Positions 1 to 58,376 of a DNA stretch of 58,376 nt are shown piece after piece. How positions within the stretch are numbered: the first letter of the stretch is position 1; each line of letters opens with the position of its first letter. The notes beneath the pieces were generated by a model. The model made no database searches. It saw only the letters and a program-made list of their open reading frames with translations, and was not told the DNA's origin. Location: positions 1 through 58,376 of the forward strand of contig NZ_PCPT01000014.1 in the NCBI RefSeq assembly GCF_002975435.1, read 5' to 3'. The position numbers were made by a program, and so were the translations under genes. The stretch comes from Arthrobacter sp. MYb227 (GTDB lineage Bacteria; Actinomycetota; Actinomycetes; Actinomycetales; Micrococcaceae).

Positions 1-884
1 TCAAGTTCCTGCATGATCTTGCCGTTACCGCGCACCGGGCCATCGAGGCGCTGCAGGTTGCAGTTGACCACGAAGGTGAGGTTATCGAGCTTTTCGTTGG
101 CGGCAAGCTGGAGCAGGCCACGTGATTCTGGCTCGTCCATTTCGCCATCGCCCAGGAAGGCCCAGACGTGCTGGTCACTGGTGTCCTTGATGCCACGGTT
201 CTGCAGGTAGCGGTTTGACTGCGCCTGGTAGATCGCGTTCATCGGGCCAATGCCCATGGAGACGGTGGGGAATTCCCAGAAGTCCGGAAGTGAGCGCGGG
301 TGCGGGTAAGACGGCAGTGCGTGGCCCTGACGGGACTTTTCCTGACGGAAGCCGTCCATGTCTTCTTCGCTCAAGCGGCCTTCGAGGAAGGCGCGAGCAT
401 ACATACCGGGCGAGGCGTGGCCCTGGAAGAAGACCTGGTCTCCGCCGCCTTCATGGTTTTTACCACGGAAGAAGTGGTTGAAGCCCACTTCGTACAGGGT
501 TGCAGCACCGGCGTAGGTGGAAATGTGTCCGCCTACCCCAACTCCCGGGCGCTGGCCACGGTGCACCATGACCGCTGCGTTCCAGCGCATGAAGGCGCGG
601 TAGCGGCGTTCAATCGCTTCATCGCCCGGGAACTCTGGTTCCTGGTCGACGGGGATGGTGTTCACGTAGTCGGTAGTGGTGACCATGGGAACGCCCACGG
701 ACTTTGCGCCTGCGCGCTGCAAGAGCGAACGGACGATGTACTGGGCACGTTCGGTGCCCTGTGTCTCCACAAGATCGTCGAAGGATTCAATCCACTCGGC
801 GGTCTCTTCCGGATCCCGGTCTGGCAACTGGCTGGTCAAGCCGCTACGGATGTGAGAAATATGTTCCTCTACAGCCACGTCCAT
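1..884 (-). CDS. aceE: Pyruvate dehydrogenase E1 component (homodimeric AceE type), 5' part only
   Basis: This is the N-terminal 294 residues of the thiamine-diphosphate E1 subunit that decarboxylates pyruvate in the pyruvate dehydrogenase complex; the rest lies outside the window. The reverse strand is open from ATG at 884 to the edge. It begins [15 protein letters not shown] and continues with the AceE-typical stretches [12 protein letters not shown] and [13 protein letters not shown], then [21 protein letters not shown]. The thiamine-diphosphate motif [10 protein letters not shown] is at about residues 245-254. A GAGGAG ribosome site is close to the ATG. The gene is divergent from the DUF3052 gene, an arrangement I recall from other actinobacteria including mycobacteria. 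It is clearly the large homodimeric AceE, not the alpha/beta PdhA type. Confidence 0.97.
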
Positions 885-1226
885 CTTCTCCTCGTTATGG
901 GGGTACAGCGGGGGCTGTGCGTCGCACTGAAGTCGTATCTATGCAACACACAGTGGCGTTTTTAGCACCAAAGTGTGGCCCGTTACCCAAGGGTGGTTGG
1001 TCGCGGACCGTCACTTCCACTCTAATGCGCCGGAGGCCCCGATATATACTCACGGTGTTCTGTAACACGTTGATCTGGGTCTTAAACGGGCTTAGGCGCC
1101 TTCCGAAGAGCAAAAAACACATCGAAGTCGTCACTATTTCGGCGTGTTGGGGGCTCTGCGCTTGATGGGAGCGCAAAAAGGGTGTTTGGTTGTATCCAGA
1201 CGCTTGACACCAGCAGGAGGAGTGAC
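885..1226. other. Divergent intergenic region between aceE and the DUF3052 gene
   Basis: About 340 bases with no credible gene. It must hold the promoters of aceE (leftward) and of the DUF3052-ahpE pair (rightward). I looked for -35/-10 pairs on both strands and found none I would defend. The ribosome site AGGAGG at 1215-1220 belongs to the DUF3052 gene. Confidence 0.6.
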
Positions 1227-1643
1227 GTGAGCGACGCCGTACCGGCAAAGCACGAAGCCGCACAGAAAATGGGCTTCAAGGACGGGGACCTGATTCAGGA
1301 ACTCGGATACGACGACGATGTGGACTTTGATCTGCGCGATTCCCTCGAGGACGCAGTGGGATCGGAGCTACTTACCGAAGAAGACCACGAGATCGTGGAC
1401 GGAATCGTCTACTGGTGGCGTGACGATGATGGGGATCTAGTAGATGCCCTCGTTGATTCACTTATCAGCCTGGACGACAAGGGCGTTGTGTGGCTGTTGA
1501 CCCCTAAATCGGGGCGCGACGGTTATGTATCACCGGCCTCGATTCAGGCAGATGCACCAACGGCAGGTCTTCACGTAACAAACACCGAAGGTGTTTCTGA
1601 AGACTGGTCGGCAACACGACTTGTGGCACGCCGCAAGAACTAG
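1227..1643 (+). CDS. DUF3052 family protein
   Basis: A small acidic cytosolic protein of 138 residues, matching actinobacterial DUF3052 as I know it from the gene neighbour of aceE in mycobacteria (Rv2239c type). Conserved-looking stretches are KMGFKDGDLIQELGYDDDVD, VDGIVYWWRDDDGDL and VVWLLTPKSGRDGYV. The GTG at 1227 is chosen because AGGAGG lies 6 bases upstream; an in-frame ATG at 1182 has no ribosome site. The stop is 5 bases before the peroxiredoxin start, so the two are probably one transcript. No biochemical function is established for the family to my knowledge. Confidence 0.9.
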   Translation: MSDAVPAKHEAAQKMGFKDGDLIQELGYDDDVDFDLRDSLEDAVGSELLTEEDHEIVDGIVYWWRDDDGDLVDALVDSLISLDDKGVVWLLTPKSGRDGYVSPASIQADAPTAGLHVTNTEGVSEDWSATRLVARRKN

Positions 1644-1648
1644 CGGCA

Positions 1649-2140
1649 TTGAATACCGAACAATTGGTTACCGGAAGTTCGCTTCCGGCGCCCGCGGCAG
1701 GGCAGCATGCTCCGGCATTTGCCCTGTCCAATCAGTACGGAGAGCTCATTGAGTCTTCCGCTATGGGCGAAGATGCCTTTTTCTTAGTCTTTTACCCCTT
1801 CGCATTTTCTGCGGTCTGCGGGTCGGAGCTTGAAGAGCTTCAAAAAATTCATAGTGAATTCACCGCTCAGGGTGTACGCATCTTGGGAATCTCGGTTGAT
1901 CACAAGTTTGCTTTGCGAACTTATGCGGAGCAGATCCATTGCGGATTTGATCTGCTGGCCGATTTTTGGCCACACGGAGCCGTAGCAAAACGCTACGGAG
2001 CCTTCAATCTTGAGTCTGGCGCGGCAACGCGCAATACATTCCTCATTCAGGGCGAACGTATTATCGACTCCTTTAGCTCACCCATCCATCAGGCGCGTGC
2101 CATCACGCGCTATAGACAGGCCCTTGAACTACTCAAATAG
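1649..2140 (+). CDS. ahpE: AhpE-like peroxiredoxin
   Basis: A 163-residue thiol peroxidase that reduces hydroperoxides or peroxynitrite in the cytosol. The peroxidatic cysteine is C57 in the context YPFAFSAVC, which fits the peroxiredoxin pattern PxxxS/TxxC, and it is followed by GSELEELQ as in AhpE. A second cysteine, C98 (QIHCGF), is not at a standard resolving position, so a one-Cys mechanism with an external thiol partner is likely. The start is TTG at 1649, only 5 bases after the preceding stop, which suggests translational coupling to the DUF3052 gene. The subfamily call rests partly on the aceE-DUF3052-ahpE neighbourhood. Confidence 0.9.
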   Translation: MNTEQLVTGSSLPAPAAGQHAPAFALSNQYGELIESSAMGEDAFFLVFYPFAFSAVCGSELEELQKIHSEFTAQGVRILGISVDHKFALRTYAEQIHCGFDLLADFWPHGAVAKRYGAFNLESGAATRNTFLIQGERIIDSFSSPIHQARAITRYRQALELLK

Positions 2141-2143
2141 ATA

Positions 2144-2179
2144 AGTTGTCGAAGATCACATTGCGTCGATTCGACAACT
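2144..2179 (+). terminator. Possible terminator after ahpE
   Basis: A perfect 10-bp inverted repeat, AGTTGTCGAA at 2144-2153 and TTCGACAACT at 2170-2179, begins 3 bases after the ahpE stop. There is no clear T-run, so termination is inferred from position and symmetry only. Confidence 0.45.
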
Positions 2180-2264
2180 AGGGTGGTTCATAGGCTAAGT
2201 TAGATACTTGTCACGAACACTTCGAACGGAAGTTATTTTCGAACGAACCAGTAGTGTCGAGTGA

Positions 2265-2340
2265 GGGCCTTTAGCTCAGCTGGTAGAGCGTCACGTTTAC
2301 ACCGTGAATGTCATCGGTTCGATCCCGGTAGGGCCCACCA
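2265..2340 (+). tRNA. tRNA-Val(UAC), copy 1
   Basis: A complete 76-base cloverleaf. The acceptor arms are GGGCCTT and AGGGCCC, followed by the encoded ACCA. The D-arm is GCTC/GAGC, the anticodon stem is TCACG/CGTGA with loop TTTACAC (anticodon TAC), and the T-arm is ATCGG/CCGGT around TTCGATC. It is identical base for base to the copy at 6729-6804. Confidence 0.97.
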
Positions 2341-2344
2341 CAAG

Positions 2345-2393
2345 AAAAGCCTCGCATCATCAAGACTTAGGTCAAGAAGGTGCGGGGTTTTTT
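2345..2393 (+). terminator. Terminator of tRNA-Val copy 1
   Basis: CCTCGCA near 2350 can pair with TGCGGGG at 2381-2387 (one G-T pair), and this is followed by a run of six T. It starts about 5 bases after the tRNA CCA end, so it is a plausible intrinsic terminator. Confidence 0.7.
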
Positions 2394-2439
2394 GCGTTAG
2401 TTGCCGAAGCCCCGAATTGAGGACGGGACTGATCCGGAA

Positions 2440-2939
2440 TAAAACATGTTTCCTCTGTTCTAGGCCTGGGCCCTCATCATCGAAGGGACCCGCATGTAAT
2501 GTCTGCTGAACGCAGCGTTCTTCCGCGAATGACTGTAGCCGAACATGGTCGGCGAATCGGGGCATTCTTCGCTCCGGCCCGGGCTAGACCCACGGCAAAC
2601 ATATCTTGCCTGATCCGCTGCGGGACCATCAGGATCACGGTCTAATGCCCCACAGACTTATCCCTTGCGACGGTAAAAGCATCAATATCCGCGGTCCGCC
2701 ACTAACCTTCGAGCGGCGGAACTACGTAGTCGCGCCCCCAGCTCACGCTTGCTGGCGATCTAACTCTCGTAGGCCTCGGGATAAGGAATGGCAATGGCCG
2801 CAGGGTAAGCGTCCGAGCTGTTGGGATCCTGATGTCCATTGATCATCAGGTACTTCATCGTTGGGACCTCTGTGATCTCGAATGTACCGTGGGGAGCACG
2901 ACAACCGCTGAGCGTCTTCTTGAAGTCAATCTTGTCCAT
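2440..2939 (-). pseudogene. Decayed GyrI-like (effector-binding domain) protein
   Basis: Read leftward from ATG 2939, the pieces of a GyrI-like small-molecule-binding protein appear in order but in different frames. MDKIDFKKTL, FEITEVPTMKYLMINGHQDP and YPEAYES end at a TAG (2760-2762). After that stop the same frame gives IASKRELG. A one-base shift gives GRDYVVPPLEG and, after another stop, DAFTVARDKS, then LMVPQRIRQDMFAVGLARAG. A third frame gives RLQSFAEERCVQQTLHAG and PFDDEGPG near 2455-2540. The order matches the family as I know it (for example the DGHGDPN and SYDDEGP motifs). At least three stops and two frameshifts mean no product can be made. The left boundary is approximate because the C-terminus fades out. 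Confidence 0.82.
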
Positions 2940-3160
2940 GGGGGCTGAGTGCCTTGAAACTCGTCTGGAGAGCCGCGACCCCTCTCGCTTGGTGCGCATA
3001 GGCAAAATATGACGATACTGCGCGTGACTCACGAAGTGGCAGTGACGCCACGAGTCAGGAACCAGAGACATGTCGGGCCCGTAATGAGAGACTCTTTACT
3101 AGCCGCCCGCGGAATCTGCGGGCACCTGAGGAATGTCTCGATGAATACCAGGAGCACAAC

Positions 3161-4333
3161 ATGTCACTGACCCCCAGCGAAGCAACGCTTGAAGAAATCA
3201 CCACGCTCATCAATTTCGACACCACCAGCCGCGACAGTAACCTGCCGCTGATCGATTACGTGGTGCAACGGCTCAATGCCTTGGGTATCGAATCCAAGCT
3301 GATCCACGATGCAACCGGCCAGAAGGCCAACCTGCTGGCCACCATCCCCGCGGCAGATGGCACGCGTACCGGCGGCATTGTGCTCTCCGGGCATACGGAT
3401 GTGGTTCCGGTTGACGGACAGGACTGGAGCTCGGATCCGTTCACCCCGGAGGTTCGCGACGGCAAGCTCTATGCCCGCGGCACCTGTGATATGAAATCCT
3501 TCGTGGGCGTGGTGCTGGCCAAACTCGATTCGATGATTGCAGCCAAACTCACCGAACCCATCCACCTGGCCTTCTCCTACGACGAGGAGGTCGGCTGCAT
3601 TGGCGCGATAGACCTCGTCGCCGCAATCACCGCCGATGGTCTGAAGCCACGCGGGGCCATCGTGGGGGAACCAACCTCCATGCGCGTGGTGCGCGGACAC
3701 AAATCTGTCAACGTTATCAAGGTAGATTTCCACGGCATTGCCGCACATTCCTCGCTGACTACCCAGGGAGTGAATGCGATTGCCGCGGCAGCCGATTTCG
3801 CGGCGTTCGTCGATGCCCGGGCCAAGGAATTCGCCAGCACCGGTGCCTTGGATGAGGCGTTCATCGTTCCCTACACCACCACCACGGTGAACCAGATTGC
3901 CGGTGGCATAGCGGTAAACACCATCCCGGCACTGTGCACCCTGCACTTTGAATTCCGTTCCATCGGTGCCGATGACCCGGTAGTGCTCATCGAAAACTTC
4001 CGTGCCGAAGCAGTTCGTATCGAGGCACTCATGAAGGAGCAGAACCCCGAAGCCCGCGTTGACTTCGCCGTACTGGCCCAGACCCCCGGGCTCGACACCC
4101 CGGCCGATGCTGCGATCGTCTCCCTGGCCGCCGAGCTTGGGGGAACTCCAAGCCCGGATAAGGCAACCTACGGCACCGAGGCCGGCCTGTTCTTCAATGC
4201 CGGGATCCCCACGGTTGTCTGCGGCCCCGGCGACATCGCCCAGGCTCACGCGCCTGATGAATTCATCGCACTGGAGCAGATTGCTGCCTGTGAAGCATTC
4301 ATCGAAAACCTCGTGAGCGCTCTCAGTGCCTAG
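3161..4333 (+). CDS. argE: Acetylornithine deacetylase (M20 peptidase family)
   Basis: A 390-residue M20-family metallo-amidohydrolase. The ArgE assignment, N-acetylornithine to ornithine plus acetate, rests on overall resemblance and length. Visible motifs: SGHTDVVPVDGQDWSSDPF (first metal His and Asp), RGTCDMKSF (bridging Asp), FSYDEEVGC (general base Glu and metal Glu), VGEPTSMR, the dimerisation domain starting at about residue 180 (RGHKSVNVIKVDFHGIAAHSS), and GPGDIAQAHAPDE with the last metal His. The ribosome site AGGAG precedes ATG 3161. It is followed 33 bases later by a transporter gene with its own strong ribosome site, so the pair may act on an imported N-acyl amino acid rather than on arginine biosynthesis. 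A succinyl-diaminopimelate desuccinylase or a catabolic N-acyl-amino-acid deacylase are alternatives. Confidence 0.88.
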   Translation: MSLTPSEATLEEITTLINFDTTSRDSNLPLIDYVVQRLNALGIESKLIHDATGQKANLLATIPAADGTRTGGIVLSGHTDVVPVDGQDWSSDPFTPEVRDGKLYARGTCDMKSFVGVVLAKLDSMIAAKLTEPIHLAFSYDEEVGCIGAIDLVAAITADGLKPRGAIVGEPTSMRVVRGHKSVNVIKVDFHGIAAHSSLTTQGVNAIAAAADFAAFVDARAKEFASTGALDEAFIVPYTTTTVNQIAGGIAVNTIPALCTLHFEFRSIGADDPVVLIENFRAEAVRIEALMKEQNPEARVDFAVLAQTPGLDTPADAAIVSLAAELGGTPSPDKATYGTEAGLFFNAGIPTVVCGPGDIAQAHAPDEFIALEQIAACEAFIENLVSALSA

Positions 4334-4366
4334 CCCGCTGAGCAACCCCATTCCAAGGAGGAAATC

Positions 4367-5641
4367 GTGAGTGCACCAGTAGCCGTAACTCCGCAGCAAT
4401 TACAAGCAGCCAAGAAGGCGGTGATCAGTAGCTCGATCGGTGCCGCCCTTGAGTGGTTCGACATCATCGTCTATGCAACCTTTGCCACGGTCATTGCCAA
4501 GAACTTCTATCCGGAATCGGACCCGGCGTTCGCACTGATCCTCACCTTCGCCACGTTTGCGATTTCCTACCTCATCCGCCCATTGGGCGGCATGGTGTTG
4601 GGCAGCTATGCGGACCGCAAGGGACGCAAGAATGCTTTGACACTGACGTTGATGCTGATGATGCTCGGCACGCTGATCATGGCCGTGGCACCCACCTATG
4701 CAATGGTCGGCATCTGGGGAGCGGTCATCATCTTGATCTCACGCCTCATCCAGGGCTTCTCCGCGGGTGGCGAATTTGGTACGGCAACCGCATTCCTGAT
4801 TGAAACCGCACCGCATAAGAAAGCGTTCTATTCTTCCTGGCAGGTGGCAAGTCAGGGCGCCTCAATGCTGCTGGCTTCGGCCTTTGGCTTTGCGCTGACC
4901 GAATGGCTGTCCGAAGACGCACTGAATAGCTGGGGCTGGCGCGTACCATTCTTCGTCGGGTTGCTCATTGGCCCCGTCGGACTGTACATTCGCGCCAAAC
5001 TTTCCGAGACCGATGAGTTCATTCACGGTGAAAAGGAATCCTCCCCGGTCAAGACGCTGATTGTGAACCACTACGGACGCCTGCTTGCTGGTTCTGCGGT
5101 CATTGGTGTTGCAACAATCTCCGTCTACATGATTCTCTACATGCCGACATTCGCTGTGACAAACCTGAAGATCCCTGCCACTGCTGCGTTCCTCGGTGGT
5201 GTGGTCGCGGGCCTTGTCACACTCGTAGGTGTGCCGTTTGTTGGGCACCTTGCCGACCGCGTGGGACCGGCAAAGGTGATGACCTACGCGGCAATCGGTG
5301 CGCTGCTGCTTGCCTGGCCGCTGTTCCAACTCATGGTCACCAAGCCGACGGTGCCAACACTTGTCCTGGTCATCGGCTTGCTGGGTGTGATTATGGCGTT
5401 CTACTTCGGACCGCTTCCCGCTTTGCTCTCCTCGCTATTCCCCGCATCAATTCGCGGAACCGGGCTGGCAGTGACCTACAACGTGGGTGTGACATTACTG
5501 GGCGGCATTGCACCATTGGTGCTCACCTGGCTACTGAACGTCACAGGTTCGCTGAGTGCCCCGGGACTGTACTACATGGCCATTGCAGTGATCTCACTTG
5601 TTGGTCTGTACTTTGTGCGCGTTCGCTATAACCAGCGCTAA
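4367..5641 (+). CDS. MFS transporter of the metabolite:H+ symporter (MHS) type
   Basis: A 424-residue, 12-helix major facilitator protein. The N-terminus KKAVISSSIGAALEWFDIIVYATFA and YLIRPLGGMVLGSYADRKGRKNAL are typical of the MHS subfamily (citrate, alpha-ketoglutarate, proline/betaine and shikimate carriers), as is LIQGFSAGGEFGTATAFL. GTG 4367 is chosen because AAGGAGG ends about 5 bases upstream. It follows argE on the same strand and is closed by a strong hairpin, so the two likely form one operon in which the carrier supplies the deacetylase substrate. The substrate cannot be read from sequence. Confidence 0.9.
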   Translation: MSAPVAVTPQQLQAAKKAVISSSIGAALEWFDIIVYATFATVIAKNFYPESDPAFALILTFATFAISYLIRPLGGMVLGSYADRKGRKNALTLTLMLMMLGTLIMAVAPTYAMVGIWGAVIILISRLIQGFSAGGEFGTATAFLIETAPHKKAFYSSWQVASQGASMLLASAFGFALTEWLSEDALNSWGWRVPFFVGLLIGPVGLYIRAKLSETDEFIHGEKESSPVKTLIVNHYGRLLAGSAVIGVATISVYMILYMPTFAVTNLKIPATAAFLGGVVAGLVTLVGVPFVGHLADRVGPAKVMTYAAIGALLLAWPLFQLMVTKPTVPTLVLVIGLLGVIMAFYFGPLPALLSSLFPASIRGTGLAVTYNVGVTLLGGIAPLVLTWLLNVTGSLSAPGLYYMAIAVISLVGLYFVRVRYNQR

Positions 5642-5677
5642 ACCACGGCTACCCACGAGCGGGTAGATCCTGAGCCA

Positions 5678-5726
5678 AGCAAAGGCCTCGTATTACTAGC
5701 CACGGCGAGTATACGAGGCCTTTGCT
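5678..5726 (+). terminator. Terminator after the argE-MFS operon
   Basis: A perfect 16-bp inverted repeat, with arms at 5678-5693 and 5711-5726 (AGCAAAGGCCTCGTAT and its complement), lies 37 bases after the transporter stop. The 17-base loop is large and no T-run follows, but the symmetry is strong. Confidence 0.7.
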
Positions 5727-5972
5727 GGTAGGGGGTGCGACAAGGGTGTTGATGGTCGCCACAATGCACTTGCTTGGCACGGCAAGGCAACCTGTCACAG
5801 TGCTCGGGGACACCGAGCCGTTCGGAATCGCTGGCGCCTCTTGCGGCTTGGGAAAACTCAGGCAAGAAGTCTCTTAGTCATCGGCTAGTGGTTGTGCGTG
5901 ATCTGCGCACCGGCTATCGGACGAAGGTAGCCTCGAGTCGAAACCCGCAGCCGATAACTCGAGATCTTGGCC

Positions 5973-6444
5973 GATATCGTCGCTACCACTAACGCTTCGT
6001 AGGGAACCCGCGGCGTTAGCTGCGGGCAGTGAGCTTGGGGATTTCGCACTTCGGTAGTTACCCAGCGCAATTCGGGCGATTCTGCTGGAATTCGAAGCGA
6101 TCTTTAAGACGTTGTATGTAGCCGCCGGGCCCACTGCGGAGCGTGCTGTAATTCCAAGAGGCTGCGAGTCGGCTCTCTTGATGGCACAACTGTTGGCAGA
6201 TCAGCACACGCCTGTTCCGGGGTATTGCGGTATTTCCCAAGAAGCCCGTGAACGCTCTATCGAACAGTTTCTAAGGTCGAAATGCGGTGTCGAGTTTGAG
6301 CTTGTGCGAGGGCATACCGGTAACCTGCGAAATAAAGCAGCGGATTCCATGGTCGACGTGGCGCGGTCTGCGGCTAGATACCATCGTGCAGAAATTGCAG
6401 CGGATCTACTGGCCAAGATGACGGACCTAGAAGATGCTCCTTGA
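5973..6444 (+). pseudogene. Decayed RNase HI-family protein
   Basis: The most intact part, after a TAG at 6055, reads SAIRAILLEFEAIF, then LLMAQLLADQHTPVPGYCG, EARERSIEQFL and FELVRGHTGNLRNKAADSM. This resembles RNase HI-like proteins (RGHTG..N.AAD near the C-terminus). Upstream, from about 5973, DIVATTNAS and GTRGVSCG are recognisable as the TDGS...GVS region but are split by stops and out of frame with the rest. The second active-site Asp (expected in a CDS-type motif) appears as GCES. So the gene has lost its start, its frame and at least one catalytic residue. It lies between the argE-MFS terminator and the second tRNA-Val. Confidence 0.7.
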
Positions 6445-6728
6445 CAAGGGCCTGGTCGCAGTGTTTCAAGAGGTCTGTGAAGTCAGTTTGGTTCAGTGCG
6501 GGGCCGTATTCGGACAATTTCAAAAAGTGCAAGGTAGATCACAGTGCCATGTTCTAGTGCTTGAAACTCGCGAGTTTCGCGGCGCTTGGTGGACTGTTTA
6601 GGGCTCATCGAAGTGCTGAATGCCCGACGCGCGGCGACTCGATTTGCCAAGTCAGCCTTGTGTGTACTAAATTATTTACTTGTCGCAACGAACTGATTCG
6701 AATCTCTTCGAGAAGTTCAGGCGCAGGA

Positions 6729-6804
6729 GGGCCTTTAGCTCAGCTGGTAGAGCGTCACGTTTACACCGTGAATGTCATCGGTTCGATCCCGGTAGGGCCC
6801 ACCA
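6729..6804 (+). tRNA. tRNA-Val(UAC), copy 2
   Basis: Identical in all 76 bases, including the encoded CCA, to the copy at 2265-2340; the anticodon is TAC in the loop TTTACAC. Flanking sequence differs from copy 1, apart from a short GA-rich run before the 5' end and an A-rich run after the CCA. Confidence 0.97.
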
Positions 6805-6808
6805 AGGA

Positions 6809-6852
6809 AAAAGCTTCGTGGCTTAGATCTTAATCTAAGCCACGAAGCTTTT
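6809..6852 (+). terminator. Terminator of tRNA-Val copy 2
   Basis: A perfect 20-bp inverted repeat, arms at 6809-6828 and 6833-6852, with a 4-base loop (CTTA). The right arm ends in TTTT. It can also stop leftward transcription from the TetR gene at 6907. Confidence 0.92.
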
Positions 6853-6906
6853 CTGGTTTCCGACTAGCTGTGCGATCAGTGATGTTCGCCACCTGGCGAG
6901 TGGGGC

Positions 6907-7578
6907 TTAGTTGCGGTGGGTCGGTTCCGCTGTTGCGGTTTGGATCAGCTGAGTGACTCGTGCACGCAAACGTGTGTCGGTGGCCAGGCTATCCGTAGCA
7001 TGGGCGGCTAGGCCCGCGGCAAGCCACGGATAATGCTGGTCATCGGTGCTGCTCAGGGAAAGCATAGAGTTCAACGCGCTCTGTTCGTAGATCATTGAAA
7101 ATACCGCATACTCAATATCAAGGAGTAGGGGTAATCTTTGTGCAGCGGGCACCGAAGCTTCGGCAGCACGGTGAAGAAATAACTCATACATGGCAAGGGT
7201 ATGCGGGTCGGTTACTCGGTGCCGGAAAAATGTACCGAGGCAAGCCGCGAGCGGATGGAAGGCCTTGTAATACTCCACTGCAAACTCGATTGCTGCCTGC
7301 CGGAATGAACCATTCTTCAAGACATGCAGATCCATGTCGGCGATCAGAACCCCACGTGCAGCATTTACCGCGTCGGGTACGCCAGAGATGTGATGATAAA
7401 GCGACTGCGAGCGGACACCGAGTAAGCCCGCGATCTGCGAGACACTGAGCGTTTTTGCCGCACCCTCATGAGGCGCCCCGGTGCGCAGTGCGGCAAGGGT
7501 GGCGTGGCCAATCATTGAGAGTGTAATCAGCCCATGATCCCCGCGCGGACGGCCCGCTCGGCGGTTAGTTGATGGCAT
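6907..7578 (-). CDS. TetR-family transcriptional regulator
   Basis: A 223-residue one-component repressor-type regulator. A helix-turn-helix is seen at residues 44-64 (LSVSQIAGLLGVRSQSLYHHI), preceded by a basic N-terminus (RRAGRPRG); the remaining roughly 150 residues would form the helical ligand-binding and dimer domain. Ribosome site GAGGAAATC is just before the ATG. It lies 89 bases downstream of the GNAT gene on the same strand, so both are probably transcribed from the promoter at 8341-8370, which carries two palindromes. Autoregulation is the simplest reading. The ligand is unknown. Confidence 0.88.
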   Translation of the reverse strand: MPSTNRRAGRPRGDHGLITLSMIGHATLAALRTGAPHEGAAKTLSVSQIAGLLGVRSQSLYHHISGVPDAVNAARGVLIADMDLHVLKNGSFRQAAIEFAVEYYKAFHPLAACLGTFFRHRVTDPHTLAMYELFLHRAAEASVPAAQRLPLLLDIEYAVFSMIYEQSALNSMLSLSSTDDQHYPWLAAGLAAHATDSLATDTRLRARVTQLIQTATAEPTHRN

Positions 7579-7667
7579 TTATGATTTCCTCGGCGGTGTT
7601 GGGGGGGCTATTTGGTGGCAATTCACCGGGGCGTTATCGATGCTGGAGGATACTGGTTTCGGTGAAG

Positions 7668-8276
7668 TCAAGGCCGGTGAACCGGTGGACGAAGCATCAT
7701 CGTCAGTACCGAGCCATCGACAAGGCGTAGCTCGTGCAGCGGTGTAAATCCATGGCGCTCATAGAGTTTTCGGCTACCGTCGCTGGTTGCGGTAAGAGCT
7801 GCGTGCTCACCTGCTGCGTCGATAATGCGCAAACGGTGATCGATCATGAGTTTTCCAACTCCGCGGCCGCGTGCTTGGGGAGAGGTTCCGATATCGGCCA
7901 AATACCAATGCGGAAATTTTAGCGCATAGGGGGCCACAGCGCGCTCGTAGGAAGCGAGCTCGTTGAGCCCTCGGCGGCCTAGTGCCATATATGCGGCGGG
8001 CAGTATGAGCGCGGCTTTGAGTGTGTGTGCTCGATGCAGGGGTGGCTCCCAGAGCGCTACCCCCAGCACTGAATCGTCGGCTGCTGAAACCGCGATATCA
8101 ACATTTTCGAGTCCTGTTGATCGAAGACTCCAGCGAAAATAGGCGGCGATCTTTTCGTGGCGCTTGTGTCGATTGGGCGGAACCATGCGCATGATGGTTG
8201 GCTCTTTGGCGAAGGCGGCTGCAAGAACTTCGGCTGCCTGGCGGATTCGGTTAGCCGGTAAGGGGTACACGCGCAA
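7668..8276 (-). CDS. GNAT-family N-acetyltransferase
   Basis: An acyl-CoA-dependent acetyltransferase of about 202 residues. The acetyl-CoA binding motif A is LADIGTSPQARGRGVGKLM, with the Q/RxxGxG/A pattern QARGRGVG, and the C-terminal KLYERHGF is also typical. I chose TTG at 8276 because CAGGAG lies 5 bases upstream. The ATG at 8318 in the same frame falls inside a 23-bp palindrome just downstream of the predicted transcription start and has no ribosome site. It is the first gene of an operon with the TetR regulator, so detoxification of the regulator's ligand is a reasonable guess. The substrate is unknown. Confidence 0.85.
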   Translation of the reverse strand: MRVYPLPANRIRQAAEVLAAAFAKEPTIMRMVPPNRHKRHEKIAAYFRWSLRSTGLENVDIAVSAADDSVLGVALWEPPLHRAHTLKAALILPAAYMALGRRGLNELASYERAVAPYALKFPHWYLADIGTSPQARGRGVGKLMIDHRLRIIDAAGEHAALTATSDGSRKLYERHGFTPLHELRLVDGSVLTMMLRPPVHRP

Positions 8277-8316
8277 AATTGCTCCTGGGCAAGTGCTGCG
8301 CGGTGATAAGCCACGC

Positions 8317-8339
8317 ATAATCTACAGTCTGTAGATTAT
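8317..8339. promoter_or_regulatory. Operator palindrome O2 over the transcription start
   Basis: A perfect inverted repeat of two 11-base arms (ATAATCTACAG and CTGTAGATTAT) around one central base. It sits about 40 bases upstream of the TTG start of the GNAT gene. Its sequence differs from O1, so it may bind a second regulator. Confidence 0.7.
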
Positions 8340-8340
8340 G

Positions 8341-8370
8341 AGTTTAGTGTGAGTAAAATTACTCACGCAA
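8341..8370 (-). promoter_or_regulatory. Promoter of the GNAT-TetR operon
   Basis: Read leftward, a TTGCGT -35 (8365-8370) and a TAAACT -10 (8341-8346) are separated by 18 bases. The palindrome at 8349-8366 fills the spacer, and a second one at 8317-8339 covers the expected transcription start. Confidence 0.6.
8349..8366. promoter_or_regulatory. Operator palindrome O1 in the -35/-10 spacer
   Basis: A perfect 18-bp palindrome, GTGAGTAA-AA-TTACTCAC. Size, symmetry and position between -35 and -10 are those of a TetR-family operator; binding by the adjacent TetR protein is inferred. Confidence 0.7.
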
Positions 8371-8446
8371 CTCATGGGGGTCTCAAATGCGCTTAGGTTA
8401 CGCCCGTAGTGCGCTTCGCCCCGACCGGGAGTCTGTTGGAACGGCA

Positions 8447-8491
8447 AGGCGGGCTTGAATTGCGCATGTGGTGCGCAGCTCAAGCCCGCCT
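8447..8491 (-). terminator. Terminator after csbD
   Basis: A 12-bp perfect inverted repeat (AGGCGGGCTTGA at 8447-8458, its complement at 8480-8491) with a loop that can itself fold. It lies about 20 bases beyond the csbD stop on the reverse strand. Confidence 0.7.
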
Positions 8492-8512
8492 GAAGGTAGA
8501 GGGTTCTGGGAA

Positions 8513-8698
8513 TTATCCGCCGGTAATGTCCTTCGCCGCGTCCTTGACGTTTTCGCCTACCTGCTTGGCCTTTGCCGCGGCCTGATCCTTGAGGCCTTCG
8601 GCCTGCAACTTCTCGTTGCCGCTGATATCGCCAAGCTTTTCCTTGGCTGCTCCGGCAGCTTCTTGAGCCTTGTTGCTGATCTTGTCTCCGAGTCCCAT
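8513..8698 (-). CDS. CsbD family protein
   Basis: A 61-residue, highly charged, Ala/Lys-rich protein beginning MGLGDKISNKAQEAAGAAKEKLGDISGNEKLQAEG, which is the CsbD pattern (small general-stress proteins of unknown mechanism, sigma-B dependent in Bacillus). Length and composition match the family. It stands alone, with its own downstream hairpin. I could not identify a stress-sigma promoter upstream with confidence. Confidence 0.92.
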   Translation of the reverse strand: MGLGDKISNKAQEAAGAAKEKLGDISGNEKLQAEGLKDQAAAKAKQVGENVKDAAKDITGG

Positions 8699-8890
8699 GA
8701 TGGGTGTTCCCTTCGTTGATCTTGCGTGGATTTCCCACGCTAGGCAGGAAACCTTGGTAAAGGCTGGGTGGAACCTCCGCGAATCATCCTAGGCGCCGGA
8801 TTGTGTCGGGGTGAGCCCGGGCGAATCGGCTGGATTCAGGCGTTGAGAGGTCCGTCGATTGTTTATGCGAAATTCATGAGACTTCTTCGG

Positions 8891-8920
8891 TTGACACATT
8901 CTTCTATCGGGTCCTAGGCT
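8891..8920 (+). promoter_or_regulatory. Promoter of the gluconate operon (gntK)
   Basis: TTGACA (8891-8896), an 18-base spacer, then TAGGCT (8915-8920). The predicted transcription start is near 8927. The same -10 hexamer recurs before the aldo/keto reductase and before the Excalibur lipoprotein. Confidence 0.7.
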
Positions 8921-8931
8921 GTATAAATCAG

Positions 8932-8941
8932 ACTTATAGGT
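8932..8941 (+). promoter_or_regulatory. Candidate GntR operator at gntK
   Basis: ACTTATAGGT lies just downstream of the predicted transcription start and shares CTTATAGGT with the fuller palindrome AACCTTATAGGTT in front of gntR (15452-15464). Repression by GntR at this site is inferred. Confidence 0.5.
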
Positions 8942-8992
8942 GTGAAGTTCATCTTATGTCTGACAATAGTTTCTAACCACGATGGAGTGATG

Positions 8993-9508
8993 ATGACCAA
9001 CCCCGCCTACCCACCCATGATTGTTATGGGTGTCTCCGGTTGCGGTAAGTCAACTGTCGGCCAAAAGCTTGCTGCCCGACTCGACTTGGTCTTCATCGAC
9101 GGCGATGATCTGCACCCCAAGTCCAATAAGGACAAAATGGCCGCGGGACACCCGCTTGACGACAATGATCGTGGCCCGTGGTTAGAAACCATCGGCACGA
9201 AACTTGCCCAAAGCGTCGCAAATGGAGTCCCGGCGATCATCGCCTGCTCGGCACTCAAGCACACCTACCGCGACCTTTTGCGATCGCTGGCCCCCAGCAC
9301 ACTCTTCGTGCACCTGACCGGTACCCCGGAACTCATCCAGCATCGTCTCGATGAACGCAGTCACGAATACATGCCCCCAACACTTTTGGCTTCCCAGCTA
9401 AGTACCCTCGAAGCTATTACCTCCGACGAATCAGCCATCGAGGTCAACGTGGAGCTCAGCCCGGACGAGATCGTTCAGGCCGTGGCCCGCCAGCTGGAAT
9501 CTTTGTAA
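8993..9508 (+). CDS. gntK: Gluconokinase
   Basis: A 171-residue P-loop kinase that phosphorylates D-gluconate to 6-phosphogluconate with ATP. The Walker A motif is GVSGCGKST at residues 13-21. Family features DGDDLHPKSNKDKMAAGHPLDD (substrate loop), DRGPWL, IIACSALKHTYRDLLR and the LDERSHEYMPPTLLASQL region are all present. The length matches bacterial GntK. ATG 8993 (or 8990, since ATGATG occurs) follows TGGAG; a longer in-frame ATG at 8942 would sit at the candidate operator and lacks a ribosome site. It is the first gene of the gluconate operon, with gntP next. Confidence 0.95.
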   Translation: MTNPAYPPMIVMGVSGCGKSTVGQKLAARLDLVFIDGDDLHPKSNKDKMAAGHPLDDNDRGPWLETIGTKLAQSVANGVPAIIACSALKHTYRDLLRSLAPSTLFVHLTGTPELIQHRLDERSHEYMPPTLLASQLSTLEAITSDESAIEVNVELSPDEIVQAVARQLESL

Positions 9509-9564
9509 AAAGCTTTGCCGGGCACTCCCGCCCAAGATAATCACCGCATCTCATGAGGACAATG

Positions 9565-10971
9565 ATGACCGACGAGTTAGTTATGAACTGGACGCTGGGC
9601 ACACCAGCGCTCCTGTCAATCGCAACCGGTGCAATCCTGCTGCTGCTATTGCTGATCATTAAGTGGCGCATCCACGCGTTCGTGGCACTTGTTGTCATTT
9701 CGCTGCTGACGGCAGTTGCCACAGGTATCCCGGTTGGCGCGATAGTCCCAACACTCACCGGTGGTTTCGGTGGAACACTTGCCTCGGTGGCTCTGCTCGT
9801 TGGTTTGGGCGCAATGCTCGGCCGCATGCTTGAAACAAGCGGTGGTGCAGCGGTACTGACCAACGCGTTGATCAGCAAGTTTGGTGAGAAGCGTGCACCG
9901 CTTGCACTCTCCGTGGCTTCGCTGCTCTTCGGCTTCCCAATCTTCTTTGACGCCGGCCTTGTTGTCATGCTGCCGATCATCTTCACTGTCGCACGCCGCT
10001 TGGGTGGCTCCTTCCTGGGCTACGCCTTCCCGGCCGCAACCGCATTCTCCGTCATGCACATCTTTGTGCCGCCGCACCCGGGTCCGGTTGCAGCCTCCGG
10101 TCTGCTCGAAGCCAACGTCGGCCTGGTCTTGCTCCTGGGCCTCGTAGTTGCCATCCCTACCTGGTACTTCGCCGGTCACCTCTTCGGTAAGTACGTAGGA
10201 CGCAAGTACAACATCGCCATCCCGGACATCCTTGCCGGCAGCGAAAAGCAGCAACACGATTTCGCCTCCAAGCCTTCGCTTGGCACAGTTATCACCTTGC
10301 TGCTGCTCCCACTGATCCTGATCTTCATGAACACCGGGCTTAACGCGCTGGCCACCGCCGGCGTCGTGGACAAGACCGAGACCTGGGTTCAGGTCCTGCG
10401 TCTGCTGGGCGAAACCCCCATTGCATTGCTGATCACCGTCTTGCTTGCCATGTACCTGCTGGGCTTCAAGCAGAACAAGGACAAGGCTCTTATTGAGACA
10501 GTCACCGATTCTGCGCTGGGCCCGGTCTGCTCGATCATTCTGATCACCGGTGCCGGTGGCATGTTCGGTGCAGTCCTGCGCGCCAGCGGTATTGGTGATG
10601 CGGTGGCCTCATCGCTGGATGCCATGGGTCTACCAATCATCGTTGCCGGCTTCATCATTGCCGCAGTGGTCCGCGTGGCACAGGGTTCAGCAACCGTCGC
10701 ACTGACCACCGCTGCTGCCATCGTGCAGCCGGTTGTCGTTGGCAACGCCGACTTCAACTCGGTCGAGGTCGTGGCAATCGTGCTTGCACTTGCAGCTGGC
10801 TCGGTCTTCGCCGGCCACGTCAACGACTCCGGCTTCTGGCTGGTCTCCAAGTTCTTCGGCATGGACGTGAAGACAACACTGAAGGTCTGGACCGTTGGTC
10901 AGGCACTGGTTGGTGTCATCGGCTTCGTGATCGCCTTTGCTATCTACCTGGTAGCTGGAGCAGTAGCCTAA
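9565..10971 (+). CDS. gntP: Gluconate:H+ symporter, GntP family
   Basis: A roughly 468-residue multi-helix inner-membrane permease. Recognisable stretches are GFGGTLASVALLVGLGAMLGRMLETSGGA, LLFGFPIFFDAGLVVMLPI, HIFVPPHPGP, VRVAQGSATVALTTAAAI and FAGHVNDSGFWLVSKFF, all diagnostic of GntP. The start could be ATG 9562 or 9565 (ATGATG), both following GAGG at 9555-9558. It lies 56 bases after gntK, so the two are cotranscribed. A partial terminator-like hairpin follows (10984-11024). Confidence 0.95.
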   Translation: MTDELVMNWTLGTPALLSIATGAILLLLLLIIKWRIHAFVALVVISLLTAVATGIPVGAIVPTLTGGFGGTLASVALLVGLGAMLGRMLETSGGAAVLTNALISKFGEKRAPLALSVASLLFGFPIFFDAGLVVMLPIIFTVARRLGGSFLGYAFPAATAFSVMHIFVPPHPGPVAASGLLEANVGLVLLLGLVVAIPTWYFAGHLFGKYVGRKYNIAIPDILAGSEKQQHDFASKPSLGTVITLLLLPLILIFMNTGLNALATAGVVDKTETWVQVLRLLGETPIALLITVLLAMYLLGFKQNKDKALIETVTDSALGPVCSIILITGAGGMFGAVLRASGIGDAVASSLDAMGLPIIVAGFIIAAVVRVAQGSATVALTTAAAIVQPVVVGNADFNSVEVVAIVLALAAGSVFAGHVNDSGFWLVSKFFGMDVKTTLKVWTVGQALVGVIGFVIAFAIYLVAGAVA

Positions 10972-10983
10972 ATCGGTACGTAG

Positions 10984-11024
10984 GGGGGTTCGTACTAGGC
11001 AGAGATGTCCAGCTATGAACCCCC
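10984..11024 (+). terminator. Hairpin between gntP and the SDR gene (partial terminator or processing site)
   Basis: GGGGGTTCGTA (10984-10994) pairs with TATGAACCCCC (11014-11024) over 11 bp with one G-T pair, and is followed by a T-rich ATACTTATTTCC. It lies inside the presumed operon, so it may reduce rather than abolish downstream expression. Confidence 0.6.
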
Positions 11025-11063
11025 ATACTTATTTCCACTCCCGACTCACATTAAGGAAAGCGC

Positions 11064-11837
11064 ATGGGCAACAACCTTTTTGACCTCACCGGACGCATTG
11101 CACTGGTGACCGGATCTTCACGTGGCATTGGCCGCGAACTCGCTGCAGGACTCGCCGATGCCGGAGCCAGCATTGTGCTCCACGGCCGCGATGCCGCGCG
11201 ACTTGCACAGACCGCAGCAGAATTTTCCGCCAAGTACGGCGCGGAAAAGATCTTCTCCTACGCCTTTGATGTCACCGACGCCGAAGCCGTAGCAAGCAAT
11301 ATCGCCGCCATTGAGGCCGAGGTCGGCCCCATCCGCATCCTGGTAAACAACGCCGGAATCCAGCACAGGGTTCCATTGTTAGATCTCGAGGTTGCCGATT
11401 GGCAGCGCGTGCTTGACACCAACCTGACCAGCGCATTTTTGGTGGGCCGCGAGGCAGCCCGCGGAATGCTGGCGCGTGGGGAAGGCAAGATCATCAATAT
11501 CTGCTCGGTGCAAACCGATCTTGCACGTCCCACCATATCCGCCTACACCGCGGCCAAGGGTGGTTTGCGTAACCTCACCCGTGCGATGACCGCCGAATGG
11601 GCCGGCAGTGGCCTGCAGATCAATGGCATTGCCCCCGGGTATATTCACACAGAAATGACCCAGAACCTGGTTGACGATGAAAAGTTCAACTCATGGATCC
11701 TGGGCCGCACCCCGGCAGGACGTTGGGGAACCGTAGCAGACCTAGCCGGACCGGCGGTATGGCTGGCCTCTGACGGATCGAACTATGTCAATGGCCAAAC
11801 CATCTTTATCGACGGAGGAATGACAGTTGTCGTCTAA
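11064..11837 (+). CDS. SDR oxidoreductase, probable gluconate 5-dehydrogenase
   Basis: A 257-residue classical short-chain dehydrogenase. TGSSRGIGRELA is the NAD(P) glycine motif, LVNNAG follows, and the Ser-Tyr-Lys catalytic set is in ICSVQTDLARPTISAYTAAKGG. PGYIHTEMT and FIDGGMTVVV close the fold. It resembles IdnO/Gno (5-ketogluconate to gluconate), and the idnD neighbour supports this. 2-deoxygluconate 3-dehydrogenase is the main alternative. ATG 11064 follows AAGGAAAG. The gene overlaps the idnD start by 11 bases, a sign of coupling. Confidence 0.88.
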   Translation: MGNNLFDLTGRIALVTGSSRGIGRELAAGLADAGASIVLHGRDAARLAQTAAEFSAKYGAEKIFSYAFDVTDAEAVASNIAAIEAEVGPIRILVNNAGIQHRVPLLDLEVADWQRVLDTNLTSAFLVGREAARGMLARGEGKIINICSVQTDLARPTISAYTAAKGGLRNLTRAMTAEWAGSGLQINGIAPGYIHTEMTQNLVDDEKFNSWILGRTPAGRWGTVADLAGPAVWLASDGSNYVNGQTIFIDGGMTVVV

Positions 11838-12864
11838 CATCACCGCAACCGCCGTTGTTGCCCACGCGGCAAACGACTTGCGCGTAGAAACCATCGACGT
11901 ACCGACACCCGCTGCCAATGAGGCACAGATTTCCATCGCTTATGGGGGGATCTGCGGATCTGACCTGCATTACTGGAGCCACGGCGCCGCGGGGGAGTCT
12001 ATCCTCAAGGCACCGATGATCCTGGGTCATGAGATTGTCGGAACCGTGAGCGTTGCCGCTGCCGATGGGAGAGGTCCGGCCGTGGGTACCCCGGTAGCCA
12101 TTCACCCGGCGACACCGGGTGGAACCGGTGCGCGTTACCCGGAGGATCGCCCGAATCTTTCACCGGGCTGCACCTACCTTGGCTCCGCGGCACGCTTCCC
12201 ACACACCGAGGGTGCATTTGCTACAACGGTCAACCTGCCCGTACGCATGTTGCGCGAGCTTCCGGCCAACCTGTCGCTGCGTGATGCGGCGCTGGCCGAA
12301 CCGGCAGCCGTTGCCTGGCATGCAGTATCGCGCGCCGGGAATGTAGCAGGTAAGCGTGTGATGGTCATCGGTGCCGGTCCCATTGGTGCGTTGGCAGTTG
12401 CCGTGCTCAAGCGTGCGGGAGCCGCGTCGATTGTCGCCGTTGACATGTTTGATAAGCCGCTGGAGATTGCTGCTGCCGCCGGTGCCAGCGAAACCCTGAA
12501 GGCCACCGATGCCGAGGCCATCGCCGCCGTTGAGGCAGATGTTGTCATCGAGGCAAGCGGCAATTACCGCGGATTGGCTTCGGCTGTACGCGGGGCCGTG
12601 CGCGGCGGTCGGGTTGTCATGGTCGGGTTGTTGCCTTCGGGCGAGCAGCCGGCCTTGATTTCCTTGGCCATCACCCGAGAACTTGAACTGGTTGGCTCCT
12701 TCCGGTTCAACGATGAAATCGACGAAGTCATCACGGCACTTGCCGATGGCTCACTCGATGTCTCATCCATCGTTACTCACGAGTACGATGTAAACGATGC
12801 CTTGGGGGCATTTGAGACGGCCAAGAACTCAGCGGAATCCGGAAAGGTTCTTTTGAAGTTCTAG
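11827..12864 (+). CDS. idnD: L-idonate 5-dehydrogenase, zinc-type medium-chain dehydrogenase
   Basis: A 345-residue medium-chain dehydrogenase that would oxidise L-idonate to 5-ketogluconate. The catalytic zinc site is seen in YGGICGSDLHYWSHG and GHEIVG, and the Rossmann fold in VIGAGPIGALAVAVLKRAG. LGSAARFPHTEGAF matches the IdnD subfamily. The structural-zinc loop is unusual: where four closely spaced cysteines are expected, the segment AIHPATPGGTG to LSPGC keeps only one. It starts at TTG 11827, inside the end of the SDR gene, with GGAGG about 7 bases upstream. With the SDR, gntP and gntK it forms a pathway from idonate to 6-phosphogluconate. Confidence 0.9.
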   Translation: MSSNITATAVVAHAANDLRVETIDVPTPAANEAQISIAYGGICGSDLHYWSHGAAGESILKAPMILGHEIVGTVSVAAADGRGPAVGTPVAIHPATPGGTGARYPEDRPNLSPGCTYLGSAARFPHTEGAFATTVNLPVRMLRELPANLSLRDAALAEPAAVAWHAVSRAGNVAGKRVMVIGAGPIGALAVAVLKRAGAASIVAVDMFDKPLEIAAAAGASETLKATDAEAIAAVEADVVIEASGNYRGLASAVRGAVRGGRVVMVGLLPSGEQPALISLAITRELELVGSFRFNDEIDEVITALADGSLDVSSIVTHEYDVNDALGAFETAKNSAESGKVLLKF

Positions 12865-13038
12865 GACACGTCTCAGGCCGATTATCGGCCACACTCGCAA
12901 CACCTTAAAACTGTTGCAACGCACTATCGAAGCGTCATCCCGGTCTCCCGTTCGAGCCCCGGGCTGGCGCTTCGATATTTAAGCTGGTTCCGTAACAATC
13001 CCTACCGATTGCTATGGCACGCTGATGCAGGTGATCGC

Positions 13039-13851
13039 CTAGTGCGCCTTGGGAATCGGACCCAAAAATGCGGGCGTTGAGTGATCGAATACCGCCCGCG
13101 CCGCGCGCTGAAAACTGAGCATTGCGTGACGCCAATAAGTTGCTGGTCTCAACCCACACGCTCTCAAAGCCGCGCGATGGTCAATCACCACCACAGTACT
13201 TGCGCCCACCGCTACAAGGGTTAGCAAGGCGTGTGCCACGTTGCGCGCAAATTTGGGAGTCGTTGAGAACCCTGCTCTGAGCCGGTCGGTTTGAAAACGA
13301 ATATGATCCTGTTCGTCGGTTGCAACCCGTTCGCCAATGCCGCGCAAAACAGGATCCGGTGCGTTCTGGGCTAGAGCGGTGAAATATCCCATGGATACGC
13401 TCTCGGCCACCAGAAAGAGCCCGAGTTCGGTACGCAAACCAAGTGATCGGCGCAGGAACACAAAAACTGAATCCGACCAATGAGCCGCAATTCGCTGCCC
13501 ACCGAAGCGTTCGAGGCCGCGAGCAAAGAGAGCCGAATGTTTTTGTTCCTCAACAACCAAGAGTTGCAACGCCGCTACATAAATCGGATCACCATGTTTG
13601 GCTGCCTTGGACAAGAGCCCTTTTCCATCCCCGCTCTCACCGAGCTCAAATCTTTGTAGTGAATGAATAAATGCTGCAGTTGTTGACCGATCCATTTCAG
13701 ATGCGGCATCCCAATCGATGCTTTCGTCATGAAGCAGTTGTCGCTGCGGGTTGGTTTCGAAGTGCTTGACCCACGGAAGGAATGTTGTATCGTCGCTCGA
13801 TGACGGGCGATGATTTGTCTTGGAAGGAGCCGCTGCTACTGGATCATTCAT
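13039..13851 (-). CDS. Ferritin-like diiron protein of unknown function
   Basis: About 270 residues, mostly helical. The pattern looks like a four-helix diiron site: QRFELGESGDGKG, LLVVEEQKHSALFARGL (an EExxH), LFLVAESVSMGYF and RVATDEQDHIRFQ (a DExxH). These spaced Glu/His pairs are typical of ferritin-like oxidases and oxygenases. I do not recognise a named family with certainty. ATG 13851 begins a normal hydrophilic N-terminus (MNDPVAAAPSKTNH); a TTG at 13878 is possible but has no ribosome site. It lies on the opposite strand to the gluconate operon and ends 175 bases past idnD, so it is not obviously part of that pathway. Confidence 0.72.
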   Translation of the reverse strand: MNDPVAAAPSKTNHRPSSSDDTTFLPWVKHFETNPQRQLLHDESIDWDAASEMDRSTTAAFIHSLQRFELGESGDGKGLLSKAAKHGDPIYVAALQLLVVEEQKHSALFARGLERFGGQRIAAHWSDSVFVFLRRSLGLRTELGLFLVAESVSMGYFTALAQNAPDPVLRGIGERVATDEQDHIRFQTDRLRAGFSTTPKFARNVAHALLTLVAVGASTVVVIDHRAALRACGLRPATYWRHAMLSFQRAARAVFDHSTPAFLGPIPKAH

Positions 13852-13896
13852 TGCGTATCCAATCTGTAAGGTTGGCAAAATCTAGAGTGTGAAGCG

Positions 13897-14154
13897 CTAA
13901 GAACCGTTTCTAACGGCATGTTGTGGCGCACCGGATGAAGACTGGCCCTCATCGGATTCCCAGCGAAGAATGTCACCGGGCTGGCACTTTAGCACGCTAC
14001 AAATTGCCTCAAGCGTGCTAAATCGCACGGCCTTGGCGCGACCGTTTTTCAACACGGCAACGTTTGCAGGTGAAATCCCGACGGCGTTGGCAAATTCGGC
14101 AACCGACATTTTATTTTTGGCCAACAGAACATCAATATCCACGATGATTGGCAT
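13897..14154 (-). CDS. Small Cro/CI-type HTH regulator (YozG-like)
   Basis: An 85-residue XRE-type regulator: MPIIVDIDVLLAKNKMSVAEF, then ANAVGISPANVAVLKNGRAKAV (helix-turn-helix about residues 19-40), FSTLEAICSVLKCQPGDIL, and a Ser-rich tail. This form is regularly found paired with DUF2975 membrane proteins. Its ATG overlaps the stop of the DUF2975 gene by one base (TGATG), so the two are translationally coupled and transcribed from 14640-14668. It probably autoregulates. Confidence 0.9.
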   Translation of the reverse strand: MPIIVDIDVLLAKNKMSVAEFANAVGISPANVAVLKNGRAKAVRFSTLEAICSVLKCQPGDILRWESDEGQSSSGAPQHAVRNGS

Positions 14155-14633
14155 CAGACGACCTCGGCCATCTCGCTCTCGAGCGTTGTTGCATTACGCA
14201 GCAACCCGCGCATGACGATGATGAGTAGTACCGTCGCTGCACCGCCAATTCCGGCAGCACACGTTGCTAGGAATATCCCCGGCCCACCAGCTTGAACCAC
14301 GACAAGCATGTGTAGGCCCGCGAAAACCAGCAGTATGGTGGCTGTCACGATGCTGGCGATGATGGTGTTGACCCAGCCCAGGGCGCGTTCAGAGAAAATT
14401 GAGTCTTGTTCCACTCTGGACAGCAGTACCCAGGTGGCAAGCACCGCGAGTTGAACGCAGGCGATGGCACTGATGCTGATGAACGTGTAGGGCGCTGCGA
14501 GGAATACTACTTCAGGAAAAGCGATGGCACTCTCCGCAACCAGGGAAGGAATAACAATTACCTGTCCGAGCAACAAAAGCAGGAAGACCAAGGCAAGTAG
14601 CACACGTAGGACTGAGATGACTGATCGATTCAT
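14154..14633 (-). CDS. DUF2975 family membrane protein
   Basis: A 159-residue protein with four predicted membrane helices (for example VLRVLLALVFLLLLLGQVIVI and residues near 45-70, 90-115 and 125-145), as in DUF2975. The motif QDSIFSERALGWVNTI between helices 2 and 3 is characteristic. It forms a two-gene unit with the downstream HTH regulator; function is unknown, and a sensory or regulator-sequestering role is only a guess. The ATG at 14633 has no ribosome site; a -10 element ends six bases upstream, which implies a leaderless mRNA. Confidence 0.88.
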   Translation of the reverse strand: MNRSVISVLRVLLALVFLLLLLGQVIVIPSLVAESAIAFPEVVFLAAPYTFISISAIACVQLAVLATWVLLSRVEQDSIFSERALGWVNTIIASIVTATILLVFAGLHMLVVVQAGGPGIFLATCAAGIGGAATVLLIIVMRGLLRNATTLESEMAEVV

Positions 14634-14639
14634 GTATCG

Positions 14640-14668
14640 AGTATCGATATGTATCTATCGAATGTCAA
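14640..14668 (-). promoter_or_regulatory. Probable leaderless promoter of the DUF2975-HTH pair
   Basis: Read leftward: TTGACA (14663-14668), a 17-base spacer, GATACT (14640-14645), then six bases (CGATAC) and the ATG at 14633. Transcription would begin at or next to the A of ATG. The region is rich in ATCGA repeats, and the 11-mer ATCGATTCATG occurs at 14623-14633 and again at 14668-14678; these may bind the HTH partner. Confidence 0.65.
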
Positions 14669-14720
14669 TCGATTCATGGGGGCGGAAGCTCAACTCACGG
14701 GAAACTCTCAGCAGGGTTCG

Positions 14721-15446
14721 TTAGATCCGTGGCGTCGGGAACAGGCGCGGCTTATCGGCCCACACACCACAAATTTCCTCATTGGTACGCCGCATGATCT
14801 TTTCCATCGCATCGCGTGCATCCTGCGGATCGTGCGCCGAAATAGCATCGGCAACTGCCTGGTGCCAGGCCAACGCCTCCTCATGGGGGCGCTCGGGCAT
14901 GAGCCCCAGCTCGGTACGTCCACGCAGTGTCTCCCCAATGGGGTTGGCAAGATTCGCGAACATTTCATTGCCCGATGCGGCAAGCACCAGCGCGTGGAAA
15001 CGAATATCGAGCTCCAAAAACGTTGCAAGATCACCGGACCGACCGGCATGACGCATCTGTGCCGCCAAGTTCAGCAATTCGCCACAAAACTCATCCGGCG
15101 CATGTTCCGCGGCAAGTTCGGCGGCCATGGGTTCAACTGCAACGCGAAGCTCGGTCAGCGAACGCAGTTGGGCGCCTAGTCCGCCCGAGGCCAAACGCCA
15201 ACGAATCACCAGCGGGTCAAAGGGATTCCAATCCTCGGGAGGTAACACGCGGATCCCTACGCGCTTGGTAGAAATCACCAATCCGGCAGATGCAAGCACA
15301 CGTACAGCCTCACGCACTACTGAACGCGAAACACCCAGTTCGTCCTCGATTGACGAGGCCAAAATGATTTCACCGGGTCGAATGGTTCCATTCACTATCC
15401 GGTTTCCTAGGTGTTCTACTGCGCGGTGGTGCAAGCTATTGGGCAT
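14721..15446 (-). CDS. gntR: GntR-family (FCD/FadR subfamily) regulator of the gluconate genes
   Basis: A 241-residue regulator. The N-terminal winged helix spans about residues 8-68 (ELGVSRSVVREAVRVLASAGL). The C-terminal helical FCD ligand domain contains ELRVAVEPMAAELAA, ELDIRFHALVLAASGN and RPHEEALAWHQAVADAI with its metal-binding histidines. It sits between the gluconate catabolic operon and gnd, which makes gluconate or 6-phosphogluconate the likely effector. A palindrome lies over its ribosome site and a related sequence lies at the gntK transcription start, suggesting autoregulation and operon repression. Confidence 0.9.
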   Translation of the reverse strand: MPNSLHHRAVEHLGNRIVNGTIRPGEIILASSIEDELGVSRSVVREAVRVLASAGLVISTKRVGIRVLPPEDWNPFDPLVIRWRLASGGLGAQLRSLTELRVAVEPMAAELAAEHAPDEFCGELLNLAAQMRHAGRSGDLATFLELDIRFHALVLAASGNEMFANLANPIGETLRGRTELGLMPERPHEEALAWHQAVADAISAHDPQDARDAMEKIMRRTNEEICGVWADKPRLFPTPRI

Positions 15447-15451
15447 GAATC

Positions 15452-15464
15452 AACCTTATAGGTT
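15452..15464. promoter_or_regulatory. Candidate GntR operator over the gntR ribosome site
   Basis: AACCTTATAGGTT is a 13-base near-perfect palindrome located 6-18 bases upstream of the gntR ATG. It includes the only purine-rich ribosome-site candidate (AAGG on the reverse strand). The core CTTATAGGT recurs at 8933-8941. Confidence 0.6.
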
Positions 15465-15657
15465 ATTTCGACCACAAATGCACCGGTCAACACCCTAAAA
15501 CATGCGGAATTTCGGGGCAACTTAAGCCAACGGAGCGTGTTCTTCTGGCCTGAGCGCGGCATACAAACTAAGCTAGAGGTTAGTCACGAAGCCGTGCCCG
15601 GCGTATTTCGTGCCGGTATCTTGCCCGGCTTCGATATTCGCAAACGATGGAGACTTC

Positions 15658-17097
15658 ATGCCTGCACAGATTGGCGTCACCGGCCTAGCCGTCATGGGCG
15701 CAAACCTTGCCCGTAACTTCGCCCGCAACGGATACACCGTTGCCCTGCACAACCGCTCGGTGGCCAAGACCGACGCCCTGTTGGCCGCACACGGCGATGA
15801 GGGCAACTTCATCCGTACCGAGACCCTTGCAGAACTCGTCGAAAACCTCGAGACCCCGCGCCGCGTGCTGATCATGGTCAAGGCCGGCGGCCCGGTTGAC
15901 TCGGTCATCGACTCCCTGGTTCCACTGCTCGACGAGGGCGACATCATCATCGATGGCGGTAACTCAAACTTCGTCGACACCCGCCGCCGTGAGGCAGCCC
16001 TAGCGACCAAGGGCCTGCACTTTGTGGGCGTCGGAGTTTCCGGCGGCGAAGAGGGCGCTCTGCTGGGCCCATCGATCATGCCAGGTGGCTCCAAGGAATC
16101 CTACGATGCCCTGGGCCCGATGCTTGAGAAGATTTCCGCCAAGGCCATCGACGGCGCACCATGCTGTGCCTGGATCTCCACCGACGGTGCCGGCCACTTT
16201 GTGAAGATGGTCCACAACGGCATCGAATACGCCGACATGCAGGTCATCGGCGAAGCCTACGATCTGTTGCGCACCGGTGCCGGCCTCGAGCCAGCAGCCC
16301 AGGCCGAAATCTTCACCGAATGGAACAAGGGCGAGCTCGCCTCCTTCCTGATCGAAATCGCCGCCGAGGTGCTCGCACACGTCGACGCCAAGACCGGTAA
16401 GCCGCTGGTCGATGTCATCGTCGATAGCGCGGGCCAGAAGGGCACCGGTCGCTGGACCGTACAGTCCGCACTTGATCTGGGCTCCCCGACCTCGGCCATC
16501 GCCGAATCGGTGTTCGCCCGTGGTCTGTCTTCACAGCGCGATCAGCGCGCCATCGGCCAGGAAGTGCTCATCGGCAACGAGATCGCCGTTGAACTTGGCG
16601 AGAACTTCGTCGAAGACGTGCGTCAGGCACTCTTCGCCTCCAAGCTGGTTTCCTACGCCCAGGGCCTTGACATGCTCACGTCCGCTGGCAAGGAATACAA
16701 CTGGGACCTGAAACTCGACGAGATCGCATCGCTGTGGCGCGAAGGTTGCATCATCCGCGCAGCACTGCTGGCTGACATCACCAAGGCCTACGCCGCGGAC
16801 GAGAAGCCTGCAAACCTGCTCTTCGCACCTGCCTTCGCTTCGGCTATTGCCGAGGCAGTTCCGGCCTGGCGACGCGTTGTAGCAACCGCCGTTCAGCTGG
16901 GCGTGCCGGTTCCGGTGTTCTCCTCATCGCTTGCCTACTATGATGGCCTGCGCCGCAAGCGCCTGCCGGCAGCGTTGACCCAGGGCCTGCGCGACCTCTT
17001 CGGTGCGCACACCTACAACCGCGTTGACATGGAAGGCTCGTTCCACACCCAGTGGAGCGGGGATAAGACCGAAATTGAAGCAGAAGACACCCACTAG
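15658..17097 (+). CDS. gnd: 6-phosphogluconate dehydrogenase (decarboxylating), NADP-type length
   Basis: A 479-residue enzyme converting 6-phosphogluconate to ribulose 5-phosphate, CO2 and NAD(P)H. Visible features: the dinucleotide site QIGVTGLAVMGANLARN at the N-terminus, VSGGEEGALLGPSIMPGG, the substrate and catalytic region GAGHFVKMVHNGIEYADMQ, and the C-terminal DMEGSFHTQW. The length matches the long dimeric GndA class. ATG 15658 follows GGAGA. It is monocistronic, closed by the terminator at 17118-17153, and lies next to gntR and the gluconate operon whose product it consumes. Confidence 0.96.
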   Translation: MPAQIGVTGLAVMGANLARNFARNGYTVALHNRSVAKTDALLAAHGDEGNFIRTETLAELVENLETPRRVLIMVKAGGPVDSVIDSLVPLLDEGDIIIDGGNSNFVDTRRREAALATKGLHFVGVGVSGGEEGALLGPSIMPGGSKESYDALGPMLEKISAKAIDGAPCCAWISTDGAGHFVKMVHNGIEYADMQVIGEAYDLLRTGAGLEPAAQAEIFTEWNKGELASFLIEIAAEVLAHVDAKTGKPLVDVIVDSAGQKGTGRWTVQSALDLGSPTSAIAESVFARGLSSQRDQRAIGQEVLIGNEIAVELGENFVEDVRQALFASKLVSYAQGLDMLTSAGKEYNWDLKLDEIASLWREGCIIRAALLADITKAYAADEKPANLLFAPAFASAIAEAVPAWRRVVATAVQLGVPVPVFSSSLAYYDGLRRKRLPAALTQGLRDLFGAHTYNRVDMEGSFHTQWSGDKTEIEAEDTH

Positions 17098-17117
17098 TCT
17101 TTACTTCTTTTGTTTGA

Positions 17118-17153
17118 GGGCGGCGTTTTGGTTCACACCACAAAACGTCGCCC
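17118..17153 (+). terminator. Terminator after gnd
   Basis: GGGCGGCGTTTTG (17118-17130) pairs with CAAAACGTCGCCC (17141-17153) with one G-T pair, followed by a T-containing stretch (TTTGGCATTTT). Confidence 0.85.
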
Positions 17154-17240
17154 TTTGGCATTTTGATCGACAGGCTCGAAGCACAAATATTAAAACAGCG
17201 TGGTTTCTGAGGCTTATCACAGCTGAATGGTAGATATTGT

Positions 17241-17295
17241 TAATGTAGCTAGAGTATGACACTAACGATGATAAAGTGTAGGTATAGCTACATTA
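17241..17295. promoter_or_regulatory. Inverted-repeat operator region of hipBA
   Basis: TAATGTAGCTA (17241-17251) and its exact complement TAGCTACATTA (17285-17295) flank the short AT-rich promoter region. The second copy ends immediately before the AGGAGG ribosome site. Their spacing is about four helical turns, which suits looping or cooperative binding by a HipB-like dimer. Confidence 0.65.
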
Positions 17296-17305
17296 GGAGG
17301 TTGAA

Positions 17306-17581
17306 GTGAGTGAACTGGAGCGCATCGGTGTCCAGCTTCGAGACTGGCGCATCATTCTTGGGTTATCTCAAGAGCTAGTTGCAGAACGAGCTAATATCTC
17401 CCGAAGTACACTCATCAAGCTGGAGCAAGGTTCAGGCGGGAAGCTCGAAACCTTTCTAAATGTCGTAAAAGTTCTTGGCATAAGCGAGCGGCTTGAAGTT
17501 GCAGTCGATCCACTTGAGACTGATCTGGGCAGAGCGCGTGCATACATGCTAAACCGTCAACGAGCGCCACGGAGTAAATGA
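17306..17581 (+). CDS. hipB: HipB-like HTH antitoxin
   Basis: A 91-residue XRE-type DNA-binding protein. The helix-turn-helix region is LSQELVAERANISRSTLIKLEQG (about residues 20-42), followed by LETFLNVVKVLGISERLEVAVDP, a common HipB layout. It would bind the operators upstream and neutralise the HipA-like kinase. GTG 17306 follows AGGAGG. It overlaps the next gene by four bases (ATGA), typical of coupled toxin-antitoxin genes. Base composition is visibly more AT-rich than its neighbours, suggesting acquisition by transfer. Confidence 0.88.
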   Translation: MSELERIGVQLRDWRIILGLSQELVAERANISRSTLIKLEQGSGGKLETFLNVVKVLGISERLEVAVDPLETDLGRARAYMLNRQRAPRSK

Positions 17582-18987
17582 TGGCCGGACGTAGTCGTAG
17601 AAGTATTCGCCGAGTTGAAGTGCTCATGAATAATTCCGAAGTCGGGTTTATGAACATTGAATCTGAACGGCATTCACCCATCGAGCACATAACTTTTACC
17701 TATCTCGACTCATGGCTCGCAAACGATACCTCCTTTGAGATTTCACCAGAGTTACCTTTGATGCGTGGAGAGCAACGGCCAACAATGGGTCGTGAAATAT
17801 TCGGGTCATTTGCTGACGCTGCACCGGATGCGTGGGGACAGCGGCTACTTCATGAGAAGGCGCGCCTACGCGCGAGGGAAACCGGAACTCCGATCCCGAA
17901 TAATACAGAAGTATCACGGCTTCTTATGGTTAATGATCAAACACGCCAAGGTGCATTGAGGTTTCGTGAAAATGGCGAGTTTCTATCCTCGTGGGGTGAA
18001 TCTGCTGATCTTCGCGATGTCGCTGAACTAGCAATTGAAGCGCAGGCGTATGAAGACACCGGTGTCATTGATGAAAAGAGCAGACTGCTTATCGGAGCTG
18101 GTTCGTCGCCTGGTGGTGCTCAACCCAAGGCATGGATTCGTGATGAAGACGGAACAATGCTTTTGGCAAAGTTCCCGAAAACCTCTGATCGGGGCAACCT
18201 ACAACTCTGGGAGATGGTCGCTATCCAGTTGCAACAGCGTGCCGGAATTCAGGTTCAGCCTTCTAAGTTGATGCGGTTAAATGCGTATAGCCAAATATTT
18301 CTGACAAAGAGGTTCGACCGCGTCGGAGAGAGCCGGATTCCGTACATCAGTGCAAGGACTGCTCTTCAAATAAATACGTATGATCATCCGAACTACGTCA
18401 AATTAACCCGTGAAATTGCTAGAATTTCCGCTGCACCGAACCTTGATGCGAATGAGATGTTCTCTCGTGCAGCGTTCGGTGCCATGGTTAATAATATCGA
18501 CGACCATATGCGAAATCACGGCTTGCTACGGCACTCCCGAGGTTGGCGCCTATCACCTTCGTTTGATGTCAATCCAATGAGGTCTGGCGTATCGGAAACC
18601 CCTCTAGTACCGGGCGGTGACGTTTATGACCGCAACGTGCTGGAGCTTTTGGATCACCTAGACTCATTTCGGCTCACCCGACGCGAAGCCGTACAGCGTC
18701 TACGAATCATCAATGAAGCTATTTCACATTGGGCAGTGGAAGCACTGAAATTTGGAGCAGAGGTAGATGAACCCGATTCGATGAAAAGGGCGTTTGAAGG
18801 ACGCAACATAGACCGGGTTACGGACTTGAGAGATGAAGAGCCGCCTAGAGTCATTGATTTGGCAAAATCTGACAGAACTCCACCAGACAATTCGCTGGCG
18901 ATGGAAGAGCGCAAATGGATTGATCCACATTTTCGGGGTGAAAAACGAATCCCGGGGCATTTTCGATCAAAACCTGACCAGAGCTGA
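17578..18987 (+). CDS. hipA: HipA-like serine/threonine kinase toxin
   Basis: A 469-residue HipA-fold protein kinase. Classical HipA phosphorylates glutamyl-tRNA synthetase; the target here is not known. Visible elements: N-terminal HipA domain with FGSFADAAPDAWGQRLL, the P-loop-like GSSPGGAQPKAWI near residue 174, LTKRFDR, the catalytic segment NNIDDHMRNHGLL near 304-316 and the DFG-equivalent SPSFDVNP near 328. It ends with a longer hydrophilic tail (about residues 400-469) than standard HipA. It overlaps hipB by 4 bases. Key catalytic Asp and Asn appear intact, so it is probably active. Confidence 0.9.
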   Translation: MMAGRSRRSIRRVEVLMNNSEVGFMNIESERHSPIEHITFTYLDSWLANDTSFEISPELPLMRGEQRPTMGREIFGSFADAAPDAWGQRLLHEKARLRARETGTPIPNNTEVSRLLMVNDQTRQGALRFRENGEFLSSWGESADLRDVAELAIEAQAYEDTGVIDEKSRLLIGAGSSPGGAQPKAWIRDEDGTMLLAKFPKTSDRGNLQLWEMVAIQLQQRAGIQVQPSKLMRLNAYSQIFLTKRFDRVGESRIPYISARTALQINTYDHPNYVKLTREIARISAAPNLDANEMFSRAAFGAMVNNIDDHMRNHGLLRHSRGWRLSPSFDVNPMRSGVSETPLVPGGDVYDRNVLELLDHLDSFRLTRREAVQRLRIINEAISHWAVEALKFGAEVDEPDSMKRAFEGRNIDRVTDLRDEEPPRVIDLAKSDRTPPDNSLAMEERKWIDPHFRGEKRIPGHFRSKPDQS

Positions 18988-19164
18988 GAGTTCTTAGTCT
19001 GTTTTATGCATTTGCGGTTAGCCTGCAATAGTTCTGGCTCCTCATGTTCATTGACCTTGCCCCGAACGCGGCATAAATTCGAATCAGGTGTAGGGTGCCA
19101 TGCTCACCAGTTCCCGTTCCTTGCTTGCGCGGCCCACACTCCTATTCAGGGAGATGAGCCGCAT

Positions 19165-20793
19165 ATGATCGGCATCGAAGAACTGCGCACAGTCAAAACT
19201 TTCGCCCCGCTACCCGACGAGGTTTTGGGCTATTTGGCCACAGCCGTGGAAGACATTCATCTGCTGCCCGGCGAATACTTTTTGCACGAGGGCGATGAAC
19301 GCTCGCTGATCGTGGTCATCGAGGGAAACGTGGAAATCACCAAGGTCGTGGCCGGAATCGAAAAGGTCATCGGCACCCGCAAACCGGGACAATTCTTCGG
19401 AGAAGTCCCGCTGACACTGAGCACCAAATTCCCCGCAGCGGGCCGTGCCGCTGGTGTGGCTCGGATCATCAAGCTCGATGTCGCCGGCTACTACACACTT
19501 GCCACTATGGCGCCCTCGGTGCCCGAACGGGTTGGTTGGCTGGCCCGGCATTATCTTGACTCGCTCCAAGAACTCGCCGCCCAGGCCCCGGATGCCGTGG
19601 CCCGGGTCATTGGCCCGCGACGTGATGCCAAGGTCCGTGAACTTGCAACATTTCTGACCCGAAACCATGTGCCATTCGAGCGAATTACGGTCGAAAAACC
19701 CGAGGGTGGTGCCCTCTACCCGCGGCTTGAGGTACGCGATGGGCCCAGCTTTGCCGACCCACAATTACGCACTGCCGCCCAAGCCGTGGGACTCGAGGTT
19801 ACACCCGCTTCCAGCGATTACGACGTGGTGATAGTCGGCGGGGGACCGGCCGGCCTTACGGCAGCGGTCAACGGCGCTGCCGAGGGACTGCGCACGGTTG
19901 TCATTGAACAATTGGCTCCCGGCGGGCAGGCCGGAACCTCAAGTCGCATCGAAAACTACACGGGATTTCCCTACGGAATTACCGGGGATGAACTCGCCGG
20001 CCGGGCCCTGACCCAGGCCAAACGACTTGGCGCGGAAATCGTTGTCACCCGTACCGCCTGCGGCATAGACCCTGATTCCTTAGAAGTGATGCTCGATGGC
20101 GGCCAACTTCTGAAAGCCCGGGCCGTTATTATGGCCACCGGGGTTGCCTGGCGAACTCTTGGGTTGGAGAGCACCGAACGCTTCCTGGGCAGTGGAATCT
20201 ATTACGGTGCGGCCTTCAGCGATGCACCGCTGGCCCAGGGTCAAGACATCTGCATTATCGGGGCGGGAAATTCCGCGGGCCAGGCGGCAATCTTCTTTTC
20301 CCATCATGCGCGCTCGGTCACCATGTTGGTGCGTGGTACCTCGCTCGCCGCACGCATGTCCACCTATCTGATCGACCAGATCGAGGCCAACGCTGCGATC
20401 ACTGTGAAACTGAATACTCAGCTTGTCGCACTACACGGCGAGAGCAGCTTGTCAGGGATAGAAATGCTCGATACCGCCAACGGGAGCAGCAGCCGGCTTT
20501 CCACACCCGCGGTCTTTGTCATGATTGGTGCCGATGCGGTCACCGATTGGCTGCCGGACAGCATCGAGTGTGACAAGCATGGATTTATCCTCACCGGAAA
20601 TGACCTAGCGAACAACGGCCAATCACTTGATGTCGGGGCCACGACGCAACGCCGCCACTTTGCACTAGAGACAAGTGCCTCAGGCGTTTTTGCCATTGGC
20701 GATGTGCGCTCCGGATCGGTCAAACGTGTTGCCGCGGGCGTGGGGGAGGGCGGCATGGCCATCGCCTATACCCACCAATTCCTCGCTCTATGA
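19165..20793 (+). CDS. Cyclic-nucleotide-binding domain fused to a thioredoxin-reductase-like FAD oxidoreductase
   Basis: A 542-residue fusion. Residues about 8-130 form a cNMP-binding fold (LPGEYFLHEGDERSLIVVIEGNVEI, GQFFGEVPLTL). A linker of about 80 residues follows, then the two-dinucleotide-domain module: VVIVGGGPAGLTAA near 220, PGGQAGTSSRIENYTGFP, GAGNSAGQAAIFF near 366 and AIGDVRSGSVKRVAAGVGEG near 512. The redox CxxC of thioredoxin reductases (normally YCATC) is replaced by IYYGAAFSD, so it cannot reduce thioredoxin in the usual way. The closest functional parallel is a ferredoxin- or flavodoxin-type NADPH oxidoreductase regulated by a nucleotide. ATG 19165 follows AGGGAG at a longer than usual spacing. 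Confidence 0.87.
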   Translation: MIGIEELRTVKTFAPLPDEVLGYLATAVEDIHLLPGEYFLHEGDERSLIVVIEGNVEITKVVAGIEKVIGTRKPGQFFGEVPLTLSTKFPAAGRAAGVARIIKLDVAGYYTLATMAPSVPERVGWLARHYLDSLQELAAQAPDAVARVIGPRRDAKVRELATFLTRNHVPFERITVEKPEGGALYPRLEVRDGPSFADPQLRTAAQAVGLEVTPASSDYDVVIVGGGPAGLTAAVNGAAEGLRTVVIEQLAPGGQAGTSSRIENYTGFPYGITGDELAGRALTQAKRLGAEIVVTRTACGIDPDSLEVMLDGGQLLKARAVIMATGVAWRTLGLESTERFLGSGIYYGAAFSDAPLAQGQDICIIGAGNSAGQAAIFFSHHARSVTMLVRGTSLAARMSTYLIDQIEANAAITVKLNTQLVALHGESSLSGIEMLDTANGSSSRLSTPAVFVMIGADAVTDWLPDSIECDKHGFILTGNDLANNGQSLDVGATTQRRHFALETSASGVFAIGDVRSGSVKRVAAGVGEGGMAIAYTHQFLAL

Positions 20794-21581
20794 AAATTCT
20801 GGTGCGGCGCAGAAGCGCCCCCCAGTGGATGCTGATGCAGGCAGAAGCTTGCTGGAATCGGGAAACAACACGATTTTTTCGCCCATTTGATGGCGCGATT
20901 GGGTTTCCATCATTCGATGAGCATGAGCACATTGCGATAGCGGCAAGATTTTCCCTGCTCGGGTAGCGATACCCGGGCCGGCAAACATACCGTTCAGGTA
21001 ACTGGCAGCCTCGGCCGCATCTTCGACCGAGACTTTACTGATGGCAAAACCAAGAAGAGAAATATCGCGTCGGTATAGGTACCCGGTATCAATTTCTTGG
21101 AACCCGCGGATCCCGGCGCTATGGATGATCCGCCCGCCGATCGTGAGAAGTTGTGCCTGCCGGTTGATGGGCATGGTGCCCGAGGCGTCCCACACCCGAT
21201 TGGCCCGGCACCCACCTGGTGGTAATCGAGCACCCGTCGGGTACCTAACCCGGTAAGCCACTAAACATCGGAAGCCCCCAGCTACCGCGAAAAACTGACA
21301 CCCCCATACCTAGGGCCAGTTGCACAGCAATCGATCTCCGAGAGCAAAACCACTGACCTGCGCACCGCGGCGCCCCACGATCCCACCACGTCGTGGCCCA
21401 CGGTAAACGGAAAACCTATCCCGGTGGCGTAGGCACCGGAGCACACAAGCACATCCACATGGTTCACGGCAACCGCCTCCATGCGCACCAAAACCTCCTA
21501 CGGTCCCGGCAGTGGAACCCGGCGATCCGAGTACTCGATCGCATCGGGCCCGCCGAATGAACGGATGAGCGCGGCCTTCAT
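20788..21581 (-). pseudogene. Decayed zinc-type quinone oxidoreductase (NADPH:quinone reductase family)
   Basis: Read leftward from ATG 21581: MKAALIRSFGGPDAIEYSDR and RVPLPGP, then an in-frame TAG (21498-21500). The same frame resumes as EVLVRMEAVAVNHVDVLVCSG and FPFTVGHDVVG. A shift of frame then gives AQVSGFALGDRLLCNW. About 100 central residues, including most of the Rossmann fold, are missing or unreadable. The C-terminal part is intact: VWDASGTMPINRQAQLLTI, GGRIIHSAGI, LLGFAISKVSVEDAAEAASY and GEKIVLFP near 20860. The original stop appears lost, and the frame runs into the end of the neighbouring oxidoreductase gene. Confidence 0.85.
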
Positions 21582-21744
21582 TGGCTTCGGTATCGACTCG
21601 GGGTTCGGCTTGTCTGTATCGATCATGATGCCAATGATGGATACCCGCAATCCAACGGCAACGCTTGCACCATGAAAAAGCCTGCACGCCAACCACGCAA
21701 GGGGGTCGACGGGCAGGCACTTCTAGATGCTCAATTACCGATGG

Positions 21745-24700
21745 TTAGGAACAGATCTTCACCGGATGGTTGGGCTTGCATTTCTCATTGGGGTTGGTAA
21801 TCAGCAGCGGCAAGGTTACCGCGGTACCACTGGGGGCCACCTTGATGGAGATGGACCCGCTGGTGCGCGCATCGGCTGGCAGGCTAAAGGAGACGTTCGC
21901 CGATCCGTCCTTCACACCTACCGTGTCAACCACGCGCTTCTTACCCTTTGAATCGGTGAATTCAACCTTTACCGTGGTGTTCTTTGGGCTGCCCAGCGAA
22001 GAAAGATCCAGCTTTTTGAGCTGGAAGGAAACCTTGGACTTGGCATCGACCCGCGCCGGATTGCCGATGACCTCCACGCCGCGGCGTGCAAAATCCGGTA
22101 CCAGCGGCGCGCTTGCCGACTGCTCGCCCAGGTACTTGATCCAGGCGTCGCGGTCGATCAGACCCGAGTCCTTGGTGTTGGTGCCCTGGGTGAAGACGCG
22201 GAAGTTATCCCCGCCGGTGGCAAGGAAACTAAACGTGCCAACGCGGTAGGAACGATCAGGATCCACCGGCTCACCGTTAATGGTGATCGAGGTGATGCGA
22301 TCGCTCTGCGTGCGGGTCGAATCGTAGGTGTAATCCATGTTTGAGGACAACCCCAGGTTCAGGAACGGACGGCTCGGGATCGAACCATCGGCGTTGGTCT
22401 GCCACTGCTGCTCAAGCATGGTTTTCACCTGTGCCCCACTCAACGAGGTGGTCCATAGGTTGTTCACGAACGGCAAGACGGCATTTGCGTTTGCGTAGCT
22501 GATCACACCGTCCGCGACACCCTGGTTCTTGACCAACAGATCCGCACGCAACCCACCGGGGTTGACCACGCCGATTTCCGCGCCGCCGGTCTGGTCAGAC
22601 TTCAACGCATCAAGCAGCGCATCGCCCACTAGATTACCGAGGGTGGATTCGGATGAACGATCATCGCGGGTGTACTTGCCGGTGGCCGGATCGTAGGTCT
22701 GCGCGGTGGTGATATCGGCAGCGAGCCTACCGACCGGGACACTACCGGCGACCTTGGCATCGGCCAACGCCTTGTCGGTGATGGTCTTTACCTCGGCCAC
22801 ACGTGGGAACGATTCAACCAGAGTGGCATCATCGGTCTTGGTGCGCGGCACGTTGCCCTGGGTGTAGGAAACAACCTTGTTGGTTTCATCGAGCTGCAAG
22901 GTGATTTGCCCAATGAACTCGCCGTAGCTGCCGGTTTGCAGCACGGGACGGGTCTTGAGCACGGCATCGGCCGAAACGCCCGGAATCGGTGCATCCCATG
23001 CGTACTGCTTGTGGGTGTGCCCGGTGAAGATCGCATTGACCAGCGGGCTGGTCTTCGTCACGATCTTTTCAAAGGCACCCCCGGCGGCGACCTCCTCATC
23101 GATGGTGGCCCCGTCCGGAGTTCCGGCACCGGCGCCGTCATGGTATTCGGCAATGATGACTTCGGCGAGGTTTTGATCGGAGATCTGCTTGGCCACACGG
23201 TTCACCGCGTCAACCGGATCCCCAAAATCGAGCATGCTGATGCCCGACGGGGTGACCAGCGACGGGGTCTCCTGGGTGATGGCACCGATAATTCCCACCT
23301 TCACTCCGGCAACCTCGATGATCTTGTATTCATCGAGCACCGGGGTGGTGGTGCCCTTGGCGTAGACATTGGCGCCCAGATAATCCCAGTTGGCCGCCTG
23401 ATTCACCCGGCCGTCAAGATCCGCGTATCCCTGATCGAATTCGTGGTTGCCCACGGCCGAGGCTTCCAAATCCAGTGCGTTGAGCACGTCGATGGTGGGA
23501 ATATCCTTCTGCGAGGCGGAGGCGAACAAGCTGGCACCGATATTGTCTCCGGCCGAGAGGAACGCGGTGTTCTTCTCTCCCTCGGCGGCACGCAGCTGCT
23601 CAATGGTGCCGGCGAACTTCACGGTGTTTTGATCAATGCGACCGTGGAAGTCATTGATGTTCAACAGGTTGATTTTCTTGGCCGATGGCTCGGTGGCACC
23701 GAGCTGAAGCCCCACGATGACCGGGTCGTGGTCCGAGGCTGCAAAGGCAGTGGTGTCGTAGAAATCAATGGCATTGTATTTGTACCGGCTGTAGCCCATG
23801 GCCACGGATTCGGGGGAGTCGATGTTCCAGATATCCGCGCCGGTCACGGCCGCTTCGGCCGCTGGGGAGGCCAGCACATGGTCCAGCGAGCCGACCATGC
23901 CACCGAAACTGTAGGTGTGCTTGCCGGTCTTCGGATCCTGATCCACGTACCCCGCATCGGTCATGACCTTGATCGGGTCTTCATGCAGGTAGGCGTTGAA
24001 GTCGCCCATCAGCAGCACCTTGTCGGTGTTCTGCGCAGCCTGCTGCGCCGTGGCGAATGCCACGAGTGCCTTGGCCTGGGCCGTACGTGCCAGGTTGGAG
24101 TTGCCCTGGCCCTGATCGGTATCGTTGCCGATGGCCGAGCCCTTGGACTTGAAGTGGTTGACGATCAACAGCACCTTGGCCGAATCGTCGGCACCCACCG
24201 GTTTGAACGCTTGGGCCAGCGGCTGGCGGGCAATGCCGGTAAAGGCCGCATCATCCAGGATGACCGAGTCACCCACCGGCGCCGCGTTGGCCACCTTGTA
24301 AATGAAGGCGGTGCGGATGACATCCTCATCGGCTAGTGCCGGACGGTCCACCGGGGAGCGGACATAATCCCAGACACCCGGTGCGAGAGCGTTCAATTCC
24401 TTGACCAGGGCTGCTACTGCCTTATCCCGGTCCGGGCCAAACTTTGCCGAGTTCTCCATCTCTTCGAGGGATAGAACGTCGGCGTCCGTGCCAATGATGC
24501 CGGCCGCGATCTTGTCGCTCTGGCGCTTGAGGTTTGCCGCATCAGCGGCACCGCGCTGCGGGCAGCCGCTCTTGACGGAGATCTTATTGCCGTTGTAATC
24601 GGTGTAGAACTGGCACGCCGGGTCCATGTCCCCGGTCTGAATGAAGTAGTTCTGCACGTTGAAGGAAGCAACGGTGAGGTTTCCGCCGACATCCTGCGGT

Positions 24701-26235
24701 GCTGCCTGACGGTTATTGCCAAAGGTAATGGGCTGCACAGTTCCGGCGTTATCCGGGATCAGCGCTTCTAGTGGCTGGAACTTATACGAATTATTGCGGT
24801 TATCGAAGATGACAGGTGCCATGAATTCCGAGGTGGATCCCCCGCGCGTTGGCGTCCGGGCGCTAAGCCACGGTAACGGAACCGTTGAACCATTGGCCGA
24901 GAGGAAATTGGTGCTTGATCCGTCATCGAGCTTGATGGCACGAGCCGCATTTTCCGCCACGACGGCGTGGTACTCCTCCGAGCCATACGTTGCCACTGCG
25001 GTGGGCTGGATGAGTGCCTTGGCGCCGGTGGCCAGGCCGAGTTCGCCGTAATTATTCAGCGAGTAATTATCGGTGATGGTGAATTCACCTTGTGGGTCCA
25101 CCAGCATGCCCTCGAGGGATTCACGCTTTTCAATGGTGGCAGGAACCGTGATGACGGCCGCCTTGACCTCGGCGCTCGCCTCGGAGAGCTGGGTCAAACC
25201 AGCTGCAGGCACATCAATTTCGGTGGTTGTTGCGCTGTCGTTGGCGCCGCCGAACTCCTTGACCAGACCTGTGACCTGGACATAATCTCCGACCTTGACG
25301 TCCTTGACGGTGGCCGGTGAGTAGGCAAAGACGGCGTCGGAGGCTTTGTGCGTAGACAAATTGATGTCGCCGCCGGTACCCGGTGTTTGGATGAAGTATC
25401 CGTTGAACCCGCCGGTGGGGTAGGCGGCAGTCACCTTACCCGTGGTGGTAACTAGGGTTCCAGTCAGTGGGCTAACGGCTCCTTCGCCCTGAATTTCGGC
25501 AATGGTTTTGCTGCCCGAATTTTCCGGTGGCCCCTCCGGTTCATCGCCGCCGGCGACGCCGGTGGGTGAGGGAGCCGCGGTGCTGAAGTCATGGGCATTG
25601 TTATCGGTATCGATAAAATCGGTGCGGTTTAGTGAGGAGCTCGCGTTGGCGGCCGATGATGCGGCGACCTCATAGGTATTCGAGGAACCATAACCGAGCA
25701 GGTCTATGATCCCTGCCGTGCCAACTAGGGAACCGGTGGGCAGATCTGCCGGAAGCCGGGTGCTTGTGTCCGAGAGGAACAGGGTTCCACCGCCGCCTGC
25801 GAATGCGAAGCCGCTGGCATCACCATCGGATGCCGGAAGATCCTTACCCACCGTGCCGTTGGAGTTTCCCTTGATCAGGAAGTAGTCCTTGGCCTTGATA
25901 ATTCAGGAAAGCGGAGCGAGCCCGGTGGGGGCTACCTGCCCGCTTGCGGAACGGTACTGTAGCGACCAGCCGGAAAGATTGATGTCCGTATTGGTCCGGT
26001 TGTAGAGCTCCACATACTTGTTCTTGTAGGTGGCGTTGGCGCTGCCGCCGTTGAGGTAGGCCTCGTTGATGATCACCTGCGGCGCCGAAGTGGCGTCAAG
26101 AGCTGCTGCTGCGAGTGGGGTTTCGCCGGGGCTTGGCTCGCTGGTGGCCGATGCCGGTGGGATTGCCGCCGGGGCCACGGCAAGCCCGAGAGCCAAAATG
26201 GCTCCCAGCCCGACCTTCATGAAGGAGTTACTCAT
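21745..26235 (-). pseudogene. Secreted ExeM/NucH-type nuclease fused to a 5'-nucleotidase, interrupted by one in-frame TGA
   Basis: A chain of 1,496 codons from ATG 26235. It has a signal peptide (about 1-30, MKVGLGAILALGLAVAPAAI...ASA), a lamin-tail domain from about residue 50 (INEAYLNGGSANATYKNKYV, ELYNRTNTDINLSGWSLQYR), an OB-fold segment near 240-350 and an endonuclease/exonuclease/phosphatase domain near 520-840 (VASFNVQNYF, MGDFNAYLHEDP, SDHDPV). A 5'-nucleotidase follows near 855-1310 (NINDFHGRI, GNHEFDQG, GHTHKQYAW), then a C-terminal beta-type tail. The reading is open except at 25903-25905, where TGA stands after APLS and before IIKAKDYFLIKG; a Gly codon GGA is the likely ancestor. 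The second part alone (from GTG 25851) would lack the signal peptide. In a living form it would degrade extracellular DNA and release phosphate and nucleosides. Confidence 0.88.
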
Positions 26236-26743
26236 CGTTTTCCATCTCCATAGAATGCGGCACATCCTTGTGCCGGGTGAGTGATGATCAAATGTGGATC
26301 GGCCTGCGACAGCTAAGCGAGGTTGAGGAGCTACTTGCTTGGCGCAGCATTCACCTTCTTAGACCAAAACGTATGGAGGTCAATGCATCATGAACATGTT
26401 GAGCTGCTCTGGTAAACCACGCAAATATGTTCAGGGTCACAAACTTTTCGACATGATGAGATCAACATACAGGATTATGCGCTTAACGTGGAGGGGTGAA
26501 ACGGGCGGAGTGCACATGCTGAAATTCAAGATGCTAACTGGAAATTTGGCTTCTTCGAGGCTGGCCTGCGGCGTTGCGTCCTGGCACGCTGCAATGGCCT
26601 GGCAAAGCAACCTGCCGATCGCGGCAGTGCAGATGCCAGGTCACGCGAGGCTATCGGATATTTAGTGCAGCGAGGAGGATACTCTTCTCCGAGATTATCT
26701 CTCGGCCTTTTCACTACGGGCAGGCTACCTCGTGCCCAAGGTC
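26236..26743. other. Intergenic region upstream of the nuclease and the aldo/keto reductase
   Basis: About 500 bases without a gene I can support. One plus-strand frame stays open between about 26515 and 26740 (DANWKFGFFEAGLRRC and so on) but has no start, no recognisable family and no ribosome site. The aldo/keto reductase promoter begins at 26744. No terminator-like hairpin was seen. Confidence 0.5.
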
Positions 26744-26772
26744 TTGTCGCGCTCTGTCCACGGTCCTAGGCT
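26744..26772 (+). promoter_or_regulatory. Probable leaderless promoter of the aldo/keto reductase
   Basis: TTGTCG (26744-26749), a 17-base spacer and TAGGCT (26767-26772) end eight bases before ATG 26781. Transcription would start within about two bases of the start codon, and no ribosome site is present. Confidence 0.62.
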
Positions 26773-26780
26773 CAGGGATT

Positions 26781-27785
26781 ATGGACTACAGATTTCTTGG
26801 GGCCTCCGGGCTCAAAATCACCGAGATTACGTACGGAAATTGGCTCACGCATGGCTCGCAAATAGAAAACGACACGGCAATCGCTTGCGTGAATGCGGCG
26901 CTCGATGCGGGCATCACCACTTTTGACACCGCCGATGTCTATGCAAATGGTGCCGCCGAGACCGTCTTGGGCCAGGCACTGAAGTCTCAGCGCCGCGAAT
27001 CCCTTGAGGTTTTCACCAAGGTCTACTGGCCGGTGGGCCCCAAGGGAGCCAACGACACTGGATTGTCGCGCAAGCACATTATGGAAGGCATTAACGGTTC
27101 GTTGCGTCGGCTGGGAATGGACTACGTCGATCTCTATCAGGCGCACCGCTTTGATCATGAAACTCCCTTAGAGGAGACCATCCAGGCCTTTGCCGACGTG
27201 GTTCGTGCGGGCAAGGCGCTCTACATTGGGGTCTCGGAATGGAACGCCCAACAACTTCGTGAGGGTCAAGCCCTGGCTCAGAGCGCTGGGTTTTCGCTGG
27301 TGTCTAACCAGCCACAATATTCCGCGCTTTGGCGGGTGATCGAGGCAGAGGTTGTCCCGGCGGCCAGTGAATTGGGCATGAGCCAGGTCGTCTGGTCTCC
27401 GATGGCACAGGGCGTACTCTCGGGCAAATACCTTCCCGGGCGGCCCGCTCCCGCCGGGAGCCGCGCCACCGACGAGCACGGGGGTCAACGAAACATTGCC
27501 GGGTTTATGGATCCGACGGTGCTTGAACGAGTGCAATTGCTGAGGCCCATCGCCGCGGAGCTGGGACTCAAACTCTCGCAGCTGGCCATTGCCTGGGTGT
27601 TGCAAAACCCAAATGTTGCTACAGCACTGGTGGGTGCCTCACGCCCCGAGCAAGTCGCAGAGAACGTGAAGGCCTCCGGGGTAGCGATCCCTCCGGAACT
27701 CATGAAAGCAATCGACGAGGCGCTCGGGGATGTGGTGGAGCGAGATCCGGCCAAGACCGTGAGCCCGGAGAAGCGCCCGGCCTAA
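26781..27785 (+). CDS. Aldo/keto reductase of the potassium-channel-beta-subunit-like group
   Basis: A 334-residue NADPH-dependent TIM-barrel reductase. The catalytic tetrad is visible: D49 and Y54 in FDTADVYANG, K80 in VFTKVYW, and the His in YQAHRFD. The loops GVSEWNAQQL, SNQPQYSAL and VVWSPMAQGVLSGKYLPG, and the C-terminal ALVGASRPEQVAENV for the NADP phosphate, fit the family. ATG 26781 gives the normal N-terminus MDYRFLGASGLKITE; upstream in-frame codons have no support. It is a single-gene unit with its own promoter; a large hairpin follows 157 bases downstream. The substrate is unknown. Confidence 0.93.
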   Translation: MDYRFLGASGLKITEITYGNWLTHGSQIENDTAIACVNAALDAGITTFDTADVYANGAAETVLGQALKSQRRESLEVFTKVYWPVGPKGANDTGLSRKHIMEGINGSLRRLGMDYVDLYQAHRFDHETPLEETIQAFADVVRAGKALYIGVSEWNAQQLREGQALAQSAGFSLVSNQPQYSALWRVIEAEVVPAASELGMSQVVWSPMAQGVLSGKYLPGRPAPAGSRATDEHGGQRNIAGFMDPTVLERVQLLRPIAAELGLKLSQLAIAWVLQNPNVATALVGASRPEQVAENVKASGVAIPPELMKAIDEALGDVVERDPAKTVSPEKRPA

Positions 27786-27942
27786 GCTCGCCTGCTAAGA
27801 ATCCCAACCGAACTGATACGTGGATGCCAGCGACACATAAACGTCTGCCGGCCATGACTGAGGTCGAACGCGACACGCGGATGAGCGTACCGAATCCTCT
27901 TGTTGCGGAACTCGCCGACAGCATCGCTCGGGAACACTAAAA

Positions 27943-27988
27943 ATGGTCTCGGCCCTTCTCCGATAAATTAGAAGGGCCGAGACCATTA
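27943..27988. terminator. Bidirectional terminator between the aldo/keto reductase and cysE
   Basis: An 18-bp perfect inverted repeat, arms 27943-27960 and 27971-27988 around a 10-base loop. A-rich flanks on both sides make T-runs in either direction. It lies about 30 bases beyond the cysE stop on the reverse strand. Confidence 0.9.
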
Positions 27989-28017
27989 AAATCCTTGCTC
28001 GCTAGTTTTTCAGTAGC

Positions 28018-28602
28018 CTAGATCCACATGGCCGGGTCAATGTACTCGGCCGGGTCAACGGCTGGCTTGTGCTCTTCGGCGGTACGCGGACGATTCTTCG
28101 CCGGAATTCCGGTAATGATCGAATCTGCCGGGGCATCCTTGACGACCACCGCATTGGCGCCAATGGCAGAATCCGCGCCGATGGTAATGGGGCCCAAGAC
28201 CTTGGCGCCTGCACCAATAACTACGCGGTCACCAATGGTCGGGTGCCGTTTGACCTTCGCCAGCGAACGTCCACCGAGCGTCACTCCGTGATAGATCATC
28301 ACGTCATCACCGATTTCTGCGGTTTCACCAATGACCACACCCATGCCGTGGTCAATGAAGAAACGTCGTCCGATGGTGGCCCCGGGATGAATTTCAATAC
28401 CCGTAATGAAGCGGCCCGCCTGAGAAATTAGTCGGGCACCAAAACGCAGCTGCGGCTTTTGCCACATGCGGTGGGTGAGCCGGTGAATCCAAATCGCGTG
28501 TAGACCTGAATACGCCAAGAAGTTCTCGGCATTGCCGCGCGCCGCCGGGTCGTGCGCGCTCGCGCCAACTAGGTCCTCACGCAATCGGGAAAAGAAACTC
28601 AC
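28018..28602 (-). CDS. cysE: Serine O-acetyltransferase
   Basis: A 194-residue hexapeptide-repeat enzyme that acetylates serine with acetyl-CoA, the first step of cysteine synthesis. The N-terminal helical part ([21 protein letters not shown]) is shorter than in E. coli, as is usual in Gram-positives. The left-handed beta-helix carries [22 protein letters not shown] and [13 protein letters not shown] with the catalytic Asp-His pair. The start is GTG 28602 with GAAGG upstream. It lies 190 bases after cysK on the same strand, so CysE and CysK probably form the usual cysteine synthase complex. Confidence 0.95.
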
Positions 28603-28792
28603 TTCGTGGCCTTCGTGTAGGTAAATAATTGTGGATCCCCATAACGCAGCATCAACTAATCCTGCATCAGCGTTGCCGCTAGTGGGCGTAAAACACCAAA
28701 GGGCGGACCGCCCACTTTCGCTGCTTCGTCCCCGCTAAACAGGGAATGAAACATGAATGGAGGAACGGCCCACCGGAGGTCGGACTAGTTAC

Positions 28793-29728
28793 TTAGCCGC
28801 GGATGTCATCAAAGAGCAGGGTGGAGATGTAGCGTTCGCCGAAGTCGGGGATCACCGCGACAATCAGCTTGCCTTTGTTTTCTTCACGAGCTGCAACCTG
28901 CAACGCACCCCAGACCGCGGCACCAGCGGAGATGCCGCCGAGGATGCCTTCCTGCACGCCAAGCGCACGGGCAACGGAGACCGAATCCTCGATCGATGCA
29001 TCGAGCACCTCATCGTAGAGTTCGGTATCTAGTACCTCGGGAATGAAGTTAGCACCAAGGCCCTGGATCTTATGTGGGCCCGGCTTGCCACCATTGAGGA
29101 TCGCCGAATCCTTTGGTTCCACGGCGATGACCTGCAGATCAGCCTTCTGCTTCTTGAGGAAGCGGCCGGCGCCGGTAATGGTGCCACCTGTACCAATACC
29201 GGCGACAAAGATGTCAACCGCGCCGTCGGTGTCTTCCCAGATTTCCGGACCCGTGGTGGTCTCGTGAATATCCGGGTTCGCCGAGTTGGCGAACTGCTGT
29301 GCCCACACCGCGTTCTCGGTGGTTGCAACGATTTCCTTGGCCTTTTCTACCGCGCCACGCATGCCCTCGGAGCCCGGGGTCAGCACGATTTCGGCACCGA
29401 AAGCACGAAGCATCACGCGACGCTCGGTACTCATGGTCTCGGGCATGGTCAGCACCACCTTGTAACCGCGGGCAGCGCCCACCATGGCCAGGGCGATGCC
29501 GGTGTTTCCACTGGTTCCCTCGACGATGGTGCCACCTGGCTTCAACGCACCGGATGCTTCGGCAGCATTAACGATGGCCACGCCGATGCGGTCTTTGACC
29601 GAGTTTGCTGGGTTGTAAAACTCAAGCTTGACAGCAACATTGCCCGGCAGGCCCTCGGCCAAACGGTTCAGGCGCACCAACGGGGTGCGGCCTACGATCT
29701 CGGTGACGTCGTTGTAAATCTTTGCCAT
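28793..29728 (-). CDS. cysK: Cysteine synthase A (O-acetylserine sulfhydrylase)
   Basis: A 311-residue PLP enzyme that forms cysteine from O-acetylserine and sulfide. The PLP lysine is K45 in NPANSVKDRIG, the substrate loop is GTSGNTG, and the phosphate-cup glycines are in VAGIGTGGTITGAG. GGISAGAAVWGAL follows near the C-terminus. The start ATG 29728 follows AAGGACG. It is the first gene of the cysK-cysE pair. The 190-base gap to cysE contains small GC-rich hairpins but no clear independent promoter. Confidence 0.96.
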   Translation of the reverse strand: MAKIYNDVTEIVGRTPLVRLNRLAEGLPGNVAVKLEFYNPANSVKDRIGVAIVNAAEASGALKPGGTIVEGTSGNTGIALAMVGAARGYKVVLTMPETMSTERRVMLRAFGAEIVLTPGSEGMRGAVEKAKEIVATTENAVWAQQFANSANPDIHETTTGPEIWEDTDGAVDIFVAGIGTGGTITGAGRFLKKQKADLQVIAVEPKDSAILNGGKPGPHKIQGLGANFIPEVLDTELYDEVLDASIEDSVSVARALGVQEGILGGISAGAAVWGALQVAAREENKGKLIVAVIPDFGERYISTLLFDDIRG

Positions 29729-29803
29729 GGGTCTTTCGTCCTTACGTGCAAGTGGTCCCGCGGGCTCAAGCCCCCACGGTCAAGTTGATTGTTATAAGCC
29801 TAG

Positions 29804-30451
29804 TCAGCCACGTGGCGAAGTGGGCTCTTGAAGCCACGCGGCGTAATATTTCCTTGCCTTGGCCAACTTCGGGTCGATAATGACGCGGCAGTACCCCTCG
29901 GAAGAAAAACGGTTGTAATAGTCCTGGTGGATGCCCTCAGCAACGAAGAAGTCTGCGGGTTCCTCAAATACTGTAACAATCGGATTCGGGTACAACGGTG
30001 CAAACTTCGCCGCGATCGCGCGGAAAAGTTCGTCTTGCTCCGTGTCAAGCGGGAACATGGCCGAGCGGTATTGGGTTCCCACATCGTAGCCCTGACGATT
30101 GAGCGTGGTCGGATCGTGGGTTGTGAAGAACATGTCAAGAATGACCTCGGCCGGCACAATTGCTGGATCGAATGTTACGGCTACAGCCTCGGCATGCCCG
30201 GTGTTCCCGCTACACACGGAACGATAATTTGGTGCCGGATCGGCCCCACCGGTGTATCCGGAGATCACCGAAGTGACCCCACGCGTGCGCTGGTACACGG
30301 CATCTAGGCACCAAAAGCACCCGCCGGCCAGCACAAATGTTCTCATCGATGCGCCCTGCTCACCCATCGATGTAGGAGAAAAACGAACCGGATCTGCGGA
30401 GATTGAAAAGTCATTCACATCCATAGACAAGTCGCTGCCACGCCAATTCAT
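29804..30451 (-). CDS. msrA: Peptide-methionine (S)-S-oxide reductase
   Basis: MsrA repairs methionine-S-sulfoxide in proteins. The active-site motif is GGCFWCLDAVYQ, followed by VISGYTGGADPAPNYRSVCSG, HAEAVAVTFDP and the conserved GTQYRSAMF. The reading frame from ATG 30451 gives 215 residues with a 35-residue N-terminal extension before MRTFVLAGGCFWC. An ATG at 30346 would give the usual 180-residue protein and has a weak GAGCAGG in front, so the start is uncertain. It faces the divergent Nif3-like gene; 46 bases separate the two starts if the long form is used. Confidence 0.93.
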   Translation of the reverse strand: MNWRGSDLSMDVNDFSISADPVRFSPTSMGEQGASMRTFVLAGGCFWCLDAVYQRTRGVTSVISGYTGGADPAPNYRSVCSGNTGHAEAVAVTFDPAIVPAEVILDMFFTTHDPTTLNRQGYDVGTQYRSAMFPLDTEQDELFRAIAAKFAPLYPNPIVTVFEEPADFFVAEGIHQDYYNRFSSEGYCRVIIDPKLAKARKYYAAWLQEPTSPRG

Positions 30452-30497
30452 TCCCGCACATGCGCTAAATGCACACGGTTCCAGTTAAGGTGGAATC

Positions 30498-31649
30498 ATG
30501 CAAAGCAACAAGGGGCAGTCACACGGTATGCGAATCGTCGGCGATCAGGGCACCGCCGACGCCTCCGCACGTACCGGTGCCACCGAGCCCTTATCTTCGC
30601 CCGCATCAACTCCCACCAGCACCACCGGAATCGTTCCCGGCAGCGCTGAACCCCACGAAACCAGCACGGATCCGACGGCTGGTGCACCAGCGGCATTGGC
30701 TCACGAGGCATCAGCTGGCCCCCAGAAAGCGCCCCAGACTACCGATAACACTGATTCATTGGATCCCAATGCGGTGCTAACCGACGCAGATCGCGCACAG
30801 GGAGCTACCTCACCCAATACCCCCACCCTGGGAGATGTGCTTCTTGCCGTCGAAGAACTCTGGCCCGCATCGCTGGCAGAACCTTGGGATGAAGTCGGAC
30901 CTGTGGTCGGTCGTCCCGAATGCCCCGTCACGCGCATCATGTTCGCCGTTGATCCCACCCTCGAAGTCATCGCCGATGCCATCTCCCGCGGCACGCAGCT
31001 GCTGATCACCCACCACCCTCTACTGCTCAAACCCGTGAATTCGGTTGCTGCCACGGGTTTCAAGGGCGAGGCCGTGCACCTGCTCATTGAGTCCGGTTGC
31101 GCACTTGTCACAGCGCACACCAACGCCGATTCGGCGCTCGGCGGTGTCTCGGATGTCATTGCCGATGCCTTGGGCGTCATCGACACCACACCCCTAGTTC
31201 CTTCCAAGGATGGGCTGCCGGAGGAAGGTATCGGGCGGGTTGGCATGCTGCCCGAACCCATGAAGCTCGGCGATTTCGCTGCACGGGTGTTTGAGACCAT
31301 GCCTTCGGTTGCTGGGGGAGTGCGTGTTGCCGGCGACGCTGCAGGCATCGTGCAGAAAATTGCGGTGTGCGGGGGAGCCGGAGATTCACTCTTTGACGCT
31401 GTCCGCGACTCGGAAGCGGACGTATATGTCACAGCCGACCTCCGCCATCACCCGGCCTCCGAAGCTCGTGAAGCATCACTGAATGGCAAACCCTACCTGA
31501 TCGATGTCTCGCACTTCGCCAGTGAGTGGCTGTGGCTACCCGCTGCGGCCAAGGCCCTTGCCAATGTGCTCGATGAGATGGGACACGAGGTAGAAATAGA
31601 AGTCTCAACGGTGAATTCTGACCCCTGGGACTTTATCCTCACGCCCTAG
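30498..31649 (+). CDS. Nif3-like dinuclear metal-centre protein (DUF34/NIF3 family) with a long N-terminal tail
   Basis: 383 residues, of which about 270 are the NIF3 fold: TLGDVLLAVEELWPASLAEPWDEVGPVVG, then LLITHHPLLLKPV with the metal histidines, VTAHTNADSALGGV, VAVCGGAGDSLF-like VCGGAG, ADLRHHPASEA and LIDVSHFASEWLWLP with the C-terminal His and Glu ligands. The first 105 residues or so are low-complexity, rich in Thr, Ala, Pro and Ser, and are not part of the family as I know it. ATG 30498 has no strong ribosome site, and a later in-frame start near 30828 is not obvious. Family function remains debated (a GTP cyclohydrolase-like or metal-handling role). Confidence 0.9.
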   Translation: MQSNKGQSHGMRIVGDQGTADASARTGATEPLSSPASTPTSTTGIVPGSAEPHETSTDPTAGAPAALAHEASAGPQKAPQTTDNTDSLDPNAVLTDADRAQGATSPNTPTLGDVLLAVEELWPASLAEPWDEVGPVVGRPECPVTRIMFAVDPTLEVIADAISRGTQLLITHHPLLLKPVNSVAATGFKGEAVHLLIESGCALVTAHTNADSALGGVSDVIADALGVIDTTPLVPSKDGLPEEGIGRVGMLPEPMKLGDFAARVFETMPSVAGGVRVAGDAAGIVQKIAVCGGAGDSLFDAVRDSEADVYVTADLRHHPASEAREASLNGKPYLIDVSHFASEWLWLPAAAKALANVLDEMGHEVEIEVSTVNSDPWDFILTP

Positions 31650-31675
31650 TCAACTTGGGAATCGACGCATACTTT

Positions 31676-31712
31676 TGTGGCCCGCGCACCGTCTTTCGGT
31701 ACGTGGGCCACA
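31676..31712 (+). terminator. Terminator after the Nif3-like gene
   Basis: TGTGGCCC (31676-31683) pairs with GGGCCACA (31705-31712); the inner GCGCACCG/CGGTACGT extends the stem to 16 bp with one mismatch and a 5-base loop. Confidence 0.75.
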
Positions 31713-31818
31713 GCCCTGTAAGGCCCAACTTGTCCGCACCAAACTACCCCCACCAAGAGTTATCCACAGATTTCAAGGTTTTTCTCGATCGGTGCTACTT
31801 TTGACGCACTATTAATGC

Positions 31819-33615
31819 ATGTCCAACAGCCCCGTGGGCGCCGACATCATGCGGGAAGAGCCCACCATCGTAGAGGCAGTCAGCCTCGCCATCGAGGCCA
31901 CCCTTGCCGAGCAGAGTGATGCTCAGGCACCCCAAGGTGGCCACATCGATGCGTTGCGCCGGTTGGCCATCCTGATCCCCATCCTCAAAGCCGAACTTGA
32001 ACGGGCCGCAACCTCCTGCGCAGATTCACCGGTCCGCGCGCTCGCTCTAGCCCACCTAACAGAGGACATTTACCGGCTCAGTGGACTGGGACAATACCGT
32101 GCGGCAGGTGTTTGCGCCGAGGCACAGGCCCATACCCTTGCGGAAAAGCCCCTCGTCGAGCTGAATAATGTGCTGGAGCACCGCACCGAATTTGCCGTAG
32201 GAACCCTGAAACTACCCGCCGATATCACCATCCCGCCGGGCCGTAAGTTACTGACCCGCGACACCGCCGATCTGCTCAAATCCCGGCTCAAGCTCACCTA
32301 CTTTCAGGCGAATTACCGTGTCGCCAGCTACCAAAAACTCTTTGCTCATCGAGATGCTCACGGACAGGAGCAAGCACCAAACTTCCCAGCCCTTAGCAAA
32401 ATCATGCAAGAAGGCAGCGCCGATCCTAAAGATATCGCAAATTCTGTTGCCAAACTTCATGCAATGAGCCCAACTTTTGAAGCTCAGCCGGACCCGGTAC
32501 GTGCCGAAACCGAGCTCGAAGACCTAGTCGCCGATGCGCTGCGGCAACGTAACGCCCAAGATGTAGGCAAACTGATCAAAAGTACGGAAAACCGGCTCGA
32601 TGCCCACGCACTAGAACGTGAAGCGGCCGCCATCGAATACAACAAGAGCCTGCGCTTCGAAGGTAAGCGGGCCGATGGCTACCACTGGGAGCTCATTACC
32701 GATGCCGAGGGCCATGCAAAGCTCATGAGCATCGCCGATGACCTGTCGAACCCGCACACCAATTCCGGCAAACGCCCAACTTCGGATGCGGAGCCCTACG
32801 CACAACCGTCTGCGTCGAATGAGACCCCCGATGAGCAAGCACCACCAATACCGGAATGGGCGAGTAATCCCAACACCCCGGTGCAGGATCGGCCCAAGGC
32901 GGCATTCACCGATGTTGGCGTCCCTGCCACGGGATGTACGGATGGAAAAAGCACGGGCGGGCCGCCAGAGTATTTTCTGCTCGGTGAAGAGCCGCGCCCA
33001 GGTGAAACGCGCGCGGAAACCAATGTGAGGATCCGCGGCCGCCGCCTCTACCAGGAAGTTTTCGATGCCATCGATTACTTCGTAGACCCGACAGCATCCC
33101 AAGACCCTCAAATGCCCATGAAATCACGGGTTGATCTGCTAGTCACCATTGACTTCGAAATCCTGCGCGGTGCACTTGAAGGATCCGGCATCACCGGGAA
33201 CGGCGATTTGATCACCGCGGCAAATGCTCGACGCCTTGCCTGTACCGCCGGAATCCTGCCACTAATTCTGGGCGGCAAGGGCCAACCACTGGATCTTGGA
33301 CGCAAACGTCGAGCCTTCACCCAGGGACAAAAACGTGCAATCGCAGCCCGCGACCGTGGCTGTATTAATCCCGGCTGTTCCATGCCCGCACACCGAACCG
33401 AGGCTCACCACGTTGACCCATGGAGCGAGGGCGGCCAGACGAGAGTCAGCAAGGGCGCATTGCTCTGCGTCATCTGCCACACCGCCTACCACGCAGGGCA
33501 CTTCTCCATCGTCTTCATCGACGACATCCCCTTCGTGGTACAGGCAAAGTCACGGGACCCCATGCAAAGGCCCACACGGAACTGGGTCTTCCACCCCGAG
33601 GCCCAAGCCGCCTAA
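31819..33615 (+). CDS. DUF222 and HNH endonuclease domain protein
   Basis: 598 residues. The N-terminal two thirds is a DUF222-like helical region (LKLTYFQANYRVASYQKLF, LEDLVADALRQRNAQDVGKL). A variable acidic and proline-rich linker follows (about 315-400), and the C-terminal HNH motif is ARDRGCINPGCSMPAHRTEAHHVDPWSEGGQT, with KGALLCVICHTAYHAGHF. Cys-Cys and His-His pairs for metal are present. Members are numerous in high-GC actinobacteria (the mycobacterial 13E12 repeat family is related). Whether they are mobile or defensive is unsettled. No obvious ribosome site precedes ATG 31819; a TATTAA element lies 3 bases before it. Confidence 0.88.
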   Translation: MSNSPVGADIMREEPTIVEAVSLAIEATLAEQSDAQAPQGGHIDALRRLAILIPILKAELERAATSCADSPVRALALAHLTEDIYRLSGLGQYRAAGVCAEAQAHTLAEKPLVELNNVLEHRTEFAVGTLKLPADITIPPGRKLLTRDTADLLKSRLKLTYFQANYRVASYQKLFAHRDAHGQEQAPNFPALSKIMQEGSADPKDIANSVAKLHAMSPTFEAQPDPVRAETELEDLVADALRQRNAQDVGKLIKSTENRLDAHALEREAAAIEYNKSLRFEGKRADGYHWELITDAEGHAKLMSIADDLSNPHTNSGKRPTSDAEPYAQPSASNETPDEQAPPIPEWASNPNTPVQDRPKAAFTDVGVPATGCTDGKSTGGPPEYFLLGEEPRPGETRAETNVRIRGRRLYQEVFDAIDYFVDPTASQDPQMPMKSRVDLLVTIDFEILRGALEGSGITGNGDLITAANARRLACTAGILPLILGGKGQPLDLGRKRRAFTQGQKRAIAARDRGCINPGCSMPAHRTEAHHVDPWSEGGQTRVSKGALLCVICHTAYHAGHFSIVFIDDIPFVVQAKSRDPMQRPTRNWVFHPEAQAA

Positions 33616-33828
33616 AATTTCCTACACCCCCACCAAAAGATCACCTCAACCCGGCCCCGGGTATGGCAGCAATGCCGTTGTACCCGGTGGCACCCTAAAG
33701 GTCATCTCGGCGGGTCGAATCGCCCACCACTTGCGCGAACTGACTAGTCTTAGGGCTAAGTGATCAACGATCGCCCAAGATTTTTTGCGCTCCGGCACAG
33801 AAATCTTGGCGCAAGGCGGAGGAAAAGC

Positions 33829-34569
33829 ATGGCAAAGGCAGCACCGGCGGAACAACTTCGACTCCTAGATGTGGCTCAGCTTGATTCGCAGATCACCAAG
33901 CTCAAGCGCTCTATCACCGAGGCGTCAAAGGACAGCGACCTTGATGCTGCAGTAGCCCAGCATGCTGAATCTGCTGCGGCTCTCACCGAGGTCAGTGCGC
34001 GGCTTAGCGCGGCGACACAGGGGCTGAAAGAATCGGAACTCGCGGTAGAAAAAGTTGTTGCGCACATCAACAAGGACCAAGACCGTATCGACCGCAATGC
34101 CGGATCGGCCAGCGATATGATGGCGCTCTCCCATGAGATTGAAACGCTCACGGTGCGCCGCAATGAGCTCGAAGATCACGAACTCGAGCTCATGGGTGAA
34201 CTTGAGGAAATTCAGGCAGAGCACGATGCCGCCTCCGCATTCCTTGCCACGCACGCCGAGGAAGTAGCAAACCACACTGCGCGTCGCGATGCTTCAGTTG
34301 CAACGCTCACCCGGGAGCTTGCCGCTACCGAAAACACGCGCAAAGACCTTGCTGCAACGTTCGACGAGGTGCTTATCGGTGCCTACGAGCGGGTTCGTTC
34401 CCGCGGTGGCATTGGTGCGGCCCGACTCTTCCACGGAACCTCGGAGGCCAGCGGCATCGCGCTTGCCGCGGGGGACTTGGCCGAAATCAGGGCCGCTGCC
34501 GCCGATGACATTGTCTACTGCCCGGATTCCGGAGCTATCCTGGTGCGTAACAGCGAGTGGGGCTCTTAA
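33829..34569 (+). CDS. Coiled-coil protein with a degenerate C4-type zinc ribbon
   Basis: 246 residues, almost entirely alpha-helical coiled coil (residues about 10-180, LDSQITKLKRSITEASKDSD and similar heptads), then EVLIGAYERVRSRGGIGAARLF and AEIRAAAADDIVYCPDSGAILVRN. The last segment corresponds to the C-terminal zinc ribbon of the family that includes CT398-like proteins, but only one of four cysteines is present here. ATG 33829 follows AGGAAAAG; a longer frame from GTG 33760 has no ribosome site. The VOC gene starts 14 bases after its stop, suggesting an operon. Confidence 0.85.
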   Translation: MAKAAPAEQLRLLDVAQLDSQITKLKRSITEASKDSDLDAAVAQHAESAAALTEVSARLSAATQGLKESELAVEKVVAHINKDQDRIDRNAGSASDMMALSHEIETLTVRRNELEDHELELMGELEEIQAEHDAASAFLATHAEEVANHTARRDASVATLTRELAATENTRKDLAATFDEVLIGAYERVRSRGGIGAARLFHGTSEASGIALAAGDLAEIRAAAADDIVYCPDSGAILVRNSEWGS

Positions 34570-34583
34570 TTCCCGGCACAACC

Positions 34584-34985
34584 ATGCTGCCCTCCGGTAG
34601 CGGAAGGCTTCACCACACCGAGCTTTGGGTGCGTGATTTCGCGCGCTCCCAAAGCACCATCGGCTGGCTTCTAGCGCAGCTGGGCTACGTGCCGGGCGAA
34701 CCGTGGTCCACCGGGATCAGTTATCAAGGCGCACACAGCTATATTGTGCTGGAATCCGGTCCCGATGTCCTCGATACACCACATCAGCGACTTGCTCCGG
34801 GGCTGAACCATCTTGCGTTCCACGCAGGATCGCAAGGCAATGTCGATGCGATCACCAAGGTCGCGCTAACCCGCGGGTTCACGCTGATGTTCGAAGACAA
34901 ACACCCCTTTGCCGGCGGCCCGATGCATTATGCCGCGTACCTTGTGGATTCCGAGGGTTTCGAGTTTGAACTGGTCGCCGGGTAA
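34584..34985 (+). CDS. VOC (glyoxalase/dioxygenase superfamily) protein
   Basis: About 134 residues forming one vicinal-oxygen-chelate unit pair: LHHTELWVRDFARSQSTIGW, then ISYQGAHSYIVLESG, GLNHLAFHAGSQGNVDAI and MHYAAYLVDSEGFEFELVAG. The His in LHHTEL, His in LNHLAF and Glu in FEFELV are the usual metal positions. The start is uncertain: ATG 34584 (chosen) or GTG 34557, which overlaps the previous gene; neither has a ribosome site. No substrate can be assigned. Confidence 0.85.
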   Translation: MLPSGSGRLHHTELWVRDFARSQSTIGWLLAQLGYVPGEPWSTGISYQGAHSYIVLESGPDVLDTPHQRLAPGLNHLAFHAGSQGNVDAITKVALTRGFTLMFEDKHPFAGGPMHYAAYLVDSEGFEFELVAG

Positions 34986-35035
34986 TAGCCTCAGCGCTGG
35001 AACATCTGGGGAGTGAAACTATGGGGAGCTAGGCC

Positions 35036-35821
35036 TTAGCCAATCGCCCGAAATGCGTGATCCTCGGGCAAAATTATGTTCAGCTGGTGCACCTTGCGTT
35101 TGGTACCTGCAACAAGTTGCGCCTCCCACTTTTCCTGCGCCGCTGCAAGTAATTCCTCGGGCGAGCCAACCTCGCTGCCACGGGTCAGCAGGTGAGCGGC
35201 TAATTCTCCACGCGTGTGCTTAGCAAAGTGCGAAACTACCTTGCGCACTCCGCCACGCAGCTGGAAGACAGCGACGCTCACGCTCATCGCCGGATTTGGC
35301 ACCCACGCCGCGGCATAGGTGCTTGAACGGCAATCGATCACTAATTCACCCTCGGCCCGAGCATCGAGCACCGGGGCCAATTTCGGTTTCCACCAGCTGG
35401 CAAGCTTCCCAACCTCGGGCAACTTTACCGACATTGACAATCGATACGCAGGAATTTGATCGGCAAAACCCACGGCACCCCAGAGCGCGGAGATCACCAA
35501 GATGCTTTCATCGGCAAGCTTTTGCTGGCAGGCGTTGAGCCTGTCATAGCCAAGCGCCTCAAACAGCACCCCGCTGTAGACGCTGTGTGCTGCGGCGGCG
35601 GGCTCGGAATGCAACTCAATATTCCGGGTCACCTCGGCAACCAATGATTTGCCGACCCCCAACACCTCAAGTGCGTGTTCTCCACGCGAAACCTCGGCAA
35701 GGGCATCAAGCAATTGATGACGATGCGGGTTCAACTCGGGGAACTGCAAGGAGTCGGTATCAAACGGTTCACCGCTGGAAGCGGGTTTCTTGCCCTCGGA
35801 GGGCGGAAGCAAAATCAGCAC
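35036..35821 (-). CDS. yaaA: Peroxide stress protein YaaA (DUF328)
   Basis: 261 residues starting MLILLPPSEGKKPASSGEPF, which is the family signature, with VYSGVLFEALGYDRL, ISALWGAVGFADQIPAYRLSM, LVIDCRSSTYAAAW and VSHFAKHTRGELAAHLL. In E. coli the protein limits free iron and DNA damage during peroxide stress and binds DNA; that role is assumed here. The start is GTG 35821. It is convergent with the VOC gene and divergent from rnpB. There is no clear operon partner. Confidence 0.93.
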   Translation of the reverse strand: MLILLPPSEGKKPASSGEPFDTDSLQFPELNPHRHQLLDALAEVSRGEHALEVLGVGKSLVAEVTRNIELHSEPAAAAHSVYSGVLFEALGYDRLNACQQKLADESILVISALWGAVGFADQIPAYRLSMSVKLPEVGKLASWWKPKLAPVLDARAEGELVIDCRSSTYAAAWVPNPAMSVSVAVFQLRGGVRKVVSHFAKHTRGELAAHLLTRGSEVGSPEELLAAAQEKWEAQLVAGTKRKVHQLNIILPEDHAFRAIG

Positions 35822-35967
35822 CCATCAAGCCTAGTCTCACGGGCACCCAATCCCAGATTCGTTAACTGCAGAGAATAGCCGCCGACTCTTTGCACCTATT
35901 TGAACTGTCTCTCAGAGCTATTTCAATTGGTCAGGAAATGGCGCAAAAGAGACTAGACTTGTTTGCT

Positions 35968-36330
35968 GGACGGGATGGCCAGACGATCGCGTGCCACGAA
36001 AGTGGCCCGAGGAACGTCCGGGCTCCACAGAACGGGGTGGTGGGTAACGCCCACTCGGGGAAACCCGCAGGCTAGTGCCACAGAAAATAGACCGCCCGCA
36101 AGGGTAAGGGTGAAACGGTGGTGTAAGAGACCACCAGCATTCCAGGTGACTGGAGTGGCTAGGTAAACCCCACCCGGAGCAAGGTCAGACAGACTACTGG
36201 GTTGTTCGCTCAATGTAGTCGGGTGGGCCGCTTGAGGGTGTCGGTAACGGCGCTCCTAGATAGATGATCGTCACCGCGATCCCGGGTAACCGGCCGCGGG
36301 ACAAAACCCGGCGTATCGGTCATCCCGTCC
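35968..36330 (+). ncRNA. rnpB: RNase P RNA, bacterial class A
   Basis: The conserved core is present in order: GAGGAACGTCCGGGCTCCAC near 36010, GGGTAACGCCC, GTGCCACAGAAA, AGGGTGAAACGGTG, GTAAGAGACCACCAG, GGTAAACCCCACC and GGAGCAAGG. The terminal helix P1 closes with GGACGGGATG (35968-35977) pairing with CATCCCGTCC (36321-36330), which fixes both ends to within a few bases. It is the catalytic RNA that trims tRNA 5' ends. A TAGACT at 35954-35959 could be its -10 element; no good -35 was found. Confidence 0.96.
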
Positions 36331-36417
36331 ATATAATCTTTACCTACGATGCCTCCGGGCTTCGCGGTGATCTCGTAACGGGCGGCGTTTGAAGCCACAC
36401 CGTGATGACCAGCAGGC

Positions 36418-37416
36418 TCACGCGGCAGGGTAGTATCCCAGCGCTATGAAGTGCGCACCAATGCGTGCGGCTACCGCGGCATTTGCTGCATCGTTGAGAT
36501 GCCCTGCATCTCGCGAAAGCCCAGTGGCTTTCACGCCCATGGCCTGCTGCTGCAGATCTGCCCGCGTAGGTTGGATCCCAGATTCTTTCCATATTTCCTT
36601 GGAGAGCACATAAGCGTTCAGATCAAAGGCGACCTCGCCGTAGTTTTGCAATATATTGTGGTTCACGGCTTGAACATTTGTGTACTGCAGGGAACCAACT
36701 GGTTCATTCGAATTCACAAAGTGCGTCATGACAACACAACGTTTGATGCTTGGTGCCATCCATTGGTACGCGGCATTGGTCAGAGTATTGACCAACCCGA
36801 CGGCCGCCGGCGAATCACGTAGATTATTTTTTCCCGCGTTCAATAAGACCACAGCGTTGTGCACTTCATTGGAAGTCAACGGAATAAATGGCGTTCCTGC
36901 CGGAAGCGCATGAGTAGGCCCGGGTTTGGTCCGAGTGAAAATGAGAGTCGATCGAGTCGAGGACAGAACACCACGAATTCCCGCCAGGGTACCCGTAAAA
37001 GGCTTTAACGAAGACGATGCGGGCATGTTCCATGCTCTAACAGCCACGGCACCACTGCCGGGGATCAGATGATTCTTGATAGAAATTTGTGCCGGTGCTG
37101 AACCCATGCGCGCACAAATATGTTCGGCGCGTTCCCCACCCTTACCCTGAGCATTGAACGTAGCTCCGACAAACCTATTGCGTAGGTGTGGCCCCAACAA
37201 CGCCATGGTGGAGGAACCGAAACCCCAGACGTTGCTGGTGTCGGGGAACATGTTCTGCCCACTATTCGTGGGCAGTGGCAAGCTATTTGGGGGTGCGGAT
37301 GCTGGGCCGTTGTGTTGCCAGGGTAGTAGGCCGCCGGCGGCGCCTACAACACCGACAATCCCCACGGAAGCGGTTGCTAGTCCGGAAACAAGCAGGGTCC
37401 TTCGTGAAACGCCCAT
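36418..37416 (-). CDS. Tat-exported SGNH/GDSL-type hydrolase
   Basis: About 332 residues. It starts MGVSRRTLLVSGLATASVGI, a twin-arginine signal (SRRTLL, then a hydrophobic stretch), so it is exported folded. The SGNH blocks are recognisable: VWGFGSSTMAL with the nucleophile Ser (block I), LNAGKNNL (the Gly-x-Asn of block III) and DAGHLNDAANAAVAARI with the catalytic Asp-x-x-His. Substrate could be an acyl or acetyl ester in the cell wall or outside. ATG 37416 was taken over a longer frame (37494) because the Tat motif then sits at the N-terminus and GAAGGGAA precedes it. Confidence 0.82.
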   Translation of the reverse strand: MGVSRRTLLVSGLATASVGIVGVVGAAGGLLPWQHNGPASAPPNSLPLPTNSGQNMFPDTSNVWGFGSSTMALLGPHLRNRFVGATFNAQGKGGERAEHICARMGSAPAQISIKNHLIPGSGAVAVRAWNMPASSSLKPFTGTLAGIRGVLSSTRSTLIFTRTKPGPTHALPAGTPFIPLTSNEVHNAVVLLNAGKNNLRDSPAAVGLVNTLTNAAYQWMAPSIKRCVVMTHFVNSNEPVGSLQYTNVQAVNHNILQNYGEVAFDLNAYVLSKEIWKESGIQPTRADLQQQAMGVKATGLSRDAGHLNDAANAAVAARIGAHFIALGYYPAA

Positions 37417-37918
37417 CAGCTTGAGATTCCCTTCACGCAACCAATTCCCCCGCAAGTAGCTTCTTGATGAAGTGCCCACAGCACAGAAGAACAAATAACT
37501 CGAACGATTCTATGGCTTAGACCGGGTCCTCAATTGGAGACTCACCAAAGGAATCTCGGTCAATTTGCTGGCAGATCGAGGAGCATCGCTTGACCGTCAA
37601 CGAACTACTTGGAGATTGCTCTGTCTGTCTATGCCAGTGAAGCGCGGTCATGCGGCAGTGGCCCGTTGGCATCGTGACTGTGAGTGGGACTAGCAAAAAT
37701 TTGTCGTATCTGAATGCACCTGTCTGAAAGCTGGCCCGAGTGCATCACCAAGCACCATCCCGATGAAGGAGCCAAGAAAATGGTCTGCCGAGATAAAAGC
37801 GAGCGTCCTACATGGGTCTAGATCGTCATAATTCACTTGTTTCCACGGCAATTGGAATAAACCGATATTGCTCTATAGGCTGGGCCAAAATTACTCGTGT
37901 TTGAGAAGGGGCTCACCG
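37417..37918. other. Divergent intergenic region before the Excalibur lipoprotein gene
   Basis: About 500 bases. The only elements I can support are the promoter at 37852-37881 and the GAGAAGGGG ribosome site at 37903-37911 of the downstream gene. No reading frame or RNA-like structure stood out elsewhere. Confidence 0.5.
37852..37881 (+). promoter_or_regulatory. Promoter of the Excalibur-HNH lipoprotein pair
   Basis: TTGGAA (37852-37857), an 18-base spacer and TAGGCT (37876-37881), inside TATAGGCT. The predicted transcription start is near 37888, about 30 bases before ATG 37919. Confidence 0.6.
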
Positions 37919-38689
37919 ATGTCACAGAATTTGATGAAACGAAAACGCAAGCTTGGTTGGAAGGGCTGGACCGGAATAGGCGTTGCCGTACTTATTCTCA
38001 GTGCGTGCGTCAATGGATCCGATGGAACGGCAGAAAAAGCTCAACCGGAAAATTCCGAGCCAGCTCCAGCCATTGCGGTTGAGGAGCCAACCGCTGCTCC
38101 CACGGCAGAAGCAGCAGCCCTGCTGAAAGATTTTGAAGGAAAAACGTGCGATGGCGACGAATTAGTGATGGATCAGGGCAACGAGTCCCTGTTCTGTGAT
38201 TTCGATGGCAACGGATTGCTGATTTGGGTCAGCGCTGCCAACCACAAACTCTTTCTAGAACAGGCCGAGGCTGCAGCTAAAGCCAAATCTGAAGTAGAAG
38301 CCAATGTGAAGGCCCAAGCTGAAGCACTTCAGGAACTGGAGAGAAAAGAAAAGGCTGCAGCCGAGAAAAAAGAGCTGACCATTACCAAAGCAGCACCAAC
38401 AACTTCTGCGGCATCTCCATCGGTTCGAAGTTTTGTAGCTCCTAAGCCTGTTCCGACACCCAAGCCAACTGTGAAGGCCACGCCTAAGCCAACACCCAAG
38501 GCAACTCCAAAACCCACACCCAAGGCAACTCCAAAACCCACACCAAAGCCAACGCCAAAGTCCTCGGGTAGTGCCTACTACAAGAACTGCTCGGCGGTAC
38601 GAGCTGCCGGCAAGGCACCTATTTACCGAGGTGAACCGGGTTACAGTCGTAAGCTTGACCGCGACGGTGACGGAGTTGCGTGCGAGTAG
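37919..38689 (+). CDS. Lipoprotein with a Pro/Lys repeat linker and C-terminal Excalibur domain
   Basis: 256 residues. A lipoprotein signal peptide ([20 protein letters not shown], lipobox LSAC) anchors it to the outer face of the membrane. A charged alpha-helical segment (about 120-155), then a TPKPT-type repeat linker that could span the wall (about 180-220), lead to the C-terminal Excalibur domain [23 protein letters not shown] and [11 protein letters not shown], whose DxDxDG loop is a calcium-binding type. ATG 37919 follows GAGAAGGGG. The next lipoprotein gene starts inside its 3' end (10-base overlap), so the two are coupled. Confidence 0.9.
38492..38539 (+). repeat. 24-bp tandem repeat in the Excalibur lipoprotein gene
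   Basis: Two exact copies of a 24-base unit (38492-38515 and 38516-38539, starting ACACCCAAGGCAACTCCAAA) with a diverged third copy after them. They encode the Thr-Pro-Lys-rich linker. Slippage could change linker length between strains. Confidence 0.9.
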
Positions 38690-39537
38690 TAGCTTCGCGC
38701 GTAGGTATTACTATTGCATTGCTTGGGCTCGTGCTTACGGGCTGTAGCAGCCCAAACAGCGTGGCTTCAGAGCCACTAGTGATCAGATCCGAAGCTCCAA
38801 CGGTGGCACCCGTGATCAGAGCCGAGGAGCCGGTGCTTCCACCGCTGGTTGTCAGATCGGAACTCCTAGCGGAGGAAACTCTTCAGGCTAGCCAGAACAC
38901 CGTCGAATCAACGACCAGCTCGAATAAGACAAAGACTGCCGAACGGCTCCTGCCCGAGCAGCAAGGGCTCGAAGTGGTGGGTGGCGCTCTAGCGATGCTT
39001 GATGAAATTCCAATCAAAGGACGTGCGCCAAAGACCGGCTACTCACGCAAAAACTTCGGATCGGGCTGGAAAGATCCCGATGGCAACGGATGCGACGCCA
39101 GAAACGATATCTTGCGTCGTGACCTCACCTCCACGGTTACCAAGCCAGGCACTCACGATTGCGTCGTGCTGAGCGGCATCTTGCAGGATCCCTACACGGG
39201 CCAAAGGATCGAATTCACACGAGGCCAAGGCACCAGTACTGCCGTGCACATTGATCACGTAGTTGCCTTATCCGATGCTTGGCAAAAGGGCGCACAAAAA
39301 CTAGATGCCGAAACCATGGTGGAGTTTGCCAATGACCCGCTGAACCTGTTGGCCGTGGACGGCAAATCAAATATGTCTAAGGGGGATAGTGACGCAGCAA
39401 GCTGGTTGCCCCCGCAACGCTCAGCATGGTGCTCCTATGTCATTCGGCAGGTTCAGGTTAAACACCATTATTCGTTGTGGATGACCAAGGCCGAACACTC
39501 ACGAATCAAGGACGTACTTTCCGCGCGTTGCAGCTAG
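38680..39537 (+). CDS. HNH-nuclease (DUF1524/GmrSD C-terminal type) lipoprotein
   Basis: 285 residues. Signal sequence with lipobox LTGC ([17 protein letters not shown]), a variable linker, then a nuclease domain: [29 protein letters not shown]-type [18 protein letters not shown] near residue 190, [18 protein letters not shown]. These are the His-Asp-His, Asn and Asn/Lys positions of HNH nucleases of this family. GTG 38680 overlaps the end of the Excalibur gene. The protein would act outside the membrane on DNA or RNA; a role in nutrient scavenging or in protection against incoming DNA is possible. Confidence 0.9.
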
Positions 39538-39762
39538 CGGAAATACGGAAAGTGTCACGGCAACATACGTAGCAGAAGTGATCCGCACGGGGGGATGGCT
39601 TCGATTGGAGCCGGGGCAGAGGCACAATGAATGCCGCTGATCCAGTTGCGTCACGAAACTGCTTCACATTCGCCGCCCGCCATCGGCATGAAGTGGGCTC
39701 TAGAAAGTCTGGATCACGTCATTTTCCGCTTTCTACGGCACGGTGCTCGATAGACTCAGTGG

Positions 39763-40113
39763 GTGGAGTGGTTGATTTGGATCATCGTGGTACCGGTGCT
39801 TTGTTTACTGGTCCTCTGGGGAGCCTCAAAATTTAGATTCCCGGAAAGATCTAGTGGCGCAGGCAGTGGCTCCTCGGGTCTTTTTGATGCCTTCAATGAT
39901 CTCTACAATCCCGGGAGTACCGCGGCCCGCACGGCGCTCGAAGAGCAAAAACGCCAGATTATCAGCAGCGCTCAGGGCCAAGACCGTGATCCTTTAGCGG
40001 GTTTTGTTCACAAACACCATGCGGCGGAGAGCGGGAATACTTCCCGGCCAAAACCGGCAGCGGGACCCATCGAGACCGAATCTTTGGGTTCGGATCCCGA
40101 GGACAAGGAATAG
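39763..40113 (+). CDS. Small membrane-anchored protein of unknown function
   Basis: 116 residues: one N-terminal membrane helix (LIWIIVVPVLCLLVLWGASKF), a Gly/Ser linker, then a soluble segment LFDAFNDLYNPGSTAARTALEEQKRQ and a charged tail. I do not recognise a characterised family. GTG 39763 or TTG 39772 could be the start; GGTGGAGTGG is the only purine-rich stretch nearby. The gene ends 6 bases before the alpha/beta hydrolase, so they are likely cotranscribed. Confidence 0.72.
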   Translation: MEWLIWIIVVPVLCLLVLWGASKFRFPERSSGAGSGSSGLFDAFNDLYNPGSTAARTALEEQKRQIISSAQGQDRDPLAGFVHKHHAAESGNTSRPKPAAGPIETESLGSDPEDKE

Positions 40114-40119
40114 GCGGAT

Positions 40120-41070
40120 ATGACCCAAGAACTCCGTCACATCGGGTCCGAAACTATCAAAATCACGTGTTCGGATGAGTACGTGCTCACGGGGGACCAC
40201 TTTAGACCCGTCGATTCGCCGGTTCGTGGCATCGTGGTAATTGCTGGTGCCACAGGAGTACTTGCTAAGTATTATCACCGGTATGCAAAGTTTCTGGCTG
40301 AGCATGGGTACTGCGCAATCACCTTCGACTATCGTGGCATTGGTGCTTCGGCACCAACAACGCTCAGAGGCTTTCACGCCCGCTGGTATGAATGGGGCTA
40401 TCAAGACGTCAATGCGGCCCTTCGCTGGGCACGTGAAAATTATCCGAACGTCGAAATGCAAGTCATCGGCCATAGTTTCGGTGGTTTCGGGGTGGGCCTG
40501 GCAGAAGAATCTCGGTGGCTAACCCGCATTCTGACGGTTGGAGCCCAACACGCATATTTGCCGGACTATGCAGCGTCTCACCGTCGAGAATTTGTGACAC
40601 GCTGGCATCTGCAGATGCCGCTGATCGCTCTGCTGCATGGCTATGTCGATGGCAAGGCACGTGGCTGGCTGGAAGATATACCCCGCGGTGTTGCCCTTGA
40701 TTGGGCGCGTAGTCGCAAAAACTTTGTAAAGATCCGACCGCGTAGCGTTAGTGAACGCCTTCGGGCGCATCAACAAGCGCTCACCGCGAAAATTCTTGCC
40801 GTCGCCGCCACAGATGATCCCTTCGCTACCGTTGCCGCAATGAATCGAACCTTGGCTTACACCCCGCGGGCTGCCGGCCAGATCGCCCGTCTGGAACCAC
40901 AAGCCTATGATCTGAGCGAGCTGGGGCACTTTGCCTTGTTTCATTCGCGATTTTCGGATACTTTCTGGACTCAGACTCTCGACTGGCTGGGTAATGGGAA
41001 CAACCCATGGAGTCATCTTCAAGTGACGCAATCACTGTCTCAGCAGACATTCGTCAAGGAAGCGATATAG
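40120..41070 (+). CDS. Alpha/beta-fold hydrolase
   Basis: 316 residues. The nucleophile elbow is GHSFGG (in VEMQVIGHSFGGFGVG); IVVIAGATGVLAKYYHRYAKFLAEHGYCAITFDYRGIGAS is the classical strand-loop of the fold with the oxyanion region; the C-terminal catalytic His is probably in LSELGHFALFH, and the acid is near AATDDPFA. It resembles uncharacterised bacterial hydrolases of the lysophospholipase/acylglycerol group. Substrate unknown. It follows the small membrane protein by 6 bases, probably one transcript. Confidence 0.88.
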   Translation: MTQELRHIGSETIKITCSDEYVLTGDHFRPVDSPVRGIVVIAGATGVLAKYYHRYAKFLAEHGYCAITFDYRGIGASAPTTLRGFHARWYEWGYQDVNAALRWARENYPNVEMQVIGHSFGGFGVGLAEESRWLTRILTVGAQHAYLPDYAASHRREFVTRWHLQMPLIALLHGYVDGKARGWLEDIPRGVALDWARSRKNFVKIRPRSVSERLRAHQQALTAKILAVAATDDPFATVAAMNRTLAYTPRAAGQIARLEPQAYDLSELGHFALFHSRFSDTFWTQTLDWLGNGNNPWSHLQVTQSLSQQTFVKEAI

Positions 41071-41331
41071 GTATCGCCGATACTGCAGACCCCTCCGCTT
41101 AGCCGCGTGCATCGGGGCCCGCCTTGGCATAGGCCTGGACCGCAAGAAGCCGATCTGTGAGCGACCTCACCGCCGATGGGCGCCCATGTGTCATGACACG
41201 GACTAGAATAGGTTGCGGGCCTAGCCCACGGGGAAAGATCCTGATACCCCAAACAACCGTTTCTGCAAAGGTGCTTTTACGGTAGCAACCGGCTCAAGGA
41301 TCACCAGCCGGCTGAATTGGAAGGATTTTCA

Positions 41332-42792
41332 GTGACCCAGCAGTCTGTCGCAGCCCTACAGGAATGGAGCGGGCGCGAAGAGCTCGCCGAGGCCATGATC
41401 CCGTTGATCGGTCGTCTGTACCGCAACAACAACGTGGTGACCTCCATCTACGGCCGCAAACTGATCAATCAGTCGGCAATTAACATTCTCAAGGCACACC
41501 GTGTAGTCCGCCGTGTTGAGGGCGTCGAGCTCTCCATCGAGCAGACCATGCCGTTGCTGCAGGCCATCGATTCGCTCAACGTCGGCGCCGTTTCCATTGA
41601 CCTGGGCCGACTGAGCAAGAAGTTCCGCGAATCCGGTTCAACCGATCTGACCGCATTCCTCACCGAAGAACTGGGCGAGAAGGTCGGCAAGGCCGGCGCT
41701 ACCGACGCAGAGCCCACCGACGTGGTGCTCTACGGCTTTGGCCGCATCGGGCGTCTACTGGCCCGTATCCTCATCGAACGCGGCGGCTACGGCCTACGCC
41801 TGCGCGCCATCGTTGTACGCAAGGGGTCGGATGATGACATCGTCAAGCGTGCCTCGCTGCTGCGCCGTGACTCGGTCCACGGCCCATTCGACGGTTCGAT
41901 CACCGTGGATGAGGAAAACAATACAATCCTGGCCAACGGCACGCTGATCCAGGTCATCTACTCGAATGACCCGGCCACCGTTGACTACACCGAATTTGGC
42001 ATCAACAATGCCATCGTGGTGGACAACACCGGTCGCTGGCGCGACGAAGAAGGCCTGTCCCAGCACTTGGCCGCCAAGGGCGTTTCCCGCGTCCTGCTCA
42101 CCGCACCTGGCAAGGGTAACCTGAAGAACATCGTGCACGGTATCAACCACGGTGATATCACCGCGGAGGACAAGATTGTCACCGCCGCATCCTGCACCAC
42201 CAACGCCATCACCCCGGTTCTGAAGGCACTGAACGATCGCTTCGGCGTCGTCCATGGCCACGTTGAGACGGTTCACTCGTTCACCAACGACCAGAACCTG
42301 ATCGACAACTTCCACAAGGGTGAGCGTCGCGGCCGTTCGGCAGCACTGAATATGGTCATCACAGAAACCGGTGCCGCCAAGGCCGTCTCCAAGGCTCTTC
42401 CGGAGCTCGAAGGCAAGCTCACCGGCAATGCAATCCGCGTTCCTACCCCGGACGTGTCGATGGCAATCCTCAACCTGAACCTTGAGACCGCCACCGACAA
42501 GGACGAGCTGAACACCTTCCTGCGCGAAACTTCGGTCGGGGCCGAGCTGCACAAGCAGATCGACTACATCGATTCGCCCGAGGTTGTTTCCACCGACTTC
42601 GTCGGCTCGCGCCGCGCCGGCATCGTCGATGGTCTTGCCACCATTGCCACCGGCAAGAACGCAGTTGTCTACGTTTGGTACGACAACGAATTCGGCTACT
42701 CCTGCCAGGTGGTCCGCGTCATTGAAACCATGGCCGGTACCCACCCTGTAGCGGTTCCGGCGATTGCCGCAACCCAGACCGCAACCGTCTAA
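41332..42792 (+). CDS. gapB: Glyceraldehyde-3-phosphate dehydrogenase, long (GapB-type) form
   Basis: 486 residues, about 120-130 longer than ordinary GAPDH. The extra part is N-terminal (TQQSVAALQEWSGREELAEA to about EKVGKAGATDAEP) and mostly helical. The normal enzyme begins at VVLYGFGRIGRLLARILIE. The catalytic Cys lies in AASCTTNAITPV, the phosphate and NAD regions are present, and VWYDNEFGYSCQVVRVIE ends the fold. I recognise this as the actinobacterial GapB/GapX class, thought to work in gluconeogenesis. GTG 41332 was chosen for the GAAGGA ribosome site; TTG 41317 is the alternative. Confidence 0.92.
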   Translation: MTQQSVAALQEWSGREELAEAMIPLIGRLYRNNNVVTSIYGRKLINQSAINILKAHRVVRRVEGVELSIEQTMPLLQAIDSLNVGAVSIDLGRLSKKFRESGSTDLTAFLTEELGEKVGKAGATDAEPTDVVLYGFGRIGRLLARILIERGGYGLRLRAIVVRKGSDDDIVKRASLLRRDSVHGPFDGSITVDEENNTILANGTLIQVIYSNDPATVDYTEFGINNAIVVDNTGRWRDEEGLSQHLAAKGVSRVLLTAPGKGNLKNIVHGINHGDITAEDKIVTAASCTTNAITPVLKALNDRFGVVHGHVETVHSFTNDQNLIDNFHKGERRGRSAALNMVITETGAAKAVSKALPELEGKLTGNAIRVPTPDVSMAILNLNLETATDKDELNTFLRETSVGAELHKQIDYIDSPEVVSTDFVGSRRAGIVDGLATIATGKNAVVYVWYDNEFGYSCQVVRVIETMAGTHPVAVPAIAATQTATV

Positions 42793-42837
42793 AGCCCTAC
42801 GATATCTCCCGATGAATTCGGGGGAAGTAGCTTAGTC

Positions 42838-42879
42838 AGCGGGCCGCCCACATCAAATTCTTGGTGTGGGCGGCCCGCT
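42838..42879 (+). terminator. Terminator after gapB
   Basis: A 15-bp perfect GC-rich stem (AGCGGGCCGCCCACA and its complement, 42838-42852 and 42865-42879) with a 12-base loop and TTCTT after it. Confidence 0.92.
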
Positions 42880-43026
42880 TTCTTGTGCCCGGGGGAGACC
42901 CTTGGTTCCTTTTTGCCTAACGATGCCGCAACGGCGCTTCTCAACCCGCAGATTCAGAAGCTACGCTGAATCCAATGCCATGCAGCCTGCTTGCGGAAGC
43001 CAACCAACCTAAGGAATGCGACCATC

Positions 43027-43494
43027 TTGAAAAAGTCGATGTTGTTGACCGGGTTTTTGGTGTTACCGCTGCTGGTCTCGTGTACCGCCAATGTACCCGA
43101 ACCGGCGCCCAGCTCTAGTAGCCCCATGGCAGTGACACTGAGCGTCTCGGATTCAAAACCACGCTTCGTCCACTCCAACTTCGGATTGCAAGAAGCCTCA
43201 ATGCAGGCCTTGTTGGAGGGGACACTTGTCACCGGCCCCGGAAATTGTCTCGGGGTGAAGGGTGATGAAAATACCGTGACGCTTCCGGCGTTCCCCGGCA
43301 CCACGGTATTGACCGAAACCAATGGTGGAGCATTGGGAATCGATATTGAGGGACACAAATACAAGCTAGGTGACGAAGTTAGTTTTGGTGGTGGGGGAGT
43401 GCCGATAACGGACGCCGACCGCAAAGCCATCACGGAATGCAGCGGGGCCATTGAAAACGGTTCGGTATTCTTCATCCAACAGATCAGCGAATAG
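43027..43494 (+). CDS. Hypothetical lipoprotein
   Basis: About 155 residues. The N-terminus LKKSMLLTGFLVLPLLVSC is a lipoprotein signal with lipobox LVSC. A Ser-rich linker follows, then a compact domain with a repeated beta pattern (LLEGTLVTGPGNCLGVKGDENTVTLPAF), LTETNGGALGIDIEGHKYKLGDEVSFGGGG and a second cysteine in ITECSGAI that could pair with GNCLG. I do not recognise a family. TTG 43027 with AAGGA upstream is the best start; TTG 42991 is possible. Confidence 0.78.
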   Translation: MKKSMLLTGFLVLPLLVSCTANVPEPAPSSSSPMAVTLSVSDSKPRFVHSNFGLQEASMQALLEGTLVTGPGNCLGVKGDENTVTLPAFPGTTVLTETNGGALGIDIEGHKYKLGDEVSFGGGGVPITDADRKAITECSGAIENGSVFFIQQISE

Positions 43495-43519
43495 CTGGCC
43501 GAAGCTGAGAGCAAAAAGC

Positions 43520-44395
43520 CTACAGGTTTCTTACTGTTACCGGTGGCGGGAGCGTTGGTTTTGTTGGCACCGGCCAAGGGCTGGTTCCCTTGCCGCATTG
43601 CCATGTGCCACCTGCGGCAATGCGCGCAAGCACCAATCGCTGCAGCGACGAATCTTGTGGCAAGGTGGAAACATCGGCATCCGCGGGTACCCGGAAGGTG
43701 AAGTAGAGGGCGTCGGCCTGTGCATCGCGCAGGCGAACATCACTGAAACGTGCTGCAAATGCCGCAATATTGCTGCCCGGTAACCCTTCCGCCAGCGCAG
43801 GATCCAGCAACCAAGAGTCGCAATAGGCGTGATCAATAAGGATTTCCGGATAGTGCTCGGCATAAAAGTGGGCAGCCAAGTTCAGTGATGCATCGACCGC
43901 CGCCGGGTCTAGGGCACCGTCTTCGGGAATGTGGATTCCTACCACCGATTCCCCTGAGGGATTCTGCGGGTGAAGATGGAATTGAAGCCGACCGAGTCTA
44001 AAAAGCGCGCCGGAGAAATGTAGGAGCAGCCACCACCAGGTAGTCAGCCCAAATTCACCATGGGTTTGCCGATGCAGCTCAAGTTGTTTACCAAAATCAG
44101 CGAGTGTTGCCTCGATGATCATCGGAACAACGCCGGCCTCTTCAAGCCGTTCGGCTGCCAGTGGGGAAAAACGCAGCAGTGCCTCGATCCACTGGCGCTC
44201 GGTGATTCCATCAACGTGCTTAAGCAGCGGCGCTTGGGCATCGCCCCACCGCTCCGCAAGCAACTCGATGGCCTTGCGCGTACCGGCATCGGCCTGACCG
44301 GAGAGCATCCGTGCGCAGATTTCTTGCTCGGCCGCGGGCACCGCACACAAATCCAGCACAGCTTGTGTCATATTCACCGTGGAGGAATTGCTCAT
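43520..44395 (-). CDS. DUF5596-like acyltransferase-domain protein
   Basis: 291 residues. An N-terminal helical region (about 1-130) precedes a GNAT-like half: LTTWWWLLLHFSGALFRLGRLQF, VVGIHIPEDGALDPAAVDASLNLAAHFYAEHYPE, YCDSWLLDPALAEGLPGSNIAAFAARF. This matches the two-part N-acyltransferase family annotated DUF5596 as I know it. Substrate unknown. It is the last gene of a leftward run after acyl-CoA dehydrogenase and deformylase, with 94 bases between it and the deformylase. Confidence 0.82.
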   Translation of the reverse strand: MSNSSTVNMTQAVLDLCAVPAAEQEICARMLSGQADAGTRKAIELLAERWGDAQAPLLKHVDGITERQWIEALLRFSPLAAERLEEAGVVPMIIEATLADFGKQLELHRQTHGEFGLTTWWWLLLHFSGALFRLGRLQFHLHPQNPSGESVVGIHIPEDGALDPAAVDASLNLAAHFYAEHYPEILIDHAYCDSWLLDPALAEGLPGSNIAAFAARFSDVRLRDAQADALYFTFRVPADADVSTLPQDSSLQRLVLARIAAGGTWQCGKGTSPWPVPTKPTLPPPVTVRNL

Positions 44396-44489
44396 GGTTC
44401 TATCCTAAAACTGCTTGTTGGTAGTGGCGCCAGGCTTGGACAACCGCTTAGCGGACACCATGCGGGGGAAAAGCCCTGCAAGGGCTGGT

Positions 44490-45062
44490 CTAATGACCGA
44501 AGGGATCCTCATCGGTACCCGGCATCCAGGTCAGCCCGGGAAGTCCCCATTCGAGTGACTTCTGGGCTTTCTTCCAACGTCGCGCCCACTTGTCATTGAG
44601 CTTATCGACGTATAGGTAGCCATCTAGGTGGTCGTATTCGTGTTGCATGATCCGTGCAAACCAGCCGGTTGCCTCAAAGGAAATGGGATTACCCTCAACA
44701 TCGAAACCCTCAACACGAGCGAACTCGGCGCGTTTGAGCGGGAAATTCAGCGCAGGAGCCGAAAGGCAGCCCTCAACGTCTTCATCGACATCGGGGGTGG
44801 CCCCGGAAATCTTTGAAAGCGTCAAACGTGGATTGATCACCACACCGCGGGTTGGAGCCTCGTCCTCATGCGCAAACTCAAAGGTAAAAATGCGCAGGCC
44901 AACACCGATTTGTGGGGCCGCAAGGCCGACACCGTTGGCGGCATCCATGGTGTCATACATGTCCTGAACCAAGGTGCGAAGTTCATCGTTGAACTCGGTG
45001 ACCTCCGCGGCGCGGGTGTGCAGCACGGGTTCGCCATAAATCGTGACCGGGCGAATGCTCAA
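44490..45062 (-). CDS. def: Peptide deformylase
   Basis: 190 residues. Removes the formyl group from nascent proteins using a metal (iron or zinc). The three motifs are GVGLAAPQI (residues 44-52), EGCLS (97-101) and HEYDH (141-145) with the two metal histidines and the catalytic Glu. The start is TTG 45062, supported by AGGAG about 8 bases upstream. Located 47 bases after the acyl-CoA dehydrogenase on the same strand. Confidence 0.95.
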   Translation of the reverse strand: MSIRPVTIYGEPVLHTRAAEVTEFNDELRTLVQDMYDTMDAANGVGLAAPQIGVGLRIFTFEFAHEDEAPTRGVVINPRLTLSKISGATPDVDEDVEGCLSAPALNFPLKRAEFARVEGFDVEGNPISFEATGWFARIMQHEYDHLDGYLYVDKLNDKWARRWKKAQKSLEWGLPGLTWMPGTDEDPFGH

Positions 45063-45109
45063 GGTGTTTCTCCTAGTAAGACGGGGTGGGGGAGGGAAGC
45101 TAGTATCGG

Positions 45110-46270
45110 TTACCGGCCGCTGGCCAGTGAGCGGCCGATGCTCTCGCGCATAATCTCACTTGTTCCACCAAAGATGGTCAGCAAGCGGGCGGCAAGGAAG
45201 CTTTGGGCGATGGGGTACTCGAGGATGTAGCCATAACCGCCATGTAATTGCAGAGCCGCATCGGAAATCTTCTTGGCCTGTTCGGACGCCCACAATTTTA
45301 CCTGCGCAGCGGCAATTTCATCTAGCTCACCGGCATTAAAGGCAAGCACCGCACGATCCACGTAACCCTGAGTGACCTCGACGCTGGTGAGCATGTTGGC
45401 AAGTTCAAAACGGGTGTTTTGGAATTGCAGCAGTGAGTCACCAAATGCGTGACGTTCGGAGGCATAGGCAAGTGCCTGATCATACGAGGCACGTGCCACG
45501 GCCGAGGCGGCAACGGCAATGGCAAGCCGGGCTTGGGGTAGCTGTTCCTTGACGTAGCGAAGCCCCGCTCCTTGTTCTCCGATGAGGTCAGCGGCGGGAA
45601 CTGGCACAGCATCAAAAAATAGCTCAGCGGTATCGGAGGCGCGCACGCCCATCTTGTCCAGCTGCTTGCCGTTGGTGTATCCCGGGCCGCGCGAAACCAT
45701 GAACAGCGAGTAAGAATCCTCGCTTCCACGTCCGGTGCCACCATCGGTGCGTGCCAGCACCACCGCGCCATCCCCGGAAACACCGTTGCCGATGAAGGTT
45801 TTCTGGCCGGTGATCAGCCAATTATCTCCCTCGCGTACCGCTTTGGTGCGTACCGAGCGTAAATCCGATCCGGCTCCGGGTTCGGTCAGGGCGCAGGATG
45901 TGACGATGTCACCGGCGGCCATACCCGGCAGCCATTTGGATTTGAGCTCTTGCGAACCATAAGCCAGCAGGTAGGGAAGAACCAGATCTTCTTGTAGGTG
46001 GAAGGCCAGCGCGACGCCGAGGTGTCCGGAGCGCACGAATTCCTCATCCATCACCACGCGGTAACGGTAGTCATCGATGCCCATGCCGCCGAATTCCTCG
46101 GGGATGGCAAGACCCAATAGGCCCGCCTCACCTGCGGAACTCCACAGCGAGCGCGGCATGATGTGCGCTTGGTCCCACGCGGCGTAGTGCGGTGAGATTT
46201 CCCGGATGTTGAATTCGGTGGCCAACTCGCGGAATTGCTCGTGGTCTTCTTCCAAGAGTGTGCGTTTCAT
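45110..46270 (-). CDS. Acyl-CoA dehydrogenase
   Basis: 386 residues, a flavoprotein that introduces a double bond into an acyl-CoA. Hallmarks: ALTEPGAGSDLRSVRTKAVREG, WLITGQKTFIGNG, FDAVPVPAADLIGEQGAGLRYV, FGDSLLQFQNTRFELANM, LQLHGGYGYILEYPI and FGGTSEIMRESIGRSL. The catalytic Glu of the short-chain class would lie in the LHGGYGYI to LLTIFGGTSE segment. It heads a leftward run with deformylase and the DUF5596-like protein. Chain-length specificity cannot be read. Confidence 0.93.
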   Translation of the reverse strand: MKRTLLEEDHEQFRELATEFNIREISPHYAAWDQAHIMPRSLWSSAGEAGLLGLAIPEEFGGMGIDDYRYRVVMDEEFVRSGHLGVALAFHLQEDLVLPYLLAYGSQELKSKWLPGMAAGDIVTSCALTEPGAGSDLRSVRTKAVREGDNWLITGQKTFIGNGVSGDGAVVLARTDGGTGRGSEDSYSLFMVSRGPGYTNGKQLDKMGVRASDTAELFFDAVPVPAADLIGEQGAGLRYVKEQLPQARLAIAVAASAVARASYDQALAYASERHAFGDSLLQFQNTRFELANMLTSVEVTQGYVDRAVLAFNAGELDEIAAAQVKLWASEQAKKISDAALQLHGGYGYILEYPIAQSFLAARLLTIFGGTSEIMRESIGRSLASGR

Positions 46271-46400
46271 TCTCGCTGGCCTTCCGCTCGCGGAGTCGAG
46301 GTGCTGTTCGAGCTCCAGGGGGTCAAATTTTGGTTCGATGCTCTCTCACCTGCGTACTGTGCCGTCCAGTTGTGGGGAGACGTCGTTGTGCGGGAATGAG

Positions 46401-46438
46401 AAAAGCCGCTTCCGGAAAATACTGTCCGGAAGCGGCTT
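46401..46438 (-). terminator. Terminator of tRNA-His
   Basis: AAGCCGCTTCCGGA (46403-46416) and its complement (46425-46438) form a 14-bp perfect stem with an 8-base loop. On the reverse strand it ends in TTTTCTC, four bases beyond the tRNA CCA end. Confidence 0.92.
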
Positions 46439-46441
46439 CAT

Positions 46442-46518
46442 TGGGGTGAGTAACGGGGATTGAACCCGCGACCTTCTGGACCACAACCAGACGCTCTGCC
46501 AACTGAGCTATACCCACC
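46442..46518 (-). tRNA. tRNA-His(GUG)
   Basis: 77 bases including the extra 5' G (position -1) typical of tRNA-His, and an encoded CCA. The anticodon loop is TTGTGGT with anticodon GTG. The acceptor is GTGGGTA/TACTCAC with one G-T pair, the D-arm GCTC/GAGC and the T-arm around TTCAATC. Confidence 0.95.
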
Positions 46519-46658
46519 AAGTTCGCCGTGAGGCTAGTTGCTTTGCCCTTCCGAACTCTTGTCCGTAGCGCTTGGCAACGAGAACTATATTACACACACT
46601 TGGGGGTGCAATGCCAACTCGGATTGCCCCTTTCGGCCTGTGTTCTGCGACACAGCGC

Positions 46659-47276
46659 CTAATCAGCCCGAGATTCCGCGGAAATTGCGGCTGCCGCAGC
46701 CTTGGCCGAAGCGCTATCTGGGCCCGGGGCAGGCACCATCACAGTGGCGCGGTAGTACTTCAGTTCATCGATTGAGTCTCGGATATCTCCCAGAGCACGG
46801 TGATTGCCGGTCTTGTCAGGGGCATTGAAGAACGCCTTGGGGTACCAGCGGCGCGCAAGTTCCTTAATAGTTGAGACATCCAAGATGCGGTAGTGCAGGT
46901 GCTCGATGACCTCGGGCATATCGCGGGCCAGGAAATTCTTATCGGTCCCCACGGAATTGCCGGCAAGTAGCGCCTTGTTTGCTTCCGGGGCGTAGGAGCG
47001 GATGTAATCCATAACGATGGAGGTTGCCTCTTGCATCGACATACCTGCATCGAGCTCAGGGAGCAGTCCGGAGACGACGTGCATATTGCGCACAAAGTCA
47101 CCCATTTGTTCGATGGCCGCTACCGGCGGCTTGATCACCACCGAGACTCCAGCACCGAGAATGTTGAGTTCTGCGTCGGTCACCAGGACCGCAACTTCGA
47201 TCAAAGCATCGGTTTCCAGGGACAGCCCAGTCATCTCGCAGTCGATCCATACAATTTTTTCGTTAGTAATAGGCAC
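46659..47276 (-). CDS. orn: Oligoribonuclease
   Basis: 205 residues, a DEDDh-type 3'-5' exonuclease that finishes RNA decay and degrades pGpG. D12 and E14 are in VWIDCEMTGL, with SVGTDKNFLARDMPEV and the catalytic HRALGDIRDSI. The long C-terminal tail (VPAPGPDSASAKAAAAAISA) is typical of actinobacteria. Start is GTG 47276 with no clear ribosome site. The tRNA-His gene lies 140 bases downstream. Confidence 0.96.
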   Translation of the reverse strand: MPITNEKIVWIDCEMTGLSLETDALIEVAVLVTDAELNILGAGVSVVIKPPVAAIEQMGDFVRNMHVVSGLLPELDAGMSMQEATSIVMDYIRSYAPEANKALLAGNSVGTDKNFLARDMPEVIEHLHYRILDVSTIKELARRWYPKAFFNAPDKTGNHRALGDIRDSIDELKYYRATVMVPAPGPDSASAKAAAAAISAESRAD

Positions 47277-47378
47277 AAGCCCAATTTACCCGATGCACCG
47301 GGGCATCGGGGCGGCGCAGGGAGCTAGGAGTACGCGGCGGCGTTCGGTGAGCCACTCGGCAGCTTGCGTGATGTTGCT

Positions 47379-47594
47379 TTAGGTTCCGCTGCGTGAAGAG
47401 GATTTTGCCGAACCCAAGAACCAGGTCAGCACGAACACCACAAGGCCGGTGCCGGCCAGTGCTATTGACGCGTTGATGCTCATGCCCAGCCGCGGGGCAA
47501 AGAAACCGAGCAATATGCTCAAAAAGATGCCCCAGCCAAGTAGTGAGTGATTGCGTGCCGGTGCCTGCTCCGGTGCTTTGGCTCGTCGACCCAT
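47379..47594 (-). CDS. Small two-helix membrane protein
   Basis: 71 residues with two hydrophobic helices (LLGWGIFLSILLGFFAPRL and ASIALAGTGLVVFVLTWFL), a basic N-terminus and a Ser-rich end. No family recognised. A GAGGAG ribosome site 8 bases upstream of ATG 47594 and a clean start support a real gene. It lies upstream of orn on the same strand with a 102-base gap. Confidence 0.75.
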   Translation of the reverse strand: MGRRAKAPEQAPARNHSLLGWGIFLSILLGFFAPRLGMSINASIALAGTGLVVFVLTWFLGSAKSSSRSGT

Positions 47595-48128
47595 GAATGA
47601 GGCTCCTCGGTGTGAAATATTTGAGACTGTGGTGAGCAGGGGGGAAAAGTGCTGAGCGCCGGTTGTTTAGCGGCACGGTAGTAAGCCTATGGCCGGTTGG
47701 GCTCGCTGGTGTGGAGCACACGCGGTGCTTCCGGGTATGACTTGTACGCTTCTGCTTTGTTCGCTGCGACGGCTGCATCTGCTCGGCCCTTGAGGAGTGG
47801 TGGGCGTGCACATCCGAGTCGATGGATGTGTGAGGTAGCGCGCAAGCGTGCTTCTATCCAGAGAATTCAGGGTTCACAATGTTAGGATCGGACTTGATTT
47901 TTACTAGGTTTATGTGTTTTTGTGTGCCCCGCACGGGCCAGAAGCGCCAATGACTGCGGTACACGGCAAACTAGCCGCTCAATGTCACTGCTTGCCTAGC
48001 GACAGCTTTGTGAGACGCTCAACCCGTTGCCTTGGTAAAAAATCAAGCGGCGATGAGCTAGCGCACAAAGTTCTCGAAGAATTCAGCAAAGAGTCAAGAA
48101 ACTTATGAGACAGGGGGGAAGGCGCCCA
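47595..48128. other. Intergenic region before the mannosyltransferase genes
   Basis: About 530 bases between divergent genes. No family-like translation, RNA structure or confident promoter was found. A GGAAGG ribosome site close to 48129 belongs to the first mannosyltransferase. Confidence 0.5.
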
Positions 48129-49814
48129 ATGGATCCGATGATACCGGCCGATCCGGAACCGATACCGCACAGCGATTCGGCTGCCCCGTCCCTGCACGAT
48201 GTAACTTCGGAGCAGAAACTGCTTAAAAACAAGACCGGGTCCAGTATCAACGGCTCACAAAAAGCTGCATCGGAGCATAAGGCTCGCAAGTGGCAGGGTA
48301 TTCACCTCTCACCACTGATTCAGGGTGTCATCGGATCCTTGATGATTACCCTTGGTTCATTCGGTGTGGGTTGGCTTGCCAGTGCTTCACCGCTGAACCG
48401 GCACCCGCTTCTCATTGCTGTACGCACCGACTATCCGGGTGTCATTACTTGCACCGTGCTACTGACCCTGGGCTGCTGGATACTTTTCAGGGCCTGGCTT
48501 CGATTAGGACAGCAGCTTGCCGGTTGGCCGGAAGGCTCCCTGGGATTGATCAAGAAAGCGGTATGGCTCTGGAGCATCCCCATGCTCTTGGCCTTGCCGA
48601 TCTTTTCACGAGACGTTTTCGCCTACATCGGGCAGGGCCGTCTTGTTGCGGCCGGACAAGACCCCTACAAAGACGGTATTTCCACGCTGAGCAACTGGTT
48701 CCAGCTGGGTGCCGATATTACTTGGGCTGAATCCGAAACCCCCTACGGGCCGCTGTATCTGAACGTTGAATATTGGGTAAACCGGCTGGTAGGTACCAGC
48801 CCGGACCTTTCGATCTTCCTATTCCGCTTGGTGGCCTTTGTCGGGGTGATCATGTGCCTGTACTACGTTCCAAAACTTGCAGCCCTGCACGGAATTTCAG
48901 GTGCCAAAGCGACCTGGATTTCGGTAGCTAACCCGCTGTTCCTCATTAGCTTTGTAGCTTCGGCTCACAACGATGCGTTGATGGTGGGACTTGCGATCGC
49001 GGGAACCTATTATGCGGCTACTAAGCGTGGTGTGATCGGCGTGGTACTGATCGCCGCGTCCATCGGCATCAAACCAATTACCCTGGTGCTCTTGCCGTTT
49101 ATTGGTCTTTTATGGGCGGGGGCAGGAGCCAGTTGGCGACGAAGAATTCTTTACTGGTTCTACACCGCAGGACTCGTCGGGCTGATCATGGCGGTCATTG
49201 GCTGGGCCAATGGGTATGGGTTTGGTTGGTTGGGTGTCATGCTGGGCACCGGAACCGGCGCGGTAATCTTCGCACCACTAGGTGCCCTGAACCATCTACT
49301 TTCCGGTGCTCTGTCAACCATCGGGCTGCCCACGGATTGGATCCTGCCGCTACTGAAATTGGTCGGACGTCTGTCCTCGGTGGGAATCGTTTTGCTCCTG
49401 ATCTTCAAGGGCAAACATTCGCACCTAGTCCAACGCATGGCCCTTGCCTTCTCCGCGTTGGTAGTGCTTTCTCCGATCATTCAGCCTTGGTACATCCTGT
49501 GGTTGCTACCATTCTTTGCCGTCACCGGAATCAGGAATGACTGGCAGCTTCTTTGGGTGTACTTCACCACCGCGTTCTTTATTGCCTTTGGAGCAGCAGA
49601 CCAGATTTTCATCTGGCAATTCTTAGAAGTATTGGACCCGTGGGTCAAGCACCTATCCACGGCGATCTCCTGGCTCATGATGTTCTACCTAGCGTTTATT
49701 GATCCGCGCACCAAGGTGCTCTTTAGTTCTTTGGTACCTAAACGTTTTGGGGGAAGCCACCCGGGTGCCGGGCCCTCGGCATCCGGTAAAGGTTCGGAGG
49801 CGCGGCGATCGTAG
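48129..49814 (+). CDS. MptB-like polyprenol-phosphomannose-dependent alpha-1,6-mannosyltransferase, copy 1
   Basis: 561 residues of a GT-C-fold enzyme with about 12-13 membrane helices. Hallmarks: a hydrophilic N-terminal tail of about 60 residues, then PIFSRDVFAYIGQGRLVAAGQDPYKDG (the acidic catalytic loop), WAESETPYGPLYLNVEYWVN, ISVANPLFLISFVASAHNDAL and SPIIQPWYILWLLPF. In mycobacteria and corynebacteria MptB primes the alpha-1,6-mannan of lipomannan; Micrococcus has a lipomannan too, so this is a plausible role. ATG 48129 follows GGAAGG; an upstream ATG at 48105 is possible. It is followed by a paralogue and a third transferase. Confidence 0.88.
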   Translation: MDPMIPADPEPIPHSDSAAPSLHDVTSEQKLLKNKTGSSINGSQKAASEHKARKWQGIHLSPLIQGVIGSLMITLGSFGVGWLASASPLNRHPLLIAVRTDYPGVITCTVLLTLGCWILFRAWLRLGQQLAGWPEGSLGLIKKAVWLWSIPMLLALPIFSRDVFAYIGQGRLVAAGQDPYKDGISTLSNWFQLGADITWAESETPYGPLYLNVEYWVNRLVGTSPDLSIFLFRLVAFVGVIMCLYYVPKLAALHGISGAKATWISVANPLFLISFVASAHNDALMVGLAIAGTYYAATKRGVIGVVLIAASIGIKPITLVLLPFIGLLWAGAGASWRRRILYWFYTAGLVGLIMAVIGWANGYGFGWLGVMLGTGTGAVIFAPLGALNHLLSGALSTIGLPTDWILPLLKLVGRLSSVGIVLLLIFKGKHSHLVQRMALAFSALVVLSPIIQPWYILWLLPFFAVTGIRNDWQLLWVYFTTAFFIAFGAADQIFIWQFLEVLDPWVKHLSTAISWLMMFYLAFIDPRTKVLFSSLVPKRFGGSHPGAGPSASGKGSEARRS

Positions 49815-49888
49815 GCGAAGAAGAAAAGCCCACGCCCGATGATGCTCCGGGGAAACGCCATGAGCGGGTCCGGGGAGACAACAATGGC

Positions 49889-51547
49889 GTGGAACGGGTA
49901 ACTCTGGGTTCACGAATCGTTGCAGCAACACGCAACCTAGAATCGGTGCGCGTATTCAGCGCCACGGTGCCCGGGCTACGCCGTCTAACCGGCGGCGGAG
50001 AAAATAGTCCGGATATTGCCATCTGGCAGGGGCTGCTTGCTTCATTGATGGTGATGGTTGGATCTTGGGGTGTCGGCTGGATTCCTAGTTCGCAGGAATC
50101 GCTACTTTCCCGCTCAAAATACTTACTTCCGTTACGTGTTGAAACCCTCGGTGTCATTTTGTGCACGTTGTTGCTGGCCCTTGGCTCGATGTTGCTGTTC
50201 AGGGCATGGTTACGCTTGCGCCAACGATCACAAGCTGCACATATTGATCCGCTGAAGATCTTGCGACGCGCAATTATGGCCTGGAGCATTCCGCTGGTGT
50301 TCTCCTTCCCCATCCTTTCAAAGGATGTGTACTCGTATCTGGGCCAGGGGCGGCTCATGCATGCGGGACTCTCGCCCTATAAGGACTGGGTATCTCAGCT
50401 GCCTGGCTGGTTTGCCCAGGGCTCCGACTCGCTATGGGCCGAATCTTCTTCTCCCTATGGCCCACTCTTTTTGATGTATGCACGTATCACCTACTTCCTC
50501 TCCGCAGGGGTGCCGGAGTATGGGGTTGCGATGATGCGCTTGGTTGCTGTAGCAGGGGTGCTGCTGTGCGTATACGCGATTCCACGCCTTGCAGTACATA
50601 CCGGGGGAGACGGAGCATGGGCGCTGTGGATCTCCGTTGCCAACCCACTGTTCTTGTTGAACATGATTGGCGGGGTACATAACGATGGGTTGATGATTGG
50701 CGGGGTGCTGCTGGGCTTCCTGCTTGTCTATAATCGGCGGCATGTCCTGGGTGTGCTTGTGGCAGCCCTGGCCATCGCCATCAAACCAATAGTTGTCCTT
50801 GTCCTACCATTTCTTGGCCTTGCCATGGTCGCCCGGGACGCGAAGTTTTCTACAAAGATTCGTGCCTGGCTACTTACCGGTGCCGTTGCCGGTGCTCTGC
50901 TAGCATTTTTGGGATGGACATCTGGTCTGTGGTTTGGCTGGATTTCGGCAATGGCGAATGCCGGAGGTGCGGCATTCCCCTACGCTCCGGTGGGTCTGCT
51001 GGGGATGCTGATCGGCTGGGTGACAAGCTTTTTCGGAGCCGATCTACACACAGTTTCCGGCATTGTTTTCTCGCTGTTTAGACTCGGCTCGCTGGCATTG
51101 ATCTTCTGGCTGGCCATCCGCAAGCCCGCTGGTCCACCACTGCTCTATGCTGGGTACGGATTGGGCGCCGCAGTGGTGCTGGCCCCGATTATTCAGCCCT
51201 GGTATCTGCTCTGGTTGATCCCATTTTTTGCCCTCTCACGACGTTATCCAATCAACTGGGAACGAGCGCTCTACGTGCTGTGCCTCTTGTTGGTGTTGGC
51301 TGGCGTTGTCGACCAAATCTCGGTTGGCCAATGGTTCTCACTGCTCTGGATGAGGATATTCGCGGCCCTCGTCGGACTTGCCTACATGGTCTATCTGGTC
51401 TTCCTTGACCCGAAGACGGCAAGTATGTTTGGCGCCGATCCGCTACGCACCCTCCACGGAGCGCGAACCAGCTGCCGTGAAACACGCACCGAAACAAAAA
51501 CTTCCAAACGTAAAATTTCAAGAAGAAATGAGGCAGCCGGATCGTGA
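49889..51547 (+). CDS. MptB-like mannosyltransferase, copy 2 (paralogue)
   Basis: 552 residues, same fold and motifs as the preceding gene: PILSKDVYSYLGQGRLMHAGLSPYKD, WAESSSPYGPLFLMYARI, ISVANPLFLLNMIGGVHNDGL and APIIQPWYLLWLIPF. It follows the first copy by 74 bases and overlaps the third transferase by a few bases. The reading frame is open for a further 33 codons before GTG 49889 (from 49790), but that part has no ATG, GTG or TTG, so GTG 49889 is chosen although GGGGAG lies about 12 bases away. The two paralogues could act in succession or on different acceptors. Confidence 0.87.
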   Translation: MERVTLGSRIVAATRNLESVRVFSATVPGLRRLTGGGENSPDIAIWQGLLASLMVMVGSWGVGWIPSSQESLLSRSKYLLPLRVETLGVILCTLLLALGSMLLFRAWLRLRQRSQAAHIDPLKILRRAIMAWSIPLVFSFPILSKDVYSYLGQGRLMHAGLSPYKDWVSQLPGWFAQGSDSLWAESSSPYGPLFLMYARITYFLSAGVPEYGVAMMRLVAVAGVLLCVYAIPRLAVHTGGDGAWALWISVANPLFLLNMIGGVHNDGLMIGGVLLGFLLVYNRRHVLGVLVAALAIAIKPIVVLVLPFLGLAMVARDAKFSTKIRAWLLTGAVAGALLAFLGWTSGLWFGWISAMANAGGAAFPYAPVGLLGMLIGWVTSFFGADLHTVSGIVFSLFRLGSLALIFWLAIRKPAGPPLLYAGYGLGAAVVLAPIIQPWYLLWLIPFFALSRRYPINWERALYVLCLLLVLAGVVDQISVGQWFSLLWMRIFAALVGLAYMVYLVFLDPKTASMFGADPLRTLHGARTSCRETRTETKTSKRKISRRNEAAGS

Positions 51548-52872
51548 TGCAACCGGTTAAAGACCTGTTTAATGCCCGGGAGGCAACCCGTCCGGTCATC
51601 ATCGGACTGCTCATCCTCACCGTGATCGGTGCCGTTATTGCGGTGCTGAGTAAGCAATGGTGCCGAATCAACGGCTGGCCCGATGCCGAACAGCACCTGC
51701 ACATGTGCTATTCGGACTTCTCCCAGCTCTTTGGCACCCGCGGCATGGCCGACAAGCTCTTCCCCTACTTCACCGGGCTGCCGGCAGAGCAAGCGCTTGA
51801 ATACCCGGTGCTGCTGGCCATCATGGCCGGGCTCACCGCGATGGTCATCCCCGGCATGGGCTTCTCGCCCGAACGCCAGCTTGCCTACTTTGATCTGAAC
51901 TCGGCACTGTCGTTCATCTGCTGGGCCGTAGTGGTTATTGCAGTTGCCTACGCGGCAAAGCACCGCAGCCGCGATGCGATCATGGTGGCATTGGCCCCGG
52001 GCATCATCCTCACCAGCCAATTGAATTGGGACTTGTGGGCCGTGATGCTGGCGATGCTCGGGCTTTTGGCGTTCTCCCGCAAACACATCGTGCTGGCCGG
52101 GGTGCTGCTGGGCCTAGGCGCCGCCGCGAAGCTCTACCCGTTCTTCCTTTTCGGCGCGATCCTGGTGCTGTGCCTGCGCACCGGGCGGATGCGGCATTTC
52201 TGGGTGTCGCTGACCTCGGGCGTCGTGGCTTGGCTGACGATCAACGTCCCGTTCATGATCACCGCGTTCGACGAGTGGAGCCGCTTCTATACATTCTCCG
52301 GGGATCGCCCAGCGGGCAACTCCTCGATGTGGCTGGCATTTGTCTGGACGGGGATGGATGGTTCGACCATGTCTTATCTGTCCAACGGACTCTTCGGTCT
52401 GGCCTGCCTGGGCATCGCTTACCTGGGGCTGACCGCCAAGCGCCGCCCGCGCATGGCTCAACTGGCGTTCCTGATCGTCGCCGCGTTCCTGCTCTTCGGC
52501 AAGGTCTACTCGCCACAGTTTGTGATGTGGTTGATCCCGCTCTACGTGCTGGCCCGGCCCAAGTGGCGCGAATTCCTTCTCTGGCAGGCCATCGAGGTGT
52601 TCCACTGGGTGTTCGTGTGGCTCTGGAGCGCCAAGTACGTCTCCAACATGGAATATTTCGGCGGTTCCTGGACCATTGAGATCCTCTACGGGATCGGTAT
52701 CGTGGCGCACATGGCCATGCTGAGCTACATCTGCATCAAGATCATCGGGGACATCCGCAATCCTGAGCAAGATCTGGTGCGAGCCGAGGGCATTGATGAT
52801 CCGCTGGCCGGACCACTTGAAAACCTTCCAGATAGCTTTGTGCTTGGTGCAAAGGCCACCACGAAGGCCTAA
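51547..52872 (+). CDS. GT87/DUF2029-type polyprenol-phosphomannose mannosyltransferase
   Basis: 441 residues of a third membrane GT-C enzyme: helices throughout, with MCYSDFSQLFGTRGMADKLFPYF (the acidic D loop near 55-75), LEYPVLLAIMAG, QLNWDLWAVMLAML, GLGAAAKLYPFFLFGAI and GKVYSPQFVMWLIPLYVL. These resemble the DUF2029/PimE-like family, which adds alpha-linked mannose on lipomannan or its precursors. The start overlaps the preceding stop by one base (GTGATG, stop TGA at 51545-51547), indicating coupling. All three genes thus form one operon ending at the terminator 52907-52952. Confidence 0.86.
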   Translation: MQPVKDLFNAREATRPVIIGLLILTVIGAVIAVLSKQWCRINGWPDAEQHLHMCYSDFSQLFGTRGMADKLFPYFTGLPAEQALEYPVLLAIMAGLTAMVIPGMGFSPERQLAYFDLNSALSFICWAVVVIAVAYAAKHRSRDAIMVALAPGIILTSQLNWDLWAVMLAMLGLLAFSRKHIVLAGVLLGLGAAAKLYPFFLFGAILVLCLRTGRMRHFWVSLTSGVVAWLTINVPFMITAFDEWSRFYTFSGDRPAGNSSMWLAFVWTGMDGSTMSYLSNGLFGLACLGIAYLGLTAKRRPRMAQLAFLIVAAFLLFGKVYSPQFVMWLIPLYVLARPKWREFLLWQAIEVFHWVFVWLWSAKYVSNMEYFGGSWTIEILYGIGIVAHMAMLSYICIKIIGDIRNPEQDLVRAEGIDDPLAGPLENLPDSFVLGAKATTKA

Positions 52873-52906
52873 CAGCTAACGGGAATATTCGTTGATTCAC
52901 GTTCAC

Positions 52907-52952
52907 AAAGGCAGGATGAGACTCTCTCACAGGCGAGTTTCATTCTGCCTTT
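52907..52952 (+). terminator. Terminator after the mannosyltransferase operon
   Basis: An 18-bp stem with two G-T pairs, AAAGGCAGGATGAGACTC (52907-52924) against GAGTTTCATTCTGCCTTT (52935-52952), followed by TGTG. Its left side begins 34 bases after the last stop codon. Confidence 0.82.
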
Positions 52953-53269
52953 TGTGTACGTGGAGTGTCTCAAACTGACAAAATCCATGAAATCGCCAAG
53001 CCCTGCAATGCCGACGTGTCTAGGGCATCTTGGGTCCTGTGCTTTTCGCTAGGAAGTGGAGCTTAGATCTTTGCATCGCATGAGGCCTTGAACCCCGCCC
53101 GCATGTGAGGGTAACGCTCGGAGTCTGGGGATGAAGGGAATTGATGACGACTCTAGTGGATTTCTGAGTTCCCGAGGTCTCAGGCTAGAGGCAAAAAGTA
53201 GGGAAGAGGGTATGTATTGGGTCGATCCATAAAGGAGTATTCCGCAGCTCCCAGATGGCACATCAGAAA
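52953..53269. other. Gene-free stretch between convergent operons
   Basis: About 300 bases between the mannosyltransferase terminator and the DUF2079 terminator. No translation resembles a known family and no RNA gene was seen. Several short plus-strand frames near 53200-53300 are open but have no support. Confidence 0.5.
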
Positions 53270-53324
53270 GCTAAAGCGTAGGGAATTTAAGTCCCTTGAG
53301 GAACTAAACTGCCTACGCTTTAGC
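53270..53324 (-). terminator. Terminator overlapping the end of the DUF2079 gene
   Basis: A 13-bp perfect stem (GCTAAAGCGTAGG at 53270-53282, complement 53312-53324) with a 29-base loop. The right arm includes the stop codon of the DUF2079 gene (53320-53322), so on the reverse strand the hairpin starts within its coding end. Confidence 0.7.
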
Positions 53325-54786
53325 GCTTGAGGTAATCCGAACAGATTGGATTGACCGGGACGTCACGGTGCAACACCATGATTCCTGAATCTATGGGTGC
53401 AACCTGGGCAAAGCCCAGCGCCTTAGCGCGGCGCAGAGCCTGGGGCGGATTCAGTGGATCCCAGCCACCGAGTTCTTGTTCGTTAAAGTCTATGATCATC
53501 CAGCTTGAAAGATCTGTACCAATATCTCCATGCAGACCAACGTAGGTGCGGGTTGTCAGGTGCGGAACCAGGGTGTCGGCCGATTCGACGCAGACTCCGT
53601 CGGGAATCATCTCAACGGCGCGTTGTTTGGCTGCTACAAGTGAGCCCGGAGCCCAATTGGCGCCGGTGAGTGTGCGGCCCAGCGGGAATACCGAGTGGAA
53701 GAAGAGTGAACCAATCAGGCCGAAGAGCAACAGATAGGCCGGGGCAATAACCTTGATTTTCGAGCAGTTATACCGCCTGATGAGCTTGCCCAGTACGTGA
53801 ACCGCGGAAAGGATGAAGATCGGGGCCATGATCGCATCGTACTGATACACCGGAGCCCAGGTATTCAGCCGATCATTGAAAAGCCGGCTAAGCAGTAGCG
53901 GTGCGCCGAGGATTACATAGGGCGAGGCAAGTGGCAACAGTGCCAGCGGCGCCAAGGACAACAGCCAGAGGGCAGCCTTGAGCTGGTGGTCAAAGAGGAT
54001 AGCCAGGGACTTGAGCGGATGGGAAAGCAGGTACACGATCGCGGCACCGGCACTAGAGCCAAGGGCCGTGTACTGCCAATAGGTGAATTCGCCGGCGGGG
54101 GAGAAGAGCGGGATCAGGTAGCTTGTCACAACAACATAGCCGCCCAGGCCCAGCACTGCGGTCAGTGCGGCCTTGGCCCATTGTTTGTGGAAGAGCAGCA
54201 CAATGCCCACGGCAACCATGGTGATGCCCATGTCCTCACGGACCAACAGCAAGGATGCCGAAAGTCCGACGACCAACCAATAGCGGGATTTGTCGAACGC
54301 CCAGATGATCCAGGCCATGATCGGCACGCCGAAGGCAACCTCATGGAATTCCCAGTTCACGATGGCCTGGAATGGCCACCAGAGTAGCAATGCTGCGGCG
54401 GTGAGTAGCGCTCCAAGATGTCCGAAACGTTCCCGGGTGAAGAGGTAAACGGGGATTGCGGTGGAGACCAGCAACCCGGCTAGGGCAATGCCGAGCATGC
54501 GTGGATCATCCCAAATCCAGTACAGCGGTGCCAGGAGGGCCAAAATCGGATGGAAATGATCACCCAGCAGGTTAAAGTCAACGCCCTTGACCGGGACGAT
54601 GGGCGCCTTGAATATCGAATACTGGCGGATGGCCTGATCGAAGATGCCGAGGTCGTAGCCGCGTGATTCGTAGTTGCGAAAACGCAGGAACGAGTGGGCA
54701 GTGTACAAAACCCCCACGATACCCATGAGAAGCCCGAGCTGTGTTTTCTGCGGGCGAGTCATGGTCGCGGGGGTTTGTATAGACAT
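53320..54786 (-). CDS. DUF2079 membrane protein
   Basis: 488 residues with about 10-12 membrane helices. Conserved-looking parts are YTAHSFLRFRNYESRGYDLGIFDQAIRQYS and GDHFHPILALLAPLYWIWDDPRML, then WEFHEVAFGVPIMAWIIWAF with LLLVREDMGITMVAVGIVL. The DxD/H pattern on external loops is like that of GT-C glycosyltransferases, so a sugar-transfer role is possible, though none is proven. It is convergent with the mannosyltransferase operon. A C-terminal soluble part follows the helices (from about residue 390). Confidence 0.88.
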   Translation of the reverse strand: MSIQTPATMTRPQKTQLGLLMGIVGVLYTAHSFLRFRNYESRGYDLGIFDQAIRQYSIFKAPIVPVKGVDFNLLGDHFHPILALLAPLYWIWDDPRMLGIALAGLLVSTAIPVYLFTRERFGHLGALLTAAALLLWWPFQAIVNWEFHEVAFGVPIMAWIIWAFDKSRYWLVVGLSASLLLVREDMGITMVAVGIVLLFHKQWAKAALTAVLGLGGYVVVTSYLIPLFSPAGEFTYWQYTALGSSAGAAIVYLLSHPLKSLAILFDHQLKAALWLLSLAPLALLPLASPYVILGAPLLLSRLFNDRLNTWAPVYQYDAIMAPIFILSAVHVLGKLIRRYNCSKIKVIAPAYLLLFGLIGSLFFHSVFPLGRTLTGANWAPGSLVAAKQRAVEMIPDGVCVESADTLVPHLTTRTYVGLHGDIGTDLSSWMIIDFNEQELGGWDPLNPPQALRRAKALGFAQVAPIDSGIMVLHRDVPVNPICSDYLKR

Positions 54787-54873
54787 ATCCTCGAGTTTAT
54801 CCAGTACGTGGGTGGGTGCGCGTGGCGGAATCGCCGGCGGTCCGACGTACCGTCTAACGGAAGGGAGTGCTAG

Positions 54874-55506
54874 TTACTTTGCTGCGGCAAGGCCGGTGCG
54901 CGCCATGGCATCGGCGTAGGCGGCGTAGATTTCTTCTAGGTGCGCCTGCTGGCGCTCCGGGGAACCGGCAAAGGCGCGGCCATCGAGCGATTTGACCTTG
55001 TAGGTCTTGAACCCACGACGCCACAGCAGTGGGTTCTGGGTCTTGAGCAGCTGCTCGGAGAGGCGGTGCGCCTCGGTGCCGTGAGCAATCAATACCGAGG
55101 CGCGCGGTACTGCCTTGAGCAGGCGCAGCAGCGGCTTTAGTCCCGAGGTGATCTCCGGGGGAGTGAACTTGCCATTTGCTTCACCCGGGGTGTGCCATGG
55201 GGAAACATTCCACGGCAGAATGAATTCCGGGCGCAGGCCCAGCTGCCACTGCATGCCAAGCATGCGGGTTGAAGCTTCCTGCGAACCGGCATCAATGAAG
55301 CCCGATTCGTTGGCAACGCCAATGTTTGAATACAGCGAGATAATGCGTGCTTCTTCAATGTTATGCACCGGGTCCACGTAGGAGACCGAGGTTGCTGGAC
55401 GCAACATCTGCGTCTCGTCGAGCAGACGGTTAACCGGCTCGATTTGCTCTTCATACCGGCGTGCCATGAGGGAGTCTTCGACGTGGTCCGGGGCAATTGC
55501 TGTCAT
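54874..55506 (-). CDS. Uracil-DNA-glycosylase-like protein
   Basis: 210 residues. Starts MTAIAPDHVEDSLMARRYEEQIEPVNRL; the core has VSYVDPVHNIEEARIISLYSNIGVANESGFIDAGSQEA, LRPEFILPWNVSPWHTPGE and SVLIAHGTEAHRLSEQLL, a layout like the small UDG-superfamily proteins (substrate pocket, then HG near the end). The match is partial: I do not see the exact GQDPY motif of classical UDGs. ATG 55506 was chosen (AGGAGA upstream at a spacing of about 10); a longer frame to 55659 is unlikely. Confidence 0.72.
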   Translation of the reverse strand: MTAIAPDHVEDSLMARRYEEQIEPVNRLLDETQMLRPATSVSYVDPVHNIEEARIISLYSNIGVANESGFIDAGSQEASTRMLGMQWQLGLRPEFILPWNVSPWHTPGEANGKFTPPEITSGLKPLLRLLKAVPRASVLIAHGTEAHRLSEQLLKTQNPLLWRRGFKTYKVKSLDGRAFAGSPERQQAHLEEIYAAYADAMARTGLAAAK

Positions 55507-56006
55507 TGAGGTGCGCTTCTCCTGCTGGGTCGAACGAGCTGCAAGCTGGGTGATGGAAGGGCGCGCGAAGTCACGGAATTCGCGCACCGAACACATGCCG
55601 ATGCTGCTTAGGGGTTTTTGGGGGTGGGGCCTTTTGTGTTCCGGTGGCTGGAATGCCATGGGGAGAACGGGGATGAAGGCCCACTGTTAACAATAGCCGC
55701 TATGTGCGGATTTGGGGGCATGGGGCCGCGGGCAGTTGCTGGTGATGATTGGCACAGGATTTCCCCTTGGCCACCGGCGGTGAAGGTGATATCCGGCCAT
55801 GCCAGCGGCCAGCCGCTCGGCATTGAGCCCAAGGACCTGGTCGTAGTGGGTCGAAAGAGACGGGAGAGATGGCGCACGTTGTTCACCTGCTGGGGGGCAA
55901 AGCACGTAGAATCATCAAGGTTTTGTGATCATCGGAACGCGTTGGGGAATGCGCAGCATCAGAACCACGTTCACCGCGAATAGACCAGACGACGAATGAA
56001 GGCCCA
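55507..56006. other. Divergent intergenic region before the DUF2637 gene
   Basis: About 500 bases. No coding region, RNA or repeat that I can support. Open frames on both strands look like composition effects of GC-rich DNA. AAGGCC before GTG 56007 is the downstream ribosome site. Confidence 0.5.
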
Positions 56007-56840
56007 GTGAGTACAGCTAGCACCACCGAAAAGATCCCAAACGAACCGCATAAGGCCGTTTTGCGTACCGCAGTTGCAGCAACTGTTGTTATTGCCATTG
56101 GAGCGTTCGTCCTTTCGTTTGCCGCACTTACCGATTTGGCCCAGCGTTCGGGCATTGCACCGAACCTCGCCTGGATCTGGCCGATCATCATCGACGGCAT
56201 GATTGTCGCCTCAACCGTCGCCATTGTGGCGCTTAACGGCCACAACCGCCGTGCCATGGTTTATCCCTGGACGTTGCTGTTCTTTGGCGCCATCGTTTCT
56301 ACGGCGGCTAACTCAACTCACGCGATCCTGACCGTCGATTCGATTGCCGATGGGGTTCCACCGCTAGTCTCCGCGCTGGTTGCGGCGATGCCACCGGTCG
56401 TGCTGCTGGCAATTACGCACCTGACGGTGCACATGTACCAGAAGAAATCCGAGGCAGCAGAATTGCGTGCGGCCGCCGAGTACGACGAGGAAGCGATCGA
56501 ATCGGAGAAGTACTCGCTTGCTTATGACGATGGATTCACCCAGGCCATGGCCGATGCGCAGGTAGCGGAGGCCGAACGCGTTGAAGCAGCACGCCTCAAG
56601 GCTGCAGAAGATATTGCTCGGGCACGTGTCGAGAGCAAGGTTGAAGCTCAGCGTGCCGCTGCCAAAAACCCGGCTCAGCCCGGCGCCGGCTCCCAACAGG
56701 TATCGGCTTCCGCTGCGGTACCTAACGGAAACAAAAAATCCGGGACCGGTAAGGTCCAGATGCTGACTCCGGCAGGTAAAACTACCGGCGCATCCCCGCT
56801 CTATGACGAGGTTGCCCAGCAGGTAGATAACAAGAACTAG
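56007..56840 (+). CDS. DUF2637 protein (four helices plus coiled-coil tail)
   Basis: 277 residues. Four N-terminal membrane helices within residues about 18-140, including WIWPIIIDGMIVASTVAIVALNG and MPPVVLLAITHLTVHMY, are the DUF2637 hallmark. Then comes a charged coiled coil (SEAAELRAAAEYDEEAIESEKY to about 205) and a low-complexity tail. DUF2637 proteins are frequent in actinobacteria and often occur with plasmid- or conjugation-type genes; here none is adjacent. GTG 56007 follows AAGGCC. A terminator follows at 56850-56914. Confidence 0.85.
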   Translation: MSTASTTEKIPNEPHKAVLRTAVAATVVIAIGAFVLSFAALTDLAQRSGIAPNLAWIWPIIIDGMIVASTVAIVALNGHNRRAMVYPWTLLFFGAIVSTAANSTHAILTVDSIADGVPPLVSALVAAMPPVVLLAITHLTVHMYQKKSEAAELRAAAEYDEEAIESEKYSLAYDDGFTQAMADAQVAEAERVEAARLKAAEDIARARVESKVEAQRAAAKNPAQPGAGSQQVSASAAVPNGNKKSGTGKVQMLTPAGKTTGASPLYDEVAQQVDNKN

Positions 56841-56849
56841 GCTTTCGCT

Positions 56850-56914
56850 AACCCCACGCCTTGAGCGTTGCACCGGAATTTTCCGGGCTGCGGCGTCGTA
56901 GGCGTGGGGTTTTG
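56850..56914 (+). terminator. Terminator after the DUF2637 gene
   Basis: AACCCCACGCCT (56850-56861) pairs with AGGCGTGGGGTT (56900-56911), a 12-bp perfect stem followed by TTTGTG. The 38-base interior can fold as a smaller hairpin. Confidence 0.85.
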
Positions 56915-57119
56915 TGTTCCCCGAGTATTCACAGGCGACTATCGGGTTGCTTGGGTGCGGCGCGCCGCCGCACGAGAAGTTGTGTGTTGATAGGCTGAAA
57001 CGTAGATCACTTCCGCGATGTGCCGTGCCGCTATCCCCGCCTTGGGGTTCTTGCAATCGGCACGAGGCGCAGAACCTTGCAAGGCAAGGCATCTAAGTAA
57101 CCAGCTGTAGGAGGCACAT

Positions 57120-58349
57120 GTGGGCACCCCCTGGGAAACACTCGACGAATCATTGCGCGAGTCGGTGGCGAGCAGCGTAGAACGCTACGCGGTGGCCCGT
57201 CCCAAACTTGAGCGTGTTGCCGAAGCAATGCGTGGGCGAATCGCTGCACTCTTTGAAGAGACAGACACCGAGCCGCTCTTTGTCGTCGCGCGAGTAAAAA
57301 CCGTCGAATCCTTTAGGGACAAGGCCTCGCGCATGAGCGCTCGGGAAGAAACCGATGATGCCCCACAGCTCGAATTTCCGCACCCATTACGCGAAATCCA
57401 TGACATCGTGGGTGTGCGAGTGATAGTGAAGTTGCCCTACGAGATCAGGGACGCGGCAAATCTTATCAAGCGCCGACGCTCGGACTTTGACTGCCGATCG
57501 GATCGCGAGAAAGATATTGGCTCCGTCGAATCCGGAACCTACGGCTACTCAAGCCGCCACCTGATCCTCAAGACCCGCGGCGAAGAAATTGTGCGAGATT
57601 TTCAGGCTGCACTCCAAGACGACGCAAAAATCACCGGAAATTTCATCTTTGAGGTGCAGATCCGCACCATTCTCTCCCACGCGTGGAGCGAAATTGAGCA
57701 TGATATCCGCTTCAAAAATCCCGAGCCACGTGCCTGGAGTCCCCACATCGATAGGCAGTTCACCGCAACTGCAGCAATGCTTGAGGCGGCCGAAGATCAA
57801 TTCTCCGAGCTGCACGAAAGGTTTGAAACCGTTAGCGGATTTTGGGATGTTGAAGGCGAGGGATCCGTTGAACTTTCCGCCGGGCGCATCCAATTCATTT
57901 GGCAGACACTTTTGCCCCACGTTGACCGAAAATCCGATGATGATTGGGGCTGGGCAGCGGAGTTGGTGGCAGCCCACGGTTTGAGTACTACCCGTGAGTT
58001 TGCGGCATTGTTGCAGCCCGAGGTGATTACCTCGGTGCGTGCGGCGCTTGATCACCGATACTCCCCGGGTCCGGACAGACTGCTTGACGATGTATTGCTC
58101 TGGCATTTCGGTGCGGCGCATATCAAAGGTACTAGCGGGGGAGATGTGCATCGCGGAGATTCATTACGACGCCGGCTGACCCAAATGGATGCATACCGCA
58201 ATAAGCATGGGCTAAAACCCGTAGCTCCAGTAAAGTCTGAGCAAACAAGTAAGGCCGCAGCGCCCAAGGATGCCGCGCCGAAGACGACGCAAGGCAAGGC
58301 AACGAATCATCCTCAGACCGGGGCACAGCCCAAGGTGCAAGGAAAGTAG
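57120..58349 (+). CDS. RelA/SpoT-domain (p)ppGpp synthetase-like protein with a long C-terminal region
   Basis: 409 residues. The synthetase core (about 40-215) shows VARVKTVESFRDKASRM, DIVGVRVIVKLPYEIRD, SGTYGYSSRHLIL (G-loop with Tyr) and FEVQIRTILSHAWSEIEHDIRF, which are the substrate-binding and catalytic features. It lacks the HD hydrolase domain, so it resembles small alarmone synthetases, but it has an extra C-terminal region (about 240-370, ending QMDAYRNKHGL) and a Lys/Ala tail rather than TGS/ACT. GTG 57120 follows AGGAGG. Alternatives include a toxin-type SAS acting on tRNA; no antitoxin gene is visible next to it. Confidence 0.87.
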   Translation: MGTPWETLDESLRESVASSVERYAVARPKLERVAEAMRGRIAALFEETDTEPLFVVARVKTVESFRDKASRMSAREETDDAPQLEFPHPLREIHDIVGVRVIVKLPYEIRDAANLIKRRRSDFDCRSDREKDIGSVESGTYGYSSRHLILKTRGEEIVRDFQAALQDDAKITGNFIFEVQIRTILSHAWSEIEHDIRFKNPEPRAWSPHIDRQFTATAAMLEAAEDQFSELHERFETVSGFWDVEGEGSVELSAGRIQFIWQTLLPHVDRKSDDDWGWAAELVAAHGLSTTREFAALLQPEVITSVRAALDHRYSPGPDRLLDDVLLWHFGAAHIKGTSGGDVHRGDSLRRRLTQMDAYRNKHGLKPVAPVKSEQTSKAAAPKDAAPKTTQGKATNHPQTGAQPKVQGK

Positions 58350-58376
58350 CTTTACGTGCCTAACGCCTGCGGACCT

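Follow-up and report, generated by a model that had tools for sequence, protein, structure and literature searches.

Organization of the interrupted gene

The window, that is, the whole 58,376-nucleotide stretch of DNA analyzed here (contig NZ_PCPT01000014.1 of Arthrobacter sp. MYb227, assembly GCF_002975435.1), carries on its reverse strand a frame from 26235 to 21748 whose translation comprises 1,496 positions and a single internal stop at residue 111 (Table 1). The downstream piece encodes the rest of the lamin-tail domain, an ExeM/NucH endonuclease, a calcineurin-like phosphoesterase and a 5'-nucleotidase C-terminal domain. The ExeM/NucH model NF033681 scores 534.6 bits against a curated cut-off of 300, with model positions 1-546 of 546 covered, and the matches to PF00149 (30.9 bits, cut-off 21.5) and PF02872 (120.7 bits, cut-off 23.6) both exceed their gathering scores. 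The signal peptide of the upstream piece is putative, being a hydrophobic, signal-like N terminus judged by eye from the translation. For the lamin-tail domain, PF00932 gives 47.5 bits against the N-terminal piece alone, and a six-frame search gives the match listed in Table 1, which passes through the TGA.

Table 1. Features of the interrupted nuclease gene (window coordinates)
Feature	Position	Strand	Evidence
In-frame TGA, codon 111 of 1,496	25905-25903	-	Translation, homologue comparison, lamin-tail match across the stop
Upstream piece (110 aa) with a signal peptide-like N terminus and the opening part of the lamin-tail domain	25906..26235	-	LTD PF00932 2.7e-12; GGAG before ATG
Lamin-tail domain across the stop	25768..26091	-	PF00932, 57.3 bits, 1 TGA inside
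Downstream piece, 1,385 codons and terminal stop	21745..25902	-	NF033681 3.1e-160; PF03372, PF00149, PF02872
First in-frame GTG past the stop, without Shine-Dalgarno match; poor re-initiation candidate	25849..25851	-	

The original prediction, made from the letters of the window and its open reading frames, described an in-frame TGA interrupting a 1,496-codon secreted nuclease/5'-nucleotidase, a frame open on either side with one lamin-tail domain running across the stop, no second lesion in about 4.5 kb, and a signal peptide severed from both catalytic parts. The translation and the domain matches agree with this description: the PF00932 match traverses the TGA, the TGA is the only internal stop of the frame, and it falls between the predicted signal peptide and the catalytic domains. 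Export signal and nuclease, which belong together in an ExeM/NucH protein, are thus not parts of one translated product, since the stop parts the N terminus from the nuclease. By descent the gene is a member of the ExeM/NucH family, and its present product is probably nonfunctional.

The stop position in homologous loci

For comparison, the best 80 of 437 loci encoding a relative were kept. In a set of 108 loci, the match to the downstream piece begins within its first 10 residues in 84, including the window itself (L001), and the 24 set aside consist of 23 paralogues and one locus (L095) in which the match begins further in. Alignment to relatives, proposed with the original prediction, showed no stop at the position in any of the 83 homologous loci that were examined; all are open through it, which rules out two frames that are neighbors by chance. 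The residue at the stop position is glycine in 81 of the 83 and lysine in two, which have a glycine one column earlier; two members of this count, L029 and L030, appear to be duplicates of L006 and L004. In a multiple alignment of 82 sequences, with L029, L030 and L001 dropped, the position is glycine in 81 of 81 homologues. Apparent TAG stops inside the matches of four congeners (L008, L011, L012 and L021) proved to be located at natural ends or outside the gene. Two actinobacterial orthologues stand on contigs with unexpected names, one labelled Vibrio cholerae (L064, WNZI01000007.1; 55% identity) and one labelled Sporosarcina (L041, NZ_JADHDY010000003.1; 76%), which suggests that these records are mislabelled or contaminated. 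Another locus, from a Herbiconiux metagenome-assembled genome (L105, 5001-11144), has an open frame of 2,323 codons in which the 5'-nucleotidase part is matched a second time, in tandem.

Among the best 80 of the 437 loci, the nearest named homologues are those of Paeniglutamicibacter antarcticus and P. terrestris, with 81% and 79% identity downstream of the stop, and on such sequence grounds the window genome is placed in or adjoining Paeniglutamicibacter, as that of an environmental actinobacterium. Against all four congeneric orthologues, the stop codon and the codon that follows it differ at two positions each, so that the stop lies inside a six-base stretch with four differences. In this copy, private changes reach a density of at least four per six bases in four clusters, one of which holds the stop. 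A one-base change from GGA, as first supposed, is therefore not certain as the origin of the stop: a single step is possible, yet the nearest relatives, from all four of which both the stop codon and its neighbor differ twice, do not point to it. A search of the window for a sequence that could have served as template for this six-base cluster gave only three 9-base matches, which were taken as chance without a shuffle control.

Distribution and neighborhood of the gene

Counting the window's own, 13 of the 15 genomes from the genus have a match to the downstream piece. The full-length fused gene occurs in five (the window's own, G001, G004, G010 and G014), a shorter ExeM-like gene in eight, and two have no match. 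The full-length orthologues, from P. antarcticus (L030), P. terrestris (L029) and Arthrobacter species, encode the same fused protein and differ from the window copy in that their frames are open through the stop position. In the four congeners that have it, the full-length gene is 1.4-4.8 kb away from cysE and the adjoining cysK, as in the window, and because of this shared position the gene is ancestral at this place. Three genomes with the short form (G003, G008 and G009) and one with no match (G011, on a contig of 10,621 bases) have both cysE and cysK but lack the fused gene in the stretch read. The fused gene looks dispensable in the genus because it is patchy there and missing beside cysE/cysK in some congeners.

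The shorter ExeM-like genes (L008-L015, from G003, G005-G009, G012 and G013) are 46-48% identical over the nuclease part and have no match to the lamin-tail N-terminal piece; in L008, L011 and L012 a signal-like sequence at the N terminus runs directly into the nuclease part. Directly downstream of the nuclease gene in the window, at 20791-21743 on the reverse strand, lies what is left of a gene for a zinc-type alcohol dehydrogenase/quinone oxidoreductase. It matches ADH_N (3.2e-07) in a frame with its stops read as X, and further dehydrogenase-like sequence can be seen by eye in another frame, where there is no Pfam match. The remnant is probably an older pseudogene beside a recent one.

Selection and age of the lesion

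Selection was estimated on tip branches from the 1,384 codons after the stop in the window copy and four congeneric orthologues (L004-L007). The window tip has a dN of 0.093 and a dS of 0.65, giving a dN/dS of 0.144 (95% 0.116-0.176) that is rough because dS is high, and pooling the tips of the four congeners yields 0.125 (0.106-0.147). The two values differ by an interval of -0.013 to 0.055, so selection on the window branch does not differ clearly from that on its congeners, although it may be slightly relaxed. The dN of the window branch is about 2 to 11 times that of the congeners, and, as the frame holds no second stop, neutral divergence after the loss can have reached no more than about 2.5%. 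At columns conserved in at least 95% of sequences, the window copy departs at 8 of 428 (the stop and seven mild replacements), where each of the four congeners departs at 2 to 3, an excess that speaks against recency but that its longer branch can explain; across all 82 sequences such departures range from 0 to 20. Long-standing decay, tested by the tip dN/dS and by these departures from conserved columns, is rejected. A single stop, absent from the homologues examined, in a gene under selection that is not clearly relaxed bears out the earlier view that the locus reflects either a recent loss or a sequencing error.

Interpretation of the stop codon

The locus is best explained, with a probability of roughly 0.75, as a nonsense mutation, recent on this lineage, in the gene for a secreted nuclease of ExeM/NucH type that carries a fused 5'-nucleotidase. 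Translation would begin normally and stop after 110 residues inside the lamin-tail domain, detaching the signal peptide from the enzyme domains so that export would be lost and, barring traces from leaky reading of UGA, no exported enzyme would be made. We infer that the base is real and that the function of the gene is lost. The lesion is ordinary gene decay and not recoding. Recent pseudogenes formed by nonsense mutation are an ordinary kind in bacteria, and this locus shares with them a single inactivating stop in an otherwise open frame, a stop that all 83 of the examined homologous loci lack. The lesion is read from one assembled genome, in a set with one genome per species, and may reflect an error, a mutation in culture or a fixed mutation. 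It is not described in the titles and opening lines of abstracts among the literature matches listed on ExeM/lamin-tail extracellular nucleases, Paeniglutamicibacter pseudogenes and Arthrobacter nuclease nonsense mutations.

A sequencing or assembly error, with the gene intact in the organism, is unlikely but is the rival to be taken most seriously, as it would account for a lone lesion in about 4.5 kb and for selection that is not clearly relaxed, and the base is known from a single genome of the species. Against it stand the good general quality of the genome (100% complete, 0.24% contamination, 27 contigs), which is silent on single bases, and the four differences from congeners in the six-base stretch around the stop, a weak point since three of them could be older changes. 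The decayed dehydrogenase gene next door further suggests that decay here is real.

Much less probable is that the stop is read through, by programmed recoding, an opal suppressor tRNA or selenocysteine insertion, and the full-length protein made. The frame open on both sides and the purifying selection still visible downstream would fit such a reading, yet a recent lesion accounts for continued selection equally well, and the lack of the stop in all 83 homologous loci disfavors the programmed readthrough that the original prediction had named as its refuting alternative. In this genome no match to tRNA-Sec reaches the gathering score, and eight of the nine weaker matches are ordinary tRNAs according to ARAGORN. 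A loose pattern for tRNAs with a TCA anticodon, which would miss atypical tRNAs, hits 63 places in the genome as against 46 in a reversed control, and ARAGORN reads none of these 63 (30 loci and 33 stretches) as such a tRNA. Programmed readthrough, selenocysteine and opal suppression are thus unsupported by homologues and tRNA searches alike, and global recoding is likewise contradicted, as first argued, by other genes that end normally in TGA (6 of the 29 window ORFs picked). Equally improbable is a tolerated stop, in which low-level reading of UGA would export enough nuclease-nucleotidase for activity to be lowered rather than lost and for the gene to remain under selection. Very unlikely, too, is a division into two working genes, one for a short secreted piece of the lamin-tail domain and one for a cytoplasmic nuclease-nucleotidase with an internal start. 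Although the downstream frame alone would yield 1,368 amino acids from a GTG, a Shine-Dalgarno match precedes none of the three in-frame starts within 219 codons of the stop, unlike the ATG at 26235 (GGAG). The split also sits within one domain, and no examined homologue is split at that point.

Consequences for enzyme activities

Should the stop be real, the original prediction expected both an extracellular DNase and a phosphate-release activity to be lost. Loss of the latter is unsupported because two 5'-nucleotidase paralogues with open frames (46% and 48% identity over that part) remain elsewhere in the genome. Loss of extracellular DNase is plausible from gene content, as the genome yields no second ExeM/NucH gene and no match to Endonuclease_NS, although five further genes of the broad PF03372 superfamily qualify the claim. 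ExeM of Shewanella oneidensis (PMC6085458) is arranged as here, with a signal sequence, then an N-terminal lamin-tail domain and then a C-terminal EEP nuclease domain; its degradation of extracellular DNA is reported to need the nuclease domains, the lamin-tail domain being largely dispensable. The window gene differs from it in the 5'-nucleotidase part fused after the nuclease and in the stop that cuts the lamin-tail domain. Because the lamin-tail domain is largely dispensable in Shewanella, the expected defect would be lost export through separation from the signal peptide, and not the cut in the lamin-tail domain itself. For annotation, the locus should be labelled a likely pseudogene, and neither two genes nor a recoded protein. 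If real, the lesion would add one more case of a large secreted enzyme lost recently, here by an environmental actinobacterium from a genus in which the gene is already patchy.
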